This document shows positions 1 through 64,000 of a stretch of 64,000 bases of DNA, piece by piece; the stretch's first letter is position 1, and each line of letters opens with the position of its first letter. Under the pieces are notes generated by a model. It was not told the origin of the DNA, searched no databases, and was given only the letters and a program-made list of their open reading frames with translations. Both the position numbers and the translations under genes were made by a program. The DNA is from Limosilactobacillus reuteri. Lineage in GTDB: Bacteria; Bacillota; Bacilli; Lactobacillales; Lactobacillaceae. The stretch covers positions 1,298,501-1,362,500 of the forward strand of contig NZ_CP139478.1 of assembly GCF_034259105.1 (NCBI RefSeq), read 5' to 3'.

Positions 1-1038
1 TAATTCCTGCTGCCACTGATTAGCTTGCGTTTGTTGACGGTGCTGTAAAGCCTCCTCCGCTTGTAACTCAACCGCTTGCTCCTTGAGGCGTTGAAGTTCC
101 GGGATGCTTTGTGGCGAATGCTTAGTTGCTTGTGGAGACTGATGATCGATCCTTGCCAAGCGCTGTTGATAAACCTGTTGTTGGCGGCGAAGTTCCTTTT
201 CTCTAACTTGTAGTTCTTGAGCCGTCGTAACTTGCTGATCAGTTAAATAGTCAGCAATTGGTCGAGTTTGGTGGCTATGTTGCCATTCATGGTAAACCGG
301 CCACAACTGCTGTAAATGTGCTAATTTTTGCAAAAGTGGCTGTTGTTTTTGCAATTCTGCCTGTGCTTGCCGCAATTTTTCTTTGTTTGTCTTCAAATCT
401 GCCTGCAGGTCCTGATAACGGTGAAATTTACCACGCGCTTGGTTAATTTTATCTGTCAAATTTGCATATTGATGAAGATCTTGATTGAGCGGCCATTTCC
501 GTCCGCGCGGTTTATAGAGATGGTCAGCTTGTTTCTGGTACTGATCAATTAACTGGTCCCACTGTGCACTGCCAACAGCCCCTAGTTGCTGCAGATGTTG
601 TTGCCATTCATCCCGATTAAGCTCGTCCACAGCTGTTAAGTCTCGTTGACCAAAACTAAAAAGGGCTTGATAGAGCGACCGATCCATTGAGCCAAGCAGT
701 TGCTTTAATTCTTGCTCACCACCTTGACGTCCTTGTGAATCAGTCACACTAACCTTACCGCCATTCCGCCCGCGTTGCCGTTTAATCACGTAATCATGGC
801 CGTTGATCTCAACTAATAAACTTCCACCATAACTAGAAGTAGTTTTCGGAATATACTGAGCAAACCGATTCTTTCCCCGCCCATCCACAAAGCCAAATAA
901 AACACTAACAAGAAAGGCCATTAGAGTTGTCTTTCCGGCTTCATTAGGGCCATAAATTATTTGGGGGTTAGTTGTAAAGTCAAAATCTTGATCATGCCAT
1001 TTGCCAAAGCCATCGATATGAACTTTCTTTATTTTCAT
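1..1038 (-). CDS. yhaN: YhaN-like SMC/Rad50-type ATPase (3' part cut off by window edge)
   Basis: This reading frame starts at an ATG at 1038 and runs off the left edge, so only about 346 N-terminal residues are visible. A Walker A motif GPNEAGKTT lies at residues 30-38 after a typical MKIKKVHIDGFGKW start. From about residue 190 the chain becomes very rich in Gln, Leu, Lys and Glu, as expected for the coiled coil of a Rad50/SbcC-type ATPase. The stop codon of the upstream metallophosphatase gene lies 3 bases away, so the two form an operon. In Bacillus the YhaN/YhaO pair resembles SbcC/SbcD and is thought to process DNA ends. Function in this organism is inferred by homology. Confidence 0.85.
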   Translation of the reverse strand, partial: MKIKKVHIDGFGKWHDQDFDFTTNPQIIYGPNEAGKTTLMAFLVSVLFGFVDGRGKNRFAQYIPKTTSSYGGSLLVEINGHDYVIKRQRGRNGGKVSVTDSQGRQGGEQELKQLLGSMDRSLYQALFSFGQRDLTAVDELNRDEWQQHLQQLGAVGSAQWDQLIDQYQKQADHLYKPRGRKWPLNQDLHQYANLTDKINQARGKFHRYQDLQADLKTNKEKLRQAQAELQKQQPLLQKLAHLQQLWPVYHEWQHSHQTRPIADYLTDQQVTTAQELQVREKELRRQQQVYQQRLARIDHQSPQATKHSPQSIPELQRLKEQAVELQAEEALQHRQQTQANQWQQEL

Positions 1039-1041
1039 ATG

Positions 1042-2226
1042 TTAATCCTCCCGCCGCAATAATTGAGTCGTCGCTTGCTTCAGTTGCTGAAGATCAAGGT
1101 TTGTCAACTTAGCGGCTAAATCAGCATCCCGTGCTAAACTTTTTGTTAATTCTGCAATATTAGCAGGGGTAAATACTTCTTGGGCGGCTTGTTGCCAATA
1201 CTGTTCATCTAGATCAGTCATTGATGGCAACAAATTTTGCTGGTGGAGCAAGAGGTCATAGATCCACCATTTACCATTATCTGCATTTTGGTCCTGCAGG
1301 TGTTCAAGGACATCCCCATTTGCAAGCAGGTGCCGAATCGTTGGTGAAAGTTGTTCAATGTTAGCAATCGTAAGCTCTACCAGTTGGAATGGTGCATTTT
1401 TTAGTTTGTCATCAATTGCTTGCGACAGGGATCGCTCTACTTCAGCAAGACTACTAGTTGGTAAAGCATTAACGGTTAGACTTGTCCATTCAATTTCCGC
1501 AACTGGTTTAAATTGCGGCACAAGTTTATTGCCCTGACTTTCCACCAAATAATAGCCGTGCTGTCCGGCTTCATTTTTATGCCGTCCCTGTGGATTACCG
1601 CTGTAAATAATTGGCGGCTTCTCATTCAAGATTTGGTGCTTGTGAATATGACCAAGTGCCCAATAATCATAATTTTTAGCGATTAATTCATCGGTCGTAA
1701 ACGGAGCATAGTGGTTATCTTGATTTTGCCGAACTGCTCCATGAAGCATCCCGATGTGCCAGGTTTCGTTTCGTTTTGGTGGATATTTTTTCACTTGATC
1801 TTCTTGAATCCAGCGTTGATCATAACTAAAGCCGGAGATAGCAACACTGTCATGATTTGCCAAAGTAAGGGTGGTAGTCGTTACGCGATTGCCAAAAACA
1901 TGAACGTTTGCTGGCAGTTCTCCCGTGTCTTGGACAATTTGATAATCATGGTTACCATAAAGTAGATAAACGGGGATGCGTGCCTGCTTAAGTCGTTCGC
2001 ATTGCTTGATGAAAAAATCGGTAGCGGCAATGCTTTGCTGATCACGGTCATAAATATCCCCGCTAATTAAAACAAAATCAACTTTTAAGGCAATCGCATC
2101 GTCAACAATCTTTTGAAAAGCAGTAAACGTCGATGAGTGGACGCGTTCCCATAACGGCTTGGGCATCGAAGTCAACCCTAAAAAAGGACTATCAAGGTGT
2201 AAATCGGCTGTATGAATAAATCTCAT
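1042..2226 (-). CDS. yhaO: YhaO-like DNA-end-processing metallophosphoesterase (SbcD/Mre11 family)
   Basis: A protein of about 394 residues with the calcineurin-like metallophosphoesterase motifs near the N terminus: HTADLHLDSPF, then SGDIYDRDQ, YGNHDY and GHIHKHQ, which supply the two-metal ligands. I chose the ATG at 2226 (MRFIHTADLH) because an AGAGGA ribosome binding site precedes it at good spacing; an in-frame start six codons upstream has none. The partner ATPase follows directly. The family includes SbcD and Mre11, which form nuclease complexes with long coiled-coil ATPases. DNA-end processing is inferred from this family and the neighbour. Confidence 0.9.
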   Translation of the reverse strand: MRFIHTADLHLDSPFLGLTSMPKPLWERVHSSTFTAFQKIVDDAIALKVDFVLISGDIYDRDQQSIAATDFFIKQCERLKQARIPVYLLYGNHDYQIVQDTGELPANVHVFGNRVTTTTLTLANHDSVAISGFSYDQRWIQEDQVKKYPPKRNETWHIGMLHGAVRQNQDNHYAPFTTDELIAKNYDYWALGHIHKHQILNEKPPIIYSGNPQGRHKNEAGQHGYYLVESQGNKLVPQFKPVAEIEWTSLTVNALPTSSLAEVERSLSQAIDDKLKNAPFQLVELTIANIEQLSPTIRHLLANGDVLEHLQDQNADNGKWWIYDLLLHQQNLLPSMTDLDEQYWQQAAQEVFTPANIAELTKSLARDADLAAKLTNLDLQQLKQATTQLLRRED

Positions 2227-2246
2227 AATTTTTCCTCTTAACAATA

Positions 2247-2283
2247 AAGGAGCTGAGAAAAATTTTGCTTTCTCCCAGCCCCT
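2247..2283 (-). terminator. Intrinsic terminator after the YheA-like gene
   Basis: On the minus strand a GGGGCTGGGAGAAAG arm pairs, with several G-U pairs, to a TTTTTCTCAGCTCC arm and is followed by CTTTATTGTT. It lies between the YheA-like gene and the nuclease gene. Read-through into the nuclease genes may still occur. Confidence 0.7.
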
Positions 2284-2305
2284 TACTTGGATCGTAATAA
2301 ATTAA

Positions 2306-2677
2306 TTATTCTTGTCCTGGCATCTTTGGCATTACTTCACTGTAAAGATCTTGAATTGGACTTGTAATTGTCTTATTCAATTGTTGAAGCATGCTATCAA
2401 CTTGCCGTTCTTGGTTCATCAAGTCTTGAACAACCTTCTTGCCACTTACTTCCTTGGCAAGGTTATGGATGTTTTTAATTTCATCATCAGTTGGTTGTTG
2501 ACCAGTCATTTGCTTGTGTTGAGCATCTGCTTGAGCTTGTTGGAATTTCTTGAAAGTGTCAAAGGTGTCACTGTCAGCCTTTAATGCTTCAAAAGCCTTT
2601 TGTAATCCTTGATATTCTTGAGTTTCGCGCAATTGGCGACTAAGTTCATTTGCAGTATCATAAATATTTACAACCAT
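2306..2677 (-). CDS. YlbF/YmcA/YheA-family protein (UPF0342)
   Basis: A small, soluble, highly helical protein of 123 residues, rich in Gln, Lys and Glu, starting MVVNIYDTANELSRQ. The ATG at 2677 has an AAGGAG site 8 bases upstream. Sequence and length fit the YheA/UPF0342 branch of the YlbF/YmcA superfamily, whose better-studied members form complexes that affect RNase Y activity. In Bacillus yheA lies close to yhaM, so the neighbourhood with yhaO/yhaN is conserved. The exact role of this branch is not known, and I do not assign one. Confidence 0.8.
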   Translation of the reverse strand: MVVNIYDTANELSRQLRETQEYQGLQKAFEALKADSDTFDTFKKFQQAQADAQHKQMTGQQPTDDEIKNIHNLAKEVSGKKVVQDLMNQERQVDSMLQQLNKTITSPIQDLYSEVMPKMPGQE

Positions 2678-2725
2678 GTAAAAGTCTCCTTTATCTCGTT
2701 CTTAGATTAATTGTATCATATTATC

Positions 2726-4891
2726 CTAGAAAAGCGATCGAACATTGCTCCACCATTGACTTGCCTTATTACCAAAGTTATTTACTGATTGGTTGAAGTT
2801 ATTTACAAAGTCGCCCCCATCTTTGAGGAATGATCCCCATCCTTTAGAGGAACCCTTTGTCTTTTCTTTTGCCCGTGTTTGAGCATCTTCAACCGTGAAT
2901 TTGGTTCCAGCAGTATTTGGCAAAATCGCACTCATTTCATTCTTGTAAAGGTAGTTAATGCTCCGTTCAGAAATATCGTTTAGGGTGTGGCTTTGGTTTG
3001 TATCATCATAGCCTTCCCATGTTGCAACCACTACATCGGGCGTATAACCTACGATCCACTTATCACGATCATTGGAATCATCGCCTTTTACCCCTGAGTT
3101 TGTGGTCCCCGTTTTACCGGCAAGCGTATAGCCACTTGGTTTGGCCGTTTCACCAGTTCCGTGATCAAATACGCCAATTAGCATACTAGTCATTTCTTTG
3201 GCTGTCTTACCAGAAATGATCCGCTTATTCTTGCTACCATCATTTTTGGCGATCACCTTTCCAGAGGCATCTTCAATCTTGGTAATGTAGTGCGGTGATG
3301 GCATCAACCCATCATTGGCAAAGACTGCATAGGCACGAGCCATTTGTTGCGGTGATACTCCGCGGGTCATACCACCGAGGGCCAAGGCAAGGTTCTTATC
3401 ACCCTTTTCAACTGGCAAACCAAACTTCTTTGCCATATCATAACCACGATTGACCCCGATCTTATTTAATAACCAGACTGCTGGAGCGTTAAGACTCTCA
3501 TAAAGGGCCTTATACATCGGTACCGTCCCGCTATAGGTATCATCATAGTTCTTTGGCGTGTAATTATTAGTTCCATACGATTGTTTCTTATCTTGAAGCG
3601 TTGAATCATAGAAATACCCATGCTCTAAGGCTGGTGTATATACAACAATCGGCTTAATCGTTGACCCGGGCTGCCGCCGCATCTGCGTAGAACGGTTAAA
3701 TCCACGGAAGACATGTTTTCCACGCCCACCAACGACTGCGGTAATTCCCCCATTTTTCGGATTCATCGCAATCGAGGCTGATTGAACCATTGTGCCATCA
3801 GCCGAGTTCTGTGGGAAGTTATCGTCATCGTCATAAGTTTGCTGCATTGACCGCTGCTGATCTTGGTCCAGCGTCGTATAAATCCGATAACCATTATTCA
3901 TGATATCTTTTTCCGAAATATGATAACGACTCTCTGCTTCGGCAATGACCGCATCAAAGAAGTACGGGTACTTATAGCTGTCATTTGGCACGTAGCCGTT
4001 GGTAATATTCAACGGTGTTTGCTTATATTGATCCGCCGCACTTTGACTCAGCTTATGATTTTCAACCATCAGCTGAAGAACCATATTCCGTCGTTGCTTC
4101 GTTGCTGTTGGATGTTCTACTGGGTCGTACATCCCTGGCGACGTCAGCATTCCGGCCAGGGTGGCTGCTTGGGGTACTGTTAGCTGACTGACGTTTTCAT
4201 TAAAGTAACGCTTTGCCGCATCTTGAACTCCCCATACCCCATGACCAAAGTAGGCATTATTGAGGTACATTGTTAAAATCTCATTTTTGCTGTATTGGTT
4301 TTCTACCTCAACCGCAATAAAAATTTCCCGAGCCTTTCGGGAGAAGGTCTGTTGTTGAGTCAAAAAGGCATTCTTAACCAGTTGTTGTGTTAAAGTACTA
4401 CCCCCACCAGAGATATAGTCACGGTGAAGAAGTTTATTTTTCACTAGTAAGAAGCCAGCTCGGCCTAACCCTTTGACTGAAAAACCGTGTTCATGATAGA
4501 AATTCCGGTCTTCAGTCGAAAGGACCGCGTTAGGAACATTTGATGAAATATCTTTTAATTCCACATAAGTTCCCTTTTGAGCATAGAGGCTCCCGGCCGA
4601 TTGATTGCTACGATCATAAATCATTGTTGGCCGTTGCAACCGGTTCTTAAGATTTTTAACATCTGCAGTTTTAGCAACAAACGTCAAATGGATACTGGTA
4701 ATTAAGAAAATCCCTAGAAAAATAACAATGATCCATCGCGTTAATTGATAACGATGCCAGAACTTTTTCAGCATCGCAACAAAGAGCTGCCAATAGTGCT
4801 TAAACCAAACTCGGAATGACGCCCAAGCCTTTTTTAACCACTTCATGATTCGCTCTTTCAAATCTGAATTAGATTGTGGTTCACGATTCAT
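2726..4891 (-). CDS. pbp1A: Class A penicillin-binding protein (PBP1A type)
   Basis: A bifunctional peptidoglycan glycosyltransferase and transpeptidase of about 721 residues. After a basic cytoplasmic tail there is one membrane segment (around IIVIFLGIFLITSIH), then the GT51 domain with the GGGSTLTQQLVKN motif and EVENQYSKNEILTMYLNN. The transpeptidase domain shows the active-site GSTIKP, the SLNAP (SxN) and KTGTT motifs. I prefer the ATG at 4891, which has GGAG about 9 bases upstream, over an in-frame TTG two codons earlier. The C terminus is short and lacks extra accessory domains. It assembles the cell wall outside the membrane and is a beta-lactam target by family. Confidence 0.93.
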   Translation of the reverse strand: MNREPQSNSDLKERIMKWLKKAWASFRVWFKHYWQLFVAMLKKFWHRYQLTRWIIVIFLGIFLITSIHLTFVAKTADVKNLKNRLQRPTMIYDRSNQSAGSLYAQKGTYVELKDISSNVPNAVLSTEDRNFYHEHGFSVKGLGRAGFLLVKNKLLHRDYISGGGSTLTQQLVKNAFLTQQQTFSRKAREIFIAVEVENQYSKNEILTMYLNNAYFGHGVWGVQDAAKRYFNENVSQLTVPQAATLAGMLTSPGMYDPVEHPTATKQRRNMVLQLMVENHKLSQSAADQYKQTPLNITNGYVPNDSYKYPYFFDAVIAEAESRYHISEKDIMNNGYRIYTTLDQDQQRSMQQTYDDDDNFPQNSADGTMVQSASIAMNPKNGGITAVVGGRGKHVFRGFNRSTQMRRQPGSTIKPIVVYTPALEHGYFYDSTLQDKKQSYGTNNYTPKNYDDTYSGTVPMYKALYESLNAPAVWLLNKIGVNRGYDMAKKFGLPVEKGDKNLALALGGMTRGVSPQQMARAYAVFANDGLMPSPHYITKIEDASGKVIAKNDGSKNKRIISGKTAKEMTSMLIGVFDHGTGETAKPSGYTLAGKTGTTNSGVKGDDSNDRDKWIVGYTPDVVVATWEGYDDTNQSHTLNDISERSINYLYKNEMSAILPNTAGTKFTVEDAQTRAKEKTKGSSKGWGSFLKDGGDFVNNFNQSVNNFGNKASQWWSNVRSLF

Positions 4892-4989
4892 TAACAAATC
4901 TCCATTTTCATTTCAAAAAGCTGACAATTATTTTATCACATTTTGGCAAATGGTAAGCTATTTTCTCCACCAGCTTTACCAGAAATTAA

Positions 4990-5034
4990 AAATGAAGAGA
5001 CTGGAGAAAAACTTATTCTCTCAAGTCTCTTCAC
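4990..5034 (-). terminator. Intrinsic terminator after argS
   Basis: On the minus strand GAAGAGACTTGAGAG pairs with CTCCAGTCTCTTC and a CATTTTTAATTTC tail follows. It lies 25 bases beyond the argS stop codon. Confidence 0.8.
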
Positions 5035-5058
5035 AATAATATTTAGTAGTTATAACGA

Positions 5059-6747
5059 TTACATCTCATCTGGTGCCTTGATATCAAGTAAGTCAAGGGC
5101 TGACTTGAGCACATCACTAACCGCTTGAGTAAGAGCTAACCGTGCTGGTTGAACTTCATCCTTATCAAGAATCCGAGTGTGAGCATAGTATTGGTTAAAC
5201 TTCTTAGCCAATTCAAGGGCATACTTAGCGATTACTGATGGATCGTAGTTTAATGCAGCCCGCTTGATTGCTTCGCTGTATTGGCCAAGGAAGCTGATTA
5301 ATTTCCAAGCTTCAGCACCGGCCTTTGTCAAGTCAACATCGCTAAAGTCCCGGATGCCACCCTTACGTAAGATACTCTCAGCACGAGCACGAGCATATTG
5401 AACGTAAGGACCAGTTTCCCCTTCAAACTTAACAACATCATCAAGCTTGAAGTTAACGGCATTCCGACGGTAGTTCTTTAAATCGTGGAAGATAACGGCA
5501 CCAACACCGACTTCTTTAGCAACTTCATCAGCGTTTTCAAGGTCAGGGTTCTTTTCGGCAATTTGCTTCCGTGCTAAATCAATAGAATCATTCAATACGT
5601 CTTCAAGGGAAACAACATTACCCTTCCGCGTAGACATCTTCTTACCGTTTAAGTTCATTAAACCAAAGGAGATGTGTTCAATTTGATCCCACCAGTTGAA
5701 GCCCATTTCCTTTAAGGCCGCACGTAATTGCTTAAAGTAAGTTTCTTGTTCGGCACCGACAACGTAAAGGGACTTAGCATGACCATACATCCGCTTCCGG
5801 AAAAGTGCAGTTGCCAAATCACGAGTGATGTAAGTTGTCGTTCCATTACTCTTGATGATGAGTAATGGTGGTAAGTTATATTCATCAAGGTCAACAATTT
5901 CTGCACCTCGACTAGGCTTCAATAAGTTCTTATCCCGTAACAATTGGATAGGTTCTTCCATCTTTTGAGCAGAGAAAGCTTCCCCATTAAATGAGTCGAA
6001 GTTAACATCTAGCATCTTGTAAACACGTTGGAACCGTTCAAGAGAAACTTCACGGAACCAGTGCCAAAGCCGCCATGCTTCTTCGTCACCATGTTCGAGC
6101 TTAGCAAACCAGTCACGACCTGCTTCAGTGTATTCTGGATGTTCGTCAGCTTCATTATTGATCCGCACATAGTACTTAAGCAAAGTATTAATTGGATCCT
6201 TCTTAACTTCCGCTTCGTCTCCCCACATCTCATAAGCAGCCATTAACTTACCAAATTGAGTACCCCAATCACCAAGGTAATCAATCCGAATTAAGTTGTA
6301 GTTAACTTTTTCAAGAATCCGGGCAACAGCTTCACCAATCATGGTTGAACGAAGGTGACCCATTCCCATAGGCTTAGCAATGTTTGGTGATGAATAATCA
6401 ATCGTAACATTTGATTGGTGACCAAGATCAATCTCACCATAATGTTCAGGATCCGCTAAGATAGTTTGCAAAATCTTAGCACCAACTTGGGCTTTGTCGA
6501 GGAAGAAGTTGATATATGGACCAGCAACAACTACCTTTTCAAAACCGTCTTGGTCAACCTTTTCAACTAATTCACTTGCAATCATTTGCGGTGCCTTATG
6601 TAAGGTCTTAGCTAAAAAGAATGTTGGGAAGGCATAATCCCCATTACTAGAATCTTTTGGCCGTTCAATCTTAGCTTCAATTTCTTTAACATCCATCTCT
6701 GGCAATGCTTGTGCCAATGCAGCTGCAACTTGTTGCTTATCGCTCAT
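5059..6747 (-). CDS. argS: Arginyl-tRNA synthetase
   Basis: A class I aminoacyl-tRNA synthetase of 562 residues that charges tRNA-Arg. The N-terminal additional domain precedes the HIGH-like motif MGMGHLRST in the Rossmann fold, and a KMSTRKGN motif takes the place of KMSKS. The C-terminal DALR-type anticodon-binding domain includes [13 protein letters not shown]. Length is normal for the family. The ATG at 6747 has an AGGAGG site. A T-box leader ending about 25 bases upstream indicates control by uncharged tRNA-Arg, and a terminator follows the gene. Confidence 0.97.
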
Positions 6748-6770
6748 ATATATTCCTCCTTATACTTATA

Positions 6771-6985
6771 AAAAAACGCCCCTAATAAGCATTATGCTTA
6801 CTAGAGACGAGATTTACCCGCGGTACCACTCTAATTGAATTAGAATTCCACTCATTAATTGATTTAATTGAAATATCTGAGGCACGCCTTCACAAATCGA
6901 AAAGCCCCTAACTCTCATCAACAAAGGGTCGCTGTAGATTTCAAAATGCTACTACTCCTCAAATCCTATTTTCATACTCAATTAT
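6771..6985 (-). promoter_or_regulatory. T-box riboswitch leader of argS
   Basis: On the minus strand the leader carries the conserved T-box AGAGTGGTACCGCGGG (about 6817-6832). It is followed by a terminator hairpin, CGTCTCTAGTAAGCA with TGCTTATTAGGGGCG, and a T7 run at 6771-6777. Stem I includes GAGGAGTAGTAG and its closing strand. The region GAAGGCGTGCC contains a CGT (and overlapping AGG) Arg codon that could be the specifier; I cannot fix which. A TATAAT box lies at 6984-6989. The element should read the charging state of tRNA-Arg. Confidence 0.92.
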
Positions 6986-7108
6986 TATAACAAATTTAGA
7001 TTTAAAAACAAGGACCTATCTACGGGGAACGAGTTATTGCTTTTCTCTTACTTATTATATGTTACAATTATTATCATTAAATAATAATGAAAGGTTGATG
7101 AGTTATTT

Positions 7109-7924
7109 ATGACAAACCCTACAATTCAAGCTGTCACAATTGCAGGGCATGATTCGGACGGGAGTGCTGGAATGCCCGCGGACCTTCATGCTTTTTTTGC
7201 AGATGGCGTCTATGGTCACGGTATTTTAACTGCTGCTGTTTCCGGAAATTCTTACGGGATCACTTCTTCTCAAGTAATGCCGCAAGAATTTATTGCCGAG
7301 CAGTTTAAGGTATTAAGTGAAGATTTTGACATCAAAGCAGCCAAAACTGGAATGCTTGCTAATGACGATGTAATTAATGTCGTTGCTGATAACTATTCGC
7401 CTGAACATTTTGGCCCGTTAGTTGTTGACCCTGTGATTATTACTAAGCACGGAGCAATGTTGCTTGAACAATCCGCCTATGAACTATTTCGTGAACGAAT
7501 TATTCCCCTTGCAACTGTTATTACCCCTAATTTCTATGAAGCTCAAAAGTTAACAGGAATCGAAATGAGTACAGATGAAGAACGGGTTAAAGCAGCCCAT
7601 TATCTTCAAGATTTAGGGGCAAAAAATGTGGTGATTAAGGGCGCGCATAATGATGATAGCCAAACAACTGTTGATGACTTTGTTCTTCTTGAAGACGGTG
7701 ATAGCTTCTGGCTCAAAAAAACTTTTGTTAAGACTGATCGATTGAATGGAACCGGGGATAGCTTCTCCGCGATCATTGCTGCCGAGCTTGCGAAGGGAAA
7801 TAATGTTAAAATAGCAGTAACAAAGGCTAAAGATGCCGTTTACGCAGCAATCGCAAATCCATTAACGGTTGGTCATAAATTTGGTCCAATCAACCATTGG
7901 GATGCGCAAAAGGAGCTGCATTAG
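7109..7924 (+). CDS. thiD: ThiD/PdxK-type hydroxymethylpyrimidine or pyridoxal kinase
   Basis: A 271-residue ribokinase-fold kinase. The start VTIAGHDSDGSAGMPADL matches the ThiD-type substrate-binding loop, and the C-terminal LNGTGDSFSA is the anion-hole/catalytic GTGD motif. ThiD enzymes phosphorylate hydroxymethylpyrimidine and its phosphate in thiamine synthesis or salvage. In many Gram-positive bacteria close relatives act instead as pyridoxal kinases, so the substrate is open. No other thiamine gene is adjacent. It is followed 12 bases later by a lactate dehydrogenase gene with a strong ribosome binding site, so the two are likely co-transcribed. Confidence 0.85.
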   Translation: MTNPTIQAVTIAGHDSDGSAGMPADLHAFFADGVYGHGILTAAVSGNSYGITSSQVMPQEFIAEQFKVLSEDFDIKAAKTGMLANDDVINVVADNYSPEHFGPLVVDPVIITKHGAMLLEQSAYELFRERIIPLATVITPNFYEAQKLTGIEMSTDEERVKAAHYLQDLGAKNVVIKGAHNDDSQTTVDDFVLLEDGDSFWLKKTFVKTDRLNGTGDSFSAIIAAELAKGNNVKIAVTKAKDAVYAAIANPLTVGHKFGPINHWDAQKELH

Positions 7925-7936
7925 GAGGAATTTTTG

Positions 7937-8884
7937 ATGCTTGATACGTATAGGCATAAAGTTGTATTAATAGGTGATGGGGCTGTCGGTTCATCATTTG
8001 CCTTTTCATTATTGCAGTCAACAAATGAAGTGGATGAATTGGTACTGGTAGATCGAACAAAGTCAAAAGCAGTTGGGGATGCGGCTGATCTTGCTGATAT
8101 TACACCCCTGACAAACCCAGTAAAGATTTATGCGGGAACCTATGAAGATGCCGCTGATGCTGACGTAGTTGTTATCACGGCGGGGATTCCCCGTAAACCT
8201 GGCGAAACACGTTTAGACCTAGTTAATAAAAACACTACGGTTCTTAAGTCAATTATTGAACCAATTGTCAAAAGTGGATTCACTGGCGTTTTCGTTATCT
8301 CGAGCAATCCCGTTGATATCCTTACAACAATTGCGCAGCGAATCAGCGGTTTTCCTAAAGAACGGGTTATCGGGACCGGAACTTCTCTTGATTCAATGCG
8401 GCTTCGAGTTCTCTTAAGTAAGAAATTACACCTATCTGTCAATGTCATCGATGCCCTAATGCTTGGCGAACATGGTGATACTTCTTTTGCGGCATTTAAT
8501 GAAATCACAATCGGCGGGAAAGCCCTCAATACAATTACTGCCCTTTCAAATACTGATAAAAGCGAAATTGAAAAAGCAGTTCACGAAGCTGGCAGTCAAA
8601 TAATTGCCAATAAAGGGGCTACTTTCTACGGGATTGCTAAATGCCTCTCGTATATTACACGGGCAATCATCGAAAATCGGAACCTTGTCCTGCCAATTTC
8701 GGCTCCGCTTGATGGACAGTATGGAATTAATGATCTGTACTTAGGAACACCCGCCATCATTAATAGTCAAGGAATCGGCCAGGTCGTTGAATATCCATTA
8801 ACATCAGATGAAGTTAAAAAGATGCAACAGTCTGCTGAAGCAATGCATCAAGTTTTAGCGAAGATTGAGAGCCAAAAAAGCTGA
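7937..8884 (+). CDS. ldh: L-lactate dehydrogenase
   Basis: A 315-residue NAD-dependent L-lactate dehydrogenase of the LDH/MDH family, reducing pyruvate to L-lactate. Visible are the dinucleotide loop GDGAVGSS, the active-site loop AGIPRKPGETRLDL, the DSMRLR motif (substrate Asp/Arg) and the catalytic His in GEHGDTSF. The ATG at 7937 is preferred to the TTG one codon earlier because AGGAGG lies 8 bases upstream. The Q-to-L position that separates lactate from malate enzymes was not resolved. Lactobacilli often carry several ldh paralogues, and this copy may not be the main glycolytic one. Confidence 0.92.
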   Translation: MLDTYRHKVVLIGDGAVGSSFAFSLLQSTNEVDELVLVDRTKSKAVGDAADLADITPLTNPVKIYAGTYEDAADADVVVITAGIPRKPGETRLDLVNKNTTVLKSIIEPIVKSGFTGVFVISSNPVDILTTIAQRISGFPKERVIGTGTSLDSMRLRVLLSKKLHLSVNVIDALMLGEHGDTSFAAFNEITIGGKALNTITALSNTDKSEIEKAVHEAGSQIIANKGATFYGIAKCLSYITRAIIENRNLVLPISAPLDGQYGINDLYLGTPAIINSQGIGQVVEYPLTSDEVKKMQQSAEAMHQVLAKIESQKS

Positions 8885-8922
8885 GGCTAGGAGAAACTTT
8901 TCTTCTAGCCTCAGTTTTTTTT
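8881..8922 (+). terminator. Intrinsic terminator overlapping the ldh stop codon
   Basis: CTGAGGCTAG pairs with CTAGCCTCAG around a short loop, followed by eight T residues. The left arm begins inside the ldh stop codon. Confidence 0.92.
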
Positions 8923-8927
8923 ATAAG

Positions 8928-8998
8928 AGCGGGTAACGAGAATCGAACTCGCAACGCAACCTTGGGAAGGTTGAGTTTTACCACTAAACTATACCCGC
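8928..8998 (-). tRNA. tRNA-Gly (anticodon CCC)
   Basis: On the minus strand a 71-base cloverleaf can be read. The acceptor stem is GCGGGTA/TACCCGC, the anticodon stem CAACC/GGTTG encloses the loop TTCCCAA (anticodon CCC), and the T loop is GTTCGATTC. The discriminator base is U and CCA is not encoded. It lies just beyond the ldh terminator on the opposite strand. Confidence 0.95.
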
Positions 8999-9044
8999 AT
9001 TAACTAACTAAGTTCAACACTTAGTTAGTATATACCTCTTCTAA

Positions 9045-9335
9045 TTATTTGTCATCTTTTTTTAAGATTTTTTTTGAAGATTTAGCATCTTCTGCTGTTT
9101 CTTCGTCATCCTTTTCTTCTTCACGAGGAACAGCCTTTACCATCTTAGCTTCTTTTTGGCGAATAACAACGCGGCCATTTAATTCGTTAACCCCGCTTTT
9201 ATCAGACGGATCAAAATCTTGGATAGATACCATAATTGAATTAGTATAAACCTTTTCAACAACACCAGAAAATTCATGTTCGAGGGGACCGAATTTCTTT
9301 CCTTTTACAATATCGCCAATTTCAAAATCTGCCAC
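9045..9335 (-). CDS. DUF2187-like small protein with acidic/lysine-rich tail
   Basis: A 96-residue protein. The first 65 residues (MADFEIGDIVKGKKFG...GRVVIRQKEA) look like a small beta-barrel resembling the DUF2187/KOW-like family found in lactobacilli. The last 25 residues are almost entirely Glu, Asp, Lys and Ser and probably disordered. The ATG at 9335 follows a GAGGTGAAATC site. Its function is not known. It stands alone between tRNA-Gly and a divergent membrane protein gene. Confidence 0.7.
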   Translation of the reverse strand: MADFEIGDIVKGKKFGPLEHEFSGVVEKVYTNSIMVSIQDFDPSDKSGVNELNGRVVIRQKEAKMVKAVPREEEKDDEETAEDAKSSKKILKKDDK

Positions 9336-9476
9336 TTGATTTCACCTCAAATATTATTTATTTTTACGCAAGCAATATACGTACCATACACCTTTTTTAT
9401 TATATTTTCAAGTCAAAAGCATATAGTCAGTTTCTCTCATTAATGCTAAAATCAAAGCCGAAAGGAGTTTACCCAT

Positions 9477-9812
9477 ATGTTAAAAATAATAGTGGCGGTC
9501 TTAATCATTATTTTGATTCTCACCACTACCACTGGTCTGCATGCAAAAATTGAACGGAAAGTGACTAACTGGCTTGAACTAAGCCGTTTATTCTTCTTCC
9601 TTTTATTGACCGCTTCGATTGTCCATACCTTTCTTCATTTCAAGACTCAGCTTCTGAGCAACCTAGTATGGATCATCTTTTTAATTCTAATCTATATCTT
9701 AATGGAAACTGCTTTCCGCCTTAAACGGGAAACATTTGGCAATCCCTATCTAACAGCCTTACTTTTTATTGCCCTTATTATTGCCTTGGGGATTGGCTGT
9801 TGGTGGATCTAA
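9477..9812 (+). CDS. Small four-helix membrane protein, unknown function
   Basis: A 111-residue, strongly hydrophobic protein with four likely membrane segments (about residues 2-20, 36-52, 59-77 and 91-110). Basic residues in the loops (HAKIERK, RLKRETFG) give a topology signal. AAAGGAG lies 10 bases before the ATG. Length and pattern recall the UPF0344/DUF1516 family, but I could not establish that. Its last 35 bases overlap the 3' end of folP on the other strand, so the genes converge with no room for a terminator. Confidence 0.65.
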   Translation: MLKIIVAVLIIILILTTTTGLHAKIERKVTNWLELSRLFFFLLLTASIVHTFLHFKTQLLSNLVWIIFLILIYILMETAFRLKRETFGNPYLTALLFIALIIALGIGCWWI

Positions 9813-10941
9813 ACCAGTAACTAGTTTCAATGGTATCGATCATTTTCACTAACTGACTAGTTTCCTCAACATCATGAACTCGTAAAACACGACCGCCTCG
9901 CAAATACATTGCTGTCTCAGCAATCAATGTTACGCCGAGACGGTCTTCTTTTGCTAGATTAAATAATTTTTGACCAAAACCTTTTCGGGAGATCGCAACC
10001 ATAATTGGGCGATGGAGGTAATTAAGCTGGTCAATGTTGCGCATCATCGCATAATCTTGGTAACCGTCAGCAACCTTTGCATAGCCAATTCCTTGGTCTA
10101 AAATCACTCGTTCAAGATCAATGCCAGCAGCCGCTATTGTCCCAAGATTGTGTTCAAAGAATTTCTGCATCGCTACGGTGAGGTTATCATAGTCATGGGT
10201 TCGGCTACTATGCATCGTTACCATTCCAACATTTGCCTTAGCCATCAAAATTAGTTTTTGTTTTGAATTAAATGCCTGCACATCATTGATAATATCTACC
10301 CCGGCCTCAATTGCCGCTGCCATTACCGGGAGTTTATACGTATCAACTGCGATCGCAATCTGGGGATAGTTTTCACGAAGAAGCTGAATAGCCGGCATAA
10401 TTCGCGCAATTTCTTCTTCCGGATCAACCTCTTTAAAGCCACCCGGTTTCGTAGTTTGCCCACCGACTTCAATTACGTTTGCACCGGCTGCTACCATCTT
10501 AGCAATTTGATTGACGATAGCGGAGTGGGATTGAAATTTGCCCCCATCATAAAACGAGTCAGGAGTTACATTTAAAATCCCATAAATCACTGGTTGCTCT
10601 GTCAGGTCAAAGGTAAACCGACCTGCACGCCAAATAATTTGGTGACGACGGTAGACCTGCTCAAGAGAAGCAATTAATTCGTCGTCGTTATCCCACCACT
10701 CTTTCACCCGCGCTATTAGTTCTTTTAGGGAAAGGAGCGGAAAAGAAAATTCTACGCGCTTTTCAACATAAGCGACGGGGGTATCAAAATGACGGATAAA
10801 TTGCTCCACCATTCCAGCCGTCTCCACATCTGGACACTCCCAAGTCAATAAAAGCTGCTGGTGGCGATTAACTTGGTCGGCTAAAATCGCGGACACTAAC
10901 TTCGAATGGTCTTTAGTAACTAAATTTTCAGTAACTTTCAT
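9778..10941 (-). CDS. folP: Dihydropteroate synthase with N-terminal extension
   Basis: A 387-residue protein. The dihydropteroate synthase barrel starts near residue 105 and joins hydroxymethyl-dihydropterin diphosphate with p-aminobenzoate. It shows NVTPDSFYDGG (124-134), GGQTTKPGG (160-168), a DQGIGYAK loop, SRKG and the terminal RVHDV. The usual enzyme has about 275 residues; here about 105 extra residues precede the core, as in other lactobacilli, with unknown role. The loop usually written GGESTRPG carries Q, T and K substitutions. It is the last gene of the folate operon, one base after rdgB. Confidence 0.93.
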   Translation of the reverse strand: MKVTENLVTKDHSKLVSAILADQVNRHQQLLLTWECPDVETAGMVEQFIRHFDTPVAYVEKRVEFSFPLLSLKELIARVKEWWDNDDELIASLEQVYRRHQIIWRAGRFTFDLTEQPVIYGILNVTPDSFYDGGKFQSHSAIVNQIAKMVAAGANVIEVGGQTTKPGGFKEVDPEEEIARIMPAIQLLRENYPQIAIAVDTYKLPVMAAAIEAGVDIINDVQAFNSKQKLILMAKANVGMVTMHSSRTHDYDNLTVAMQKFFEHNLGTIAAAGIDLERVILDQGIGYAKVADGYQDYAMMRNIDQLNYLHRPIMVAISRKGFGQKLFNLAKEDRLGVTLIAETAMYLRGGRVLRVHDVEETSQLVKMIDTIETSYWFRSTNSQSPRQ

Positions 10942-10942
10942 T

Positions 10943-11530
10943 TCATTCTCCTAATTGATCTAATAAATTTTTAACAGCCCGTGCACGATGTAAATAAGAA
11001 ATACGGGTTGGCTGATCCATTTCGGCAAGTGTTTGCGATTCCCCGGCTGGGATAAAGATCCGATCAAAACCTGTCGCATTGGCTCCCCGTTCAGCATGAG
11101 CAATCGTCCCCTCTAATTGACCATGACCAATTTTAACCACTTGATTATTTACCGCCATGGCAATTGTTGTTTTCATTATAAATTGTCGGGATTTACCATC
11201 AACCAAATGGATCAAGTAATTATTCAAATCACCATTAGGAACTTCTTGCGCCAATTCTCGCGCTGTCTCCACCCCGTACCTTCCAGGAAAAGCCGGGAGT
11301 TCTAAGCCAGAATCATCAGCGATTATTTTTGCTGCTAGTAGCTTTTGACTGATAAAGAGAGCCTTTGCCTTTGCATTTTCTTCATAGCTCACTGTTGATT
11401 CAGGAGGAAAAGCTTGTTGCGGCAACTTTTTTCGATACCCCTCACCATGTTGGCGGTAAAAATTTAGAATGGTTTCAATTTCTTTAATTTTATGAATATT
11501 ATGGGTTGCAATAATAAAATTATTTTTCAT
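10943..11530 (-). CDS. rdgB: RdgB/HAM1-type purine NTP pyrophosphatase in folate operon
   Basis: A 195-residue member of the HAM1/ITPase family, which splits non-canonical purine NTPs to NMP and pyrophosphate. Visible motifs are IATHNIHKIKEI at the N terminus, DDSGLELPAFPG in the middle and GFDRIFIP near residue 150. The usual SHR motif appears as SYLHRARA. It overlaps folC by 11 bases and ends one base before folP. Because the operon lacks a Nudix (FolQ) gene, this enzyme may remove pyrophosphate from dihydroneopterin triphosphate. That role is inference from context. Confidence 0.87.
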   Translation of the reverse strand: MKNNFIIATHNIHKIKEIETILNFYRQHGEGYRKKLPQQAFPPESTVSYEENAKAKALFISQKLLAAKIIADDSGLELPAFPGRYGVETARELAQEVPNGDLNNYLIHLVDGKSRQFIMKTTIAMAVNNQVVKIGHGQLEGTIAHAERGANATGFDRIFIPAGESQTLAEMDQPTRISYLHRARAVKNLLDQLGE

Positions 11531-12779
11531 CTAAACTGGCCTCGATATCTTTAATCGTATAAAAAGAACCCGTTACAATAATTAAATCATTCGGCTCCGC
11601 AATCTTTTTTGCCACCACTAACCCTTTTCGGGGATTATCGGCAATAATCGCTTGAGGCAGAGCTGATTTCAACTCACTTACATCAAGGGCGCGAGTTGGA
11701 TGGTCAGGAGTAGTAATTATTATCTTATCTGCCATTTGCTGATAAATTTTAACCATCTGACTAATATTTTTATCAGCAAGAAAACCAAGAACCATAATTA
11801 CTTTATTACGGGGAAACTTAGAGATAGTTTCGGTAAGTTGTTTGGCTGCATCTGGATTATGAGCCCCGTCCAAAATAATAGAAGGATGATCAGCGATTTT
11901 CTGCATTCGACCAGCAATCTTCACTGTCGCAAGCGTTGATAGTAAAGGCTGCCAAGAAGTAACAAGTCTTCGTTGAAAAAGAAAATTAAATACACTGACA
12001 ACGGTGCCCAAATTTTCACTTTGAAATGTCCCTAATAAATTAAAAGGAACTTTATAAATTTTATGATTAACTTTCAGGATTGCCTTTCCATCAACAATTG
12101 ACTGGGCATCTGCTTGCGTTAATCCCACTCTTTGCTGATGAGCTTTTGCCTTAATAATTGTGAGAGTGTCTTTTTCTTGGTGCGGCGCTAAAAACACTTG
12201 CTTAGTCCCATTCTTGATAATCCCTGCTTTAGCTTGGGCAATTTGGGTAATCGTTGGGCCTAAGATCCGCGTATGGTCAAGGGCAACATGTGTTATCACA
12301 CTAATAAAAGGCGCATTGATAATATTGGTTGCATCATCTTGACCGCCTAAACCGCATTCAATGACTGCCCAATCCACTTTTTGATCCGCAAAATATTGCA
12401 GCATTATTAAGGTCCACCACTCAAAAATGGTAATATCATCAGGCAAAAGATCAATTGGTAAGCGTTCGGTGATCTTTTGGTAAGTCATCGCAAAATCTTT
12501 TTTACTAATCAAATGGTCATTAACCTTAATTTGCTCCCGATCATCTACCAAAGCAGGACTGCTAAAATAACCGACCCGATATCCAGCATTTTGCAAACCC
12601 TGTTCTAACATTGTCCCAGTCGAGCCTTTTCCGTTTGTCCCCGCAATATGGATAATCTTAAATCGCTGGTCAGGATTTTTTAAACGAGTAAGAATTCGTC
12701 GTAAAAATTTTACCCGATCCTGTTGTCCTCCCAACATTTGGCGGTTAAAGCCCGCGTTAATTTGTTCATAGGTCTGCAC
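11520..12779 (-). CDS. folC: Bifunctional dihydrofolate/folylpolyglutamate synthase
   Basis: A 419-residue Mur-ligase-like enzyme that adds glutamate to dihydropteroate or folates. The P-loop is HIAGTNGKGSTG near residue 45, followed by SSPALVDDREQIK and the second motif ECGLGGQDDATN. The DGAHNPDAAKQL motif lies near residue 300. It overlaps folE upstream by 14 bases and rdgB downstream by 11 bases, indicating translational coupling. Lactobacilli often have a second folC elsewhere, so this may be the operon-borne copy dedicated to synthesis. Confidence 0.94.
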   Translation of the reverse strand: MQTYEQINAGFNRQMLGGQQDRVKFLRRILTRLKNPDQRFKIIHIAGTNGKGSTGTMLEQGLQNAGYRVGYFSSPALVDDREQIKVNDHLISKKDFAMTYQKITERLPIDLLPDDITIFEWWTLIMLQYFADQKVDWAVIECGLGGQDDATNIINAPFISVITHVALDHTRILGPTITQIAQAKAGIIKNGTKQVFLAPHQEKDTLTIIKAKAHQQRVGLTQADAQSIVDGKAILKVNHKIYKVPFNLLGTFQSENLGTVVSVFNFLFQRRLVTSWQPLLSTLATVKIAGRMQKIADHPSIILDGAHNPDAAKQLTETISKFPRNKVIMVLGFLADKNISQMVKIYQQMADKIIITTPDHPTRALDVSELKSALPQAIIADNPRKGLVVAKKIAEPNDLIIVTGSFYTIKDIEASLDEK

Positions 12780-13344
12780 GATAATTCCTCGTTTGATTTA
12801 GAAATTCTTGTTTCAAATCACTGTCAGTCTTAAATTGACCTGTAAACTTATCAGTATACGTGAATTGACCGGCCTTATTAACACCTCGCATTTCCATACA
12901 AAGGTGGCGGGCCGCAATGGTTACTGCAATCCCGGCTGGATCAAGGATTCGTTGCAACTCGGCTACTAAATCTGTTGTAACGCGTTCTTGCATCCCCGGT
13001 TTTTTCGTTACAAAATCTAACAACCGGGGGATCTTACTTAGGCCAATAACTTTCTTATCTTTAGGAACATAAGCCACATTCGCGTATCCGAAGAATGGCA
13101 GCAAATGGTGTTCACACATTGAATAAAAAGGAATGTGCTGCACTAATACCATTTCTGGCACATCATCAACATGAAAGACCTTATAGTTCGCCACTTCTTC
13201 TGGTTGATGGTTAAGAGAAGAAAAAACTTCTTGGTACATTTTGGCAACGCGCTGGGGTGTCTCTGCCAATCCTTCTCGTTCCGGATCTTCACCGATTGCA
13301 ATTAATAAATCTTTAACAGCCTTTGCTATTTTTTGTTGGTCCAT
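12766..13344 (-). CDS. folE: GTP cyclohydrolase I
   Basis: A 192-residue enzyme converting GTP to dihydroneopterin triphosphate, the first step of pterin synthesis. The zinc ligands are in SMCEHHLLPFFG and RHLCMEMRG, and VIGLSKIPRLLDF and QERVTTDL are characteristic of the family. Length is normal. The start ATG lies inside the end of folK (19-base overlap) and the stop lies inside folC (14-base overlap), so expression is coupled along the operon. Confidence 0.96.
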   Translation of the reverse strand: MDQQKIAKAVKDLLIAIGEDPEREGLAETPQRVAKMYQEVFSSLNHQPEEVANYKVFHVDDVPEMVLVQHIPFYSMCEHHLLPFFGYANVAYVPKDKKVIGLSKIPRLLDFVTKKPGMQERVTTDLVAELQRILDPAGIAVTIAARHLCMEMRGVNKAGQFTYTDKFTGQFKTDSDLKQEFLNQTRNYRADL

Positions 13345-13838
13345 GAAAATACCTCTCGTCCATATATCTTTTTAAGCCAATTATGGTCTGGAGTCTTATT
13401 TAATAAATGATCCAATTGTTGATAATAAGGATCATTTTGATTAGTAATTTCGCGCATTGGTAATAAAACAAACTGTCGGTTAGCCATTTCTGGATGAGGG
13501 ATCGTTAACGTTGGTGTTTTGATATGTTGATGACCAAAATCAATAATATCAAGGTCAATTGTCCGTGGTCCCCAATGAATAAGCCGGCGTCGATGTAACT
13601 CCTGTTCGATATTGTGAAGGTGGTCGAGGAGTTGCTGAGCCGTTAACCCAGTCGCAACCTTAACAGCAATATTGAAAAAAGAATCTTGTTTCACGCCTCC
13701 CACCGGTTCTGTTTCATACACTGAGGAGATTGCTGCAATATCAATCTTAGGTGGCACATTCAACAGCTGAATCGCTTTTTGAAGGTTCGCTAATCGGTCA
13801 CCGATATTACTGCCAATACTTAGGTAGGCTTCAGTCAT
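13326..13838 (-). CDS. folK: 2-amino-4-hydroxy-6-hydroxymethyldihydropteridine pyrophosphokinase
   Basis: A 170-residue HPPK. The start AYLSIGSNIGDRLANLQ, the VYETEPVGG segment, and GPRTIDLDIIDFG followed by TIPHPEMANRQFVLLP are all classical motifs. It transfers pyrophosphate from ATP to hydroxymethyl-dihydropterin, the step between FolB and FolP. It starts 3 bases after folB and overlaps folE by 19 bases. FolB and FolK are separate here rather than fused. Confidence 0.95.
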   Translation of the reverse strand: MTEAYLSIGSNIGDRLANLQKAIQLLNVPPKIDIAAISSVYETEPVGGVKQDSFFNIAVKVATGLTAQQLLDHLHNIEQELHRRRLIHWGPRTIDLDIIDFGHQHIKTPTLTIPHPEMANRQFVLLPMREITNQNDPYYQQLDHLLNKTPDHNWLKKIYGREVFSWTNKK

Positions 13839-13840
13839 AA

Positions 13841-14200
13841 TTACTTGCTCCCTGCTACTTCAATTTCAACATTATCGAAAATTCCGGCGATCGGCACACT
13901 ATACTTTCGGATGCGAAGACGAATTCCATCAAGCATCGGGTATGTTTTGAAAAGCTCATGTAATAAGTTATTAGCAAGACTCTCAATCAAATTGTAGTTA
14001 TGATGAGCAACAAACTCCGCGATTGTTTCATAAACATCAGCGTAACTGACAGTTTCCTCTAATTCATCGGTTTTAACCATCGTTTCAATTGGGTAGTCCA
14101 TTTCACAGTCAATTTCAATTTTTTGACCAAGCTTTTTCTCTTCCGCAAACACACCATTGTAAGTATTAAATGCCATGTTGTTAATTCTAATCTTTCCGAT
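13841..14200 (-). CDS. folB: Dihydroneopterin aldolase, apparently starting at ATC
   Basis: This aldolase converts dihydroneopterin to hydroxymethyl-dihydropterin. Motifs are TYNGVFAEEKKLGQ, SYADVYE, LIESLANNLL and RIRKYSVPI (active-site Lys region). An ATG at 14176 would begin at MAFNTYNG, but the in-frame codons before it encode GKIRINN, the first beta strand normal for the family. The only codon that could start this longer form is ATC at 14198-14200. A GAAGGGG site lies 9 bases before it, while the ATG lacks a well-placed one. The coordinates reflect the longer form. It is the first gene of the folate operon. Confidence 0.85.
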   Translation of the reverse strand: MGKIRINNMAFNTYNGVFAEEKKLGQKIEIDCEMDYPIETMVKTDELEETVSYADVYETIAEFVAHHNYNLIESLANNLLHELFKTYPMLDGIRLRIRKYSVPIAGIFDNVEIEVAGSK

Positions 14201-14263
14201 AAGCTATTGCCCCTTCATTTTTTATTTTCTATCATAACGCATAAGTTAGTTGGTGAAAATATC

Positions 14264-14659
14264 TTAATAGATTAAGGGCACAATCTTTTCCTGGTACCAT
14301 TGTTCCCCAGCTTTTGAGAAAGGATTAGTAAACGGCGCAGGTTTAATCAAGCGGTCATCGACGTTAAACAATTTTAACTGTCCCTTAACTTTTAATGGTT
14401 CAATCCAATAAGAACCACCTTCCTCAAAGGGTGCAATCACCCATGCATAATATTTTTGTTCACCGTCATATCGTTCCTCAATTCCAGTAATCTTAGCAAC
14501 ACATAACGCATGACTAGCTACCGCCCCATGTGTCTTCTTCGCACTATTGCAAATTAGGAGGTCACCACGATATTTAGTTGTCCATGTCCGGTATTCCTCT
14601 GTTTTTGTGCCATTTAAGATTTCCATTCCATATTCGGGATGAATTGATAAAACTTTCAT
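14264..14659 (-). CDS. ASCH-domain RNA-binding-like protein
   Basis: A 131-residue protein starting MKVLSIHPEYGMEILNGTKTEEYRT. This pattern (a short beta strand, then a helix with a GTKTxEYR motif) is typical of small ASCH/PUA-like domain proteins thought to bind RNA or modified nucleotides. The ATG at 14659 has a GGAAG site. The same frame stays open further upstream, but only by reading through a tRNA gene, so longer starts are rejected. It lies downstream of tRNA-Leu. Its target is unknown. Confidence 0.75.
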   Translation of the reverse strand: MKVLSIHPEYGMEILNGTKTEEYRTWTTKYRGDLLICNSAKKTHGAVASHALCVAKITGIEERYDGEQKYYAWVIAPFEEGGSYWIEPLKVKGQLKLFNVDDRLIKPAPFTNPFSKAGEQWYQEKIVPLIY

Positions 14660-14694
14660 TTTGGTCTTCCTTTGCAGTTTTATTTCAATATAAA

Positions 14695-14729
14695 GAAAAA
14701 AGCCCGACAAATCAATGTTTACCGAGCTA
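14695..14729 (-). terminator. Terminator after tRNA-Leu
   Basis: On the minus strand AGCTCGGTAAAC and a GTCGGGCT arm form a hairpin followed by a T6 run. It sits between the tRNA and the ASCH gene, whose ribosome binding site follows closely. Confidence 0.7.
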
Positions 14730-14735
14730 TGATGA

Positions 14736-14819
14736 TGCCTCAGGCAGGATTCGAACCTGTACATGGATAACCATACAACGACCTGAACGTTGCGCGTCTG
14801 CCAGTTCCGCCACTGAGGC
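14736..14819 (-). tRNA. tRNA-Leu (anticodon CAG)
   Basis: An 84-base class II tRNA on the minus strand. The acceptor stem is GCCTCAG/CTGAGGC, the anticodon loop TTCAGGT gives anticodon CAG, a long variable arm follows, and the T loop GTTCGAATCC is canonical. The discriminator base is A and CCA is not encoded. Confidence 0.95.
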
Positions 14820-14901
14820 ACTAACTATTTTGTAACATTATTAAGTATACCGAACTCATCAAAAATTACAAGTATTTTTATTGGCAATCCTCAATTTGCC
14901 C

Positions 14902-15180
14902 TTATTTAACAAATTGAATCATTGTTCCATATGCGGTTAGGACCAAGAATTTGGGTGCAACCTGCATATTGGCAACATCCGTAGTAAAATGAACCCCAAC
15001 AACACCATCTGCACCTTTTTCACTGGCCCGCCGCTTTAATTTTTCTTGAACATCACTAAATAATTGGTCCATGGACTCAAATGAATCAATTGCTTCGGTA
15101 GGCATCGCCAAATGACTGGTGGCATTAACAATCCCTAAAATGCGGTGGGCTTGAGGAAACCCCTCAGTTGATAAAAACAT
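14902..15180 (-). CDS. YbjQ/UPF0145-family protein
   Basis: A 92-residue protein with ILGIVNATSHLA near the start and EKGADGVVGVHFTTDV in the second half, a pattern seen in the YbjQ/UPF0145 (heavy-metal-binding-like) family. These are thought to form small pentameric rings; their role is not established. The ATG at 15180 follows GGAGGATAAC. An IS30 element lies about 30 bases upstream, so the gene may have lost its own promoter or use one in the insertion sequence. Confidence 0.7.
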   Translation of the reverse strand: MFLSTEGFPQAHRILGIVNATSHLAMPTEAIDSFESMDQLFSDVQEKLKRRASEKGADGVVGVHFTTDVANMQVAPKFLVLTAYGTMIQFVK

Positions 15181-15212
15181 CTGTTATCCTCCCTAAATTC
15201 TTTACCACCCGA

Positions 15213-16275
15213 AATGTCAATTTAAGTTAGAAAGAAAATAGTTGCTCATCAGTGACGTAAGACATGAATACTTCATATGGAGTTCGATAGCCTAGTGATT
15301 TACGGGGCAGGTTATTTCGCTTACTCATCAGTTGGGTTACCAATTCATCAGGAAGATTGCGGAAATCTAGCTGTTTCGTTAAGCCATCCCGGTGTAAAAG
15401 ACCGTTGTTGTTTTCGTTCAGCCCTCGTTGATTGGGAGCACCAACCTCGGCAAAGTAAGTGTGAAGGTCAAATTGATTGGCAATCTCGCGCCAGCCGGCG
15501 AATTCTTTTCCGTTGTCAAAGGTAATCGATTTGAAGAAGTGCCGCGGGAATTTCCGAAGCCACTGACTTAAGTGTTGGTTAATCGCATTAGCCGTCTTTT
15601 CGTGCACATTGAGTACAATTTCGACCTTCGATTGGCGTTCGGTCAGGGTCATTACCGCCCCTTGGTGCTTTTTGCCTTGGACGGTATCAGCTTCAAGGGG
15701 CCCAAATTCAGTGGCATAGTGCGGAAAGTCCTTGGCACGCTCGTGAATACTTCGCCCCAATTGGCCAGCCTTCCCGCGGCGCTCGACATAGCCATTCGGG
15801 TGCCGCTTACCTCGCATCGGCAAGGAACGGACATCGAAGCCGAACTGGCCACGTTCAAACATCCGGTAAAGAGTTCGCCGGTTACAACTAATTGGGCGCT
15901 CAGCGCGCCCAATAATGGTATCAGGCGTCCACCCCTGGGCAATTTTGTCGTTGATATAAGTGAGTTCAGCCAGTGACAACTGAGTACGTTTTCGGCCACA
16001 ACGTTGCTTATTGCGCATATAGTGATCTTGATAATCAGCAATTGAAGCACCGGTTTCCAGGTAACGATAAACGCGATAAACGGTTTCGGCGCAACGTTTG
16101 ATCATTTGGGCCACTCGGTACGCTTTAAGCTTTTGCACGAAAGAATGGGCGATGATTGTCAGCTCGTTTGTGGTAAGATGGGTGTAAGTCATTTGTGGTT
16201 TCCTTTCTTTTGTTTAGGGGTATTCAAAAGTCTACCACAAATGGCTTTTCTATTTTTCTAACTTAATTTTACAAA
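15213..16275. mobile_element. IS30-family insertion sequence (element A)
   Basis: An element of about 1.06 kb with one transposase gene. The imperfect terminal inverted repeats are readable: AATTTAAGTTAGAAAG at the left and, as reverse complement, AAATTAAGTTAGAAAA at the right. Exact ends and a target duplication could not be fixed. It lies between the YbjQ-like gene and the CPBP operon. Confidence 0.85.
15227..16192 (-). CDS. IS30-family transposase (element A)
   Basis: A 321-residue transposase. The N-terminal helix-turn-helix region (YTHLTTNELTIIAHSF, RYLETGASIADYQ) is followed by the DDE catalytic core: GPLEADTVQGKKH (first Asp), SITFDNGKEFAGW (second Asp) and NENNNGLLH with the third acid. 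The frame is intact, so the element may be active. It is only distantly similar to the other two IS30-type transposases in this window. Confidence 0.92.
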   Translation of the reverse strand: MTYTHLTTNELTIIAHSFVQKLKAYRVAQMIKRCAETVYRVYRYLETGASIADYQDHYMRNKQRCGRKRTQLSLAELTYINDKIAQGWTPDTIIGRAERPISCNRRTLYRMFERGQFGFDVRSLPMRGKRHPNGYVERRGKAGQLGRSIHERAKDFPHYATEFGPLEADTVQGKKHQGAVMTLTERQSKVEIVLNVHEKTANAINQHLSQWLRKFPRHFFKSITFDNGKEFAGWREIANQFDLHTYFAEVGAPNQRGLNENNNGLLHRDGLTKQLDFRNLPDELVTQLMSKRNNLPRKSLGYRTPYEVFMSYVTDEQLFSF

Positions 16276-16288
16276 CGGCGCCATTTAA

Positions 16289-16329
16289 AAATAACAAAGA
16301 GGCCGGAACATTTCCAGCCTCTTTTGTTT
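16289..16329. terminator. Bidirectional hairpin next to IS30 element A
   Basis: AACAAAGAGGCCGGAA pairs with TTCCAGCCTCTTTTGTT, with T-rich flanks on either strand. It probably terminated a transcript that ran through this site before the IS arrived. Confidence 0.7.
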
Positions 16330-16599
16330 ATTGCGGAAAGAATTTGCTACTTTGCTAGGGAACTAATTATTAATTCATTTTGATTCTAACTTCCGCAAAG
16401 TCGCATTTGTATCATCAACCTAGTGCACCCTGGTGACCTTATTACATAAATATTCAGTCTAAGATTTCATGTCACACTTACGTTGCTTCTAGCCTACTAA
16501 TAATTTCTTCGGTGCTAGATTGATATAGGGGATCTTACCACTCTAATCTTTCCACACTTATAATGTACCACCACTTGTAAGCGATTTCAACATTTAACT
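16330..16599. other. Gene-free stretch downstream of the CPBP protease
   Basis: No open frame of useful length with a start site was seen. A distant inverted repeat, TTGCGGAAAG at 16330 and CTTCCGCAA near 16390, is present. Otherwise I see nothing recognisable. Confidence 0.4.
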
Positions 16600-17277
16600 T
16601 TAGATAACTTGAACTAATAGAACATACATCGCAATCGCATTATTAATCATATGAATCGCAATTGAATTTCGAATGTCGTCCGTTCGTAAATAAACATATG
16701 CCAAGACCATCCCCATATAAGCATACATCAAAAAGCTAATGGGGTTAGTACTCATATGACCTGTAGAAAAGATTACCCCCGAGAGGATAACTTTCGGCCA
16801 GATGTTGCCACGCTTAAAGAACATATTTGTCAATGTACCACGAAAAATAAATTCTTCAGCAATTGGACTTAGAACAACTGCCGAGAAACAAAATACGATC
16901 GTGATCACTTCATTATGGCCAAGCATACTTCCTAGTGCCGCGTTATTTGCTGTCTCAGTTTGATGATAGATAAGTTTGTTAAGGTAGCTAAGGACATCCA
17001 TTCCCAAAACAATTGCTAGGTAACCACCGATAATCCAACCAACCCTTATTCCCGCCGGCTGTCCTAATTGGTTATAAGCTTCATATGTCAGGTGTGCCCA
17101 CCAAATAATCGCTAGCATTAAACAGATGAATAAGGCCATGAAACCATCCACGATAAGCTGGTTGGTCTTTGAATAACGTAGAGCGAAATTAACTGCAAAC
17201 GGGGGAATCTCAATTGCAATTAGCATCAGTGCAATTAACAACACCCTCGATAGCCACTGTTTAATTACTTTTATCAT
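16600..17277 (-). CDS. CPBP-family intramembrane glutamic protease
   Basis: A membrane protein of about 225 residues with six or more hydrophobic segments. The CPBP (Abi, CAAX protease and bacteriocin-processing) motifs are AEEFIFRG, then STGHMSTNPISF and IHMINNAIAM, which hold the catalytic Glu and His residues. In lactobacilli such proteins are linked to bacteriocin immunity or peptide processing, but no bacteriocin gene is seen here. I start at the ATG at 17277, which has AAGGAAG 8 bases upstream; it overlaps the preceding gene by 17 bases, so the two are translationally coupled. Confidence 0.85.
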   Translation of the reverse strand: MIKVIKQWLSRVLLIALMLIAIEIPPFAVNFALRYSKTNQLIVDGFMALFICLMLAIIWWAHLTYEAYNQLGQPAGIRVGWIIGGYLAIVLGMDVLSYLNKLIYHQTETANNAALGSMLGHNEVITIVFCFSAVVLSPIAEEFIFRGTLTNMFFKRGNIWPKVILSGVIFSTGHMSTNPISFLMYAYMGMVLAYVYLRTDDIRNSIAIHMINNAIAMYVLLVQVI

Positions 17278-17491
17278 TATTTTTTTCTTCCTTTGCTCGT
17301 TCCTCACGCATTCGTTGGATACTCCACCGGGTAGAAATTTTTGTCACGATGATGTTTGCAACCACAAAACCAATTACCCAAAGAAGGTACATCACCCACC
17401 CAGAGATATAGTGTTCGGCAGTTAGCCATACGAGGATTGCAAAGATGATAAATGGCGGAATAACCACCTTAAGAATAAATTCTGCTTTCAC
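17261..17491 (-). CDS. Small two-helix membrane protein coupled to CPBP protease
   Basis: A protein of about 76 residues with two membrane segments (near residues 7-25 and 34-52) and a highly charged C-terminal tail (QRMREERAKEEKNND). GGAGG lies 8 bases before a GTG at 17491; the ATG five codons earlier lies within the ribosome binding site, so the GTG is the likely start. It overlaps the CPBP gene. Size and topology would suit a small partner or an immunity-like peptide, but there is no family match I can name. Confidence 0.65.
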   Translation of the reverse strand: MKAEFILKVVIPPFIIFAILVWLTAEHYISGWVMYLLWVIGFVVANIIVTKISTRWSIQRMREERAKEEKNNDKSN

Positions 17492-17560
17492 AAAGAAAAC
17501 CTCCATTATTATTTGTTCAACAGTTTACTAAATTGGTACGTTAAGCGCAAGGTTACTGAA

Positions 17561-17604
17561 AAAGATAGAAAGGCTGAGAAAAGTTTTCGCTTTCCTCAGC
17601 CTCC
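17561..17604 (-). terminator. Terminator after rbsK
   Basis: On the minus strand AGGCTGAGGAAAG pairs with CTTTTCTCAGCCT, followed by TTCTATCTTTTTC. It lies just after the ribokinase gene. Confidence 0.82.
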
Positions 17605-17631
17605 CCATTGTTAATTTGTATTTAAGTAAAT

Positions 17632-18555
17632 CTAGTTATTCTTTGATACAGCAACTACTTCGTCATAAGTAGGAATTGATGGTAATGCACCAAGCTTTTG
17701 AACAGCTAATGAACTTGCACGTTGAGCGTAGACAATTGCCTTTTCAATGTTACTCATATCAGGCTTTAATTGGGATGAAAGCGCACCGATGAAGGTATCA
17801 CCAGCGGCAGTGGTATCAACAGCATTAACCTTAAAAGCAGGAATAAAGTTGTAGCCATCTTGAGTACAGTAGAAGGCACCCTTTGCACCAACAGTAATAA
17901 TTAAGTTTCGGACACCCATTTGAGCAAACTTTGCAGCTGACATAAGCATTGAAGTTTCGTCTGTAACAATAATTCCTGTTAAAGCAGCACTCTCTGTTTC
18001 ATTTGGAATGATTAAGTCTGTTAACTTCAATAAATCAGGGTTAATTTCATGAGCAGGAGCAGGATTTAAGATTGTCTTTACACCATTTTCCTTTGCAATT
18101 TGGAATGCCCGTAGAGTAGCTTCTTGTGGAGTTTCAAATTGAGCAATCACGAAATCAGCAGCGGCAATTTGATCACGAGCATCTTCTACTTCTTTCACGC
18201 TTAATTGTTGGTTAGCTCCTCCGTACACTAAGATACTGTTTTGACCACTTTCATCAAGCAAGATGGCTGCAGATCCAGTACCTGCTTGATCGTCAACGTG
18301 GATCCCTGTTGTGTCGACGTTGTTGTTCTTGAGGTCATTGATCATCATCTTACCACCAGCGTCATCACCAACTTGACCAACAAAAGCTGTTTCAGTGCCT
18401 GAACGAGCAGCAGCAACGGCTTGGTTTGCTCCCTTTCCCCCAGCAGCATTAGTCTTGCTTAAAGCGGCAATTGTTTCCCCAGGTAATGGCATCCGCTTAA
18501 CTTTCATTGTTGTATCAACATTTAAACTGCCTACAATTGTTACATGATTTGTCAT
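17632..18555 (-). CDS. rbsK: Ribokinase
   Basis: A 307-residue PfkB-family sugar kinase. Motifs are GSLNVDTTMKVKRMPLPGET at the N terminus, AAGGKGANQAVAAARSG (PfkB signature 1), LNPAPAHEI, and TTAAGDTFIGAL with the catalytic Asp. It makes ribose 5-phosphate. The LacI-family gene directly upstream is probably its regulator. A ribose permease (rbsU) or pyranase (rbsD) is not adjacent, so uptake must be encoded elsewhere. AGGAGG lies upstream of the ATG. Confidence 0.93.
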   Translation of the reverse strand: MTNHVTIVGSLNVDTTMKVKRMPLPGETIAALSKTNAAGGKGANQAVAAARSGTETAFVGQVGDDAGGKMMINDLKNNNVDTTGIHVDDQAGTGSAAILLDESGQNSILVYGGANQQLSVKEVEDARDQIAAADFVIAQFETPQEATLRAFQIAKENGVKTILNPAPAHEINPDLLKLTDLIIPNETESAALTGIIVTDETSMLMSAAKFAQMGVRNLIITVGAKGAFYCTQDGYNFIPAFKVNAVDTTAAGDTFIGALSSQLKPDMSNIEKAIVYAQRASSLAVQKLGALPSIPTYDEVVAVSKNN

Positions 18556-18611
18556 TTGTTTATTTCCTCCTTAAACAATTGGCATCTAATTGATAATATC
18601 ATCATACCATA

Positions 18612-19628
18612 TTATTTTGGACGATAGGAACTTGTACTATCTCGTTTAATTAATTTTACTGGAAAGTTTTGCACACGGGCCTCCGCACTATTATGACTAA
18701 TCTGTTCAATAAGCATTTTAGTAGCTCCAGCACCAAGATCAAAAATCGGCTGTTGTACCGTAGTTAATCGGGGATAAACATAATCATCCCAGTAGATGTT
18801 ATCATAACCGATCACAGAAATATCTTCAGGAATTTTAACGTCTAATTCATGTAACCCCCGCAACAATCCAATTGCCATTTCATCATTTGCCGCAAAAACA
18901 GCAGAGGCGCCAGTTGCTAAAACATCTTTTGCCGCTTTATATCCACCATCCTTTGTCAAGGGTGCCTGAATAACATCGTGAATAGGATCTAAGCTCAGAT
19001 TATTTTCGTTAATAATATTTTTGAACCCATTCATTCGGTGATTCAAGTTTTCAGTAGGATTGTCAGAGGTAAGAACAGCAATATGTTTGTGCCCAAGCTC
19101 AATAAGGTGTTTAGCTGCAATTTGACCACCAAGGTAATCATTCGTTTGAACTCGATCACCCTGTTGCGTATGATTCTGATCAAACAAAATATATGGAATC
19201 TCATTAAAGGATATAACCTCTTTAATTGTCTCGGTAGTCATCGTTGCACTAGCAATCACCAATCCACTAATAGAACGTTCGATCATCTGGGAAAGATAAT
19301 ACTTTTCCAGCTTTGGGTCACGGTTGGCACTAAAGACGAGCGGAATAAATTCTGCTTCACGAGCAACACTCTGTACTCCTTCAACAAAAGTCCCAAAAAA
19401 TGGGTTAGCAATATTGGGAACTAGTATCCCAATTGTCTTGGCACTCTTTAAGATTAAATTTCGGGCATTGAAGTCAGGAACGTACTTATATTTGTCCCGT
19501 AATGCTAAAACTCGTTCCTGGGTTGCTTTACTGAACCGATCACCCTTATTATTCAAAATTTGCGAAACAGTGGTTACAGAAACGCCTGCTTCTTTCGCTA
19601 AATCACGAATTGTTATTTTCTTTTTCAT
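18612..19628 (-). CDS. rbsR: LacI-family regulator, likely of ribose genes
   Basis: A 338-residue LacI/GalR repressor. The N-terminal helix-turn-helix reads TIRDLAKEAGVSVTTVSQIL with the hinge NNKGDRFSKATQERV, followed by a periplasmic-binding-like effector domain (IGILVPNIANPFFG, VFAANDEMAIGLLRGL, VIGYDN). It lies upstream of rbsK on the same strand, separated by 56 bases. A sequence TTAGTAAACAGTTT sits in its own promoter region near 19642-19655 and a related one lies beyond rbsK near 17520; these may be operators, at low confidence. Confidence 0.88.
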   Translation of the reverse strand: MKKKITIRDLAKEAGVSVTTVSQILNNKGDRFSKATQERVLALRDKYKYVPDFNARNLILKSAKTIGILVPNIANPFFGTFVEGVQSVAREAEFIPLVFSANRDPKLEKYYLSQMIERSISGLVIASATMTTETIKEVISFNEIPYILFDQNHTQQGDRVQTNDYLGGQIAAKHLIELGHKHIAVLTSDNPTENLNHRMNGFKNIINENNLSLDPIHDVIQAPLTKDGGYKAAKDVLATGASAVFAANDEMAIGLLRGLHELDVKIPEDISVIGYDNIYWDDYVYPRLTTVQQPIFDLGAGATKMLIEQISHNSAEARVQNFPVKLIKRDSTSSYRPK

Positions 19629-19709
19629 GGCTGTTCAACCTCTTTAGTAAACAGTTTTATCTAGTTAATAATATTTAATTAATTTAAACTATCTCAACGC
19701 ATATTGCAA

Positions 19710-20318
19710 TCACATTTCATTAAAAATATCATTAAAAATCTGTTTCCCGGTTGCCATTTGAGTCCCACGAACGCGGAGATAATCAATCTTAGCTCGCAAA
19801 ATATCATATTCCCATAATGAAGATAGGTCACGATCATTATAGTAATGAATTGTTACTTTAATGGGCGTGAGATCAGTAATTATTCCTGTAAAATCATCAC
19901 TCCCCTTATACTTTTCAGTGCCAATCACAACTGGAAGGCGGTTTTCATAAGAATCATTGAGGAGGTTTGATAATAGGTTTCCCTGGGTAATTTCTGGATG
20001 GTTATCAATAAACTTTTGCACTTGCCAAATATCAAAATAGTTGTGGTCATGGGCAACTTTAGTCTTTTCAGAAACCGTCATTAAGTAATCACTGTGACGT
20101 TCCGTATAAAGAATGCTCTTAATCCGAATAGCAATTAGTCCGTTGATTTTGCCGTCCCAGTCAATACTGATCATTAAGCAAAATACCGGATCAAGAGCAA
20201 CCACAAATCCGACATTAAAATAATCATCATTTGGCAAGTTATGAACCTCAATCAACGTTCCCTGTTGCTTAGCCATTGTTAATTGAATGCGATTCTCACG
20301 TTCACTTTCTTTTCTCAT
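19710..20318 (-). CDS. Uncharacterised protein with WYL- or Sm-like beta-rich pattern
   Basis: A 202-residue soluble protein. I do not recognise the family with certainty. The first half (GTLIEVHNLPNDDYFNVGFV, CLMISIDWDGKINGL) and the second half (YKGSDDFTGIITDLTPIKVT) both look like short beta-rich repeats, as if a small beta barrel were duplicated around a helical linker. AGGAGG lies 5 bases before the ATG. It is divergent from the nucleoside kinase gene, sharing a 215-base promoter region. No function is assigned. Confidence 0.6.
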   Translation of the reverse strand: MRKESERENRIQLTMAKQQGTLIEVHNLPNDDYFNVGFVVALDPVFCLMISIDWDGKINGLIAIRIKSILYTERHSDYLMTVSEKTKVAHDHNYFDIWQVQKFIDNHPEITQGNLLSNLLNDSYENRLPVVIGTEKYKGSDDFTGIITDLTPIKVTIHYYNDRDLSSLWEYDILRAKIDYLRVRGTQMATGKQIFNDIFNEM

Positions 20319-20533
20319 CTTTACCTCCTTACTATTAATTTTTCACATGATTAGATTTTTAAAATTTAATCACATCTCTATTCTTATTATAATCGCTAAC
20401 AATGTAGATGTGATAACTTTTACCACGATAAGTTAAATCTAGGAACCACCAAATATTGTAAAATTAGGTGTGTCATTCCACAATATTTTGTAGTAAGATA
20501 TTTTTTGTGACAAAAAAGTAAAGAGGGGCCATT

Positions 20534-21166
20534 ATGGTGATTATTACAGCAGGGATGATTGGTGTCGGTAAAACAACTTTAACTGGGAAGATTGCCGAAC
20601 ACTTACATACAAAAGCATTTTTTGAACCAGTCGGAGAAAATCCAGTTTTACCACTGTATTATAAAAATCCAAAACAGTACGGCTTTTTACTCCAAATTTA
20701 TTTTTTAAACAAGCGTTTCTCAATGATTAAACAAGCACTTACTGATGATAACAATGTGCTTGACCGTTCTATTTACGAAGATGCCTTGTTTACGCGAGAA
20801 AATAACGCCGAGGGAAACATCACTGATACTGAATTAGAAGTATACTTAAAGCTTCTTGACAACATGATGAGTGACCTCCAACAGTTACCTAAGCGCGCAC
20901 CAGATTTAATGGTTTATTCTGAAACTGATTTTGAAACCATCTTATACCGAATTAAAAAGCGCGGACGGGATTACGAGCAAATTGATACTAATCCAGAGTT
21001 AAAGGATTACTATTACAAGATGTGGAGTGCCTACAAGCAATGGTACAAGGATTACGATGCTAGTCCAAAAATGAAAATTGATTTAGAGCGTTATGACCTT
21101 GAAGATCCTAAGAATGTTGATGCAGTCTTAGCAATGATTGATGAGCGCTTGAAGTCATTAAGATAA
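20534..21166 (+). CDS. Deoxynucleoside kinase (dNK family)
   Basis: A 210-residue kinase of the deoxyadenosine/deoxyguanosine kinase family, phosphorylating salvaged deoxynucleosides. The P-loop is AGMIGVGKTTLT at residues 6-17, the DRSIYED motif (DRS, ERS in others) lies near residue 78, and a lid-like region RIKKRGRDYE near residue 148. GAGGGG precedes the ATG. L. acidophilus-type dAK/dGK pairs are tandem paralogues; here a single copy is seen. A perfect terminator follows. Confidence 0.88.
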   Translation: MVIITAGMIGVGKTTLTGKIAEHLHTKAFFEPVGENPVLPLYYKNPKQYGFLLQIYFLNKRFSMIKQALTDDNNVLDRSIYEDALFTRENNAEGNITDTELEVYLKLLDNMMSDLQQLPKRAPDLMVYSETDFETILYRIKKRGRDYEQIDTNPELKDYYYKMWSAYKQWYKDYDASPKMKIDLERYDLEDPKNVDAVLAMIDERLKSLR

Positions 21167-21175
21167 ATAATGGAT

Positions 21176-21212
21176 AAAAAGAAGTTGGATTTTCTAACTT
21201 CTTTTTATTTTT
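21176..21212 (+). terminator. Intrinsic terminator after the nucleoside kinase
   Basis: AAAAAGAAGTT and AACTTCTTTTT form a perfect 11-base-pair stem with a 9-base loop, followed by ATTTTTTT. It overlaps the first codons of the apparent MFS open frame that follows. Confidence 0.92.
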
Positions 21213-22408
21213 TAAAACGTTTTTCCTTACGTCAATTATTTCTAACAACACTTGCTATTTTTTTGCTAGGGACAATTGTGGATGCCATCGCCCCTAATTT
21301 CACCATCTTACTTTTAGGGCGATTAATCCAAGCAATCGCTGTCGGAATCATCATGCCACTGTTTCAAAATCTAATGGTTCTCTTATTTCCACCCAACAAG
21401 CGTAGTTTTGCAATGGGAATGTCGTCTGTTGTTATTATTCTTGATCTAGCAATTGGTCCTACTTTATCTGGTTGGATTGTTGAGCACTACAATTGGCGAA
21501 TGCTTTTTCAATTCCTAATCCCGCTTACTATCATTATTCTAATATTCTCAATAATTTACACGAAGAATGTTACTGAACAATCTGCTGTAGATTTAGATTG
21601 GTGGTCAGTTGGAGAATCTAGTATTGGACTAGGACTATTACTATATGGATTTTCACGAATTGGAACGGTAGCAAATATTGACTTAATTTCAGCTATTGGT
21701 TTATTAGTTGGAATTATATTTCTTATTATTTTCGTCAAACGCCAGCTCAGATTAAAAAGTCCCCTTCTTGAAATGCGGGTATTCAAATCTCCTTCATTTA
21801 CTAAAACTACAATACTTTCTGCGATTACAAGTATTGTAATGCTGGGTGCAGAATTAATCATTCCCCCTTACATCCAAAATGTTCGTGGAGAGTCCGCACT
21901 AATATCAGGACTTTTACTATTACCCGGAGCATTAATAATGATAATTGTTTCACCAATTTCTGGAACCCTTTATGACCCTTATGGAATTAGGAAATTATCA
22001 ATAACCGGATTCACAATCTTAACATTAGCCTCAATTCCAATGATCTGGTTTGACCAATCAACTTCATTATGGTGGATCACTTTTCTTTATACAGTTAGAA
22101 TGATCGGAATTGGTCTTGTAATAATGCAGTTAAATACAGCTGGTGTCAACGCTCTCCCTGAACGTTATACCTTGCACGGTAATACAGTAGCAGCAACAAT
22201 TCGCCAAATTGTTAGTTCACTGGGAACATCTCTTTTAGTAACTATTGCTGCTCTTTTTTCAACTACTGCACAAAATAAGGAAATTAGTAAAATCTCAGCA
22301 TTACAAATTGGCTATAGCTGGTCTTTTATCACTATTGCCGTGGTATCATTTATTTGTCTATTGGCAACATTTACTCTTAAAAATAAAACATCTGCAGAAA
22401 TAAAATAA
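21207..22408 (+). pseudogene. 5'-truncated MFS (DHA2-type) drug transporter
   Basis: The open frame could start at 21170, but its first 13 or so codons are the terminator hairpin of the kinase gene. Recognisable transporter sequence begins at KRFSLRQLFLTT, the loop after the second membrane helix of DHA2 transporters, so the first 55-60 residues are missing. The rest is intact: the motif LIQAIAVGIIMPLF, GPTLSGWIVEHYNWR (motif C), and the C-terminal helices with NTVAATIRQIVSSLGTS. Two full-length relatives in this window (37494 and 59516) show what is lost. Function as a pump is unlikely. Confidence 0.8.
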
Positions 22409-22418
22409 GGAGATAGCA

Positions 22419-22861
22419 ATGAACAATCAAATTCATCTAAGCGCCTTAATTAAACAACTTAATACATCCATAGAAAAACAACTTGATAAGCAACTAGAAA
22501 GCCACAAAACAGGATTTACTAGTGCTCAAGTGCAAGTAATTGCTTATCTTTTCGAACATCAAGATAAGGTCATCTATCAAAAAGATCTTGAACACGTAAT
22601 GAATCTTAGTCGACCAACAATTAATGGGATTGTTAAGCGCCTAATAGCTAAGGGAGCGGTAAAGCTGATCCCTAATCCGAATGATCGCCGGTCCAAACAA
22701 TTGATTTTAAGCGATACTACTAAAGAAGAAGCACAAAAGCATCAAAAAGAATTTGAAAATGATATTAGAACAATAGAAAAAAACTTACCGCTGGTTTATC
22801 AACCAACGAGGTTAAAAAATTCAAACATTATTTAAACCATTGCTTAAATAACATTAAATAG
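22419..22861 (+). pseudogene. MarR-family regulator with -1 frameshift at a slippery A7 run
   Basis: The first 122 residues carry a winged helix (YQKDLEHVMNLSRPTINGIVKRL, IPNPNDRRSKQLIL) typical of MarR. In the zero frame the protein ends at 22835 with an unlikely tail. In the -1 frame, starting at C22784, the normal tail reads LTAGLSTNEVKKFKHYLNHC and ends at 22861. The shift lies at GAA AAA AAC, which fits the A AAA AAC slippery heptamer exactly. A one-base loss in the A run is the simplest explanation; recoding is an alternative. It probably controlled the adjacent, truncated MFS gene. Confidence 0.75.
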
Positions 22862-22899
22862 TTAGCCCATTTTTAAAGCATGCTTGTCGAATCACACCG

Positions 22900-23925
22900 C
22901 TATTCACAATCATGCTCTTTCCTTTTCTTCAATAAACGACGAAACATTTCAATCATTCCTGCCGTCCCTACCCCACCAAGCAAAGGAACATATTGAGGGA
23001 TATTAACATCGTTCTTTCTCGCTTGAACGGGATGTTTGGCAACAATTGGCATCGCCTCACTCTCCTCTTTCCTGTCAGTCATTGGAATAGGATTAGCCCG
23101 TTCATTGCTGGTGTTAACTTGATCATCATATTTAGTAAGTTGGTAAGTATCAATCAGCTGGTTTAGCTTCCGATCATACTCAGGATCTGTTGCATATCGT
23201 CCGTGAAGTGCCCGTGTAGCTTCACGATAATTTTTGGTATTTTGACGGTGAACTCCTTGATAAAGTGGGTCTTCTAATGTTTGCGCATAATCCCTTAACG
23301 CTTCGTATTCACTTGCATACTGTCGAAAATTACTAATAACCTGAAACTTATGGCCCTGCTTATCATATTCAGTCGTGGGTTGAGCAACTGTTTGCCGGGC
23401 AAAATACCCCTTAACCCCAAAAAGATTATTATTAGGCGCCTTGCCCAACGTACTGCATCCCCAGTCGCTCTCTAAGGCCGCTTGCGCAATAATGATTGAG
23501 GGATACAAATCATATTCCCGACCAATTTGTTGAGCAGCTGGAGCTATTCGATTAATAAACTTTGCTTGAACCGCAGATGGTTGTTGAGGTTGATAAACCT
23601 GCTCATCTTCTTTATCTTCTTGCAACTGTCTTTGTTCAGCAGAATTTTCAGTTGAAGATTGAATTGTTTCATGTTCAGGCTCTTCCTCGGCACCTGTCAA
23701 AGCATTATTTTCCTTCGCTTGAGCAGCATTTTCATATTCTGTTAAATAAGCATCAATATATTCTTCATCATGATTAACTAAGGCGTCTTCATCAATTGGC
23801 TTTGCACGCTTCACGTCTTCATTTGCATCAAATTGTGCTTGTTGGATAGCGTCCGCTTTAATCGGTTGCCCGCTAAGGCTTGTTAAAACAATTAATGCAC
23901 TAGTAATAACACGGCGGTTTAACAC
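22900..23925 (-). CDS. Secreted GH73 N-acetylglucosaminidase (autolysin)
   Basis: A protein of about 341 residues. A signal peptide (VITSALIVLTSLSGQPIKADA) is followed by an acidic, Glu/Gln-rich linker of about 90 residues, then the glucosaminidase domain with SIIIAQAALESDWG (catalytic Glu), NNLFGVKG and AEYEALRDYAQTLEDP-like segments. It cleaves the peptidoglycan glycan chain. The C terminus has a short hydrophobic stretch (YVPLLGGVGTAGMIEMF) and a basic tail, resembling a membrane anchor, but no LPxTG. I start at the GTG at 23925, 9 bases after AAGGAG. Confidence 0.85.
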   Translation of the reverse strand: MLNRRVITSALIVLTSLSGQPIKADAIQQAQFDANEDVKRAKPIDEDALVNHDEEYIDAYLTEYENAAQAKENNALTGAEEEPEHETIQSSTENSAEQRQLQEDKEDEQVYQPQQPSAVQAKFINRIAPAAQQIGREYDLYPSIIIAQAALESDWGCSTLGKAPNNNLFGVKGYFARQTVAQPTTEYDKQGHKFQVISNFRQYASEYEALRDYAQTLEDPLYQGVHRQNTKNYREATRALHGRYATDPEYDRKLNQLIDTYQLTKYDDQVNTSNERANPIPMTDRKEESEAMPIVAKHPVQARKNDVNIPQYVPLLGGVGTAGMIEMFRRLLKKRKEHDCE

Positions 23926-23994
23926 AATAAAACACTCCTTCATAATGTCCTATAGTATATATACGCGAAAATTATGAATTTGCATTTTTAAAAC

Positions 23995-24027
23995 TAAAAA
24001 AGACTAGAAGAAAATTCCCCTAGTCTT
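23995..24027 (-). terminator. Terminator after the usp pseudogene
   Basis: On the minus strand AAGACTAGGGG and CTAGTCTT form a hairpin followed by TTTTTAGTTTT. Confidence 0.8.
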
Positions 24028-24033
24028 GATGCT

Positions 24034-24531
24034 TTACATTTCAGGATATGTCGTTTCCTTGATATCCAATTTTTGATTCTTTAAGTTTGTCTTAACAACG
24101 GTAACGTCACATGGTGCTTCACGAATAGTATAAGCAGCAGTTGAACCGACAAGTAGCCGTCCGACAACATTTAATCCGGTTGCGCCAATAATGATTAAAT
24201 CAATATCATTTTCTTTAGGATAACGTTCCGCAAGTTCAACCTTAGCGTTACCAACCTTTACATCAGTTTTAACATCTTTTATTCCAGCAGCTTCTGCTTT
24301 TTTCTTGTAGTCAGCTAACTTCTTTTGCATCGTTTCGATTGCTGAATCATAAATACTATGACTAACAAAGCCGTACCCACCAGGACCAGTACTTGGATAA
24401 CGTTCACCATTGATAATACTTAGTAACTACAACTTGGCATCATTGGTCTTAGCAGTGTCAACCGCTTTTTCAAAAGCCATATCAGCTTGCTTGGAACCAT
24501 CGACACCAACAAGAATATTTTGATAACTCAT
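24034..24531 (-). pseudogene. Universal stress protein (UspA) gene with in-frame amber codon
   Basis: The frame begins at ATG 24531 after GGAGG and reads MSYQNILVGVDGSKQADM, the start of a UspA domain. A TAG codon at 24427-24429 interrupts it after DAKL. The same frame then continues LLSIINGERYPSTGPGG to the end, with the ATP-binding GATGLNVVGRLLVGSTA motif (GxxG-9x-GS) near the C terminus. There is no other lesion, so the break looks recent. An ATG at 24330 could restart translation but would give only the C-terminal half. Confidence 0.85.
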
Positions 24532-24571
24532 TCTTGACACCTCCATCTTCTGCCTTTATTTTAGCACAAAA

Positions 24572-25975
24572 TTAATCAGTAACGAGATTATTAATTGCTT
24601 CCATGTAAATTGCCATCGATGTAATTAAATCATTCACAGGTTGATATTCATTAGCCTGATGCATTGTATTTGGCGTATGTGGCATTAAAGCACCAAATGC
24701 AACGCCCCGCTTCATCAAACGACCATAAGTTCCTCCACCAACAACTTCTGGTTTTGCGTCTGTATCTCCAGTTTGATCAATATAAGCTTGCATTAATGTC
24801 TTAACAATTGGATCATCTGGATCAACATAATGTGGAGCTTGAGATGGGCCTTGCGTAACTTTAATTTGTAATTTATCGGCAATCGCCTTTACAGTATCCT
24901 CTAACTTATCTGGTGTCATGCCTTTAGGGAAGCGGAAGTTCATATCAATGTGACCACCCTTGTCCGCATTGAAGTTTAAGATTCCGGCATTCATAGTTAA
25001 TTCACCCATTACTGGATCAGTGTAAGCACCATTAAAACCATCCATTCGCGTATCTAAATGAAGATAGTCAGCTAAGAATTCAATGAAACTCTTTGCGCCC
25101 CCACCAAAGTCATATCGATTTAAGAACTTTGCCAGGTATGTTGCTGCATTGATTCCCTTTTCTGGTTCCATTCCATGGGTAGCTTTTCCGATGACAGTAA
25201 TCTTAAGACCTTTATCTGTTGATTCAATATTACCTTCAACCGGATTTTCTTCAATAAAGTGACCAAAATCATTCGTAACTTCTTGAGGATTATCTGTCCG
25301 AATAAGGGCAACTGCTTCCCGCGGTACCATGTTGAAACGCAAACCAGATTCAAAACTAACTAGTTGTGTTGAGGCATCCCAATTGCCAGCAGGGACATCA
25401 AGTAAGAGTGATACTTGACCCTTTTCACCATTAATTACTGGAAATTCCGCATCTGGTGAAAAACCAAGTGTGGGGGCTGGTTCGACTTCAAAGTAACGGT
25501 GCATTCCAGTCCAGTTACTTTCTTCATCAGTTCCAACGATAAAACGAACTTTCTTGTTAAACTTTACGCCTTGATCTTTCAAATACTTCAAGGCATAGTA
25601 AGCAGCCATTCCAGGTCCCTTATCATCAGAAGCACCACGACCATATAAGTTGCCATCCTTGATAACTGGGTCAAATGGATCCGTATCCCAACCCTTACCA
25701 GCAGGCATTACATCAAGATGGGCTAAAATGGCAAGTGTCTCATCACCTTCACCCCATTCAGCATATCCAACAAGGTTATCGATGTTCTTTACTTTAAAAC
25801 CGTCTTGTTCTGCCATCTCTAAAAATGCTTTTAGCGCTTGAGCAGGACGAGGACCAAGCGGGTATTCATCTGTTGCCGCTGAATCATCACGGACACTGGG
25901 GATCTTCATTAATGCTACGAGATCATTTAAATAGTTTTCTTTTTGTGCCTCTGCGGCTTTCATCCAATCAGTCAA
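24572..25975 (-). CDS. pepV: Dipeptidase PepV (M20 family)
   Basis: A 467-residue zinc dipeptidase that releases amino acids from dipeptides in the cytoplasm. Metal-binding motifs are LAILAHLDVMPAGKGW (His, Asp), GRGASDDKGPG (bridging Asp), FIVGTDEESNW (Glu pair) and the C-terminal GGGTYGRLMKRG with MPHTPNTMHQANEY (His). The catalytic and lid domains have normal length. I prefer a TTG start at 25975 (encoding LTDWMKAAEAQ) because GGAGG lies 8 bases before it; an upstream TTG lies inside that site. Confidence 0.93.
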   Translation of the reverse strand: MTDWMKAAEAQKENYLNDLVALMKIPSVRDDSAATDEYPLGPRPAQALKAFLEMAEQDGFKVKNIDNLVGYAEWGEGDETLAILAHLDVMPAGKGWDTDPFDPVIKDGNLYGRGASDDKGPGMAAYYALKYLKDQGVKFNKKVRFIVGTDEESNWTGMHRYFEVEPAPTLGFSPDAEFPVINGEKGQVSLLLDVPAGNWDASTQLVSFESGLRFNMVPREAVALIRTDNPQEVTNDFGHFIEENPVEGNIESTDKGLKITVIGKATHGMEPEKGINAATYLAKFLNRYDFGGGAKSFIEFLADYLHLDTRMDGFNGAYTDPVMGELTMNAGILNFNADKGGHIDMNFRFPKGMTPDKLEDTVKAIADKLQIKVTQGPSQAPHYVDPDDPIVKTLMQAYIDQTGDTDAKPEVVGGGTYGRLMKRGVAFGALMPHTPNTMHQANEYQPVNDLITSMAIYMEAINNLVTD

Positions 25976-26063
25976 GATTAATCCCTCCAAAATATTCTAC
26001 TTTGACTAATTTTAATGATACCATTAAATTGTCTATTAAATAAAATAATAAGGAGTCTTAACT

Positions 26064-26924
26064 GTGAAAAAACTTACTGACCAAATCTTAAAGGATGTTA
26101 TTACTCCCCGTCCTGAAAACAGTTTTAAAGGAACTTTCGGTAAAGTAACCCTTATCGGCGGCAATCGTAATTTTGGTGGCGCAATTATCATGGCATCAAC
26201 CGCAGCTGTTTGTGCTGGAGCTGGGCTTGTAACAACTGCAACTGATGAAATCAACGCTAGTGCCCTCCATGCGCAGTTACCAGAAGCGATGTTCGCTGAT
26301 TTTACTGATGATGCCCTAGTTGCTGACCTTACTAAAGCTGCTACCAGTGTGGTCGTTGGGCCGGGTCTTGGAAATGATGAAACAAGTTTACGAATTTTGA
26401 AGAATGTTTTTGCTCATACAACCGAGAAACAAAATGTGATCATTGACGGGTCGGCAATTACTCTTATGGCAATGGAAAAGCTTGAACAGCCACAAGGAAA
26501 TATCATTTACACTCCACATGAAATGGAATGGCAACGACTCTCTGGAATTAAAATTGGCGATCAAACTGAAGATAAGAACAAGGAAGTCCAAGAAAAACTT
26601 AGTGCTACCGTTGTCTTAAAGAAGCACCACACAGAAATTTATACTGATGACCAAGTATATCAATTGCCAATCGGTACCCCCGCCCAAGCAGTTGGTGGAA
26701 TGGGTGATACTCTTGCTGGAATGGTTGGAGGTTTCACTGCTGAGTTTAACGAGAAGGCAGATAAAGCCGTCCTCGCTGCCGTTTATGCGCACAGTGCGAT
26801 TGCGGAAAAGATCGCCGAAAGCCAGTATATCGTTCTCCCTCACCAAATTAGTCGTGCTCTCCCAGTCTTCATGAAAAAGATGGAGGGGATGAATGAAGAC
26901 CACCATATTGGATTTTTGAATTAA
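26064..26924 (+). CDS. nnrD: ADP-dependent NAD(P)H-hydrate dehydratase
   Basis: A 286-residue ribokinase-fold enzyme that repairs hydrated NAD(P)H. Motifs are GTFGKVTLIGGNRNFGGA at residues 24-41, GAGLVTTAT, VVGPGLGNDE, YTPHEMEWQRLSG and the ATP-site GGMGDTLAGMVGGF. The epimerase domain found in fused NnrDE proteins is absent. It starts with GTG, which has AAGGAG 8 bases before it. It is divergent from pepV. Confidence 0.93.
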   Translation: MKKLTDQILKDVITPRPENSFKGTFGKVTLIGGNRNFGGAIIMASTAAVCAGAGLVTTATDEINASALHAQLPEAMFADFTDDALVADLTKAATSVVVGPGLGNDETSLRILKNVFAHTTEKQNVIIDGSAITLMAMEKLEQPQGNIIYTPHEMEWQRLSGIKIGDQTEDKNKEVQEKLSATVVLKKHHTEIYTDDQVYQLPIGTPAQAVGGMGDTLAGMVGGFTAEFNEKADKAVLAAVYAHSAIAEKIAESQYIVLPHQISRALPVFMKKMEGMNEDHHIGFLN

Positions 26925-26939
26925 GAATTTAAGGATATT

Positions 26940-26981
26940 AAAAAGGTTCAGAGCAAAATCCTCACTCTGAACCTTTTTTTG
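26940..26981. terminator. Bidirectional terminator between nnrD and the flippase gene
   Basis: AAAAAGGTTCAGAG pairs with CTCTGAACCTTTTTTT, giving T runs on both strands. The genes converge here. Confidence 0.92.
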
Positions 26982-26988
26982 TACATTG

Positions 26989-28638
26989 TTATTTAATGTG
27001 TAAAATCGTTCGTAATCTTGCTACTCGTGGTCCCAATAATTGGTCGGCTAATCGTGACTTTAAGCAGAGATAGAGATAAATTCCTGCTCCGACTATTACT
27101 CCCGGAATCAAGGAGAAGAAAGCAGTGTAGCGCCCATATGGACTAACAAAAAGGCCAATGATTAACATTACAATCTTTGTCCCAGCAAACATCACTAAGG
27201 AGTAAGCTAAAATCTGGTTAGTTGGCAGGGCCATCTTATCAAAACGTAGGTGGAATTCCATATTAAAGGAATGCAAGATTAAATAGTTAATTACAAACAT
27301 TGAAATCCCGGTTGAAACCAGTGGTCCTAATCCTTCAAAGATCCAAATACATGGGAACTGGAGGATAAATTTAATTACGATTCCGATTGCTAAAAACATC
27401 ATCATCTTCTTATTCTCAGAAATCCCCTGCATCATTGCTGCGGCTACAGTATACAAGCCTAACATAATCGAAATGTAAGCCGCAAATTGCAGTACTACAA
27501 CCCCTGCCGCATCATAACGATAAAAGACGGTGTAGATTTGCTGAGCAACCGCGGATAATCCAAGAGCTGCCGGAATCATCACGAAATAGAATAACAAGAG
27601 AACATTTTGAATCTGTTTTCGCATATCCTCTTGATCGTTCTGAGCCCGGGCTGTCGCAAGCAAAGGAATAACTGTTGCGGCTAATGCAGAAGCCAATGAA
27701 ATAACAATCATGTAAAGCTTATTAGCATTAAACGCAAACAATGCATAAGTAACATCCATCTGATACTTAGTAAAGTGACCGACTAATGGCATCATCCGCT
27801 TAAAAGTATATTGATCAATTAATTGGAAAATCGTTACCCCTGATTCAATAATGATGAACGGAATTGACTGATAAATAATCTTAAAAATTAATGTTTGGGT
27901 TGAAACTTCAGTATTTACTTCACCTTGTGCCACTAAGTCATTCATTTCGCGTCGGTGACGCATCCAGGCAATCCCTAAGACGATCACTGCACCAATTGCT
28001 CCGATAAAGGCCGCAAATGTTGATTGGGAAACGGCACTAACCCAATTGCCATTTTGAATCTTCATAATGAAATAAGTGGCCGCCAGCATATAAATAACCC
28101 GGAAAAGCTGTTCAACAAATTGTGAAATTGCTGATGGTGCCATCCAGTTATACCCTTGTAAAAATCCTCGGGTAATCGACATCCCTGGAATAATCAAAAT
28201 AGCCCAAGCTAATGAGCGAATAACCGGAATCATATTTGGATCTCCATTATCCATTAAACGAGCCCCAAACATCATCACCGTTGTACAAATTACACCCATT
28301 GCCATTGCAACGTACATTCCAGAATGATACAGTCGGCGACTAACCCCATACTGATTTATTCCGTTATAATGCGCGACCATTTTAGAAATTGCAGAAGGAA
28401 TTCCCGCCGTTGCAATCACTAAAAACATATTATAAATATTGTACCCCTGAGCATATAAGGCATTCGCTTCGTTACTGTAAGCTCCTAACCATGTAACCCA
28501 CGGAATAATGTACAGCGCCCCTAAGATCCGCGAAGTAATACTACCAGCTGTCATCCAAGCTGAACCTGTAATCATTTTTGTTCGCGAATCTTTTTTTACT
28601 GCGGTGCTGCTCAAATCATTTACTTTATTTTCTTCCAT
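26989..28638 (-). CDS. MurJ/YtgP-like polyprenyl-linked oligosaccharide flippase
   Basis: A 549-residue MOP-superfamily membrane protein with about 14 hydrophobic segments. The opening MITGSAWMTAGSITSRILGALYIIPW and YALFAFNANKLYMIVISLASAL recall the YtgP/SpoVB branch, whose Bacillus member YtgP flips lipid II. It most likely works in cell wall precursor export. The start is uncertain: ATG at 28638 lies 12 bases after AGGA, and a TTG lies four codons earlier. It follows the orphan hicB and leuS on the same strand. Confidence 0.8.
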   Translation of the reverse strand: MEENKVNDLSSTAVKKDSRTKMITGSAWMTAGSITSRILGALYIIPWVTWLGAYSNEANALYAQGYNIYNMFLVIATAGIPSAISKMVAHYNGINQYGVSRRLYHSGMYVAMAMGVICTTVMMFGARLMDNGDPNMIPVIRSLAWAILIIPGMSITRGFLQGYNWMAPSAISQFVEQLFRVIYMLAATYFIMKIQNGNWVSAVSQSTFAAFIGAIGAVIVLGIAWMRHRREMNDLVAQGEVNTEVSTQTLIFKIIYQSIPFIIIESGVTIFQLIDQYTFKRMMPLVGHFTKYQMDVTYALFAFNANKLYMIVISLASALAATVIPLLATARAQNDQEDMRKQIQNVLLLFYFVMIPAALGLSAVAQQIYTVFYRYDAAGVVVLQFAAYISIMLGLYTVAAAMMQGISENKKMMMFLAIGIVIKFILQFPCIWIFEGLGPLVSTGISMFVINYLILHSFNMEFHLRFDKMALPTNQILAYSLVMFAGTKIVMLIIGLFVSPYGRYTAFFSLIPGVIVGAGIYLYLCLKSRLADQLLGPRVARLRTILHIK

Positions 28639-28752
28639 GATTTGTTGCAATCCTACCTTTTTTATTTTAATCGAGTTTACACAATCCTAATCATTTTATC
28701 GTGAATAAAAAGCTGGTGCAATTCGATTTATCGTTTTTAATATTTCTTTAAC

Positions 28753-29016
28753 CTAGTATTGTTCCAAATCGACAGTTACCATTTTAATGATTTGATCTGG
28801 ATGTTGTTGCTTTAACACCTCTAATGAGCTTACAGAAGGGGCTTCCTCAAAGTGGCCGAGTTTATCATTAAGGGTAATTGCTAGACCCAATTTAGCAAAA
28901 TCCATCGCCTCATCCATTGTTTTCCCCTGGGTAAATGCTTCCGGCAAATCTGGAAAATCAACTTGAATTTCATTATCTTTCGGGGTAAAAATTGCTGGAT
29001 AACTCACTATTTCCAT
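28753..29016 (-). CDS. Orphan HicB-like antitoxin
   Basis: An 87-residue protein. YPAIFTPKDNEIQVDFPDLPEAFTQGKTMDEAMDFAKLGLAITL has the partly degenerate RNase H-like fold pattern of HicB antitoxins (beta strand, DLPEAxTxG, helix). It lacks an obvious C-terminal DNA-binding domain. No HicA toxin (a small double-stranded-RNA-binding-like protein) is adjacent. GAGGAG precedes the ATG. It sits between leuS and a flippase gene. Confidence 0.75.
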   Translation of the reverse strand: MEIVSYPAIFTPKDNEIQVDFPDLPEAFTQGKTMDEAMDFAKLGLAITLNDKLGHFEEAPSVSSLEVLKQQHPDQIIKMVTVDLEQY

Positions 29017-29033
29017 AATTTATATCTCCTCAA

Positions 29034-29067
29034 ATAAAAAGAAGCAGGAAAACATAGATTCCCTGCC
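29034..29067 (-). terminator. Terminator after leuS
   Basis: On the minus strand GCAGGGAA pairs with TTTTCCTGC followed by TTCTTTTT. It separates leuS from the hicB-like gene. Confidence 0.8.
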
Positions 29068-29080
29068 CTTTATTAATTTA

Positions 29081-31501
29081 CTATTTTGCAACAATGTTAA
29101 CGATCTTGTTAGGGACAACAATGACTTTCTTAATATCCTTGCCGTCAGTAAACTTCTTAACATGTTCGTTTGCTAAAGCAAGTTGTTGTGCTTCATCGCG
29201 GTCAGTATCCTTGGCCATCTTAATCTTAGCCCGTACCTTACCGTTAACCTGGACGATCATTTCAACTTCATCTTCAACTAAAGCTTTTGGATCGTAAGTT
29301 GGCCATGGTTGGTAAGTAATTGTATCACTCTCACCGAATTGACTCCAGAGTTCTTCAGCCATGTGAGGCATGATTGGTGCAATCATCTTTACAAAGCCTT
29401 TCATGTATTCAACTGGTAAATCATCAACCTTGTAAGCTTCGTTTACAAAGACCATCAATTGAGAAATAGCCGTGTTGAAGTGCATCCGTTCGTAGTCTTC
29501 GGTAACTTTCTTAACAGTTTGATTGTAAACCTTGGTAAGCTTACCATCATTGAAAGTGGATACCCGGTCACGGAGGTGGTTATTATCATCCATCAACAAC
29601 CGCCATACACGTTGAACCCACTTATTAGCACCATGAAGTCCCTTTTCATCCCAAGGTACAGATTCTTCAAGTGGTCCCATGAACATTTCGTAAAGACGTA
29701 AAGTATCAGCCCCATATTGGTCAACAATGTCATCAGGGTTAACAACATTACCTTTGGACTTCGACATCTTTTCATGGTTTGAACCAAGAATCATCCCCTG
29801 GTTAACAAGCTTCATGAATGGTTCTTTAGTTGGTACGAGACCGAGGTCATAAAGAACCTTATGCCAGAATCGAGCATAGAGCAAGTGAAGAACAGCGTGT
29901 TCAGCTCCACCAACATAGAGATCAACTGGTGACCAGTAATTAAGAGCTTCTTTTGAGGCAAATTCCTTGTCATTATGAGGATCAGTGTACCGGAGCCAGT
30001 ACCATGATGAACCGGCCCATTGTGGCATGGTGTTAGTCTCACGAAGACCATGACGACCATTTTCGTCATAAACGTTAACCCAATCTTCAACATTTGCTAA
30101 TGGACTTTCACCAGTTCCTGATGGTTCGATGTTATCAGTCTTTGGTAATTCAAGTGGAAGTTCATCTTCTGGAACTAATGAGGTTGTCCCATCATCCCAG
30201 TGGATAACTGGAATTGGTTCACCCCAGTAACGTTGCCGACTGAAGATCCAATCACGAAGACGGTAGTTAACTTTCTTATGACCAGCATCGTGTTCTTCAA
30301 GCCAATCGATCATCTTTTGCTTTGCATCAGCAATGTTCAAGCCATCAAGGAAACCAGAATTAATGTGCTTACCGTCACCATCAAAAGCACCTTCTGACAC
30401 ATCTGTTCCTTCAATAACAGGCTTAATTGGCAAGTCAAACTTAGTAGCAAAGTCATAATCACGTTGATCTCCGGAAGGAACAGCCATTACTGCCCCAGTT
30501 CCATATGAAGCAAGCACGTAATCACTAATCCAAATTGGTAGTTTTTCACCGTTAACTGGATTAATAACGTAAGAACCAGTAAATACACCAGTCTTGTCCT
30601 TGTTTAAGTCAGTCCGTTCAAGATCAGACCGCCGTGATGCTTCTTCCTTGTACTTTTCAACTTCCGCCTTGTGTTCTGGTGTTGTCAATTGGTCAACTAA
30701 TTCTTGTTCGGGAGCAAGAACAACATAAGAAGCACCAAAAAGCGTATCTGCCCGCGTCGTAAATACTTCAATCTTAGTATCTTCATTCCCCACAACTGGG
30801 AAAAATACTGAAGCACCTTCTGAACGACCAATCCAGTTACGTTGCATTTCTTTAACGCTTTCTGGCCAGTCAACAAGATCAAGATCGTCAATCAAACGGT
30901 CCGCATAAGCAGTAATTTTCAAAACCCATTGACGCATTGGCTTACGGTAAACGGGATAGCCACCACGTTTAGTCTTGCCATCTTCAACCTCTTCGTTGGC
31001 AACAACTGTTCCACCCATAAAATCAGGGGCCCAGTTAACCATAATTTCACTTTCGTAAGCAAGCCCCTTCTTGTAGAGCTGTTCAAAAATCCATTGAGTC
31101 CACTTGTAGAACTTAGGATCAGTCGTATTTACTTCACGGTCCCAGTCATATGAGAACCCGAGTGATTGGATTTGGTCACGGAAATGATCAATATTTTTGT
31201 TCGTAAAGTCCTTAGGGTTATGACCAGTCTTTAACGCATATTGTTCAGCTGGCAAACCGAATGCATCCCACCCCATTGGATGTAAAACATTAAAGCCTTG
31301 CATCCGCTTCATCCGTGACATTACATCCGTAGCGGTATAACCTTCTGGGTGACCAACGTGGAGTCCTTGACCAGATGGATACGGGAACATGTCTAATGCA
31401 TAATACTTCTTTTGGTCCTTATTAAGGTCTGCTTTAAAAGTTTCATTCTTCTTCCAAAACTTTTGCCACTTTTTTTCAATCGTCTTATGATCGTAAGCCA
31501 T
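29081..31501 (-). CDS. leuS: Leucyl-tRNA synthetase
   Basis: An 806-residue class I synthetase charging tRNA-Leu. Visible are the HIGH motif in [15 protein letters not shown], the CP1 editing domain (with [12 protein letters not shown] and the [15 protein letters not shown] substrate loop), and KMSKSKGNV near residue 570. The C-terminal part binds the anticodon stem and has the VNGKVRAK motif. Length is normal. A T-box leader precedes it. Confidence 0.97.
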
Positions 31502-31538
31502 ATTTTCTACTCCTTGTTCTGATTTTAATAATCGTAAT

Positions 31539-31765
31539 AAAAAAGTCCCGTAGAAATTAATCTACGAGACGAAATAACTCCGCGGTACCACCCGTTTTCC
31601 ATGGAATCCATGGCGCTTAGAACCTTAACGCGGTAAACGTCATTACCTACTAAAATTCAGTAATAATCACATCTAGATGAGTTCGTAAATGACCAGTCTC
31701 CTGTTCACACCACCACAGGATCTCTGCTGACCTCGTCAAAAACTACTATTTCTATTACGATCAAA
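31539..31765 (-). promoter_or_regulatory. T-box riboswitch leader of leuS
   Basis: The conserved TGGTACCGCGG lies near 31580-31590 on the minus strand. It is followed by a terminator, GTCTCGTAGA with TCTACGGGAC, and a T6 run. Stem I contains AGTAG and, on its 3' side, GAACTCATC, where CTC is a leucine codon and a likely specifier. A TATAAT box lies upstream in TGTTATAATAGG near 31783. It should respond to uncharged tRNA-Leu. Confidence 0.93.
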
Positions 31766-31822
31766 TATTTAACGCCTATTATAACAATCACCGTTAATGA
31801 TTGCAAGCGTGTAACTAAATTA

Positions 31823-33010
31823 TTAGCCTAAAATTTCTTTTAATTCGTCAACTTTATCAAGGTGTTCCCATGGTAAGTCCACATCAGTTCGACCAAAGTG
31901 ACCATAAGCAGCAGTTTGCTTGTAAATTGGCCGCTTCAAGTCGAGCATTTCAATAATTCCAGCTGGACGTAAATCAAATACTTTTCGAACAGCGGCAATT
32001 AATTCTTCTTCTGAACGGGTACCGGTACCATAAGTATTAATCATGATCGATACTGGTTCTGCTACACCAATGGCATAAGCAACTTGAATTTCTGCCTTCT
32101 TAGCATAGCCCGCTGCAACAATGTTTTTAGCAATGTAACGAGCAGCATAACTAGCAGAACGGTCAACCTTAGTAGCATCCTTTCCAGAAAAGGCTCCACC
32201 ACCATGATGGGCAGCCCCACCATAAGTATCAACAATAATCTTCCGTCCTGTTAAACCGGCATCCCCTTGAGGCCCACCGATTACAAAGCGACCTGTTGGA
32301 TTAATGAAGTACTTAGTTTGGTCATCAAGGTACTCAGCTGGAATGACTGCTTCAATTACTTGTTCTTTAATATCCTTTTTAATTTGATCAAGTGAAACCT
32401 CTGGATCATGCTGGGTACTTAAAACAACGGTATCAACACGTAATGGCTTGTCATTCTCATCGTATTCTACAGTTACTTCGGCCTTTGCATCTGGACGAAG
32501 GTAAGAGATAACGCCATCCTTACGTAGTTGAGCAATCTTACGCATTAATTTATGGCTTAAAACCAATGTTAATGGCATATATTCAGGTGTTTCGTCAGTA
32601 GCGTAACCAAACATCAATCCTTGGTCACCGGCACCAATCTTATCAAGCGGATCAGCTTCACCTTCACGCGTTTCTAAGGAATCATCAACCCCTTGAGCAA
32701 TGTCTGGTGATTGTTCATCGATTGCAGTGATAACAGCACAATTATCAGCATCGAACCCGTACTTACCATCTGTATAACCGATCTTACGAATTGTGTCACG
32801 CACAATCTGTTGGATATTAACGTAGGCCTTAGTAGAAACTTCACCAAAGACTAATACTAGTCCAGTGGTAACTGAGGTCTCAACTGCAACCCGTGAATCA
32901 GGATCCTTCTTAAGCAATTCATCCAAGATCGCGTCACTGATTTGGTCAGCAATCTTATCTGGATGTCCTTCTGATACTGATTCAGATGTAAATAAATGTC
33001 GTTCTGCCAT
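31823..33010 (-). CDS. metK: S-adenosylmethionine synthetase
   Basis: A 395-residue enzyme making SAM from methionine and ATP. Motifs are [21 protein letters not shown] at the start, [32 protein letters not shown] and [17 protein letters not shown], a full set of substrate and metal residues. The ribosome binding site GGGGGAATTAG is part of an SMK riboswitch, so translation should fall when SAM is high. Confidence 0.97.
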
Positions 33011-33015
33011 TTTCT

Positions 33016-33107
33016 AATTCCCCCATATTCTATTGAAACTTTCAAATAGTTTGTAGTTGCGGTTACAAGGCATCTTCACGTTCAGACGTGAATCCTATCG
33101 GGAATTG
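33016..33107 (-). promoter_or_regulatory. SMK box (SAM-III) riboswitch of metK
   Basis: On the minus strand AATTCCCGATAGGATT (near 33106) is followed by a hairpin CACGTCTGAACGTG, then GATGCCTTGTAACCG, and finally GGGGGAATT (33016-33024), the metK ribosome binding site. AATTCCC can pair with GGGGGAATT and hide it. This matches the known SMK box of Lactobacillales. The linker between the core and the ribosome binding site is longer than in the classical Enterococcus example and can form its own hairpin, CTATT with AATAG. Confidence 0.93.
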
Positions 33108-33170
33108 CTTTATAACGAGAATAATCTTAGCATAATTGTTAACCAACAATCAATGTTAATCCAGACATTC

Positions 33171-33710
33171 TTATTTCAAACGGGCATTGACCATCCCTAC
33201 TGCCGTCATGAAAGAGTAAATAATTGTCGGACCAACAAATTTAAATCCATCCTTCCGCATTTGCTTGGCTATTTCTTCCGAAGCCGGTGTTTTAGGAGCT
33301 AATTCAACATCGGTAGTTAAGCCCAAGTCTTGCGGCTGATCATCAACAAAGTGCCACACATAATCGTCAAACGTCTTTCCCGTTTTCCGTAATTTTAAAA
33401 TCACTTGTGCATTATTAATTACCGCTAATATTTTAAGACGATTACGAATAATAGTTTCATCCTCACATAATCGATTAATATCTTCATCGGTAAAAGATGC
33501 CACTTTTTCAATCTTAAAGTTATTGAATGCCTGATTAAATGCTTCCCGTCGCCGCCAGATTGTCTGCCAAGTTAACCCAGCCTGAAATAATTCTAAAGAT
33601 AACATTGCAAATAACTGCTGATCATCATGAACTGGAAATCCCCAGTAGTGATCATAATAGTCTTGCATTTCTGGTGTCGCATTTGCCCATTGTGGTCGTT
33701 TAAGTGTCAT
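33171..33710 (-). CDS. tag: DNA-3-methyladenine glycosylase I
   Basis: A 179-residue base-excision-repair glycosylase of the TagA family that removes 3-methyladenine. The start RPQWANATPEMQDYYDHYWGFP shows the conserved N-terminal YHDxEWG-like motif as YYDHYWGFPV. LFAMLSLELFQAGLTWQTIW and FVGPTIIYSFMTAVGMVNAR are typical. I start at the ATG at 33710 with GAGG 8 bases upstream. The usual C-terminal zinc ligands appear to be absent, as in some Gram-positive forms; I could not check further. Confidence 0.88.
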   Translation of the reverse strand: MTLKRPQWANATPEMQDYYDHYWGFPVHDDQQLFAMLSLELFQAGLTWQTIWRRREAFNQAFNNFKIEKVASFTDEDINRLCEDETIIRNRLKILAVINNAQVILKLRKTGKTFDDYVWHFVDDQPQDLGLTTDVELAPKTPASEEIAKQMRKDGFKFVGPTIIYSFMTAVGMVNARLK

Positions 33711-33747
33711 TATCAATACCTCTTTTTTGTTTTTGGCAGATTGCAAG

Positions 33748-34783
33748 AAATAACTTGAACAAAGTTAGTGACGCAGATTACGCAAAAAGATCTCAATTGG
33801 TGTGCGCCAGTTTAAACATTTGAGTGGCCTGGAGTTCAAATACCAGTTAATTTGAATTAACTCATCATCAGTGATTTCCTCAATCGGTTGACCTTTGGGG
33901 ATAAAGCGTCGTAGTACTCGGTTGCGATTCTCATTACTGCCCCGTTCATGTGGAGAATAAGCATGCGCAAAGTAAAGGGGGATTCTGGCCTGCTCTTCAA
34001 TTAGCTTGTAGTTAGCGAATTCTTTCCCATGGTCAACAGTAAGGGTCTTGAGATTATCTTCTAACTGATTAGCTAATTCTAAAATGGCCTTGGTCATTGA
34101 GGTACTATCTCGTCCCTGAAGCCGTTTAACGATGGTAAGACGACTCTTACGCTCGACAAACGTAGCTATTGCTTGACCTTTACGCTTTCCAGATAAAACT
34201 GTATCTGCTTCAAAGTGACCTGAGGTATGACGGTCAATAACTTCAGCGGGACGATCTTCAATGGAACGTCCATGGCTAAAAGTCCCACGGGTTTCTATGG
34301 CTCGTCGGCGGCGAATTCCATGGTCAGGTAAATCAGCCACGCCAATATCCAATACTCCTTGATCAATCCAGTTGTAGATGGTCTTGTAGGCGATTCTAAC
34401 TACATGAGCCACTTGTTCAATCGACCATTTTTGGATCTTAATCTTTTCTTCAATTAATCGCTTGAGGTTAGTCGTTAAGATGGTTTTACGCCCACGATGA
34501 CTAAGTTTAGCTTCATGATCAGCTTGAGCTTTAACTGCGTGATATTCACCAGTCAAACGATGAACCTCATTAAAGATCGTGGTTTTACTGAAGCCAAGGT
34601 AATCAGCGATGTATTTAAGGGAGCGGTTTTCATAACGAAGAGTTTCGATGACAACACGGTCTTCAAATGATAAAATAGTGGTGCCCATAAAGGTCCTTCT
34701 TTCTAATGGAATGTTGTGGTGACACCATTAAAGACCTTTATGGGTTTTTATGTCCACTAATATGTTCAACTTAAATTTTACAA
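33748..34783. mobile_element. IS30-family insertion sequence (element B)
   Basis: About 1.04 kb. Imperfect terminal repeats are AACTTGAACAAAGTTAGTG at the left and, as reverse complement, AAGTTGAACATATTAGTG at the right. It inserted just upstream of the tag gene. Its right end touches IS30 element C directly. Confidence 0.85.
33765..34688 (-). CDS. IS30-family transposase (element B)
   Basis: A 307-residue transposase. An N-terminal helix-turn-helix (LSFEDRVVIETLRYENRSL, IADYLGFSKTTIFNEVHRL) precedes the DDE core: GHFEADTVLSGKRKG, TLTVDHGKEFANY and ERGSNENRNRVLRRF. The frame is intact. It is distinct from the transposases of elements A and C. Confidence 0.92.
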   Translation of the reverse strand: MGTTILSFEDRVVIETLRYENRSLKYIADYLGFSKTTIFNEVHRLTGEYHAVKAQADHEAKLSHRGRKTILTTNLKRLIEEKIKIQKWSIEQVAHVVRIAYKTIYNWIDQGVLDIGVADLPDHGIRRRRAIETRGTFSHGRSIEDRPAEVIDRHTSGHFEADTVLSGKRKGQAIATFVERKSRLTIVKRLQGRDSTSMTKAILELANQLEDNLKTLTVDHGKEFANYKLIEEQARIPLYFAHAYSPHERGSNENRNRVLRRFIPKGQPIEEITDDELIQINWYLNSRPLKCLNWRTPIEIFLRNLRH

Positions 34784-34784
34784 T

Positions 34785-36064
34785 GGTGGATTATAGAATG
34801 AAGTTAGCCACCCAGTTGGTGGTAAATAAAAAACGCCATTCGGCGTGACATCAGGTATCATATTAAGTGAACCAAACCTATATGAAAGGATGTCCGTCAA
34901 ATGACGCACTTAAATGATACCATGTCTACTAGTTTATTGACTACTCATAAAAAGAATGCTCATCTTACTAAAGAAGAACGTGTGATGATTGCGACTTTAA
35001 AGTCGCAAGGACTTTCCAATCGCGCAATTGGTCGCCAATTAGGAGTTAATCATCAAACAATTAATAACGAGCTCAACCGTGGTACGGTCCGCCAACTTCG
35101 TCGTCAAAAATCTAATGGTAAGATTTACGAATATTCTTACTACATCTATAGTTATGAAGCTGGTCAGGCCACATATTTTGAACATCACCGCCATTCTGGT
35201 CGTCGTCGCTTATATTATTCTTCAAAGCAATTTTTACGATTAGCTGATCAGCTAATGCTTGGTGAGTTTGACGACCACCATTACTCCCCACAAGCGGTTA
35301 TTTATAAGGCTCGAGATTTAATGAATGATGGCACCCTGATCCCAAAGTCGGTTGTAACTTTATATCAATGGATTAATGAGGGTGTGCTTCGTACGTCCAA
35401 TTTAGACCTCTTTGAAAAACCTAAACGTAAGCATCATCGAACTCATCCGCAAGCTAAAAGGTGCTTAGGGCCTAATATTGCTCAACGACCTCAAACTGCG
35501 GACCAACGGTCCGAAATTGGCCATTGGGAACTAGATACAGTTCAGGGACAGAAAAACGGTAATGACAGTGTTGTACTAGTAATGACTGATCGCCTTTCAC
35601 GAGTTAATATCACAAGTAAAATTGCTGGTAAAACTGCGCATGCAGTAAATCAGTTCTTTATAAATTTACGCCAGAAAATGGGCACAGATGCTTACTATCG
35701 CATCTTTAAGACAATAACCTCTGACAACGGTTCAGAATTTAGTGAGTTAACACAAGTTCACGATCATGTTTTCTATGCTGATCCGTATTCCCCTTGGGAA
35801 CGTGGATCCAATGAGATCAATAACCGGTTTCTCCGCAAGGAGATTACCAAAGGTGAAGCTATAAATAACTATAGTAGTGCTCAGATCATAGCGACTAATG
35901 ATTGGATGAATCACTATCCACGAGCTATGTTTAATGGACATTCGTCAATGGATATCTATCGTAAGGCCTTCTACCAAGAGATATCACAGCTCCATCAACC
36001 AATAATCAATTGGTCAGTATTATTTATTTGAGTCCAGTGGCTAACTTATTCTTGAAATTTAGGA
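34785..36064. mobile_element. IS30-family insertion sequence (element C, copy 1)
   Basis: A 1.28-kb element bounded by GGTGGATTATAGAATGAAG and the reverse complement of TTCTTGAAATTTAGGA, with AAGTTAGCCAC in both inverted repeats. Comparison with copy 2 fixes the ends to within a few bases. No target duplication is seen: the left flank is the end of IS30 element B and the right flank is a truncated ISL3 element. Confidence 0.9.
34901..36031 (+). CDS. IS30-family transposase (element C, copy 1)
   Basis: A 376-residue transposase. The N-terminal helix-turn-helix reads LTKEERVMIATLKSQGLSN and AIGRQLGVNHQTINNELNRG, with an added Tyr-rich segment. The DDE residues lie in GHWELDTVQGQKNG, TITSDNGSEFSEL and PWERGSNEINNRFLRKE. 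It is almost identical to copy 2 at 52902, differing by one residue (Phe here, Leu there, near residue 93) and at least one silent base. Confidence 0.93.
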   Translation: MTHLNDTMSTSLLTTHKKNAHLTKEERVMIATLKSQGLSNRAIGRQLGVNHQTINNELNRGTVRQLRRQKSNGKIYEYSYYIYSYEAGQATYFEHHRHSGRRRLYYSSKQFLRLADQLMLGEFDDHHYSPQAVIYKARDLMNDGTLIPKSVVTLYQWINEGVLRTSNLDLFEKPKRKHHRTHPQAKRCLGPNIAQRPQTADQRSEIGHWELDTVQGQKNGNDSVVLVMTDRLSRVNITSKIAGKTAHAVNQFFINLRQKMGTDAYYRIFKTITSDNGSEFSELTQVHDHVFYADPYSPWERGSNEINNRFLRKEITKGEAINNYSSAQIIATNDWMNHYPRAMFNGHSSMDIYRKAFYQEISQLHQPIINWSVLFI

Positions 36065-37318
36065 ATAAATCCGCGTTTTAAATGCCGTAAAGTAACGATA
36101 ACCACAGGCAACTCGTTTGATAGTTTTAATTCGATTATTAATCCCTTCGGTTCGACCATTTGAGAACTTCGTCTCAAAGCCACGCTTAATTCCCTCTTTA
36201 TAGCGCGCTAAAACTTGACAACGGTGGATTGTATAATGGCTGACACTGTCTGGCCGGAGTTTAAGTAATTGAAAGAAAGTTGTAAAATCACGTTGATTGT
36301 AAGCACGCTTCAAGGATTGAATAAAATTATAGGTAGCTCTTAACTCTTGGTCATACGCTAACATTAAGTCTAAGATCATAATGGAATTAACAACGCGATT
36401 AAAATAACGTCCTTCGTAATAAACTTTTGTACTTAAATTTTCCCGATCTTGAAGAAATAGCCGCCAATAACGTTTAAGGCGCCGAGCTTGTTTCTGCTCC
36501 GCAGAATCACCTTTTCGCAAACGATTGAAGACATGAATTCGCACATGATTCATCGTATCATTAAGGTGTTTGGCAATATGAAAGCGATCATAGATGATTT
36601 GAGCACAAGGAAAAACGGTTTTAACTAGTTGATCATAAGCAGCGTTCATATCCATTACCAGATATTTCACCCGGCAACGGGCAGCACGTGTAAACTGTTG
36701 ATAATGCTTAAATAAACTACGTAATCGCCGATCTTCAAGGAGTTCAAATAAGCAACTCCGATCACCATCAACAGCGATGAAACTCATCTTACCTTTAGCG
36801 CTCCGCATTGATTTAAATTCATCAATACATAGTGTTTCCGGTAGATAGTTTAAATTCGGCTTGTATTGATCAGCGAGGTCCAAAAGGACCCGCTGGACCG
36901 AAGCTTCACTGATAAACAAATCATGGGCAATATCTTTAATTGTTTGAATTCGCGTTAACCGAAGAATAATTTCACGCCTTAAATCACGACTAATTGTTCG
37001 TTGCTTTTCAAAAAGATAACTAGTCGCATTAAATGTTGTATGGCAGTCAGGACATTGAAAACGTTGAGTATTAACAAGCAACATTAATGGTTGAGCCCTA
37101 AATTGTCCATATTTGTATTTAGCTTGATAAAAACCATATTTTAAGATTTGTCCACGATTAATAACGCCACAATTTGGACAAGCACGCGGGATATAAGAAA
37201 GGGTACAGGATATTTGTGCCACCCGAACGTTTTTAATTGATTTATATTTAAGCCAATGATGAGGAAAATTTAAATGAGGGTCTGTTAAATTGAGGAGAGT
37301 CCTTGTATCATTATCCAT
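36059..37318 (-). CDS. ISL3-family transposase, 3' end replaced by IS30
   Basis: About 419 residues of an ISL3-type transposase. It has a zinc-finger-like N-terminal domain (CPNCG, then CPDCHTTF), a DDE core with LCIDEFKSMRSAKGKMSF, YLVMDMNAAYDQLV and IYDRFHIAKHLND, and C-terminal FSNGRTEGINNRIKTIKRVACGYRYF. The stop codon uses bases of the adjoining IS30 element: the frame ends RIYS just where element C begins, so the last few native residues and the inverted repeat are lost. I start at the ATG at 37318 with AAGG 8 bases upstream. Confidence 0.85.
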   Translation of the reverse strand: MDNDTRTLLNLTDPHLNFPHHWLKYKSIKNVRVAQISCTLSYIPRACPNCGVINRGQILKYGFYQAKYKYGQFRAQPLMLLVNTQRFQCPDCHTTFNATSYLFEKQRTISRDLRREIILRLTRIQTIKDIAHDLFISEASVQRVLLDLADQYKPNLNYLPETLCIDEFKSMRSAKGKMSFIAVDGDRSCLFELLEDRRLRSLFKHYQQFTRAARCRVKYLVMDMNAAYDQLVKTVFPCAQIIYDRFHIAKHLNDTMNHVRIHVFNRLRKGDSAEQKQARRLKRYWRLFLQDRENLSTKVYYEGRYFNRVVNSIMILDLMLAYDQELRATYNFIQSLKRAYNQRDFTTFFQLLKLRPDSVSHYTIHRCQVLARYKEGIKRGFETKFSNGRTEGINNRIKTIKRVACGYRYFTAFKTRIYS

Positions 37319-37456
37319 GGAGGTTACCTTCTTTACTATGTGATTTGGCGATTTCATTGTATCAGAGGGCATGCCTCTTTTTTAGTTTAAAAACAAAAAA
37401 TCTAGTATTGGTATAGAAAGTGATATTTCTATATCAACACCAGATATTGTAGAGCC
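36062..37456. mobile_element. Truncated ISL3-family insertion sequence
   Basis: The right end is intact: on the minus strand GGCTCTACAATATCTGGTG resembles the ISL3-type terminal repeat, beginning at 37456. The left end is missing because IS30 element C copy 1 abuts the transposase gene. It is therefore unlikely to move by itself. Confidence 0.8.
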
Positions 37457-37493
37457 GAAATTTTCTCCTCCCTATTTATATACGAATTTTTGG

Positions 37494-38933
37494 TTATTTT
37501 GTACTTTTTTCCTTATTAGTATTTTTTAACATAAATGCTAGTACAAGACCAATCAATTCAGTGACGATCATGCCAATAAATACTAAATGATAGCCGTGAA
37601 GGGAAGCGACTTGAGCTGAACTTCCCCGTTGAAGTGCATTTGCAGTAGCAACCGTTAAAATCAGTGTTGAAATAGTAACGCCCGCGGAACCGAGAACTTG
37701 CCGGACAGTTGTTATTACGGCTGTTCCGTGGGGGACTAATTCATCAGGCAAGGCATTTGCTCCCAGTGTGACAGCTGGCATCATTACAAAGGCATTTCCA
37801 CCTTCAATCACCATTGCACAAAGGATCATTCCCAACAAGCTGAGGTGATTAAGGACGATTAATCCAGCAACCCAGCCAATGATAATCATAAACATTCCTA
37901 CCAGCATTGTCGGTTTAAACCCAATTTTATCAGCTAACTTTCCTGACAAAGGATTCAGGATACTAAGAAAAGCAGCGCCAGGCACTAGGGCCATTCCAGA
38001 AACAAATGGACTAACTTTTAATACTCCCTGATAATAAAGGGGGAAAATAATTGTCGTTACAATTAACGCAATATATGAAATCGACGTTAAAAGAATTGCT
38101 AAATCATAATTAAAAGTCTTCAATACCCGTAATTCCAATAGCGGGTGCTTGAGGTGAAGCTGCCGAATGCAGAACCAGGTAACCGCAATAAGACTAATGA
38201 TAAAGATCCCTGCATTTATTCCCCATGCAGGATTCTTTTTTCCAGTTTGGTCAACAACGTACATAATCCCAATTAACCCAATTAGTAAGATTACTGATAG
38301 CCAATCAAGGTTCGTTTCATGTCGTTCCATTACATCTTGGATCAGTCCGCTAGCAGCCATTAAAATAATTGCCGAAATAACAAGCATAAAGAGGATAAAA
38401 AGGCTCTTCCAGCTAAAAAACTTTAGAACAATTCCTGAAACAATCGGTCCACAGGCAAGGGCGGATCCCATTACCAAACCAGCAATTCCCATTGTTAATC
38501 CCCGTTCTTCTTTAGGCGTAATCTCAAGCAAAACAGTTTGATATGATGGGAATAAAACTCCGACAGCAAATGCTTCCATGGCTCGTCCAATCATCATAAA
38601 CCAGAAGCCATTAATTCCCCAAGACGCGGGGGTTAAAACAATCATCAAGGATCCAATATCAAATAGTCCCAGTGCTCCAATGAACATTGTCTTAAAACTC
38701 ATATTATTGAGCATCCACGGGCTAATTGGCATGCTGACACACATTACGAGCATAAAACCAGTCGTCAGCCATTGAACGGTTGATGTTGAAATCCCAAAAG
38801 CGTTCATTAAAGTTGGATAGGCAGTTGACAACGATGATTGACTAATCGACATCGTAAAGGTACCAACTAGTAAAGTAAAAATAAACCAAAAGCGACTATA
38901 ACTTTTTCCATTGCGTGCGATACTTTGATCCAT
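37494..38933 (-). CDS. MFS drug/proton antiporter, DHA2 family
   Basis: A 479-residue transporter with about 14 membrane segments. It has the N-terminal motif QSSLSTAYPTLMNAFGISTSTVQWL, motif A-like and GLVMGSALACGPIVSGIVL (motif C) sequences, and NALPDELVPHGTAVITTVRQVLGSAG late in the chain. Substrate is unknown; relatives export drugs and toxic compounds. It is divergent from perR, and a Per-box-like site at 38950-38964 lies just upstream of its start, which suggests peroxide- or metal-responsive control. Confidence 0.88.
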   Translation of the reverse strand: MDQSIARNGKSYSRFWFIFTLLVGTFTMSISQSSLSTAYPTLMNAFGISTSTVQWLTTGFMLVMCVSMPISPWMLNNMSFKTMFIGALGLFDIGSLMIVLTPASWGINGFWFMMIGRAMEAFAVGVLFPSYQTVLLEITPKEERGLTMGIAGLVMGSALACGPIVSGIVLKFFSWKSLFILFMLVISAIILMAASGLIQDVMERHETNLDWLSVILLIGLIGIMYVVDQTGKKNPAWGINAGIFIISLIAVTWFCIRQLHLKHPLLELRVLKTFNYDLAILLTSISYIALIVTTIIFPLYYQGVLKVSPFVSGMALVPGAAFLSILNPLSGKLADKIGFKPTMLVGMFMIIIGWVAGLIVLNHLSLLGMILCAMVIEGGNAFVMMPAVTLGANALPDELVPHGTAVITTVRQVLGSAGVTISTLILTVATANALQRGSSAQVASLHGYHLVFIGMIVTELIGLVLAFMLKNTNKEKSTK

Positions 38934-38949
38934 ATCATTCTCTCCTTCT

Positions 38950-38964
38950 TTAGAATAATTATTA
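38950..38964. promoter_or_regulatory. Per-box-like operator near the MFS start
   Basis: TTAGAATAATTATTA matches the Bacillus PerR consensus TTATAATNATTATAA at 12-13 positions and lies about 17 bases upstream of the MFS start codon. Confidence 0.55.
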
Positions 38965-39025
38965 TCTGACCGTTAATTATTATATGTTTTGAATTAGTGA
39001 ATGTAAATGTTATAATGTCAATAGA

Positions 39026-39040
39026 TTATAATTATTTTAA
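39026..39040. promoter_or_regulatory. Per-box-like operator near perR
   Basis: TTATAATTATTTTAA matches the PerR consensus at all positions but one. It lies directly before the perR ribosome binding site and just after a TATAAT (39010-39015), the place expected for autorepression. Confidence 0.7.
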
Positions 39041-39056
39041 GAAAGGGGACGACATT

Positions 39057-39512
39057 ATGGCAGAAGCAGAATTTGATCGAGCTCTTGACCATCTCCGTGA
39101 AAACAAGGTTCGTCTTACTCCCCAGCGGAAAACTATCTTAAATTACTTAATCAATCATCATACTCATCCAAGTGTCGAAATGATTTATGATGACCTTAAA
39201 GACACAGTTGCCAATATCAGTATGGCAACTGTTTACAATACTCTAAAACTCTTCGTTGATTATAATCTCGTAATTGAGCTAAAAAATGGAGACGGCAGTA
39301 CCCACTTTGATTATTTCGGCCACCCGCATTATCATGTCGTCTGCGATAATTGTGGTAAGATTTCTGATGTTTTTGATGAACATTTTACTGCAATCACGAA
39401 AGAATTAACGGTTATGACTCATGAAAAGACTGGCTATCTAGTTACAGGAAATAACATCGAAGTCCATGGCATTTGTCCCGAGTGTCAACGTAAATTACAT
39501 TTGAATCGTTAG
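39057..39512 (+). CDS. perR: Fur-family regulator, PerR type
   Basis: A 151-residue metal-dependent repressor. The winged helix includes VRLTPQRKTILNYLINH and ISMATVYNTLKLF. Residues matching PerR's regulatory metal site are present: His in THPSVEMIY, FDYFGHPHYHVVC with Asp and the HYH pair, and a following Asp. Two CxxC pairs (CDNC, CPEC) form the structural zinc site. AGGGG precedes the ATG at 39057. Per-box-like sequences flank the divergent promoter. PerR senses peroxide by oxidation of metal-bound His. Confidence 0.88.
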   Translation: MAEAEFDRALDHLRENKVRLTPQRKTILNYLINHHTHPSVEMIYDDLKDTVANISMATVYNTLKLFVDYNLVIELKNGDGSTHFDYFGHPHYHVVCDNCGKISDVFDEHFTAITKELTVMTHEKTGYLVTGNNIEVHGICPECQRKLHLNR

Positions 39513-39545
39513 TAAAAAATTCCCCGAAAACTCGGGGAATTTTTT
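39513..39545. terminator. Bidirectional terminator after perR
   Basis: AAAAAATTCCCCGA and TCGGGGAATTTTTT form a perfect stem serving both perR and the convergent permease gene. Confidence 0.92.
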
Positions 39546-40890
39546 ATGCTTTCTTTTGTGTTAATGAAGCAACGGCAAGAATTGCAAACCAAGCTAAAGT
39601 TAGTATAAGAGCAATTAAAGTTTGTTTCTCCATACATAAAACAATTAGCACAATAAAAAGAAAAACTAAAATAATATAGTCAGTAAAAGGTGCGCCTGGC
39701 ATCTTGAAAGTCCTCAATTGCGGATGTTTACGAATATATTTTAAATGTGCCAAGATGATAGCAGCCCACACAAAGAGAAAACTCGTGGTAGCAATACTGG
39801 AAACAAAAGTAAAAACTCCTTCTGGCATTACTAAGTTTAAGATAGCGGCAATTCCAATAACAATTGCAGAAATAATAACCGCTGTTGCAGGCACCGACCG
39901 TTTAGATAAGCGACTAATCTTACGGATAACAGGCCGGTGAGCAGTAGAGGTTAGCTCAGCCAGCATTCGACCAGTTGTATATAGAGAACTATTACAAGCA
40001 GAAGCCGCAGCAGTAATTACAACAAAATTAACGATACTAGCAGCCCCCGGAAGACCGATGTCACGGAAAACAAGGACAAACGGACTATTACTTGGTGAAA
40101 GTTTACTCCACGGATAAATGCACATAATGACAGCCAACGCACCGATATAAAAAAGCATAATTCGAACAGGAATGCCATTAATTGCCTTAGGGATAACAAC
40201 TTTAGGATTCTCTGCCTCAGCCGCTGTCACTCCTACCATTTCAATTCCAACAAAGGCAAATACAACCATTTGAAAAGAAAGCATGAAGCCCTTTGTCCCG
40301 GTAGCAAAAAAGCCCCCATCATTAACTAAATTAGCAGGAGTAGCGAGATAGCCGCTTGCCGAATGAAAATTAAGTAAAACTAAAATGACACCAACAGCAA
40401 TTAAAATAACAATTGCCAAAATTTTAATAAGGGCAAACCAAAATTCGAGCTCACCAAACGTACTAACAGTCATTAGATTTAATCCCAGTAAAATTAGCAG
40501 AGTTACTAATCCAGGTAACCATTGCGGAACTTGAGGAAACCATAGTTGAAAATATAATCCAATGGCGGTAACTTCGGCCATCGCCAATGCTAGCCAACAC
40601 ACCCAATAAGCCCAGCCCATTACAAAACTCACGCGATTACCAAGATAATCACGAATCGCATCCATAAACGAATGATAATGTAAGTCGGAAAGAAGCAACT
40701 CTCCCAGGGCCCGCATAATTCCAAAACAAATAATCCCAGTAATTAAATATGCTAAAAGGATTGCTGGACCAGCAGCGTGAATTGCCTTCCCCGATCCGAG
40801 AAATAATCCCGTCCCAATTGTTCCACCAAGTGCCATTAATTGAATATGACGACTTTTAAGTTTACGTGTAAATTCTTGTTTTTCTGCCAT
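39544..40890 (-). CDS. APC-family amino acid permease
   Basis: A 448-residue transporter with 12 membrane segments. The start LKSRHIQLMALGGTIGTGLFLGSG is the classic amino acid/polyamine/organocation signature, followed by GPAILLAYLITGI, and FVGIEMVGVTAAEAENP near residue 215. It resembles the AAT branch (D-serine/D-alanine/glycine or aromatic/basic amino acid permeases). Substrate cannot be set from sequence alone. It has its own promoter region upstream. Confidence 0.88.
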   Translation of the reverse strand: MAEKQEFTRKLKSRHIQLMALGGTIGTGLFLGSGKAIHAAGPAILLAYLITGIICFGIMRALGELLLSDLHYHSFMDAIRDYLGNRVSFVMGWAYWVCWLALAMAEVTAIGLYFQLWFPQVPQWLPGLVTLLILLGLNLMTVSTFGELEFWFALIKILAIVILIAVGVILVLLNFHSASGYLATPANLVNDGGFFATGTKGFMLSFQMVVFAFVGIEMVGVTAAEAENPKVVIPKAINGIPVRIMLFYIGALAVIMCIYPWSKLSPSNSPFVLVFRDIGLPGAASIVNFVVITAAASACNSSLYTTGRMLAELTSTAHRPVIRKISRLSKRSVPATAVIISAIVIGIAAILNLVMPEGVFTFVSSIATTSFLFVWAAIILAHLKYIRKHPQLRTFKMPGAPFTDYIILVFLFIVLIVLCMEKQTLIALILTLAWFAILAVASLTQKKA

Positions 40891-41025
40891 GATCCTCTCT
40901 CTTCCTCAATAATTGAAGTTTTATTAATCCTAGTTAGGTTTACTAGTCATTACTAAAAAAATCAACTATGATATATAACATTGAAAACTTATTATATACC
41001 ATTTTTCGTAGAAGGAGAAATCACA

Positions 41026-41592
41026 TTGCACGCATTAGTTCACTGGATCCCATTTTTTATTTATTTCTTTGCAGGATCTGTCCTTGTCACCCATAATCAC
41101 CTTTGGGAAAAATTCCCTAACTTCGGCCAGCACATTACAATTGCAACCTTTTTTATCTACTTAACTGCAATCGACTGGCTCTGCTTAACTCCTTCAATGT
41201 TTAATTTTAGTTCTACTAATAAACTTTTATTTTACTTTCACGGCGTACCATTTAATATCATCCCTCTCCAAGGACTCAGCCAAGAATTTTTCTTAAACAT
41301 TGTGATGACTTTGCCACTAGGAGTTTATCTTTATTTAATTAATCACCAAATGCCCTTCAGTCGTGCTATTCTCTATGGCTTTTTCTTCAGCTTATTTATC
41401 GAGTGTAACCAATTTGTTTGCGACCTTCTTTTCCATATTGGAAGGGTTGCCGATGTGGATGATTTGATTAGCAATACTATCGGAACTACAATTGGTTTTG
41501 CGGTAATGATCATACTTGATCAAACGATTTTTCATCAAGTTATTAAACAATTTATGCTAGTGGGTGGAAAATCTGATAAACTGAATAACTGA
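41026..41592 (+). CDS. VanZ-family membrane protein
   Basis: A 188-residue membrane protein with about five hydrophobic segments. NIIPLQGLSQEFFLNIVMTLPLGVYL and SLFIECNQFV followed by RVADVDDLISNTIGTTIGF match the VanZ core (NxxxFxPxG, E-x-x-Q, R-x-x-D-x-x-D). VanZ gives slight teicoplanin resistance in enterococci; in lactobacilli its role is not known. I start at TTG 41026 because GAAGGAG lies 8 bases before it. A 55-codon gene follows 11 bases later. Confidence 0.82.
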   Translation: MHALVHWIPFFIYFFAGSVLVTHNHLWEKFPNFGQHITIATFFIYLTAIDWLCLTPSMFNFSSTNKLLFYFHGVPFNIIPLQGLSQEFFLNIVMTLPLGVYLYLINHQMPFSRAILYGFFFSLFIECNQFVCDLLFHIGRVADVDDLISNTIGTTIGFAVMIILDQTIFHQVIKQFMLVGGKSDKLNN

Positions 41593-41603
41593 GGTGGTAA
41601 AAG

Positions 41604-41771
41604 ATGATTACAAATGAACAAAGAGCGCACGATATTGCTCTTACCTTACTACAATCACGAGCAAAAGATCTAAAGCCAATTGAAGCATATCATGAATATG
41701 TCAATTCATTATTACCAATCTTAAAGGAGATTGATAAGGATTTTCCCAACGGTATTAAAGAGCACCTTTAA
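41604..41771 (+). CDS. Small conserved-looking protein (55 aa)
   Basis: The frame reads MITNEQRAHDIALTLLQSR and ends FPNGIKEHL. GAGGTGG lies 7 bases before the ATG and a terminator follows, so it looks like a genuine short gene. It is amphipathic and helical. Similar short proteins with an N-terminal ERAHDLA motif occur in Gram-positive bacteria and phages, but I know of no function. It is co-oriented with vanZ and probably in the same transcript. Confidence 0.65.
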   Translation: MITNEQRAHDIALTLLQSRAKDLKPIEAYHEYVNSLLPILKEIDKDFPNGIKEHL

Positions 41772-41790
41772 TTTCCCGGGAAATTACGAT

Positions 41791-41829
41791 AAAAGAGGCT
41801 GGGAGTTAACTCAGTCTCTTTACTGTTTT
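41791..41829 (+). terminator. Terminator after the small gene
   Basis: AAAAGAGGCTGGG pairs with CTCAGTCTCTTT, followed by ACTGTTTT. Confidence 0.8.
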
Positions 41830-41988
41830 AAAGATAATTTATACAGTAGCGCGGTAGCTGGCTGAATTCCCCCTTTTACTATTTCATCCTATATATCATA
41901 ACTACTTTATTGATAATCTCTTTCTTCTTGTTTTATCAATCCAATTGAACTATGATATTAATGATTTTATTTTTAGGGAGGTTTTTCA

Positions 41989-42513
41989 ATGTTTGAAGAA
42001 ACTAAAAAGAGCTTTGACTGGTTTAGCTTAATTGTTGGAATCTTATTTATTATTGCTGGAATTGCATCATTCATGCGGCCAGATAAAACCCTTCACTTCT
42101 TAGCCATTGTTGCCGGAATTGCTTTTATTTTCCGCGGAATTTATGAATTATGGTTCCGTCAACGAATTGGTCAGATCTTAGGAGAATCCTCAGGTTGGTT
42201 AATTTTTTCTGCAATTTTAGATATTATTTTAGGGATTATTTTCCTTTTTCAACCAAGCTTTGGGGTACTCTTCATTGCTATTATCTTCGCTATCTGGTTT
42301 ATTCTTGACTCTATCAATGAATTGCTCAGTGCTAAGTTTTTCAAGGAATTCCATCGCGGATACTACTGGTTCATTGTAATTCTGGCAATTTTGAGCTTGG
42401 TATTAGGAGTTATTCTTTTATTTAGCCCATTACTTTCCGCTATTACAGTGGTATGGTTAGTTTCAACATTCTTGATTGTTTTCGGAATCATGAAACTTAT
42501 TCAAGCATTTTAA
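41989..42513 (+). CDS. HdeD/DUF308-family membrane protein
   Basis: A 174-residue protein with six membrane helices arranged as three related pairs, each with a Gly-rich turn (LIVGILFIIAGIASF, LDIILGIIFLFQPSF, LSLVLGVILLFSPL). This is the DUF308 pattern shared with E. coli HdeD, an acid-resistance membrane protein. Role here is unknown. AGGGAGG lies upstream of the ATG. It stands alone, with a terminator after it. Confidence 0.85.
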   Translation: MFEETKKSFDWFSLIVGILFIIAGIASFMRPDKTLHFLAIVAGIAFIFRGIYELWFRQRIGQILGESSGWLIFSAILDIILGIIFLFQPSFGVLFIAIIFAIWFILDSINELLSAKFFKEFHRGYYWFIVILAILSLVLGVILLFSPLLSAITVVWLVSTFLIVFGIMKLIQAF

Positions 42514-42528
42514 CGTATACCTTATATT

Positions 42529-42558
42529 AAAAGAGATCAGTTTTGCTGATCTCTTTTA
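42529..42558. terminator. Bidirectional terminator
   Basis: AAAAGAGATCAG and CTGATCTCTTTT form a perfect 12-base-pair stem shared by the DUF308 gene and the convergent YolD-like gene, whose stop codon lies within it. Confidence 0.9.
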
Positions 42559-42980
42559 ATTTTACGAATATTTTGAATTATAAGCCTTGTTCCATCATCA
42601 AATATTAGGTAGTGAGCATGGTGATCAATTCGTTTTAATCGACCAGTGTATTCTTCATAAAATCCTGTGTTACCATTAAAAAATTCAACTTTTATTAGCG
42701 GATGGGATTGGTTCCGTTCAATCATGGCAAGTTGGACTCGTATTCGATGCTTCATCTCAGCCGTGGGATAAGTTTTATGACTATACTTTTCCCCTACCTT
42801 TGCTAATAATTGATGATAGCCGGTCAAGGCTGCAAAAGGAGAAAACTGCGCAGCACGATCTTCGGTGGTCATTGGCGTATGAGCTTGAGAAATATGCCGA
42901 GGAGTGTTGATGATATCACGATACATTGAGGTATCACTAAACAAGCTTTTTTCTATTTTCAATAAATCCTCATTTCCCAT
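42537..42980 (-). CDS. YolD-like protein
   Basis: A 147-residue protein. RAAQFSPFAALTGYHQLL near residue 45 and YTGRLKRIDHHAHYLIFDDG match the YolD-like family, which accompanies UvrX/YqjW-type Y-family polymerases in Gram-positive bacteria and phages. The start ATG overlaps the last base of the polymerase stop codon, so translation is coupled. It is presumed to modulate the polymerase. Confidence 0.85.
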   Translation of the reverse strand: MGNEDLLKIEKSLFSDTSMYRDIINTPRHISQAHTPMTTEDRAAQFSPFAALTGYHQLLAKVGEKYSHKTYPTAEMKHRIRVQLAMIERNQSHPLIKVEFFNGNTGFYEEYTGRLKRIDHHAHYLIFDDGTRLIIQNIRKIKRDQQN

Positions 42981-44479
42981 TATGCTTGGTGCCCTCCAAT
43001 CTGACTGTTCCTTTCTAAAAGAGTAGCGCCTTTTTTCAAATCAGCCGCTCGAATAATGGCATTTTTACCATATTCATTTTGCAAATTAAGAACAAGCCTT
43101 TGTAACTTTTGATCCTTTTTTTGAATTTTGGAACGATTCTTATGTTTTTTTGTTGAGTCAGTAAATAAATCTAACTGCTCATTATAATTCGCCAATCGAG
43201 CAAGCGTTGGTGAAAGAAGGTGGTTCGCTATTACCGTAATTTTGCGAACTGTCAATCGCCGGTCAAGGCCAGAATCATATAGCTTCATAAATGCCTCCAT
43301 TAATTCTGTACCAGATGAAGTCGGTAAGGAAAGATCAGCCTTTCCATGCATCGGCTTGGGTACCTGCCGTCCATAGAAGTCGGTTACTAATGGTCCTTGG
43401 TAATCCTCCGATATATTAGAAACATCATAGGCGACCCTTAAAGCTACTTGATCAGTTACTAAGTTTTGCTTGGTTAACTGGAGAGCCAATGAATTAACCA
43501 TCTCTTGTATCACTAACCGGGTTTCTGTAAAGTTATAAGGCCGAGGCAACACCTGTCCAGAATACACCCCATGATCAGATGAATGATAATTTTTGATATC
43601 TTTAATGGAGGCGGACTCGTATCCCCATGCATGGTCAATAATAATTTCCGCATTTTTTCCAAATTCGCGGTATAATACTTCCTCATTCATCGGATCAGAT
43701 AATTTTCCCAATGAACATCGAGCAATATCTCCCATGGTATGAAGACCCAGCTTTTTTAGTCGGCGCGCATACCCAGGACCAATTCGCCAAAAGTCTGTTA
43801 GTGGCTGGTGTGCCCAAAGGTAACGGCGAAAAGTGTGTTCATTCATCTGTGCAATCCGGACCCCGTCTTCATCTCCCGGAATCCGTTTAGCTACTATATC
43901 CATCGCTACTTTTGCTAAGAAAAGATTGGTCCCAATTCCTGCAGTTGCAGTAATTTGTGTCTCTGCTTTAATCGTTTGGATGATTTCCTTAGCTAAAGAA
44001 CGGGCGCTAACCTGATATTCATTAAGATAATCAGTAATATCCATCATTACCTCATCAATAGAATAAACGTGGATCTTTTCTGGTGGTAAATAGCGTAAAT
44101 AAATTTCATAGATGGCGGCACTTTTTTCAAGATAAAAATTCATTCGTGGGCGCGCAATCCTATAACCAATTTTAAGTTTCGGTGATTTTAATAGTTCATC
44201 CCGGTAAATTGAAACAACTGGTGATAATCGCTGGTGAGACATTTCTTTGGCACGACGATTATTCAAGTATGCTACTCGTTGTTCCACCTCATACAATCGC
44301 GGGCGACCAGAAACGCCAAATTTTTTCAAAGCTGGTGAGACGGCGAGACAAATAGTCTTACTAGTTCGCGATTCGTCGGCAACTACGAGGTTAGCATTTA
44401 AAGGATCAAGCCCATACTCAGTACATTCGACCGAGGCATAGAATGATTTTAAATCGATTGCCATATATGTTCGCCCCAT
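42980..44479 (-). CDS. Y-family (UmuC/UvrX-like) translesion DNA polymerase
   Basis: A 499-residue polymerase. MAIDLKSFYASVECTEYGLDP holds the first catalytic Asp, and YSIDEVMMDITDYL holds the SIDE motif with the second pair. GIGTNLFLAKVAMD and FWRIGPGYARRLKKLG belong to the palm and helix-hairpin-helix thumb. These enzymes copy damaged DNA and are SOS-induced. GGAGG lies 9 bases before the ATG and a LexA-like box lies 47-61 bases upstream. It forms an operon with the YolD-like gene. Confidence 0.92.
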   Translation of the reverse strand: MGRTYMAIDLKSFYASVECTEYGLDPLNANLVVADESRTSKTICLAVSPALKKFGVSGRPRLYEVEQRVAYLNNRRAKEMSHQRLSPVVSIYRDELLKSPKLKIGYRIARPRMNFYLEKSAAIYEIYLRYLPPEKIHVYSIDEVMMDITDYLNEYQVSARSLAKEIIQTIKAETQITATAGIGTNLFLAKVAMDIVAKRIPGDEDGVRIAQMNEHTFRRYLWAHQPLTDFWRIGPGYARRLKKLGLHTMGDIARCSLGKLSDPMNEEVLYREFGKNAEIIIDHAWGYESASIKDIKNYHSSDHGVYSGQVLPRPYNFTETRLVIQEMVNSLALQLTKQNLVTDQVALRVAYDVSNISEDYQGPLVTDFYGRQVPKPMHGKADLSLPTSSGTELMEAFMKLYDSGLDRRLTVRKITVIANHLLSPTLARLANYNEQLDLFTDSTKKHKNRSKIQKKDQKLQRLVLNLQNEYGKNAIIRAADLKKGATLLERNSQIGGHQA

Positions 44480-44525
44480 TGTAATGTACCTCCATCCTTT
44501 TAGTAAATACTATTATATCTTCAAT

Positions 44526-44540
44526 CAAACATATGTTCAA
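44526..44540. promoter_or_regulatory. LexA (DinR) box-like operator
   Basis: CAAACATATGTTCA contains the perfect palindrome AACATATGTT and fits the Gram-positive SOS box CGAACNNNNGTTCG except at the G positions. It is upstream of the Y-family polymerase. Confidence 0.7.
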
Positions 44541-44553
44541 GAAACAGATAAAA

Positions 44554-44590
44554 ATAAGGAGGCTGGGAAAACTCAGCCTCCTTATTTAAC
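44554..44590. terminator. Terminator after hsp20
   Basis: AAATAAGGAGGCTG pairs with CAGCCTCCTTATTT, with T-rich flanks on both strands. It ends the hsp20 transcript before the polymerase promoter. Confidence 0.88.
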
Positions 44591-44599
44591 TTAATTTAA

Positions 44600-45031
44600 T
44601 TATTCAATATCAATATGATTTTCATCGTCATCAGTCTCATCCATCTTAGGAAGAGTAATTGTCAAAACACCATTCTTGTATTGAGCTTTGATATCCTTCT
44701 TATTTACATCTGGCAAACGATATTGCCGACTCATTTGGCCATACCGACGTTCAGAATGCAGAACATTGCCATCCTTATCACCATCATCATCAAGGGTATC
44801 CCGATGACCAGTAACTGTCAAAATATCATTAGCATAATTAATGTGAATATCCTTCTTATCAAATCCAGGCATGTCAATCTTTACGGTATAATTTTTGTCA
44901 TCTTCTGTAACATCTGTCTTCATGTGATCAGCAACCGGAGTTAAGTTAGAGAAGAAATCATCGTTCATCCAGTTACGCATGTTCATCAAACTATCAAATA
45001 AATTATTACGGTTTTGTAATTCATTAGCCAT
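44600..45031 (-). CDS. hsp20: Small heat shock protein Hsp20
   Basis: A 143-residue alpha-crystallin-type chaperone that holds unfolding proteins. The N-terminal region (NNLFDSLMNMRNWMNDDFFSN) precedes the alpha-crystallin domain: YTVKIDMPGFDKKDIHINY, DILTVTGHRD and the closing YKNGVLTITLPKM with the GVLTI signature. The acidic tail ends DDDENHIDIE. No CIRCE element is seen upstream, but a cre-like sequence is. Confidence 0.93.
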   Translation of the reverse strand: MANELQNRNNLFDSLMNMRNWMNDDFFSNLTPVADHMKTDVTEDDKNYTVKIDMPGFDKKDIHINYANDILTVTGHRDTLDDDGDKDGNVLHSERRYGQMSRQYRLPDVNKKDIKAQYKNGVLTITLPKMDETDDDENHIDIE

Positions 45032-45066
45032 AAAAAATGCTTCCTTTCTTTCTTATTCATTGTCTA

Positions 45067-45081
45067 TGTTAAACGCTTTCA
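45067..45081. promoter_or_regulatory. cre-like site upstream of hsp20
   Basis: On the minus strand TGAAAGCGTTTAACA resembles the CcpA consensus TGWAARCGYTWWCA but has one extra base near the right end. It may mark catabolite control. Confidence 0.4.
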
Positions 45082-45163
45082 GCTAAAATGCAACTAATAT
45101 GCTAGGGACCATTGACTAAAAAGAATATAATAGAAGTAGGAAAATAGAAAGGAGCCGCGCAAG

Positions 45164-46012
45164 ATGAAAAAAGTCACAATCAATAATGTTTCAATGCCTG
45201 CAATTGGAATCGGAACATGGAATATGGGAAATTCTCTCGTCAATCGGTCCACAGAAATTAAAGCCATTCAAACTGCAATTGACGCTGGTGCACAAGCTAT
45301 TGATACTGCGGAAATGTATGGCGATGGTCGTTCCGAAGCGCTTGTCGCTGAGGCCATCAAACCATATAGTCGGGAAAAGCTATTCTTAATTGATAAAGTT
45401 CTTCCTTCAAATGCCAGCAAGACAAAACTTGAGCATAGTTTAGACCAAAGTTTAGCTGCCGTAGGAACAGACTATTTTGACCTTTACCTTTTACACTGGC
45501 GAGGTGGGATTCCGTTAGCAGAAACAGTCAACGAATTAGAGAGAGTTAAAAAGGCAGGAAAGATTAAAGCATGGGGAGTCTCAAACTTCGATGTCAGTGA
45601 TCTTGAAGAATTATGGCGCCTAAAAAAAGGCACTGATTGTGTTGCCAACGAAGATCTCTATAATCTCGATAGTCGCGGAATTGAATTTGACCTCCTTCCC
45701 TTAATGAAACAACATCAGCTTCCATTAATAGCCTACTCTCCCCTTGTACAAGGAGACAGTTTATCGGGAAAGTTAACCGAGAATCCGCTACTAAAAGAAA
45801 TTGCCGCAAACCACCATGTGACCGTTAGTCAGATCATGCTTGCATGGGTCTTAAGAATTGGAAATGTCCTTGCTATTCCAAAGAGCAGCAGCCCAAAACA
45901 TGCTGAAGAAAATGTTGCAGCTGGTAACATTGAACTAAGTGATGATGAGTTACTTGCTTTACAAAAAGAGTTCCCATCACCAAATAAAAAAGTACCCCTC
46001 GCAGTAATTTAA
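45164..46012 (+). CDS. Aldo/keto reductase
   Basis: A 282-residue NADPH-dependent oxidoreductase. The catalytic tetrad is visible: Asp and Tyr in AIDTAEMYGDG, Lys in LIDKVLP and His in LYLLHWRGG. GVSNFDVSDLEEL and IPKSSSPKHAEENVAA mark the substrate and cofactor regions. Substrate is unknown; relatives reduce sugars and methylglyoxal. AAAGGAG lies before the ATG, in a short promoter region divergent from hsp20. Confidence 0.92.
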   Translation: MKKVTINNVSMPAIGIGTWNMGNSLVNRSTEIKAIQTAIDAGAQAIDTAEMYGDGRSEALVAEAIKPYSREKLFLIDKVLPSNASKTKLEHSLDQSLAAVGTDYFDLYLLHWRGGIPLAETVNELERVKKAGKIKAWGVSNFDVSDLEELWRLKKGTDCVANEDLYNLDSRGIEFDLLPLMKQHQLPLIAYSPLVQGDSLSGKLTENPLLKEIAANHHVTVSQIMLAWVLRIGNVLAIPKSSSPKHAEENVAAGNIELSDDELLALQKEFPSPNKKVPLAVI

Positions 46013-46034
46013 GAGTTACAATGTGACATAATAA

Positions 46035-46233
46035 AGCTAAAAATCGAGGGAGCGAGACAGAAGTCACTTGTGACTTCGTTTTTCGACGCGAAGCTAGCCT
46101 CTGGGAGCCCCCGCAAGCAACAATAGGCCTCCAATGTTCGGCTTTTTTGCCGGACGTTGGAGGCCATTGTTGTACTGCGTATTTGCTTTTTATGAAAGTA
46201 ACTTAACTTATGTCACAGTCCCTGATTTTTTCA
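46035..46233. repeat. Structured MITE-like intergenic element
   Basis: This gene-free stretch is bounded by AAAAATCGAGGGA at the left and TCCCTGATTTTTT at the right, an imperfect terminal inverted repeat. Inside are a small hairpin (AAGTCACTTGTGACTT) and a long one built from ACAATAGGCCTCCAA with TTGGAGGCCATTGT around a second stem CGGC-TTTTTT-GCCG. TGTGACATAA also occurs in both flanks. It codes for no protein I can see. It may be a miniature transposable repeat or a structured RNA. Confidence 0.6.
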
Positions 46234-46254
46234 TAATATGAGGAAAACTAATAA

Positions 46255-47553
46255 TTAATTTTCTTGATTAGCCTTTACCGGGTGATAGCGATGAAGACGT
46301 TGAGATCCTACATCGATTTCTGCTGGATTACCTTTGTGACCCGGCTTAATCTCAACAAGGCCTAACTTAATAGCCCCCACAGGACAAACAAGTGCACAAA
46401 GTTGACAACCGACACACTTACTCTTATCAAAAACTGGTTGCCGTTTTTCATCATCCCAAGTTAAAGCTTGGTGGGCACCATCTTGACATGAGATAAAACA
46501 ACGGCCACAACCGATACACTTATTCCAATCAATCTTAGGATAAACCTTGTAATTTCGGTCAAGCTGGTTAGTAGGAATAATATTCTTATTAGCTAAGCCG
46601 ACAAGATCTTGAAGGTGGTCTACATGCTGTTCTTCCATGTAATGCATTAAACCATTAGTAAGGTCATCAATGATCCGATACCCATATTCCATGATCGCAG
46701 TTGTAACTTGGAGAGTAGTAGCACCCAAAAGAATAAATTCAGCAGCATCTTCCCAGGTCTCAATTCCCCCAATTCCAGAAATCGGTAGTTGTTCAAGGCC
46801 TGCTGCTGACCGTAATTGTTGTAAGAAACGTAAAGCAATTGGCTTAACGGCTTTCCCAGATAATCCAGAAACAGAAGATTTACCATCAATATTTGGTAAA
46901 CCAACCTTCTTCTTTAGATCAACATCAACAATTGATTTAACAGTATTGATTGCGGAGAAGCCATCTGCCCCTCCTCCTAGACATGCCTTAACAACCGGAA
47001 CCATCGTCGTAATATTTGGTGTCATCTTCGCAAGAACTGGAAGGTTAGTCCCGCGTTTAACAGCTTCACAATTCTTCTTACATAATTCTGGATTAGTTCC
47101 TACATCTGAACCCATGGTATGAGAAGTCATCTGTGGACAAGAGAAGTTCAATTCAATCATATCAGCCCCTGCCTCAGTTACTAACTTAGCCAGGTTGGTC
47201 CAATCTTCCAATGTCTCACCCATAATTGAAGCAATCAAGACTTTATTGGGATATTCTTCTTTTAACCGTCGCATATCAGCCAAGTCCTGCTCCAAGGGGT
47301 GTTCTGATAATTGTTCCATATTCTTAAAGGCAACAAAATGCATGTCTTCCTTGGCTAATTCGTTGAACCGGGGAGAAACTTCATCAATCTTAAAGTGTGT
47401 TGGTGATAAAGTCTTATATACGATACCGCCCCAACCAGCATCATATGCATTCTTACACATTTCGTAACAGTTCCCAACAGGTGAGGACGACAAGCAAAAT
47501 GGATTTTCAAAATGAACGCCTAAAAAGTCTACAGATAAATCTTTTTTAATCAT
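46255..47553 (-). CDS. preA: Dihydropyrimidine dehydrogenase PreA-like subunit
   Basis: A 432-residue protein. The N-terminal barrel of the dihydroorotate dehydrogenase family ([27 protein letters not shown]) binds FMN, and two 4Fe-4S motifs follow near the C terminus: [14 protein letters not shown] and [14 protein letters not shown]. With PreT it forms the NAD-dependent enzyme that reduces uracil and thymine. Its start overlaps the end of preT by 8 bases. Since preT is frameshifted here, the enzyme may be non-functional. Confidence 0.9.
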
Positions 47554-48800
47554 TTTCTTGTCCTCCTAACAACCGGTCTATTTCTTCTGCTACTTCTTTT
47601 CCTTTCTGTACTGCTACCACAACGGTTTTATCTCCGGCAACAATATCACCAGTCGCAAAAACTTTGGGATCTTTTGTCCGGAATCGTGGTTCACGGAATG
47701 GAATATCATTATGCTGTAAGTCAATGTCTAGTCCTTCTGCATTCGCTTTTTGACCAACTGCTAAAATGATCTTATCAGCAGTAATAGTTAATTCACTCTT
47801 AATCTTCCGGTGAGTAAAGGTAGCACGATTCTGATGAACTTCTTTTGGAACGTAACCATCAACAATTGTTACACCAGCTTCTTGAGCACCGGCAAGTTCC
47901 TTTTTAGAAGCTTTGAATTCATCAAACTGCTCATAAACAACATCGGTAACATAAGGAACGTTAAGCTTCTTTAAGGTTGTTACAACATCCATTGCAACAT
48001 CCCCACCACCAATAACAAGGACATTTTGCGGAAGATCTTCTAAATTACCCTTACTTTCTTTTGCCCGGGCTAGGAATGAGATTGCTGATTCAGTACAGAT
48101 ATTGTGTTCAAACATTGGAAGCATCTTTGCTTCACTTGTCCCAATAGCAACAATTACTGCATTGTAACGAGCTTTAAGGTCATCCATTGAAATATCTTTT
48201 CCGACAGTTGTGTTATAGATAATGTGCGCACCAAGGTCGACAATTCGTTGAACTTCATAATCCACAATTTCTTCCGGCAACCGATACTTAGGAATGCCGT
48301 AGGTCAAGTAACCGCCAGCCTTAGCAGCTTTTTCATAGATATCAACTGCATAGCCCTTTTCACGGAGAGTCGTGGCTACTTGTAAACCTGATGGGCCACT
48401 GCCAATGATGGCAATACTCATTCCGTTTGGCTTACCGGCTTTAAGAATCTTCATATTCATCTTTCGCTCCATATCAGTGACATACCGTTGAATCCCACCG
48501 ATATCAATTGGTCCGTCGATTTTAGCCCGGGTACATGCCTTTTCACAGTAACGTTCAGTTGGACAAACACGCGCACAGATTGATCCTAACGCATTGTTTT
48601 CCCGAATTGTTTTCCCGAATTGTTTCAGCTGCCCCTTTGACATTACGAAAAAGAACGCTTCGAATAAATTTTGCTGGATTAGTATGTGCTGGACAAGCTT
48701 GTGAACATGGTGCATCATGACATAATAAACATCGTGCAGCTTCCTGCATTACGGTTGTCATCGTGTAACCTTTCGACTCTGTTTCATACTTTGAAGTCAT
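47546..48800 (-). pseudogene. preT: preT (dihydropyrimidine dehydrogenase subunit) frameshifted by 13-bp duplication
   Basis: The gene begins at ATG 48800 after GGAGG. Residues 1-65 hold the first Fe-S cluster motif (CLLCHDAPCSQACPAHTNP) and end in AAETIRENN. The unit ACAATTCGGGAAA is present twice in tandem (minus strand, 48597-48622) where homology calls for one, shifting the frame. The next frame then reads NNALGSICARVCPTERYCEKAC and continues with the FAD site IIGSGPSGLQVA and the NADPH site VIGGGDVAMDVV to the stop at 47546. Removing one unit would restore the full 41-kDa-class subunit. Confidence 0.88.
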
Positions 48801-49095
48801 TAGACACCCTCCTCTAAGTTGTGACTCTTTGACAATTTTGTGATAAACGTAACTTTGTATATAAATAATATTATATAAACGCTTTCGATATAAGTAGGCG
48901 ATCCCCTTAATATATTGCATCGTTTATTCTTAAAGTTGATATCTTCGTATATACAATATGAATATTTTTATTTAACATCTACAACAGTTTTTGTATCAAA
49001 AATCACAAAAAGAGTCTTATTACTTAATGAAAAATCAAATTCCTTGTACAATTATTACAGAGACATGGTTTGGTTAAATTGAAAGAAGGATTAAC
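48801..49095. other. Divergent promoter region between preT and the ExoIII-like gene
   Basis: On the minus strand a TATAAT lies in GCGTTTATATAATATT near 48870, overlapped by CGAAAGCGTTTAT, a sequence like the core of a CcpA site. Towards the right gene, GTACAATTATTACAG near 49050 may be its -10. No open frame is seen. Confidence 0.5.
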
Positions 49096-49857
49096 ATGAA
49101 ATTTATTTCTTGGAGTGTCAATGGCTTGAAGTCAGCCATTAATCATGGATTTGTCGAAGATTTTAAGCGCCAAGATGCTGACTTCTTCTGTCTACAACGT
49201 ACACGATTGGATAAAGGCGAAGAACCGATTCAAATTCCTGATTATTACCAATACTGGAATTATGCGGAAAAGAAGGGTTATTCTGGTACCGCCATTTTCA
49301 CTAAATATAAGCCAGAAAACGTTATATACGGAATGAATAATTCAATTTTTGATAAAGAAGGGCGACTAATCACGCTCGAATATCCAAACTTCTATTTGAT
49401 TGATGTATACGTCCCAGTTTCAGGTGAAAAGCTGCAACATCTTGATTATCGTCTCGACTGGGATCGCGCTTTCCTTGATTATGTTACTAATTTGCAAAGT
49501 AGTAAGCCAGTAATCATTGGCGGTGATATGAGCGTTGCCTATCAACCAATTGACCTAGCAGAGCCGACAGAAGATCATCATAAAGCCGGCTTTACAAAAC
49601 AAGAACGAGCTGATTTTGGTAAATTACTTAATGCTGGCTTGACGGATACTTTCCGTTATCTCCACCCTAATTTGCATGGTGCATATACCTGGTGGAGTTA
49701 TCGTTATGACGCACGGGAACGAAATGTAGGTTGGCGTCTCGACTACTTCTTAGTTTCTGATGTATGGAAAGAACGAATTGAAGAAGCCAAGATTCTTTCA
49801 GATGTCAAAGGTTCAAGTCACTGTCCAATTGAACTTGTTGCTAATGTTGAAGTATAA
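49096..49857 (+). CDS. ExoIII/AP-endonuclease homologue lacking catalytic residues
   Basis: A 253-residue protein of the exonuclease III (Xth/ExoA) family, full length and in frame, with the family's framework: NYAEKKGYSGTAIFTK, LDYRLDWDRAF, AGFTKQERADFGKLL and WWSYRYDARERNVGWRLDYF. But the catalytic set is altered. The motif normally SWNVNG reads SWSVNG (Ser7), LQETK reads LQRTR (Arg35 for the metal-binding Glu), GDLNVA reads GDMSVA (Ser146), and SDHCP reads SSHCP (Ser241). Asp144, Asp216, Tyr105 and His242 remain. It should keep the fold and perhaps DNA binding, but not the normal nuclease. AAAGAAGG lies upstream of the ATG; it has its own terminator. Confidence 0.88.
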   Translation: MKFISWSVNGLKSAINHGFVEDFKRQDADFFCLQRTRLDKGEEPIQIPDYYQYWNYAEKKGYSGTAIFTKYKPENVIYGMNNSIFDKEGRLITLEYPNFYLIDVYVPVSGEKLQHLDYRLDWDRAFLDYVTNLQSSKPVIIGGDMSVAYQPIDLAEPTEDHHKAGFTKQERADFGKLLNAGLTDTFRYLHPNLHGAYTWWSYRYDARERNVGWRLDYFLVSDVWKERIEEAKILSDVKGSSHCPIELVANVEV

Positions 49858-49890
49858 GAAAACCGAGCTAAATTTTATAATAGTTAAACG

Positions 49891-49931
49891 AAAAGAGGTT
49901 GGAAAAACCAAAATTTTTCCAACCTCTTTTA
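49891..49931. terminator. Terminator after the ExoIII-like gene
   Basis: AAAAGAGGTTGGAAAAA pairs perfectly with TTTTTCCAACCTCTTTT around a 6-base loop, acting on both strands. Confidence 0.92.
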
Positions 49932-49977
49932 TCGTATGTTTGAAATTTGTTGATTATCTATTTTATTAAATCTTGTT

Positions 49978-50685
49978 TTAGTACCAACCGTGTGATTGCC
50001 AGAATGATTGAGCAGCACTCCATGAACCGTAACGGCTAGCTACGTATTGATCAGCTACTCGTTCTTGGTTAGCTTCTGAGTAGTCACCATTTAAGTATGA
50101 TGCTGACAATTGGTATTTACCAATATATTGACCATTCCGTGCACTGTAGCTACCACATGATTCGCGAGCTGCGATCCAAGCCTTGGCAGCAGCATCATTT
50201 CCAGCTACATTTGAGTTATAGCCAGTTGATGCTTGAGCACTAGATTGTTGTTGTACATTTTGTGTTTGTGGAGTTTGTACTTGTTGTTGAGCAACTGGTG
50301 CTTCTTGGTTTGATTGTACTTGTTGGTTTTGTTGTGCTTGATTTTCAGCAGTTGTAGCTTGTGTATCTGCTTGTGGTGCAACATTTGCGGCTGGTAAAGT
50401 AGCAACTTCTTCTTGAGTAGCTGGTGCAACTTCACCATCATCCTTGATTACTAATTGTTGACCAACGTAAATCAAGTTCTTATCAGCAATATTATTGTTG
50501 TTTGCTAATGTATCTACAAAAGTTAGATCGTGACCTAATTTGTAAGAGATCCCAGAAAGGGTGTCACCTGCTTGCACCGTGTAAATACTGTCGGCGTTTG
50601 CAGTCGTTGCAGTAGCTACTGTTCCTAATGCAACTGCACCAGTAATCGCTGCTGTAATCTTGGCTACTTTCTTAGATAACTTCAT
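49978..50685 (-). CDS. LysM/Apf-type cell wall protein (paralogue 1)
   Basis: A 235-residue secreted protein. A signal peptide ending TATTANA is followed by a LysM domain (IYTVQAGDTLSGISYKLGHD to YVGQQLVI), a Gln/Ala/Thr-rich linker of about 80 residues, and a C-terminal lysozyme-like domain of the aggregation-promoting-factor type (AAAKAWIAARES, NGQYIGKYQLSASYL, NQERVADQYV). Such proteins bind and perhaps cleave peptidoglycan at the cell surface. The motif after the putative catalytic Glu reads ESCGSY, where paralogue 2 reads ESGGSY. Confidence 0.87.
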   Translation of the reverse strand: MKLSKKVAKITAAITGAVALGTVATATTANADSIYTVQAGDTLSGISYKLGHDLTFVDTLANNNNIADKNLIYVGQQLVIKDDGEVAPATQEEVATLPAANVAPQADTQATTAENQAQQNQQVQSNQEAPVAQQQVQTPQTQNVQQQSSAQASTGYNSNVAGNDAAAKAWIAARESCGSYSARNGQYIGKYQLSASYLNGDYSEANQERVADQYVASRYGSWSAAQSFWQSHGWY

Positions 50686-50950
50686 TATAAATTCAATCCA
50701 TCCTTTTCTCTTAATTAATCAAATAACTCATTTCAACAATAACTACTATACAGGATTAGGGTTACGAGCGGGTTACTAGGACTTATCAAATTTCGTTATT
50801 TCTGTAATTTTTTGTAACAAACGTTCGCTGATTTTTTTATAGTCGCTTAAACGTTGATTTAATAGTTTTTGAGTAACTTGTAAAATTATAACTAGAATTA
50901 TCTCATGTAAAAATTATTCAAAAAAACTGCTCATTTTTTCTTGACGATAC
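50686..50950. other. Promoter region of LysM/Apf paralogue 1
   Basis: A gene-free stretch with AT-rich sequence. A TACTATACAGG on the plus strand, read as CCTGTATAGTAG on the minus, near 50742-50753 holds a likely -10 (TATAGT). The leader to the ATG is about 60 bases. Nothing else is seen. Confidence 0.4.
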
Positions 50951-50990
50951 AAAAATCGCCCTGTAACGGACTGTTTGTTACAGGGCGATG
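50951..50990 (-). terminator. Terminator after the PEPCK-like gene
   Basis: On the minus strand ATCGCCCTGTAAC pairs with GTTACAGGGCGAT and is followed by TTTTGTATC. Confidence 0.92.
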
Positions 50991-51013
50991 ACAAAATTGT
51001 CTTAATCGTAATC

Positions 51014-52714
51014 TTAATTATTCATCAAAACATCAAGCAATTCTTGAGCTGATTCTTTCAAAGCATCCTTTGACTTGTCATTACCAAGGTGAGTAAAGAT
51101 TTCTCCAACGTATACACCTTGGTCAAATAGCTTTGTAAAGACCTTGTCAATAATCGGCTTAGTTAATTCTGGTTCTTGAACTGGGCCAAATGGGTTAGCA
51201 AAGAATGTCTTGCTCATTCCAACTTCATCAGTTGTTCCAAGGGCCTTCCGTTGTCCAGCAATAAATACTTTTTCTGCCTCTTCCTTTGTATCAAAACGAT
51301 GAATACCAACTTCATCACTGTAATTGTTAGCGTATAGCCACATATCAATATGGTGATGTTTGATTACATTTTCGTAGGTATCAGCAGGAATAATAACCCG
51401 AGCATTCTTTTGTTCAGGATTAAGGTAAACACCACGGTCCATGTTATTGAAGGCCACGGCACTACTCAAATCATCAAGACGAACAAAGGCACCAGTTTCT
51501 GTTCCTTGAGCATATACCCCTGGTTCACCATCAGTAAGGGTAAAGCTTCCCATGTCATCAAAGATTGTCTCCATGCTGACAATCTTATCGTCAGCTAATT
51601 CTTGCAATGCTTCAATTGATTCTGACTTTCCGGCACCTGAATCACCGAAGAAAACAACATTCTTTTCTTTACCATTAGTAAATTTAATCTTCAACATGGA
51701 CCCGTGAATTGGCAGGCGACCATTGTAAATTTGATGAAGGTTATGGAGCGTCAAGCACATCTTCTTCATGTAACCAAAGTAAGTAGTCTTATCTGTGTAA
51801 GGTACTTCACCAACCCACAAATCATTCTTTTCGTCACGATAGTAATGAGAAACCATGCCTTCTGTTTCTTTTAGACCGAAAAGAAGAATCATATCAGGTT
51901 TTTGCCCCTTAATCTCATCAGGGGATGCAATTTCAAATAAGTTTGAAAGAGCAATTCCGTTTACCAAGTAATCAACATTGAAGTAAATAAAGGCTAAACT
52001 TTCACCAATCTTTGCTGGGTAACAATACCACTTACCACGTTCACCACGGAAACGTTCGATCGGGTTATCTTTTACTTCAGAAAAGACCCCTTCCCGTTTG
52101 TTACTCTTAGTGTGCATCATCATTGGTGGACGAAGCATCACGGTATTAATAAAATCAATATCCTTTAATTCTTCATAACCAGCTGGAATTTTCCAATCTT
52201 GTTGTTGAACTAAAATTGTTGCGTTAGTTGCCGCATTAACTTGTCGATAAGTCCGGTTTTCAAAACCTTGGAGCTTTTCTTCGAGGATCCGGTATGCTTT
52301 ACGCACTAAGTCGTTGAATTGAGTATCAATAGTCCGGAACTCGTTACCGATAATCTTATTATCACTAAGATTAATTACCGATACCCGTAATAGTGAACGA
52401 TAGTATGAGTATAATTCTTCAACACTCTCAAGAATATCTTTAGGGTCATATTCATCAAATACACTATCATCATCAAAAAGAACTTTCTTTAAGATATCAA
52501 CAAACTTATTAACAGTGGCATTATCAAAAGCATCATCATCATTATCAGGGTTACGTGAAGCTAAATATAAACGGACAATTTCCTTTACTTCATCACTATT
52601 AATTAATGAAGGAATATCAGTAAAGTAATTTTGACTATAGTTTAACGTTGCAACACCGCGGTCAGGATTTACATATAATGATTTTGTATCAATAATCTGA
52701 CTCTCTTTTGACAT
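51014..52714 (-). CDS. PEPCK-like P-loop protein with N-terminal extension
   Basis: A 566-residue protein. The C-terminal half carries a P-loop GDSGAGKSES and MWLYANNYSDE, resembling ATP-dependent phosphoenolpyruvate carboxykinase or HPr kinase folds. The N-terminal 200 residues are charged and helical and do not match the PEPCK substrate domain that I know. True PEPCK would be unusual for a lactobacillus lacking a full citrate cycle, so the substrate is uncertain. I start at ATG 52714 with AAAGGA 8 bases upstream. A TATAAT box lies at 52747-52752, and an IS30 element begins about 30 bases beyond it. Confidence 0.72.
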   Translation of the reverse strand: MSKESQIIDTKSLYVNPDRGVATLNYSQNYFTDIPSLINSDEVKEIVRLYLASRNPDNDDDAFDNATVNKFVDILKKVLFDDDSVFDEYDPKDILESVEELYSYYRSLLRVSVINLSDNKIIGNEFRTIDTQFNDLVRKAYRILEEKLQGFENRTYRQVNAATNATILVQQQDWKIPAGYEELKDIDFINTVMLRPPMMMHTKSNKREGVFSEVKDNPIERFRGERGKWYCYPAKIGESLAFIYFNVDYLVNGIALSNLFEIASPDEIKGQKPDMILLFGLKETEGMVSHYYRDEKNDLWVGEVPYTDKTTYFGYMKKMCLTLHNLHQIYNGRLPIHGSMLKIKFTNGKEKNVVFFGDSGAGKSESIEALQELADDKIVSMETIFDDMGSFTLTDGEPGVYAQGTETGAFVRLDDLSSAVAFNNMDRGVYLNPEQKNARVIIPADTYENVIKHHHIDMWLYANNYSDEVGIHRFDTKEEAEKVFIAGQRKALGTTDEVGMSKTFFANPFGPVQEPELTKPIIDKVFTKLFDQGVYVGEIFTHLGNDKSKDALKESAQELLDVLMNN

Positions 52715-52785
52715 GGATCTCATCCTTTCATCACTTGAATAACTCTATTATAATATATTTTTTAAGATTAGGATGAAAATAATAT

Positions 52786-54065
52786 GGTGGATTATAGAAT
52801 GAAGTTAGCCACCCAGTTGGTGGTAAATAAAAAACGCCATTCGGCGTGACATCAGGTATCATATTAAGTGAACCAAACCTATATGAAAGGATGTCCGTCA
52901 AATGACGCACTTAAATGATACCATGTCTACTAGTTTATTGACTACTCATAAAAAGAATGCTCATCTTACTAAAGAAGAACGTGTGATGATTGCGACTTTA
53001 AAGTCGCAAGGACTTTCCAATCGCGCAATTGGTCGCCAATTAGGAGTTAATCATCAAACAATTAATAACGAGCTCAACCGTGGTACGGTCCGCCAACTTC
53101 GTCGTCAAAAATCTAATGGTAAGATTTACGAATATTCTTACTACATCTATAGTTATGAAGCTGGTCAGGCCACATATCTTGAACATCACCGCCATTCTGG
53201 TCGTCGTCGCTTATATTATTCTTCAAAGCAATTTTTACGATTAGCTGATCAGCTAATGCTTGGTGAGTTTGACGACCACCATTACTCCCCACAAGCGGTT
53301 ATTTATAAGGCTCGAGATTTAATGAATGATGGCACCCTGATCCCAAAGTCGGTTGTAACTTTATATCAATGGATTAATGAGGGTGTGCTTCGTACGTCCA
53401 ATTTAGACCTCTTTGAAAAACCTAAACGTAAGCATCATCGAACTCATCCGCAAGCTAAAAGGTGCTTAGGGCCTAATATTGCTCAACGACCTCAAACTGC
53501 GGACCAACGGTCCGAAATTGGCCATTGGGAACTAGATACAGTTCAGGGACAGAAAAACGGTAATGACAGTGTTGTACTAGTAATGACTGATCGCCTTTCA
53601 CGAGTTAATATCACGAGTAAAATTGCTGGTAAAACTGCGCATGCAGTAAATCAGTTCTTTATAAATTTACGCCAGAAAATGGGCACAGATGCTTACTATC
53701 GCATCTTTAAGACAATAACCTCTGACAACGGTTCAGAATTTAGTGAGTTAACACAAGTTCACGATCATGTTTTCTATGCTGATCCGTATTCCCCTTGGGA
53801 ACGTGGATCCAATGAGATCAATAACCGGTTTCTCCGCAAGGAGATTACCAAAGGTGAAGCTATAAATAACTATAGTAGTGCTCAGATCATAGCGACTAAT
53901 GATTGGATGAATCACTATCCACGAGCTATGTTTAATGGACATTCGTCAATGGATATCTATCGTAAGGCCTTCTACCAAGAGATATCACAGCTCCATCAAC
54001 CAATAATCAATTGGTCAGTATTATTTATTTGAGTCCAGTGGCTAACTTATTCTTGAAATTTAGGA
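52786..54065. mobile_element. IS30-family insertion sequence (element C, copy 2)
   Basis: Nearly identical to copy 1, in the same orientation. It is flanked by a direct repeat: AGGATGAAAATAATAT at 52770-52785 and again at 54062-54077. Depending on where the right end is placed, the target duplication is 12-18 bases. It inserted between the PEPCK-like promoter and the terminator of LysM/Apf paralogue 2. Confidence 0.92.
52902..54032 (+). CDS. IS30-family transposase (element C, copy 2)
   Basis: A 376-residue DDE transposase, the same as in copy 1 except Leu for Phe near residue 93. The catalytic motifs GHWELDTVQGQ, TITSDNGSEF and NEINNRFLRKE are intact. The clear target duplication indicates that this copy arrived by simple, recent transposition. 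Confidence 0.94.
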   Translation: MTHLNDTMSTSLLTTHKKNAHLTKEERVMIATLKSQGLSNRAIGRQLGVNHQTINNELNRGTVRQLRRQKSNGKIYEYSYYIYSYEAGQATYLEHHRHSGRRRLYYSSKQFLRLADQLMLGEFDDHHYSPQAVIYKARDLMNDGTLIPKSVVTLYQWINEGVLRTSNLDLFEKPKRKHHRTHPQAKRCLGPNIAQRPQTADQRSEIGHWELDTVQGQKNGNDSVVLVMTDRLSRVNITSKIAGKTAHAVNQFFINLRQKMGTDAYYRIFKTITSDNGSEFSELTQVHDHVFYADPYSPWERGSNEINNRFLRKEITKGEAINNYSSAQIIATNDWMNHYPRAMFNGHSSMDIYRKAFYQEISQLHQPIINWSVLFI

Positions 54066-54095
54066 TGAAAATAATATTAACTTTTTTTCATTTTA

Positions 54096-54140
54096 CAAAA
54101 AAATAGGAAATCATCCCTTTATTGAGACAATTTCCTACTT
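54096..54140 (-). terminator. Terminator after LysM/Apf paralogue 2
   Basis: On the minus strand GTAGGAAAT and ATTTCCTA form a hairpin followed by TTTTTTTG. Confidence 0.8.
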
Positions 54141-54160
54141 TAACAATTAATTATTAAATT

Positions 54161-54967
54161 TTAGTACCAACCATGTGATTGCCAGAATGATTGGGCAGCA
54201 CTCCATGAACCGTAACGGTTAGCTACGTATTGATCAGCTACTCGTTCTTGGTTAGCTTCTGAGTAGTCACCATTTAAGTATGATGCTGACAATTGGTACT
54301 TACCAACGTATTGACCGTTACGAGCACTGTAGCTACCACCTGATTCGCGAGCTGCGATCCAAGCCTTAGCAGCAGCATCATTACCACTAACATTTGAGCT
54401 GTAGTTTGAACTAGTAGCTTGTGCTTGTACTGGTGCACTGTAGCTTTGTTGTACAGCAGCTGAAACAGTTGATTGTTGTGGAGCTACTGATTGAACTGGT
54501 GCTGGTTGTTGAACCGGTGCTTGAGATTGTACTGGAGCCTGTGATTGAGCAGGAACAGAAACCGGTGCAGCTGATGATTGGCTTGTTGCTACAGGAGCCT
54601 GACTAGCAACCACCGGAGCTTGGCTAGGTTGTTGACTTTCAACACTAGCTGATGCTGGAGCTTGAGATGCTTCCGGTAAGGTAGCAGCTTGTTGAGCAGT
54701 TGCTTGGGTTACTTCACCGTCATCTTTAATTACTAACTTTTGACCAACATGAATTAAGTTCTTATTGGCAATTTGATTAGTTGAAGCTAAAGAGTCAACA
54801 TAAGTTAAGTCATGGCCTAACTTATAGGAAATACTTGATAAGGTATCACCACTTTGCACCGTGTAAACAGAATCAGCATTAGCAGTAGTTGCAGTAGCGA
54901 ATGTTCCCAAGGCAACAGCACCTGCAACGGCAGCAGTGATTTTCGCGATGTTTTTAGTTAACTTCAT
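54161..54967 (-). CDS. LysM/Apf-type cell wall protein (paralogue 2)
   Basis: A 268-residue secreted protein built like paralogue 1. A signal peptide ends TATTANA, then comes a LysM domain (VYTVQSGDTLSSISYKLGHD to HVGQKLVI), a linker of about 110 residues rich in Ala, Pro, Ser, Val and Gln with repeated QAPV units, and the lysozyme-like Apf domain (IAARESGGSYSARNGQYVG, ending SHGWY). The ATG at 54967 (MKLTKNIAK) is chosen because it matches paralogue 1; AAGGATGGG lies upstream. The two genes flank the PEPCK-like gene and the IS. Confidence 0.88.
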   Translation of the reverse strand: MKLTKNIAKITAAVAGAVALGTFATATTANADSVYTVQSGDTLSSISYKLGHDLTYVDSLASTNQIANKNLIHVGQKLVIKDDGEVTQATAQQAATLPEASQAPASASVESQQPSQAPVVASQAPVATSQSSAAPVSVPAQSQAPVQSQAPVQQPAPVQSVAPQQSTVSAAVQQSYSAPVQAQATSSNYSSNVSGNDAAAKAWIAARESGGSYSARNGQYVGKYQLSASYLNGDYSEANQERVADQYVANRYGSWSAAQSFWQSHGWY

Positions 54968-55249
54968 AAAGAAAAATCCCATCCTTTTCATAAAATACTT
55001 TTTTATTAATTAGTTATTTATTAGTTTAAGTTGTTGAGTCCTCATATCTCTCAACACCTATTACTATACTCCCCAAAAATTACATGCGGATTACTCCGAA
55101 ATATCAATTCAGTTGATTTTCGTAATACTTTGTAATAAAAATTTTAATAGTCTGTCAAGCAAATCAACCTCGGCCACGTCCTGATAGTAACTTAGGTCTA
55201 ACTAACTTTTCCCCAGAATTGGCCAAAATTTGTAACATAATAATAAATA
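54968..55249. other. Promoter region of LysM/Apf paralogue 2
   Basis: Gene-free and AT-rich. A TAGTAATAG/TATAGT-like sequence near 55058-55068 (minus strand) may be the -10, followed by a leader of about 90 bases. Nothing else is seen. Confidence 0.4.
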
Positions 55250-55296
55250 AGTCGCTGAATTTTTCTTATAAAGAAGAATTTCAACGACTTATTTTT
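55250..55296. terminator. Strong hairpin terminator after the SufD-like gene
   Basis: AAGTCGCTGAATTTTTCTT pairs with AAGAAGAATTTCAACGACTT around a 3-4-base loop. It probably ends the nrdD-nrdG-sufD transcript. Confidence 0.85.
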
Positions 55297-55341
55297 CGTT
55301 ATTAATGTTTTATTGTAACATTGCTGTAATTAACTTTAGCC

Positions 55342-56232
55342 CTATTCAGCAGTCATTATTTGTTTTAGCCAACGCTCACTACTAGCTAATTCTTTTAATG
55401 GATGGATATCTTCGCTAATTGGCAGTGGTTCGCCGGCTTTTACTTTAAAAGGTGCTCCAGTGACCATTTCTGAATCCCGATATTGGGTAAGAGTGGCAGA
55501 AGTTTCCTTACCAAAACCATCAACCATTGCGGTTAACTGCTGTGTTCCGCTTAAAGCAATTGTGGGGGTCCACTGAGTATTTTGACCATCCAGAAAACTA
55601 TAAAGATCAACAGTAGCTTTAGTTTGAACTTGACTCGCTACTTCAAACTGCAGCGTTGAACCATGGGCTTGGTATGCATGGATTGTCCGATAGATATTTT
55701 TACTAGTTGAGCGATTTGCCTGCCGGTACGTAACGTGCGCGTTAGCTCCGACTAAAATCTCCGTCCCTTCATATGATGGTAATAACGTATCATTAACCAT
55801 CCGTTCTTCAATTACCGCATTCGCCCCCGCACTGATGACAATAATATTATGGGTGTTTGCAGAGTTAAGATGGGGACTAAAGACAATTGGACGCTCCTGA
55901 GTAATTTGTGGACGCAAATATATAAACTGTCCACAGTCAATATTTGCAAGATGCATGGCCGCTAACTGGTTATCCTGCCAAAAGATGGCCTTCTCCATTA
56001 GATTTTCTTGTAATAGTGTTGAGTATTCATTAATCGCTTGTTCAAGAGGCATCGCTGTTAGGCTGTCTTCCTGTAAAGAAAGCCAACCCCTACTTACACC
56101 AGTTGTTCTCTTTTGCCAGGGATCTTCCCATTCTTCTTGACCAGGTAAAGTCGGGAATCGTGATTGCAGTATAACTGCTAGTTGACGCTTTTTCTCTAAC
56201 CATGCTGGCTCTTTCTTCCAAATTTTTGCCAT
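55342..56232 (-). CDS. Short SufD/SufB-like beta-helix protein
   Basis: A 296-residue protein. The middle (FSPHLNSANTHNIIVISAGANAV, EILVGANAHVTYRQAN) shows the right-handed beta-helix repeats of the SufB/SufD core, and the C-terminal QYRDSEMVTGAPF and HPLKELASSERWLKQIM fit the family end. Full SufD has about 430 residues, so this is a compact form. SufBCD builds Fe-S clusters; here no sufC, sufS, sufU or sufB is adjacent. It follows nrdG by 11 bases, which suggests a link to the Fe-S-dependent anaerobic reductase. I start at the second of two ATGs (GAGGAG 6 bases upstream). Confidence 0.78.
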   Translation of the reverse strand: MAKIWKKEPAWLEKKRQLAVILQSRFPTLPGQEEWEDPWQKRTTGVSRGWLSLQEDSLTAMPLEQAINEYSTLLQENLMEKAIFWQDNQLAAMHLANIDCGQFIYLRPQITQERPIVFSPHLNSANTHNIIVISAGANAVIEERMVNDTLLPSYEGTEILVGANAHVTYRQANRSTSKNIYRTIHAYQAHGSTLQFEVASQVQTKATVDLYSFLDGQNTQWTPTIALSGTQQLTAMVDGFGKETSATLTQYRDSEMVTGAPFKVKAGEPLPISEDIHPLKELASSERWLKQIMTAE

Positions 56233-56243
56233 CATTTTCTCCT

Positions 56244-56822
56244 CTAATGAACAAGCTTATCCCAAATAACCACTTTCCCCGTTTGAAGAGATTGCGGAAC
56301 ATCAATAATTCGTTGGTTAGAACTCCCTCTAAACTGAAGGGTAAGATCCTTTTTAGCCAGCAAGAATCGACCATCGACTAGAATATCGAGGTAGTGTAGA
56401 AGTTCAAGTTTATCGCTCGACTCCTTCATTAATTCCTCCCAAGTATAACCAGACCAAGACCAAATATCCTTTTCGTGACCGAATTCTTTCCGAACCCGTT
56501 TAACTAACTTCAGACAAACCTGAGTATTAAGGAATGGTTCGCCACCCAATAAAGTCAATCCTTGAACATAACTCTGCGAAAGGTCTTCGATAATCTGGTC
56601 TTCTAAATCCTGGGTATATGGCTGTCCATAATAAAAATTCTGCGCCGCCTTGTTATAGCATCCGGGGCAGTTAAAAAGGCATCCACTAACATATAAACTA
56701 CACCGGACCCCTTCCCCGTCAACAAAATTGAAGGGCTTATAGTCTGCAATATATTGTAATGAATGACCTTTTGCTAACCACTCTTGCGGCTTAGGATTGC
56801 GGGGTAATCGTGTTTCTGCCAT
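56244..56822 (-). CDS. nrdG: Anaerobic ribonucleotide reductase activating protein
   Basis: A 192-residue radical-SAM enzyme. The CLFNCPGCYN motif (CxxxCxxC) near residue 48 holds the 4Fe-4S cluster, and LTLLGGEPFLN is the SAM-binding GGE motif. It makes the glycyl radical on NrdD. GGAGG precedes the ATG. A hairpin lies between it and nrdD. Confidence 0.95.
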   Translation of the reverse strand: MAETRLPRNPKPQEWLAKGHSLQYIADYKPFNFVDGEGVRCSLYVSGCLFNCPGCYNKAAQNFYYGQPYTQDLEDQIIEDLSQSYVQGLTLLGGEPFLNTQVCLKLVKRVRKEFGHEKDIWSWSGYTWEELMKESSDKLELLHYLDILVDGRFLLAKKDLTLQFRGSSNQRIIDVPQSLQTGKVVIWDKLVH

Positions 56823-56843
56823 TTCTTTTTCCTCCTATATAAT

Positions 56844-56878
56844 AAAAGGCCGGTAGCTTTACGGGCAACTGGCCTTTT
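56844..56878 (-). terminator. Hairpin between nrdD and nrdG
   Basis: On the minus strand AAAAGGCCAGTTGCC pairs with GCTACCGGCCTTTT and then ATTATAT. It may partly terminate the transcript and lower nrdG relative to nrdD. Confidence 0.7.
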
Positions 56879-56887
56879 GATAATTAA

Positions 56888-59122
56888 TTAAATTTGATCA
56901 CCAGTAATATGAGCATGAACCTTATTATCCATTTGCCGCTGTTGTTCAAATTTAGCTGCATTCTTGATCATTCCAGCATTCATATGTTTAACTCGGTGAA
57001 TAATTTCCTCATGCCGTCCATGAACCATTGGCCGCTGCTGAGGGTTACCAAGATAACCACATGTCCGCTTAACAACGTCACAGGTTGCTGGGTCATGGTT
57101 CCCACACTGCGGACACTTAAAGCCGCGAGCAGTTGCTTCAAATTCACCTTTGAAGCCACACTTAAAGCACTGATCAATTGAAGTATTTGTTCCCAAATAA
57201 CCAACATGATCATATGCCCAGTCCCAAACTGCTTCTAAAGCTTTTGGATTTTGGCGTAAGTTAGGATATTCGCAATAATGAATAAAACCACCAGCCGCAT
57301 ATTTAGGAAAAGCCTCTTCAAATGATAACTTTTCAAAAGGTGTCGGATGTTTACGAACATCATAGTGGAAACTATTTGTGTAGTATTCCTTATCTGTTAC
57401 ATCTTCAACTCGCCCAAACTTCTTCAAATCATCTTGGCAGAATGTATCTGTTAACGATTCAGCAGGAGTGGAATAGAGACTAAAATGGTATCCTTCTTCT
57501 TTTTCCCATTCAGCACATAAATCATGCATTGCCTTAGTAATTGCAATCGCAAAGTTATGCGCTTCTTTATTATGCTCCCAATTTGACCCATAGAAAGTCG
57601 TACATACTTCATATAAACCAATATAACCTAGTGAAACGGTCGCCCGACTATTCTTAAAGACTTCATCGACACTGTCAGTCTTCTTTAGCCGTTTACCAAA
57701 TGCACCATACATATAAAGAAGGGGAGCATTTTCTGGCTTAGCTTCTTTAGTACGCTTAATCCGGTAATCCAAGGCAATCTTACAAATATTCATCTTCTCT
57801 TGAAAAATTTCCCAGAATAGTTGCTTATCGCCATGAGCCTCCAGGGCAATCCGTGGCAAGTTGACTGTCACTACCCCTAAATTCATCCGGCCTGAGTTTA
57901 CTTCTTTGCCAGTTTCTGGATCTGTCCATCCCTGTAAGAACGAACGGCAACCCATTGGTGTCTTAAAGCTCCCCGTTAATTCCTTAATCTTGTCATACAT
58001 CAAAAGATCTGGATACATCCGCTTCGTTGAACACTCAAGCGCTAGTTGCTTGATATCATAATTAGGATCTTCAGGGTCAAGATTTAAGCCTCGTTTAATA
58101 GTAAAAGTTAATTTAGGAAAAATAGCTGTACGATGTTCCTTACCAAGACCCTTAATCCGGATCTTCAAAATGGCTTTTTGGATCTCCCGGGCAATCCAGC
58201 TTGTCCCTAAGCCAAAGTTAATGGTCGTAAATGGAGTTTGACCTTGGCTAGAATAAAGGGTATTAATCTCGTATTCTAAAGCCTGCATTGCATCGTAAAT
58301 ATCCTTTTTTGTCTTCTCACGAGCAAATTCTTCTCGTTTCTCTGGTACTATCCACTCTTCGGCATCCTTCATATGCTTTTCGTAATTTAGCTTTGCATAT
58401 GGTTCTAATAATTGATCAATCCGATTAGCAGAACATCCCCCATATTGCAGAGACGCCACGTTAGCAATAATCTGCGACATCTGCGCAGTTGCTGTTTGAA
58501 TCGAGCGTGGTGAAGAAACCCAAGCATTACCAATCTTAAATCCATGCTTAAACATCTCATCAAAGTCAATTAAACAACAGTTAGTTTCAGGCGTTACCGG
58601 TGAATAGTCAAGGTCATGCCAGTGAATATCACCACGAAGATGCGCCTTAGCTACAATACCAGGAAGCATCCGTAATCCCAATGCACGGCTCACGACTCCG
58701 GCTTCAAGGTCCCGTTGCGTATTAAAAACATGACTATCTTTATTAGCATTTTCGTGAACAATCCGTGAGTTTCGGTCGAAAAGCTGCTCTAACTTATTTT
58801 GGGGATTAGTAGCTTCGGCAAATGCTTCTTCATCATGCTGGCGATAATCACGGTAAACTTTTGCCAATTCTTCATGATTAGCCTTGACCAGTCCTTGAAC
58901 AAAGAGATCCGCAATCTTTTTAGTAGTGACAGTTGTTTGATTAAGTAAGGCATCCAATAAGGTAACATAAACACTTTGGCTAGTCTGCTCGTCAGCATTG
59001 AGCGCATTTAAAACAAGGTTAATCTTGTAGGAATAAAATGGTGTAACTGTTCCATCACGTTTAACTACTTGAATACTTGTCAAACTTTTAAGATCCTTCT
59101 TATCAATTATTTGCACTTTCAT
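56888..59122 (-). CDS. nrdD: Anaerobic ribonucleoside-triphosphate reductase
   Basis: A 744-residue class III reductase that makes deoxynucleotides without oxygen. An N-terminal ATP-cone begins VVKRDGTVTPFYSYKI. The core has CCLIDFDEMFKHGFKIGNAW and TTINFGLGTS. Near the C terminus CFKCGFKGEF and CPQCGNHD form the zinc site and RTCGYLG holds the radical Gly. Paired NrdR boxes lie upstream. It is followed by nrdG. Confidence 0.97.
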   Translation of the reverse strand: MKVQIIDKKDLKSLTSIQVVKRDGTVTPFYSYKINLVLNALNADEQTSQSVYVTLLDALLNQTTVTTKKIADLFVQGLVKANHEELAKVYRDYRQHDEEAFAEATNPQNKLEQLFDRNSRIVHENANKDSHVFNTQRDLEAGVVSRALGLRMLPGIVAKAHLRGDIHWHDLDYSPVTPETNCCLIDFDEMFKHGFKIGNAWVSSPRSIQTATAQMSQIIANVASLQYGGCSANRIDQLLEPYAKLNYEKHMKDAEEWIVPEKREEFAREKTKKDIYDAMQALEYEINTLYSSQGQTPFTTINFGLGTSWIAREIQKAILKIRIKGLGKEHRTAIFPKLTFTIKRGLNLDPEDPNYDIKQLALECSTKRMYPDLLMYDKIKELTGSFKTPMGCRSFLQGWTDPETGKEVNSGRMNLGVVTVNLPRIALEAHGDKQLFWEIFQEKMNICKIALDYRIKRTKEAKPENAPLLYMYGAFGKRLKKTDSVDEVFKNSRATVSLGYIGLYEVCTTFYGSNWEHNKEAHNFAIAITKAMHDLCAEWEKEEGYHFSLYSTPAESLTDTFCQDDLKKFGRVEDVTDKEYYTNSFHYDVRKHPTPFEKLSFEEAFPKYAAGGFIHYCEYPNLRQNPKALEAVWDWAYDHVGYLGTNTSIDQCFKCGFKGEFEATARGFKCPQCGNHDPATCDVVKRTCGYLGNPQQRPMVHGRHEEIIHRVKHMNAGMIKNAAKFEQQRQMDNKVHAHITGDQI

Positions 59123-59515
59123 TTTTATTTCCCCTCTCGTAATTAACGTTATCTATCATAGCTCAAAATACAACTTATAGGAAGTATTGACATTTGAAAC
59201 ACTATATGTTGTGGTCAAATTATTTATTTAAATATTCTGTTCTGATCTACCAGGAATAAAATGAGGATACAAGCAACGACGCTATTTTGAGATTATTGCG
59301 GGACCTTTTAAATCATTTATTTTTAAATTCCTATTATCACTGAATAGAATTTTTTATCCCGAAAAGCTCGAATTTGAAAACGCTAAACCTAACTTAATAA
59401 TCTTAATCAATATACTTAAGATTATTAGTTATTAAAAAATAACTTACGAGCAGATAGCACGATTTGCTAGACTAATCCTTGTGCAATTTTTAGGGTAAAA
59501 GGAGTTTTTATATTT
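59123..59515. promoter_or_regulatory. Promoter region of nrdD with paired NrdR boxes
   Basis: A box ACACTATATGTTGTGG at 59199-59214 fits the NrdR consensus closely. A second, weaker match lies at 59168-59183 (TTCCTATAAGTTGTAT on the minus strand). Their centres are 31 bases apart, the spacing usual for cooperative NrdR binding. The rest of the gap, up to the MFS start, is AT-rich with no open frame; a hairpin-like TTAATAATCTTAA/TTAAGATTATTA lies near 59395-59430. Confidence 0.75.
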
Positions 59516-60913
59516 ATGGAAAATGCTTTACAAGCTCGTAAGCAAGCAGCGCACCCAGGATTAATGATGGTTAGTATGCTGCTGGGAGCTTTTGTCGGAA
59601 TGTTTAGTGAGACTTCATTAAACATCGCCTTGCCAAAATTGATGACCGCTTTTCAAGTAAGTACATCAACAATTCAATGGTTAGTTACTGGATATATGTT
59701 AATTATTGGGATTATCTTGCCACTGTCCAGTATTATTACTAAATGGTTTACGACCCGCCAAGTCATTATTTTTGCATTAATTGACTTCATGGTTGGGGCT
59801 TGTATTTCTGCCTTAGCGCATAATTTTACTATTTTGTTGATTGGGCGAATGATTCAAGGGATCGGAACAGGCTTAATTCTTCCACTAATGTTTGCAGTGG
59901 TAATGCAAATCTTCCCACCGAAACAAATTGGAGCGGTTCTAGGAATATGTGCCCTCGTAATTATGTTTACACCTGCAATCGGTCCTACTTTAACCGGGCT
60001 AATTCTTGCTAAGTTATCATGGCAATGGATCTTCTGGTTATTTATTCCGTTTTTATTTATTGCCTTGATCTTTGCTATCACTTCATTAGAAAATGTTGGT
60101 GAAATTACTAAGCCGCATGTTGATATACTCTCAATTATTGAATCGGCAGTAGGTTGTTCAGGACTTGTTATTGGTGCTAGTTTGGCTAGTGAAGATAGTT
60201 GGACCTCACCAACAGTTCTCAGCGCTTTAATAATCGGAATTATTGTCTTAATCTTTTACACCCATCGCCAACTTCATCTGGAAGAGCCAATTTTAAATCT
60301 TCATATTTTTAAGTATCCGGCTTTCACAATTGGTTCTTCAATCGTGATGCTTGACTTTGGAATTATTCTGTCGACGATGTATCTTTTACCGTTATTCTAT
60401 CAACGAGGGCTCTTAGTTTCGGTTGCCCTTACTGGACTAGTAATGCTCCCTGGTGGAATTATTAATGCAGCTACTTCTGCAATTGCTGGTCGCCTTTACG
60501 ATAGTATTGGAGCTAAACGTCCAGTTTTAATTGGTTTTGTCCTTGCCTTATTCGGTGCTTTGATGCTGGCGTTTACCACACCGCATAGTCCCATTATCTA
60601 CGTTGTATGCGCGCATGTTATTTTAATGATTGGTTGTCCTTTAGCAATGTCTCCCGCACAAACTAGTGCTCTAAGTACGCTTTCTGGATTCGAATCCGGA
60701 GACGGCAGTACAATCATGAATACGATGCAATAGGTTATCGGTGCTCTTGCAACAGCCCTAGCTACTAGTTGCTTAGCTTGGGGGAGTTCTTCTATTAGTG
60801 GATCTGAAACTGTTCGCTTTACCAATGGTTTCCACTATGGCATTTACTTTGCAATTATCTTAATTGTGGTAGCACTGCTCTTATCATTCAAAATTAAAGA
60901 TCGGAAAGACTAA
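59516..60913 (+). pseudogene. MFS (DHA2-type) transporter interrupted by an amber codon
   Basis: The frame starts MENALQARKQAAHPGLMM and has the DHA2 helices, with FSETSLNIALPKLMTAFQVS, GPTLTGLILAKLSWQW and motif regions intact. A TAG at 60731-60733 follows NTMQ. The same frame then continues VIGALATALATSCLAWG and a final helix (YFAIILIVVALLLSF) to a TAA at 60911-60913. The intact homologue at 37494 reads through this point. A CAG-to-TAG change is the likely cause. The visible protein (405 residues) lacks the last two helices. Confidence 0.85.
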
Positions 60914-60952
60914 AAAAATCCTCACTACTCATGCAGGTAGTGGGGATTTTTT
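60913..60952. terminator. Bidirectional terminator after the MFS pseudogene
   Basis: AAAAAAATCCTCACTAC pairs with GTAGTGGGGATTTTTTT. It serves both convergent genes. Confidence 0.9.
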
Positions 60953-61506
60953 TACTCTTTAACAATCTTATATGGTAAATAATGGCGGCGATGTTTAGTC
61001 AGATAATTATCCATCAACTGTTGGTAAAATTGTGGATTCACGCTTGATTGTATACTTAAAAGATTAAATTTTTCATTATCCTTTTCAACGGTATAAAGAC
61101 CCGTTTTGCCAAAACCATTTTTGGCGTAGAAACGATGCCATCTGAGTTGCTGTTCGTTATTAGGTGCTTGAGGATCTGGGCGTTCAGCGCTAAGTGTAAT
61201 CTGCTTTCCAGTATATCGTTCTTTGATCGCGGTTAGCGTCGCACTACCCAAGCCCTGTCCATGATAGTGAGGATCAATTGCCAGAAAGAAAATATAGGCG
61301 ATGCGCTTGTTGTAGACTGTGTAGAAAAAGCCAACCCATTTTCCCTCTTCATTATAGATGCTACAAAATTCTGCTTTTCCTGCTTTAGCACGCATTTTAA
61401 GTAAAGATAATGGTAAAAGTTCATTTTGTGGAAACACGGTATTATAAACCCGCTTGATATTTTTGAAATCATTTGACTTTGTAGATATTTGACGAACTTT
61501 AATCAT
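60952..61506 (-). CDS. GNAT-family acetyltransferase
   Basis: A 184-residue protein. YIFFLAIDPHYHGQGLGSATL holds the acetyl-CoA loop (Q-G-x-G-x-G/A pattern: GQGLGSA), and WHRFYAKNGFGKTGLYTV is typical of the C-terminal part of GNAT folds. The substrate is unknown. It lies beside the decayed mobile region. Confidence 0.83.
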   Translation of the reverse strand: MIKVRQISTKSNDFKNIKRVYNTVFPQNELLPLSLLKMRAKAGKAEFCSIYNEEGKWVGFFYTVYNKRIAYIFFLAIDPHYHGQGLGSATLTAIKERYTGKQITLSAERPDPQAPNNEQQLRWHRFYAKNGFGKTGLYTVEKDNEKFNLLSIQSSVNPQFYQQLMDNYLTKHRRHYLPYKIVKE

Positions 61507-61618
61507 TTAAAAATCCCTCCATCTATGTAATAGTACCTAGAAAAAACTTAACAGACAAGAAAAAAGAGACTAGCTTTAGTTATGCTTTAAAGGATGGGGT
61601 ATTTTAACAGAAAACAGA

Positions 61619-61639
61619 GTATGCAGTCAATAACAGTAC
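61619..61639. repeat. Solo IS66-type terminal repeat
   Basis: GTATGCAGTCAATAACAGTAC differs at one base from the start of the IS66 element at 63042. It stands alone in a gene-free gap and is in the same orientation. It may be the footprint of a former IS66 copy. Confidence 0.6.
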
Positions 61640-61685
61640 AGATTGAAAAATTACTTGGTAATCTTCTTCATCTACATAGGTATTT

Positions 61686-61928
61686 TTATGAATTTATTTC
61701 GCTAAAAGCGTTATTAGGCCCAAAAATATAATCTAATGGTACGCCATACAATTTAGAAATACGTAACATATCTTTGTATGAAAGTACGCTAAAATCATTT
61801 TCCCATTTCCTTAGAGCAAGCTCTGAAATACCAAGTTTATTGGCAGCTTGAGTTTATGACATACCAGCTCGTACACGTAAATCAAGGATAGAATGTTTGA
61901 TATTTAATGGCACTAATTCATTAGGCAT
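61686..61928 (-). pseudogene. XRE-type phage repressor-like gene with in-frame ochre codon
   Basis: The frame starts MPNELVPLNIKHSILDLRVRAGMS, meets TAA at 61854-61856 and then continues TQAANKLGISELALRKWEN, the rest of a helix-turn-helix, ending GPNNAFSEINS. Family members read AGMSQTQAA, so CAA-to-TAA is the likely change. Total length would be 80 residues. It is divergent from the ImmA/IrrE-like remnant, the arrangement of a phage lysogeny module. Confidence 0.78.
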
Positions 61929-62118
61929 AATTGCACCTCGTTTCAACAGTTAATACTTTATTACACTTTTGACGAAAAAAGTATAATCAATGATATGCTA
62001 TAATCATCTTATTAATTTTATTGAAAATCTTAAGAAAGCTCAGAATTGATAATCATGTATACTTACGAAGATTAGCTAGTGAATATCCGCATCTTACTAT
62101 TAATTTTCCCCAAAAAAT

Positions 62119-62520
62119 ATGCCAGATAATTTAACTGGGTTAAATATTGATACGAATGTTTATTTAAATCGGGCAAATTCTGATATAAAGATGTACGAAA
62201 TTCTTCAAGAAGAAATTGCTCACTATAATACGACGGCCAGAGATATTGTTACCAAGGATACCCCAGATGGTCGGAAGCAAGAGCATAAAGCCCGTTCATT
62301 AGCAATGATGAGAGCAGTAAGTTTAGATAAATTAATTTATTGTTATCAGCATGATATTTGGAACTTAGAAGACATTTCTGATTATTGTAATGTAGATGTA
62401 GAATATTTATATTTAATAGATGCGATAGATAATTATCGTGTAAAGCGTGGTTTAATTTTCGCATATAAAGGGTATAGATTTAATCTCCGCAAAAACGTAA
62501 AAATTGAAAAGATGGGATGA
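62119..62520 (+). CDS. ImmA/IrrE-like phage protein, probably 5'-incomplete
   Basis: A 133-residue frame. QEEIAHYNTTARDIV resembles the active-site helix of ImmA/IrrE-type proteins (EExAHH), with the second His replaced by Tyr. The C-terminal LEDISDYCNVDVEYLYLIDAIDNY and FAYKGYRFNLRKN match related phage proteins. The same frame is open upstream without a good start or ribosome binding site, and related segments are seen there (residues LRRLASEYPHLTINF), so the native start is probably lost. No clear ribosome binding site precedes the ATG. Confidence 0.6.
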   Translation: MPDNLTGLNIDTNVYLNRANSDIKMYEILQEEIAHYNTTARDIVTKDTPDGRKQEHKARSLAMMRAVSLDKLIYCYQHDIWNLEDISDYCNVDVEYLYLIDAIDNYRVKRGLIFAYKGYRFNLRKNVKIEKMG

Positions 62521-62528
62521 AAGTAAAA

Positions 62529-62798
62529 ATGAGTATTTTCAACGGTAAAGATGGATTTGCTAAAGACAAAGATAAATATATTAAAGAAAATCGTTTAGAA
62601 AGTTTAGATGACGAGGTTCTCGAATCTATAAAAGATATAGCGGTTGCTGAAAAATTAACGGGTGCCTATCCTACTTTTACAAGTAATGATACAAAAGCCC
62701 TTTTTCATGAATTACGAATGATCAAACAGCAAAATTGGATAACTATTAAGCAAAACCAAGAAATAATCAATCAATTAAAGAGACTAAATAAAAGCTAA
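62529..62798 (+). CDS. Small phage-associated hypothetical protein
   Basis: An 89-residue protein starting MSIFNGKDGFAKDKDKYIKE and ending EIINQLKRLNKS. It is highly charged and helical. Similar proteins (an N-terminal GLF-K-D segment, C-terminal QNWIIIKQNQ-I-QL) sit next to integrase genes in phages of lactobacilli. GGGATG lies about 9 bases before the start. Function unknown. Confidence 0.6.
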   Translation: MSIFNGKDGFAKDKDKYIKENRLESLDDEVLESIKDIAVAEKLTGAYPTFTSNDTKALFHELRMIKQQNWITIKQNQEIINQLKRLNKS

Positions 62799-62850
62799 AA
62801 ATTAATCGTCCAACTAAATTGATGACGTAAAAAGCTATTTAAACTAAAAA

Positions 62851-62932
62851 AGCCCACTGACAGCTGCAACTGTCAGTGGACCAAGGGTTGATATTAATTG
62901 CATCCAAACAAATTCTATCAACCCTTTCATTA
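62851..62932 (+). other. Paired hairpins before the integrase stub
   Basis: CCACTGACAG and CTGTCAGTGG form a tight hairpin (62854-62880). AAGGGTTGATA and TATCAACCCTT form a second one (62883-62929). They lie between the phage gene and the integrase start and may terminate transcription or mark an attachment site. Confidence 0.6.
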
Positions 62933-62960
62933 TACACAATTTAATAATGGAGGGACAAGT

Positions 62961-63056
62961 ATGACTTCAATAAAGAAAGTTTACGGAAAATGGCAAGCAC
63001 GTGTCACTTGGCATGATGATAAAGGAAGACGCCATTCAAAAGTAAGCAGTCAATAA
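62961..63056 (+). pseudogene. Tyrosine-type integrase stub
   Basis: An ATG after GGAGGGA opens MTSIKKVYGKWQARVTWHDD, the arm-binding N terminus of phage integrases. After KGRRHSK the frame enters the IS66 terminal repeat and stops. Everything beyond residue 27 is lost or displaced to the right of the window. Confidence 0.8.
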
Positions 63057-63126
63057 CAGTACGTCTAGCTCTGGCTACCCCGAATCTCCTATACTGAGAC
63101 TATCATCAGTAAGGAGATTTTTATGT

Positions 63127-63315
63127 ATGACAGAACAAAATGAAATTATTACCCCAGTTTTCAAAAATAAAGCAAGTGATTTTAAGAAGCATGTTTTTAC
63201 CGCACGCCCTGCCGTAAAAATCAATGTAAATGAAGTCGAATTAACTATTTTTAAGGGAACTAATTCTATTTTAGCTTCAGATATCGCCAAAGTGGTTATT
63301 CGTTATGCTCGTTAA
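63127..63315 (+). CDS. IS66 accessory protein (first gene)
   Basis: A 62-residue protein, shorter than the usual TnpA of IS66 elements. It starts MTEQNEIITPVFKNKASDFK and ends ASDIAKVVIRYAR. AAGGAG lies 10 bases before the ATG. The last bases overlap the tnpB start (ATGCTCGTTAA), as is normal for IS66. Confidence 0.75.
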   Translation: MTEQNEIITPVFKNKASDFKKHVFTARPAVKINVNEVELTIFKGTNSILASDIAKVVIRYAR

Positions 63316-63661
63316 TTGGCATGATCCAGATCATATTTATTTAGTCTGCGGCAAAACCGACATGCGAAAGGGCATTGATGGGCTCGTAATGGTGATTGCC
63401 GAAAGCTATGGACTAGAATTATATAGCAATTCGCTTTTTTTATTTTGCGGTGGACGTAGTGATCGCTTTAAAGGATTATTTTGGGATGGTGAGGGCTTTA
63501 TTATGCTCTATAAACGGTTTGAAAATGGCCACCTTATTTGGCCGAGAAACAGTAATGAAGCCAAAGAATTATCCGCTCAACAGCTCGACTGGTTATTGCA
63601 AGGACTGAACCCATTACCAATTCGTAAAATTCAAACTGTTCAGCCGGGAAGCTTTTATTGA
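63305..63661 (+). CDS. tnpB: IS66 TnpB
   Basis: A 118-residue protein with the classical CGKTDMRKGIDGL motif near the start, LFLFCGGRSDRFKGLFWDGEG and MLYKRFENGHLIWP. TnpB is required for IS66 transposition but has no known catalytic role. Confidence 0.92.
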   Translation: MLVNWHDPDHIYLVCGKTDMRKGIDGLVMVIAESYGLELYSNSLFLFCGGRSDRFKGLFWDGEGFIMLYKRFENGHLIWPRNSNEAKELSAQQLDWLLQGLNPLPIRKIQTVQPGSFY

Positions 63662-63731
63662 GTTACCTCTATTTAAAAGAAGAATTCTTTGATATAATTA
63701 CCAAAGAATAATTCAAAGGAGGTGACGTACC

Positions 63732-64000
63732 ATGAAACAAACAGCAGAAGAACAAATCAAAGAACTTAAACAGCAATTAGCTGATGCCAATGAAAAAATT
63801 GCTCAATTAATGACAATCATTAAACTTCAGCGGAACCAAATATTTGGGAAAAAAACTGAAATAATGGAGTCCGTAGTGAATGGACAACAATCATTATTTA
63901 GTGAGCAAGAAATGGATCAACTTCAAGATCCTGATATTTCAGTCACGAAAGTGACTGAAAAGAAAATAAAGCAAGTGGTGCGTCACCGGAAAGCAAAGCA
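63732..64000 (+). CDS. tnpC: IS66 transposase TnpC (N-terminal part, cut by window edge)
   Basis: The frame starts MKQTAEEQIKELKQQLADAN, a leucine-zipper-like helix, and continues LQRNQIFGKKTEIMES, the Arg-x-x-FGxxSE region of IS66 transposases, to the window edge after 89 residues. AAAGGAGG lies before the ATG. The DDE domain is outside the window. Confidence 0.92.
   Translation, partial: MKQTAEEQIKELKQQLADANEKIAQLMTIIKLQRNQIFGKKTEIMESVVNGQQSLFSEQEMDQLQDPDISVTKVTEKKIKQVVRHRKAK

Follow-up and report, generated by a model that had tools for sequence, protein, structure and literature searches.

The window analyzed here, a stretch of 64,000 nucleotides from Limosilactobacillus reuteri, contains a gene for a 253-residue protein of the ExoA/Xth family (Table 1), whose full-length reading frame is intact, as the preliminary description had stated. 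A consensus scan returned five promoter-like sites against a mean of 6.7 expected, and thus no excess. Pfam supported preT-, preA- and LysM-type genes elsewhere in the window. The preT-like gene upstream (47546-48718(-), 48555-48920(-)) appears frameshifted, its N-terminal part forming a 121-residue ORF in another frame; it is a single 413-residue ORF in loci L033, L035, and L038. A transposase-like ORF at 52902-54032(+) matched HTH_38, with rve below the cut-off, and is absent from this place in sister loci L038 and L039. A 569-residue ORF at 51014-52723(-) had no Pfam match at 1e-5; it is also close to the gene at the reuteri-type loci that were examined, as well as in genome G037.

Table 1 Features of the gene and of the predicted active site of its product. 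Residue numbers in APE1 follow our own mapping.
Feature	Position in window	Strand	Basis
Catalytically dismantled ExoA/Xth-family protein, 253 aa	49096..49857	+	ORF, ATG start, profile and structure-relative matches
Ribosome-binding site AGAAGG	49084..49089	+	Read in sequence
Terminator-like strong hairpin 3' of gene	49888..49935	+	-24.6 kcal/mol, z -6.6; not listed by consensus scan
Ser7 replaces Asn (APE1 Asn68)	49114..49116	+	Codon AGT
Arg35 replaces metal-binding Glu (APE1 Glu96)	49198..49200	+	Codon CGT; Arg in 8/8 Limosilactobacillus rows, codons CGT, CGA, CGG
Val108 replaces Asn (APE1 Asn174)	49417..49419	+	Alignment
Glu111-Lys-Leu-Gln114, clade-specific stretch	49426..49437	+	Glu111 and Gln114 in 20/20 clade members
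Ser146 replaces Asn (APE1 Asn212)	49531..49533	+	Codon AGC
Tyr149 replaces His	49540..49542	+	Alignment
Ser241 replaces Asp (APE1 Asp308)	49816..49818	+	Codon AGT

Along its full length the protein matched the NCBIfam profiles TIGR00633 (269.7 bits, cut-off 99.05) and TIGR00195 (260.9 bits, cut-off 182.55). Its closest relative of known structure was Bacillus subtilis ExoA (5cfe, 303 bits), a class II AP endonuclease. An AlphaFold2 model with a mean pLDDT of 93.3 showed the four-layer alpha/beta sandwich of ExoIII/Xth proteins, with a TM of 0.97 to 5cfe, making an ExoIII fold plausible. The alignment given to AlphaFold2 (A1) held 34 rows, of which 26 were canonical and 8 belong to the clade introduced further on, and the model is silent on activity because these canonical relatives fed it. 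Among the literature matches listed, no title concerned the window protein, and the portion available of an L. reuteri proteomics paper mentions XseA and not this protein.

Despite this full-length homology to ExoA, five of the nine core catalytic residues of the family (N7, E35, Y105, N108, D144, N146, D216, D241, and H242) are replaced in the window protein. The four replacements initially described (E. coli numbering first, Asn7 to Ser, Glu34 to Arg35, Asn153 to Ser146, and Asp258 to Ser241) were all present when the codons were read. Relative to 5cfe, the alignment has WNVNG as WSVNG, QETK as QRTR, GDLNVAH as GDMSVAY, and GSDH as GSSH. Further changes beyond the first four are Asn108 to Val, His149 to Tyr, Lys37 to Arg, and Arg115 to His, while Asp144, Asp216, His242, and Tyr105 are kept (APE1 D210, D283, H309, and Y171). 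The replaced residues are indeed near-universal elsewhere: all 92 ExoA rows that lie outside the clade have them, as do all 28 rows of the 275-residue Xth type. The same held for the full set of nine core residues in those 92 rows and in all 32 rows longer than 270 residues, which comprise the 28 Lactobacillaceae 275-residue Xth proteins, one row from a Desulfobia MAG (L076), and three from viral contigs. The DNA-facing motifs had been called well kept; positions 12, 37, and 209 are still basic, but the stretch from 108 to 115 has been rewritten.

In the parts available of a study of APE1 (PMC3852660), a single Mg2+ has Asp70 and Glu96 as direct ligands and Asn68, Glu96, and Asp308 as water-mediated ones, the latter three being termed strictly conserved in the superfamily. 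All three have replaced equivalents in the window protein, whose residue at the position of Asp70 is Asn, as in canonical bacterial ExoA. Activity of APE1 fell 2300-fold with E96Q, 600-fold with N68A, and fivefold with D308A, the last variant also being more sensitive to low Mg2+ (PMC3852660). The available text of a second study reports that Asn174 contacts the AP site and that N174A cleaves 22,000-fold more slowly, yet still binds AP-DNA at 44 nM, 50-fold more weakly than wild type (PMC12557600). By analogy with these single mutants, the window protein is probably inactive as a nuclease; the retained Asp144, Asp216, His242, and Tyr105 would be compatible with some residual activity.

The preliminary description had further proposed that loss was selective for the catalytic set. 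The comparison used 64 ExoA rows not belonging to the clade and the 66 sites conserved in at least 95% of them, of which 13 were active-site positions and 53 were not. The window protein changes 6/13 active-site and 8/53 other sites (Fisher p = 0.023), in agreement with that proposal. Pooling the eight Limosilactobacillus copies gave 8/13 versus 12/53 (p = 0.015). The bias was weaker in genus g37 (6/13 versus 11/53, p = 0.081) and absent from Fructilactobacillus (4/13 versus 12/53, p = 0.72), all of these p-values assuming independent sites and depending on our list of active-site positions. Some positions on that list also bear the labels R177, H215, N229, W, and N277.

A 77-row tree built without 11 active-site columns placed the window protein in a clade of 20 rows (support 97/93) made up of 8 Limosilactobacillus rows, 9 from the genus coded g37, and 3 from the genus coded g26, the last including two that equal named Fructilactobacillus records. 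In a 103-row quick tree the 20 rows again fell together at 93, and Limosilactobacillus joined g37 at 89, neither value being starred. The eight Limosilactobacillus rows formed a group of their own with support of only 73/55. Canonical ExoA occurs in three further Limosilactobacillus genomes (G003, G027, and G033); a tree joining the eight rows to it was rejected (p-AU 0.001), so that it is not their nearest kin. Membership of the clade was set by the 77-row tree, so that the 28 rows added later, not being among those 20, were counted as outside; some distant rows of the 92-row set are in neither tree. The family search gave ExoA-type matches in 223 genomes, and sequences were read from a part of these, identical proteins being counted once and those under 230 residues (L032, L033, L122, L169, L170, and L177) dropped. 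Viral loci L164-L172 were left out of the 92-row set, and far outgroups and all but three of the 275-residue rows out of the trees. Net charge is no marker of the clade, ranging from -7 to -1 in Limosilactobacillus copies versus -14 to +2 in 36 canonical Lactobacillaceae rows.

Every clade member has lost between one and five core residues: one in Fructilactobacillus, three to four in g37, and five in Limosilactobacillus. At position 35 the Glu is kept in Fructilactobacillus but replaced by Asp in g37 and by Arg in Limosilactobacillus. The dismantling described for the window gene is therefore real, but rather than one event peculiar to that gene it is a graded series over three genera with differing replacements. 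Position 108 is Phe in 10 members, Val in 8, and Ala and Asn in one each. The Limosilactobacillus fastidiosus copy has N7, G9, R35, F108, S144, G146, and E241; because Asp144 is thus lost there and Tyr105 is Gln in 6/9 g37 rows, the whole clade shares just two, Asp216 and His242, of the four core residues that the window protein keeps. Nearly fixed in the clade and found in under 5% of rows outside are Arg37, Glu42, Glu111, Gln114, and Gly142. Since Arg37, Glu111, and Gln114 are present in all three Fructilactobacillus rows, where 8/9 core residues remain, the comparison suggests that surface change may have preceded catalytic loss.

The window protein is 97-98% identical to proteins from records labeled L. 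reuteri or L. balticus; the L. balticus copy (L043 5001-5753) lacks two residues, Ile92-Thr93, in frame. Maximum-likelihood dN/dS between the window gene and its orthologs was 0.009/0.079 (about 0.11) for L004, 0.012/0.14 (0.09) for L005, 0.007/0.241 (0.03) for L006, 0.023/0.253 (0.09) for L007, and 0.141/2.999 (0.05, synonymous sites saturated) for the 77%-identical L008. The sixth and shortest pair, with L003, gave 0.007/0.028 (0.25) and deserves the least weight because its assembly looks like concatenated coding sequences. In the same analysis, seven pairs of canonical ExoA genes ranged from about 0.02 to 0.18; the dS obtained was implausible for L007-L008 (0.188/0.205) and L093-L090 (0.202/0.219), and pairs with L009 were saturated. 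Coding sequences at locus L126 of genome G035 abut on one strand without intergenic DNA, as if the record were made of joined CDS.

Codon by codon, the window gene and L008 agree at 103 positions and show 88 synonymous and 60 nonsynonymous differences; even so, Ser7, Arg35, Val108, Ser146, and Ser241 are unchanged, and Tyr149 is Asp in L008. These five core replacements are identical in 7/7 reuteri-type rows. Among those rows Ser7 and Ser146 are kept through synonymous codon changes; Arg35 is written CGT, CGA, or CGG across L001, L006, L007, L008, and L009, and the unchanged codons of Val108 and Ser241 are neutral evidence. Arg35 is the sole replacement present in all eight Limosilactobacillus copies, and because the L. 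fastidiosus sites differ, the other replacements appear constrained in the reuteri-type group only and not genus-wide. Sister-strain orthologs thus carry the same replacements, and dN/dS, at about 0.03-0.11 for every pair but the one with L003, shows no relaxed pattern; the frame in the window is intact, and a young pseudogene is ruled out.

The intact paralog that the preliminary description suggested looking for lies in the same genome (G000 C3:1175065-1175877): a 275-residue Xth of the same family, 44% identical to the window protein, in which all nine core residues are present. Of the 50 Limosilactobacillus genomes searched, 8 carry a decayed copy that is intact, 2 a remnant, 3 canonical ExoA, and 36 only matches of 40-46%, which were of the 275-residue type wherever the sequence was read; one had no match at E <= 1e-20. 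The G001 copy is broken by a frameshift and stops, the G037 copy is mostly lost to a 909-bp deletion relative to G034, and in g37 the G295 copy has an internal TAG. The losses in G001 and G037, and the 37 genomes that have the 275-residue type only or no match, indicate that the role of the gene is dispensable. Two adjacent Xth-type matches were seen in each of the g37 genomes G281 (C5:122880-124567) and G334 (C1:1171892-1173578), the second being split in G334. Sixteen genomes were tested for TIGR00587 (Nfo), and 6 matched: the three that have canonical ExoA and the three of g26. None of 7 Limosilactobacillus genomes carrying a decayed copy or its remnant matched, nor did 3 g37 genomes; the window's own genome shows no Nfo. 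Because the paralog is intact and Nfo was not found, class II AP-site repair in such Limosilactobacillus and g37 genomes most likely rests on the 275-residue Xth.

Gene neighbors vary between lineages and give no clue to an operon. A LysM gene adjoins on one side at 5/5 reuteri-type loci, and a preT-like gene on the other at 4/5. The L. fastidiosus and G001 copies occupy another shared place and the g37 copies others again; the two Fructilactobacillus copies examined share flanking genes, murB-like and exonuclease-like as named by reading, with canonical Limosilactobacillus ExoA. Carriage as phage cargo found no support: a scan of viral contigs with alignment A2 gave nine relatives of at most 50% identity, and the five aligned (L164-L167 and L172) carry canonical motifs. 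Plasmid cargo was likewise unsupported, with 23 plasmid records at E <= 1e-40, all below 60% identity.

The original proposal of a pseudoenzyme is well supported at the level of sequence by the intact paralog, the orthologs with the same replacements, the low dN/dS, and the active-site-biased loss. The gene probably encodes a pseudonuclease under purifying selection, a second ExoA-derived paralog kept for a binding role. Mg2+-dependent phosphodiester hydrolysis would have been lost with the side chains that hold the metal in APE1, an arginine standing at the site of the metal-bridging Glu, and the residue contacting the AP site and its phosphate is now a small hydrophobic one. The predicted ExoIII fold and about half of the basic groove residues are retained, and the groove, with the clade-specific Arg37, Glu42, Glu111, and Gln114, may be a docking site for a partner, nucleic acid or protein, that is left uncut, AP-site repair presumably being done by the intact paralog. 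From the observed sequence changes, clade, constraint, and intact paralog we infer the binding role and its ligand. RNA or a protein at the remodeled groove seems likelier as ligand than an abasic site, because position 108 is Phe or Val in 18/20 members; the abasic-DNA binder first suggested is for the same reason doubtful.

The closest precedent is Pseudomonas Crc (4jg3), an ExoIII-family protein that, in the sections available of PMC3662782, is described as having no nuclease activity, Ser for D210, Tyr for N212, and Arg at K98. The window protein is alike in its predicted fold, its active-site replacements, and the Arg at the K98 equivalent. It is unlike Crc in that the sequences are distant (86.7 bits, versus 303 for ExoA), different residues are lost, and it groups among Lactobacillaceae ExoA in a tree built without Crc. 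The best reading is that it is similar in kind to Crc and evolved separately. The same sections state that purified Crc by itself binds no RNA and retains just Arg37 of six basic groove residues (PMC3662782). By a rough mapping, the window protein has three of these positions basic (12, 37, and 209), His at 115, and the two others non-basic, and nucleic-acid contact is for this reason somewhat more plausible here than in Crc.

Narrower forms of the pseudonuclease reading, whose odds overlap with it, can be drawn from these comparisons. A Crc-like post-transcriptional regulator assembling on RNA with an RNA chaperone would fit the nuclease-dead precedent, the Ser144 and Gly146 of L. fastidiosus at the sites altered in Crc, and the Arg37 of the clade. 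It is nonetheless unlikely, given the differing basic face and RNA-binding behavior of Crc, and given that none of seven genomes searched matched Hfq (PF17209), the protein Crc works with; Crc's own mechanism cannot apply unchanged in these genomes. The broader proposal that lactobacilli evolved a regulatory protein of their own from an AP endonuclease, independently of Crc and without Hfq, the clade recording a surface signature first and the loss of other catalytic residues later, is speculative, though conceivable. About as improbable as the chaperone-assisted regulator is a modulator of the active paralog, tuning repair by Xth through competition for nicks and AP sites or by shielding them. 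Wherever Limosilactobacillus and g37 genomes were checked for the two genes, the 275-residue Xth was present as well, which would fit this, as would the residual AP-DNA binding of APE1 N174A, but that binding is weak, Val or Phe at position 108 should likewise weaken docking, and the related, partly changed copies of Fructilactobacillus occur in genomes without a second Xth-type match.

Outside the pseudonuclease reading, the gene could be a slowly decaying redundant copy, freed of catalytic constraint once the 275-residue Xth took over AP-site repair and now being lost. The broken copies in G001, G037, and G295, the deviating replacements of L. fastidiosus, and the presence of the paralog in all 5 Limosilactobacillus and all 10 g37 genomes with a decayed or broken copy that were examined agree with this. 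We regard it as quite unlikely in view of the low dN/dS, which is still about 0.05 to the 77% ortholog, the concentration of changes at catalytic sites, and the five core replacements shared by all seven reuteri-type rows, three of them despite synonymous codon changes. Nothing was found pointing to the new chemistry once suggested: that Asp144, Asp216, His242, and Tyr105, kept in seven reuteri-type rows, act with Arg35 on another phosphate substrate, perhaps without metal, is highly improbable even with the new residues constrained there, as the predicted fold is unchanged and two of the four residues vary within the clade.

If the protein is a pseudonuclease retained for binding, it joins Crc as a further example of an ExoIII-family nuclease that became a non-cutting protein. 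The order of events, a new surface first and a dead active site later, would also be testable, since living sister genera preserve intermediate forms. The window protein scores above the cut-offs of the NCBIfam 'equivalog' models for exodeoxyribonuclease III though its conserved metal-site residues are gone, and the 12 clade proteins in alignment A2 all matched the same models at E <= 1e-20. Because the models accept clade proteins, model-based counts of AP endonucleases in these bacteria may be too high.
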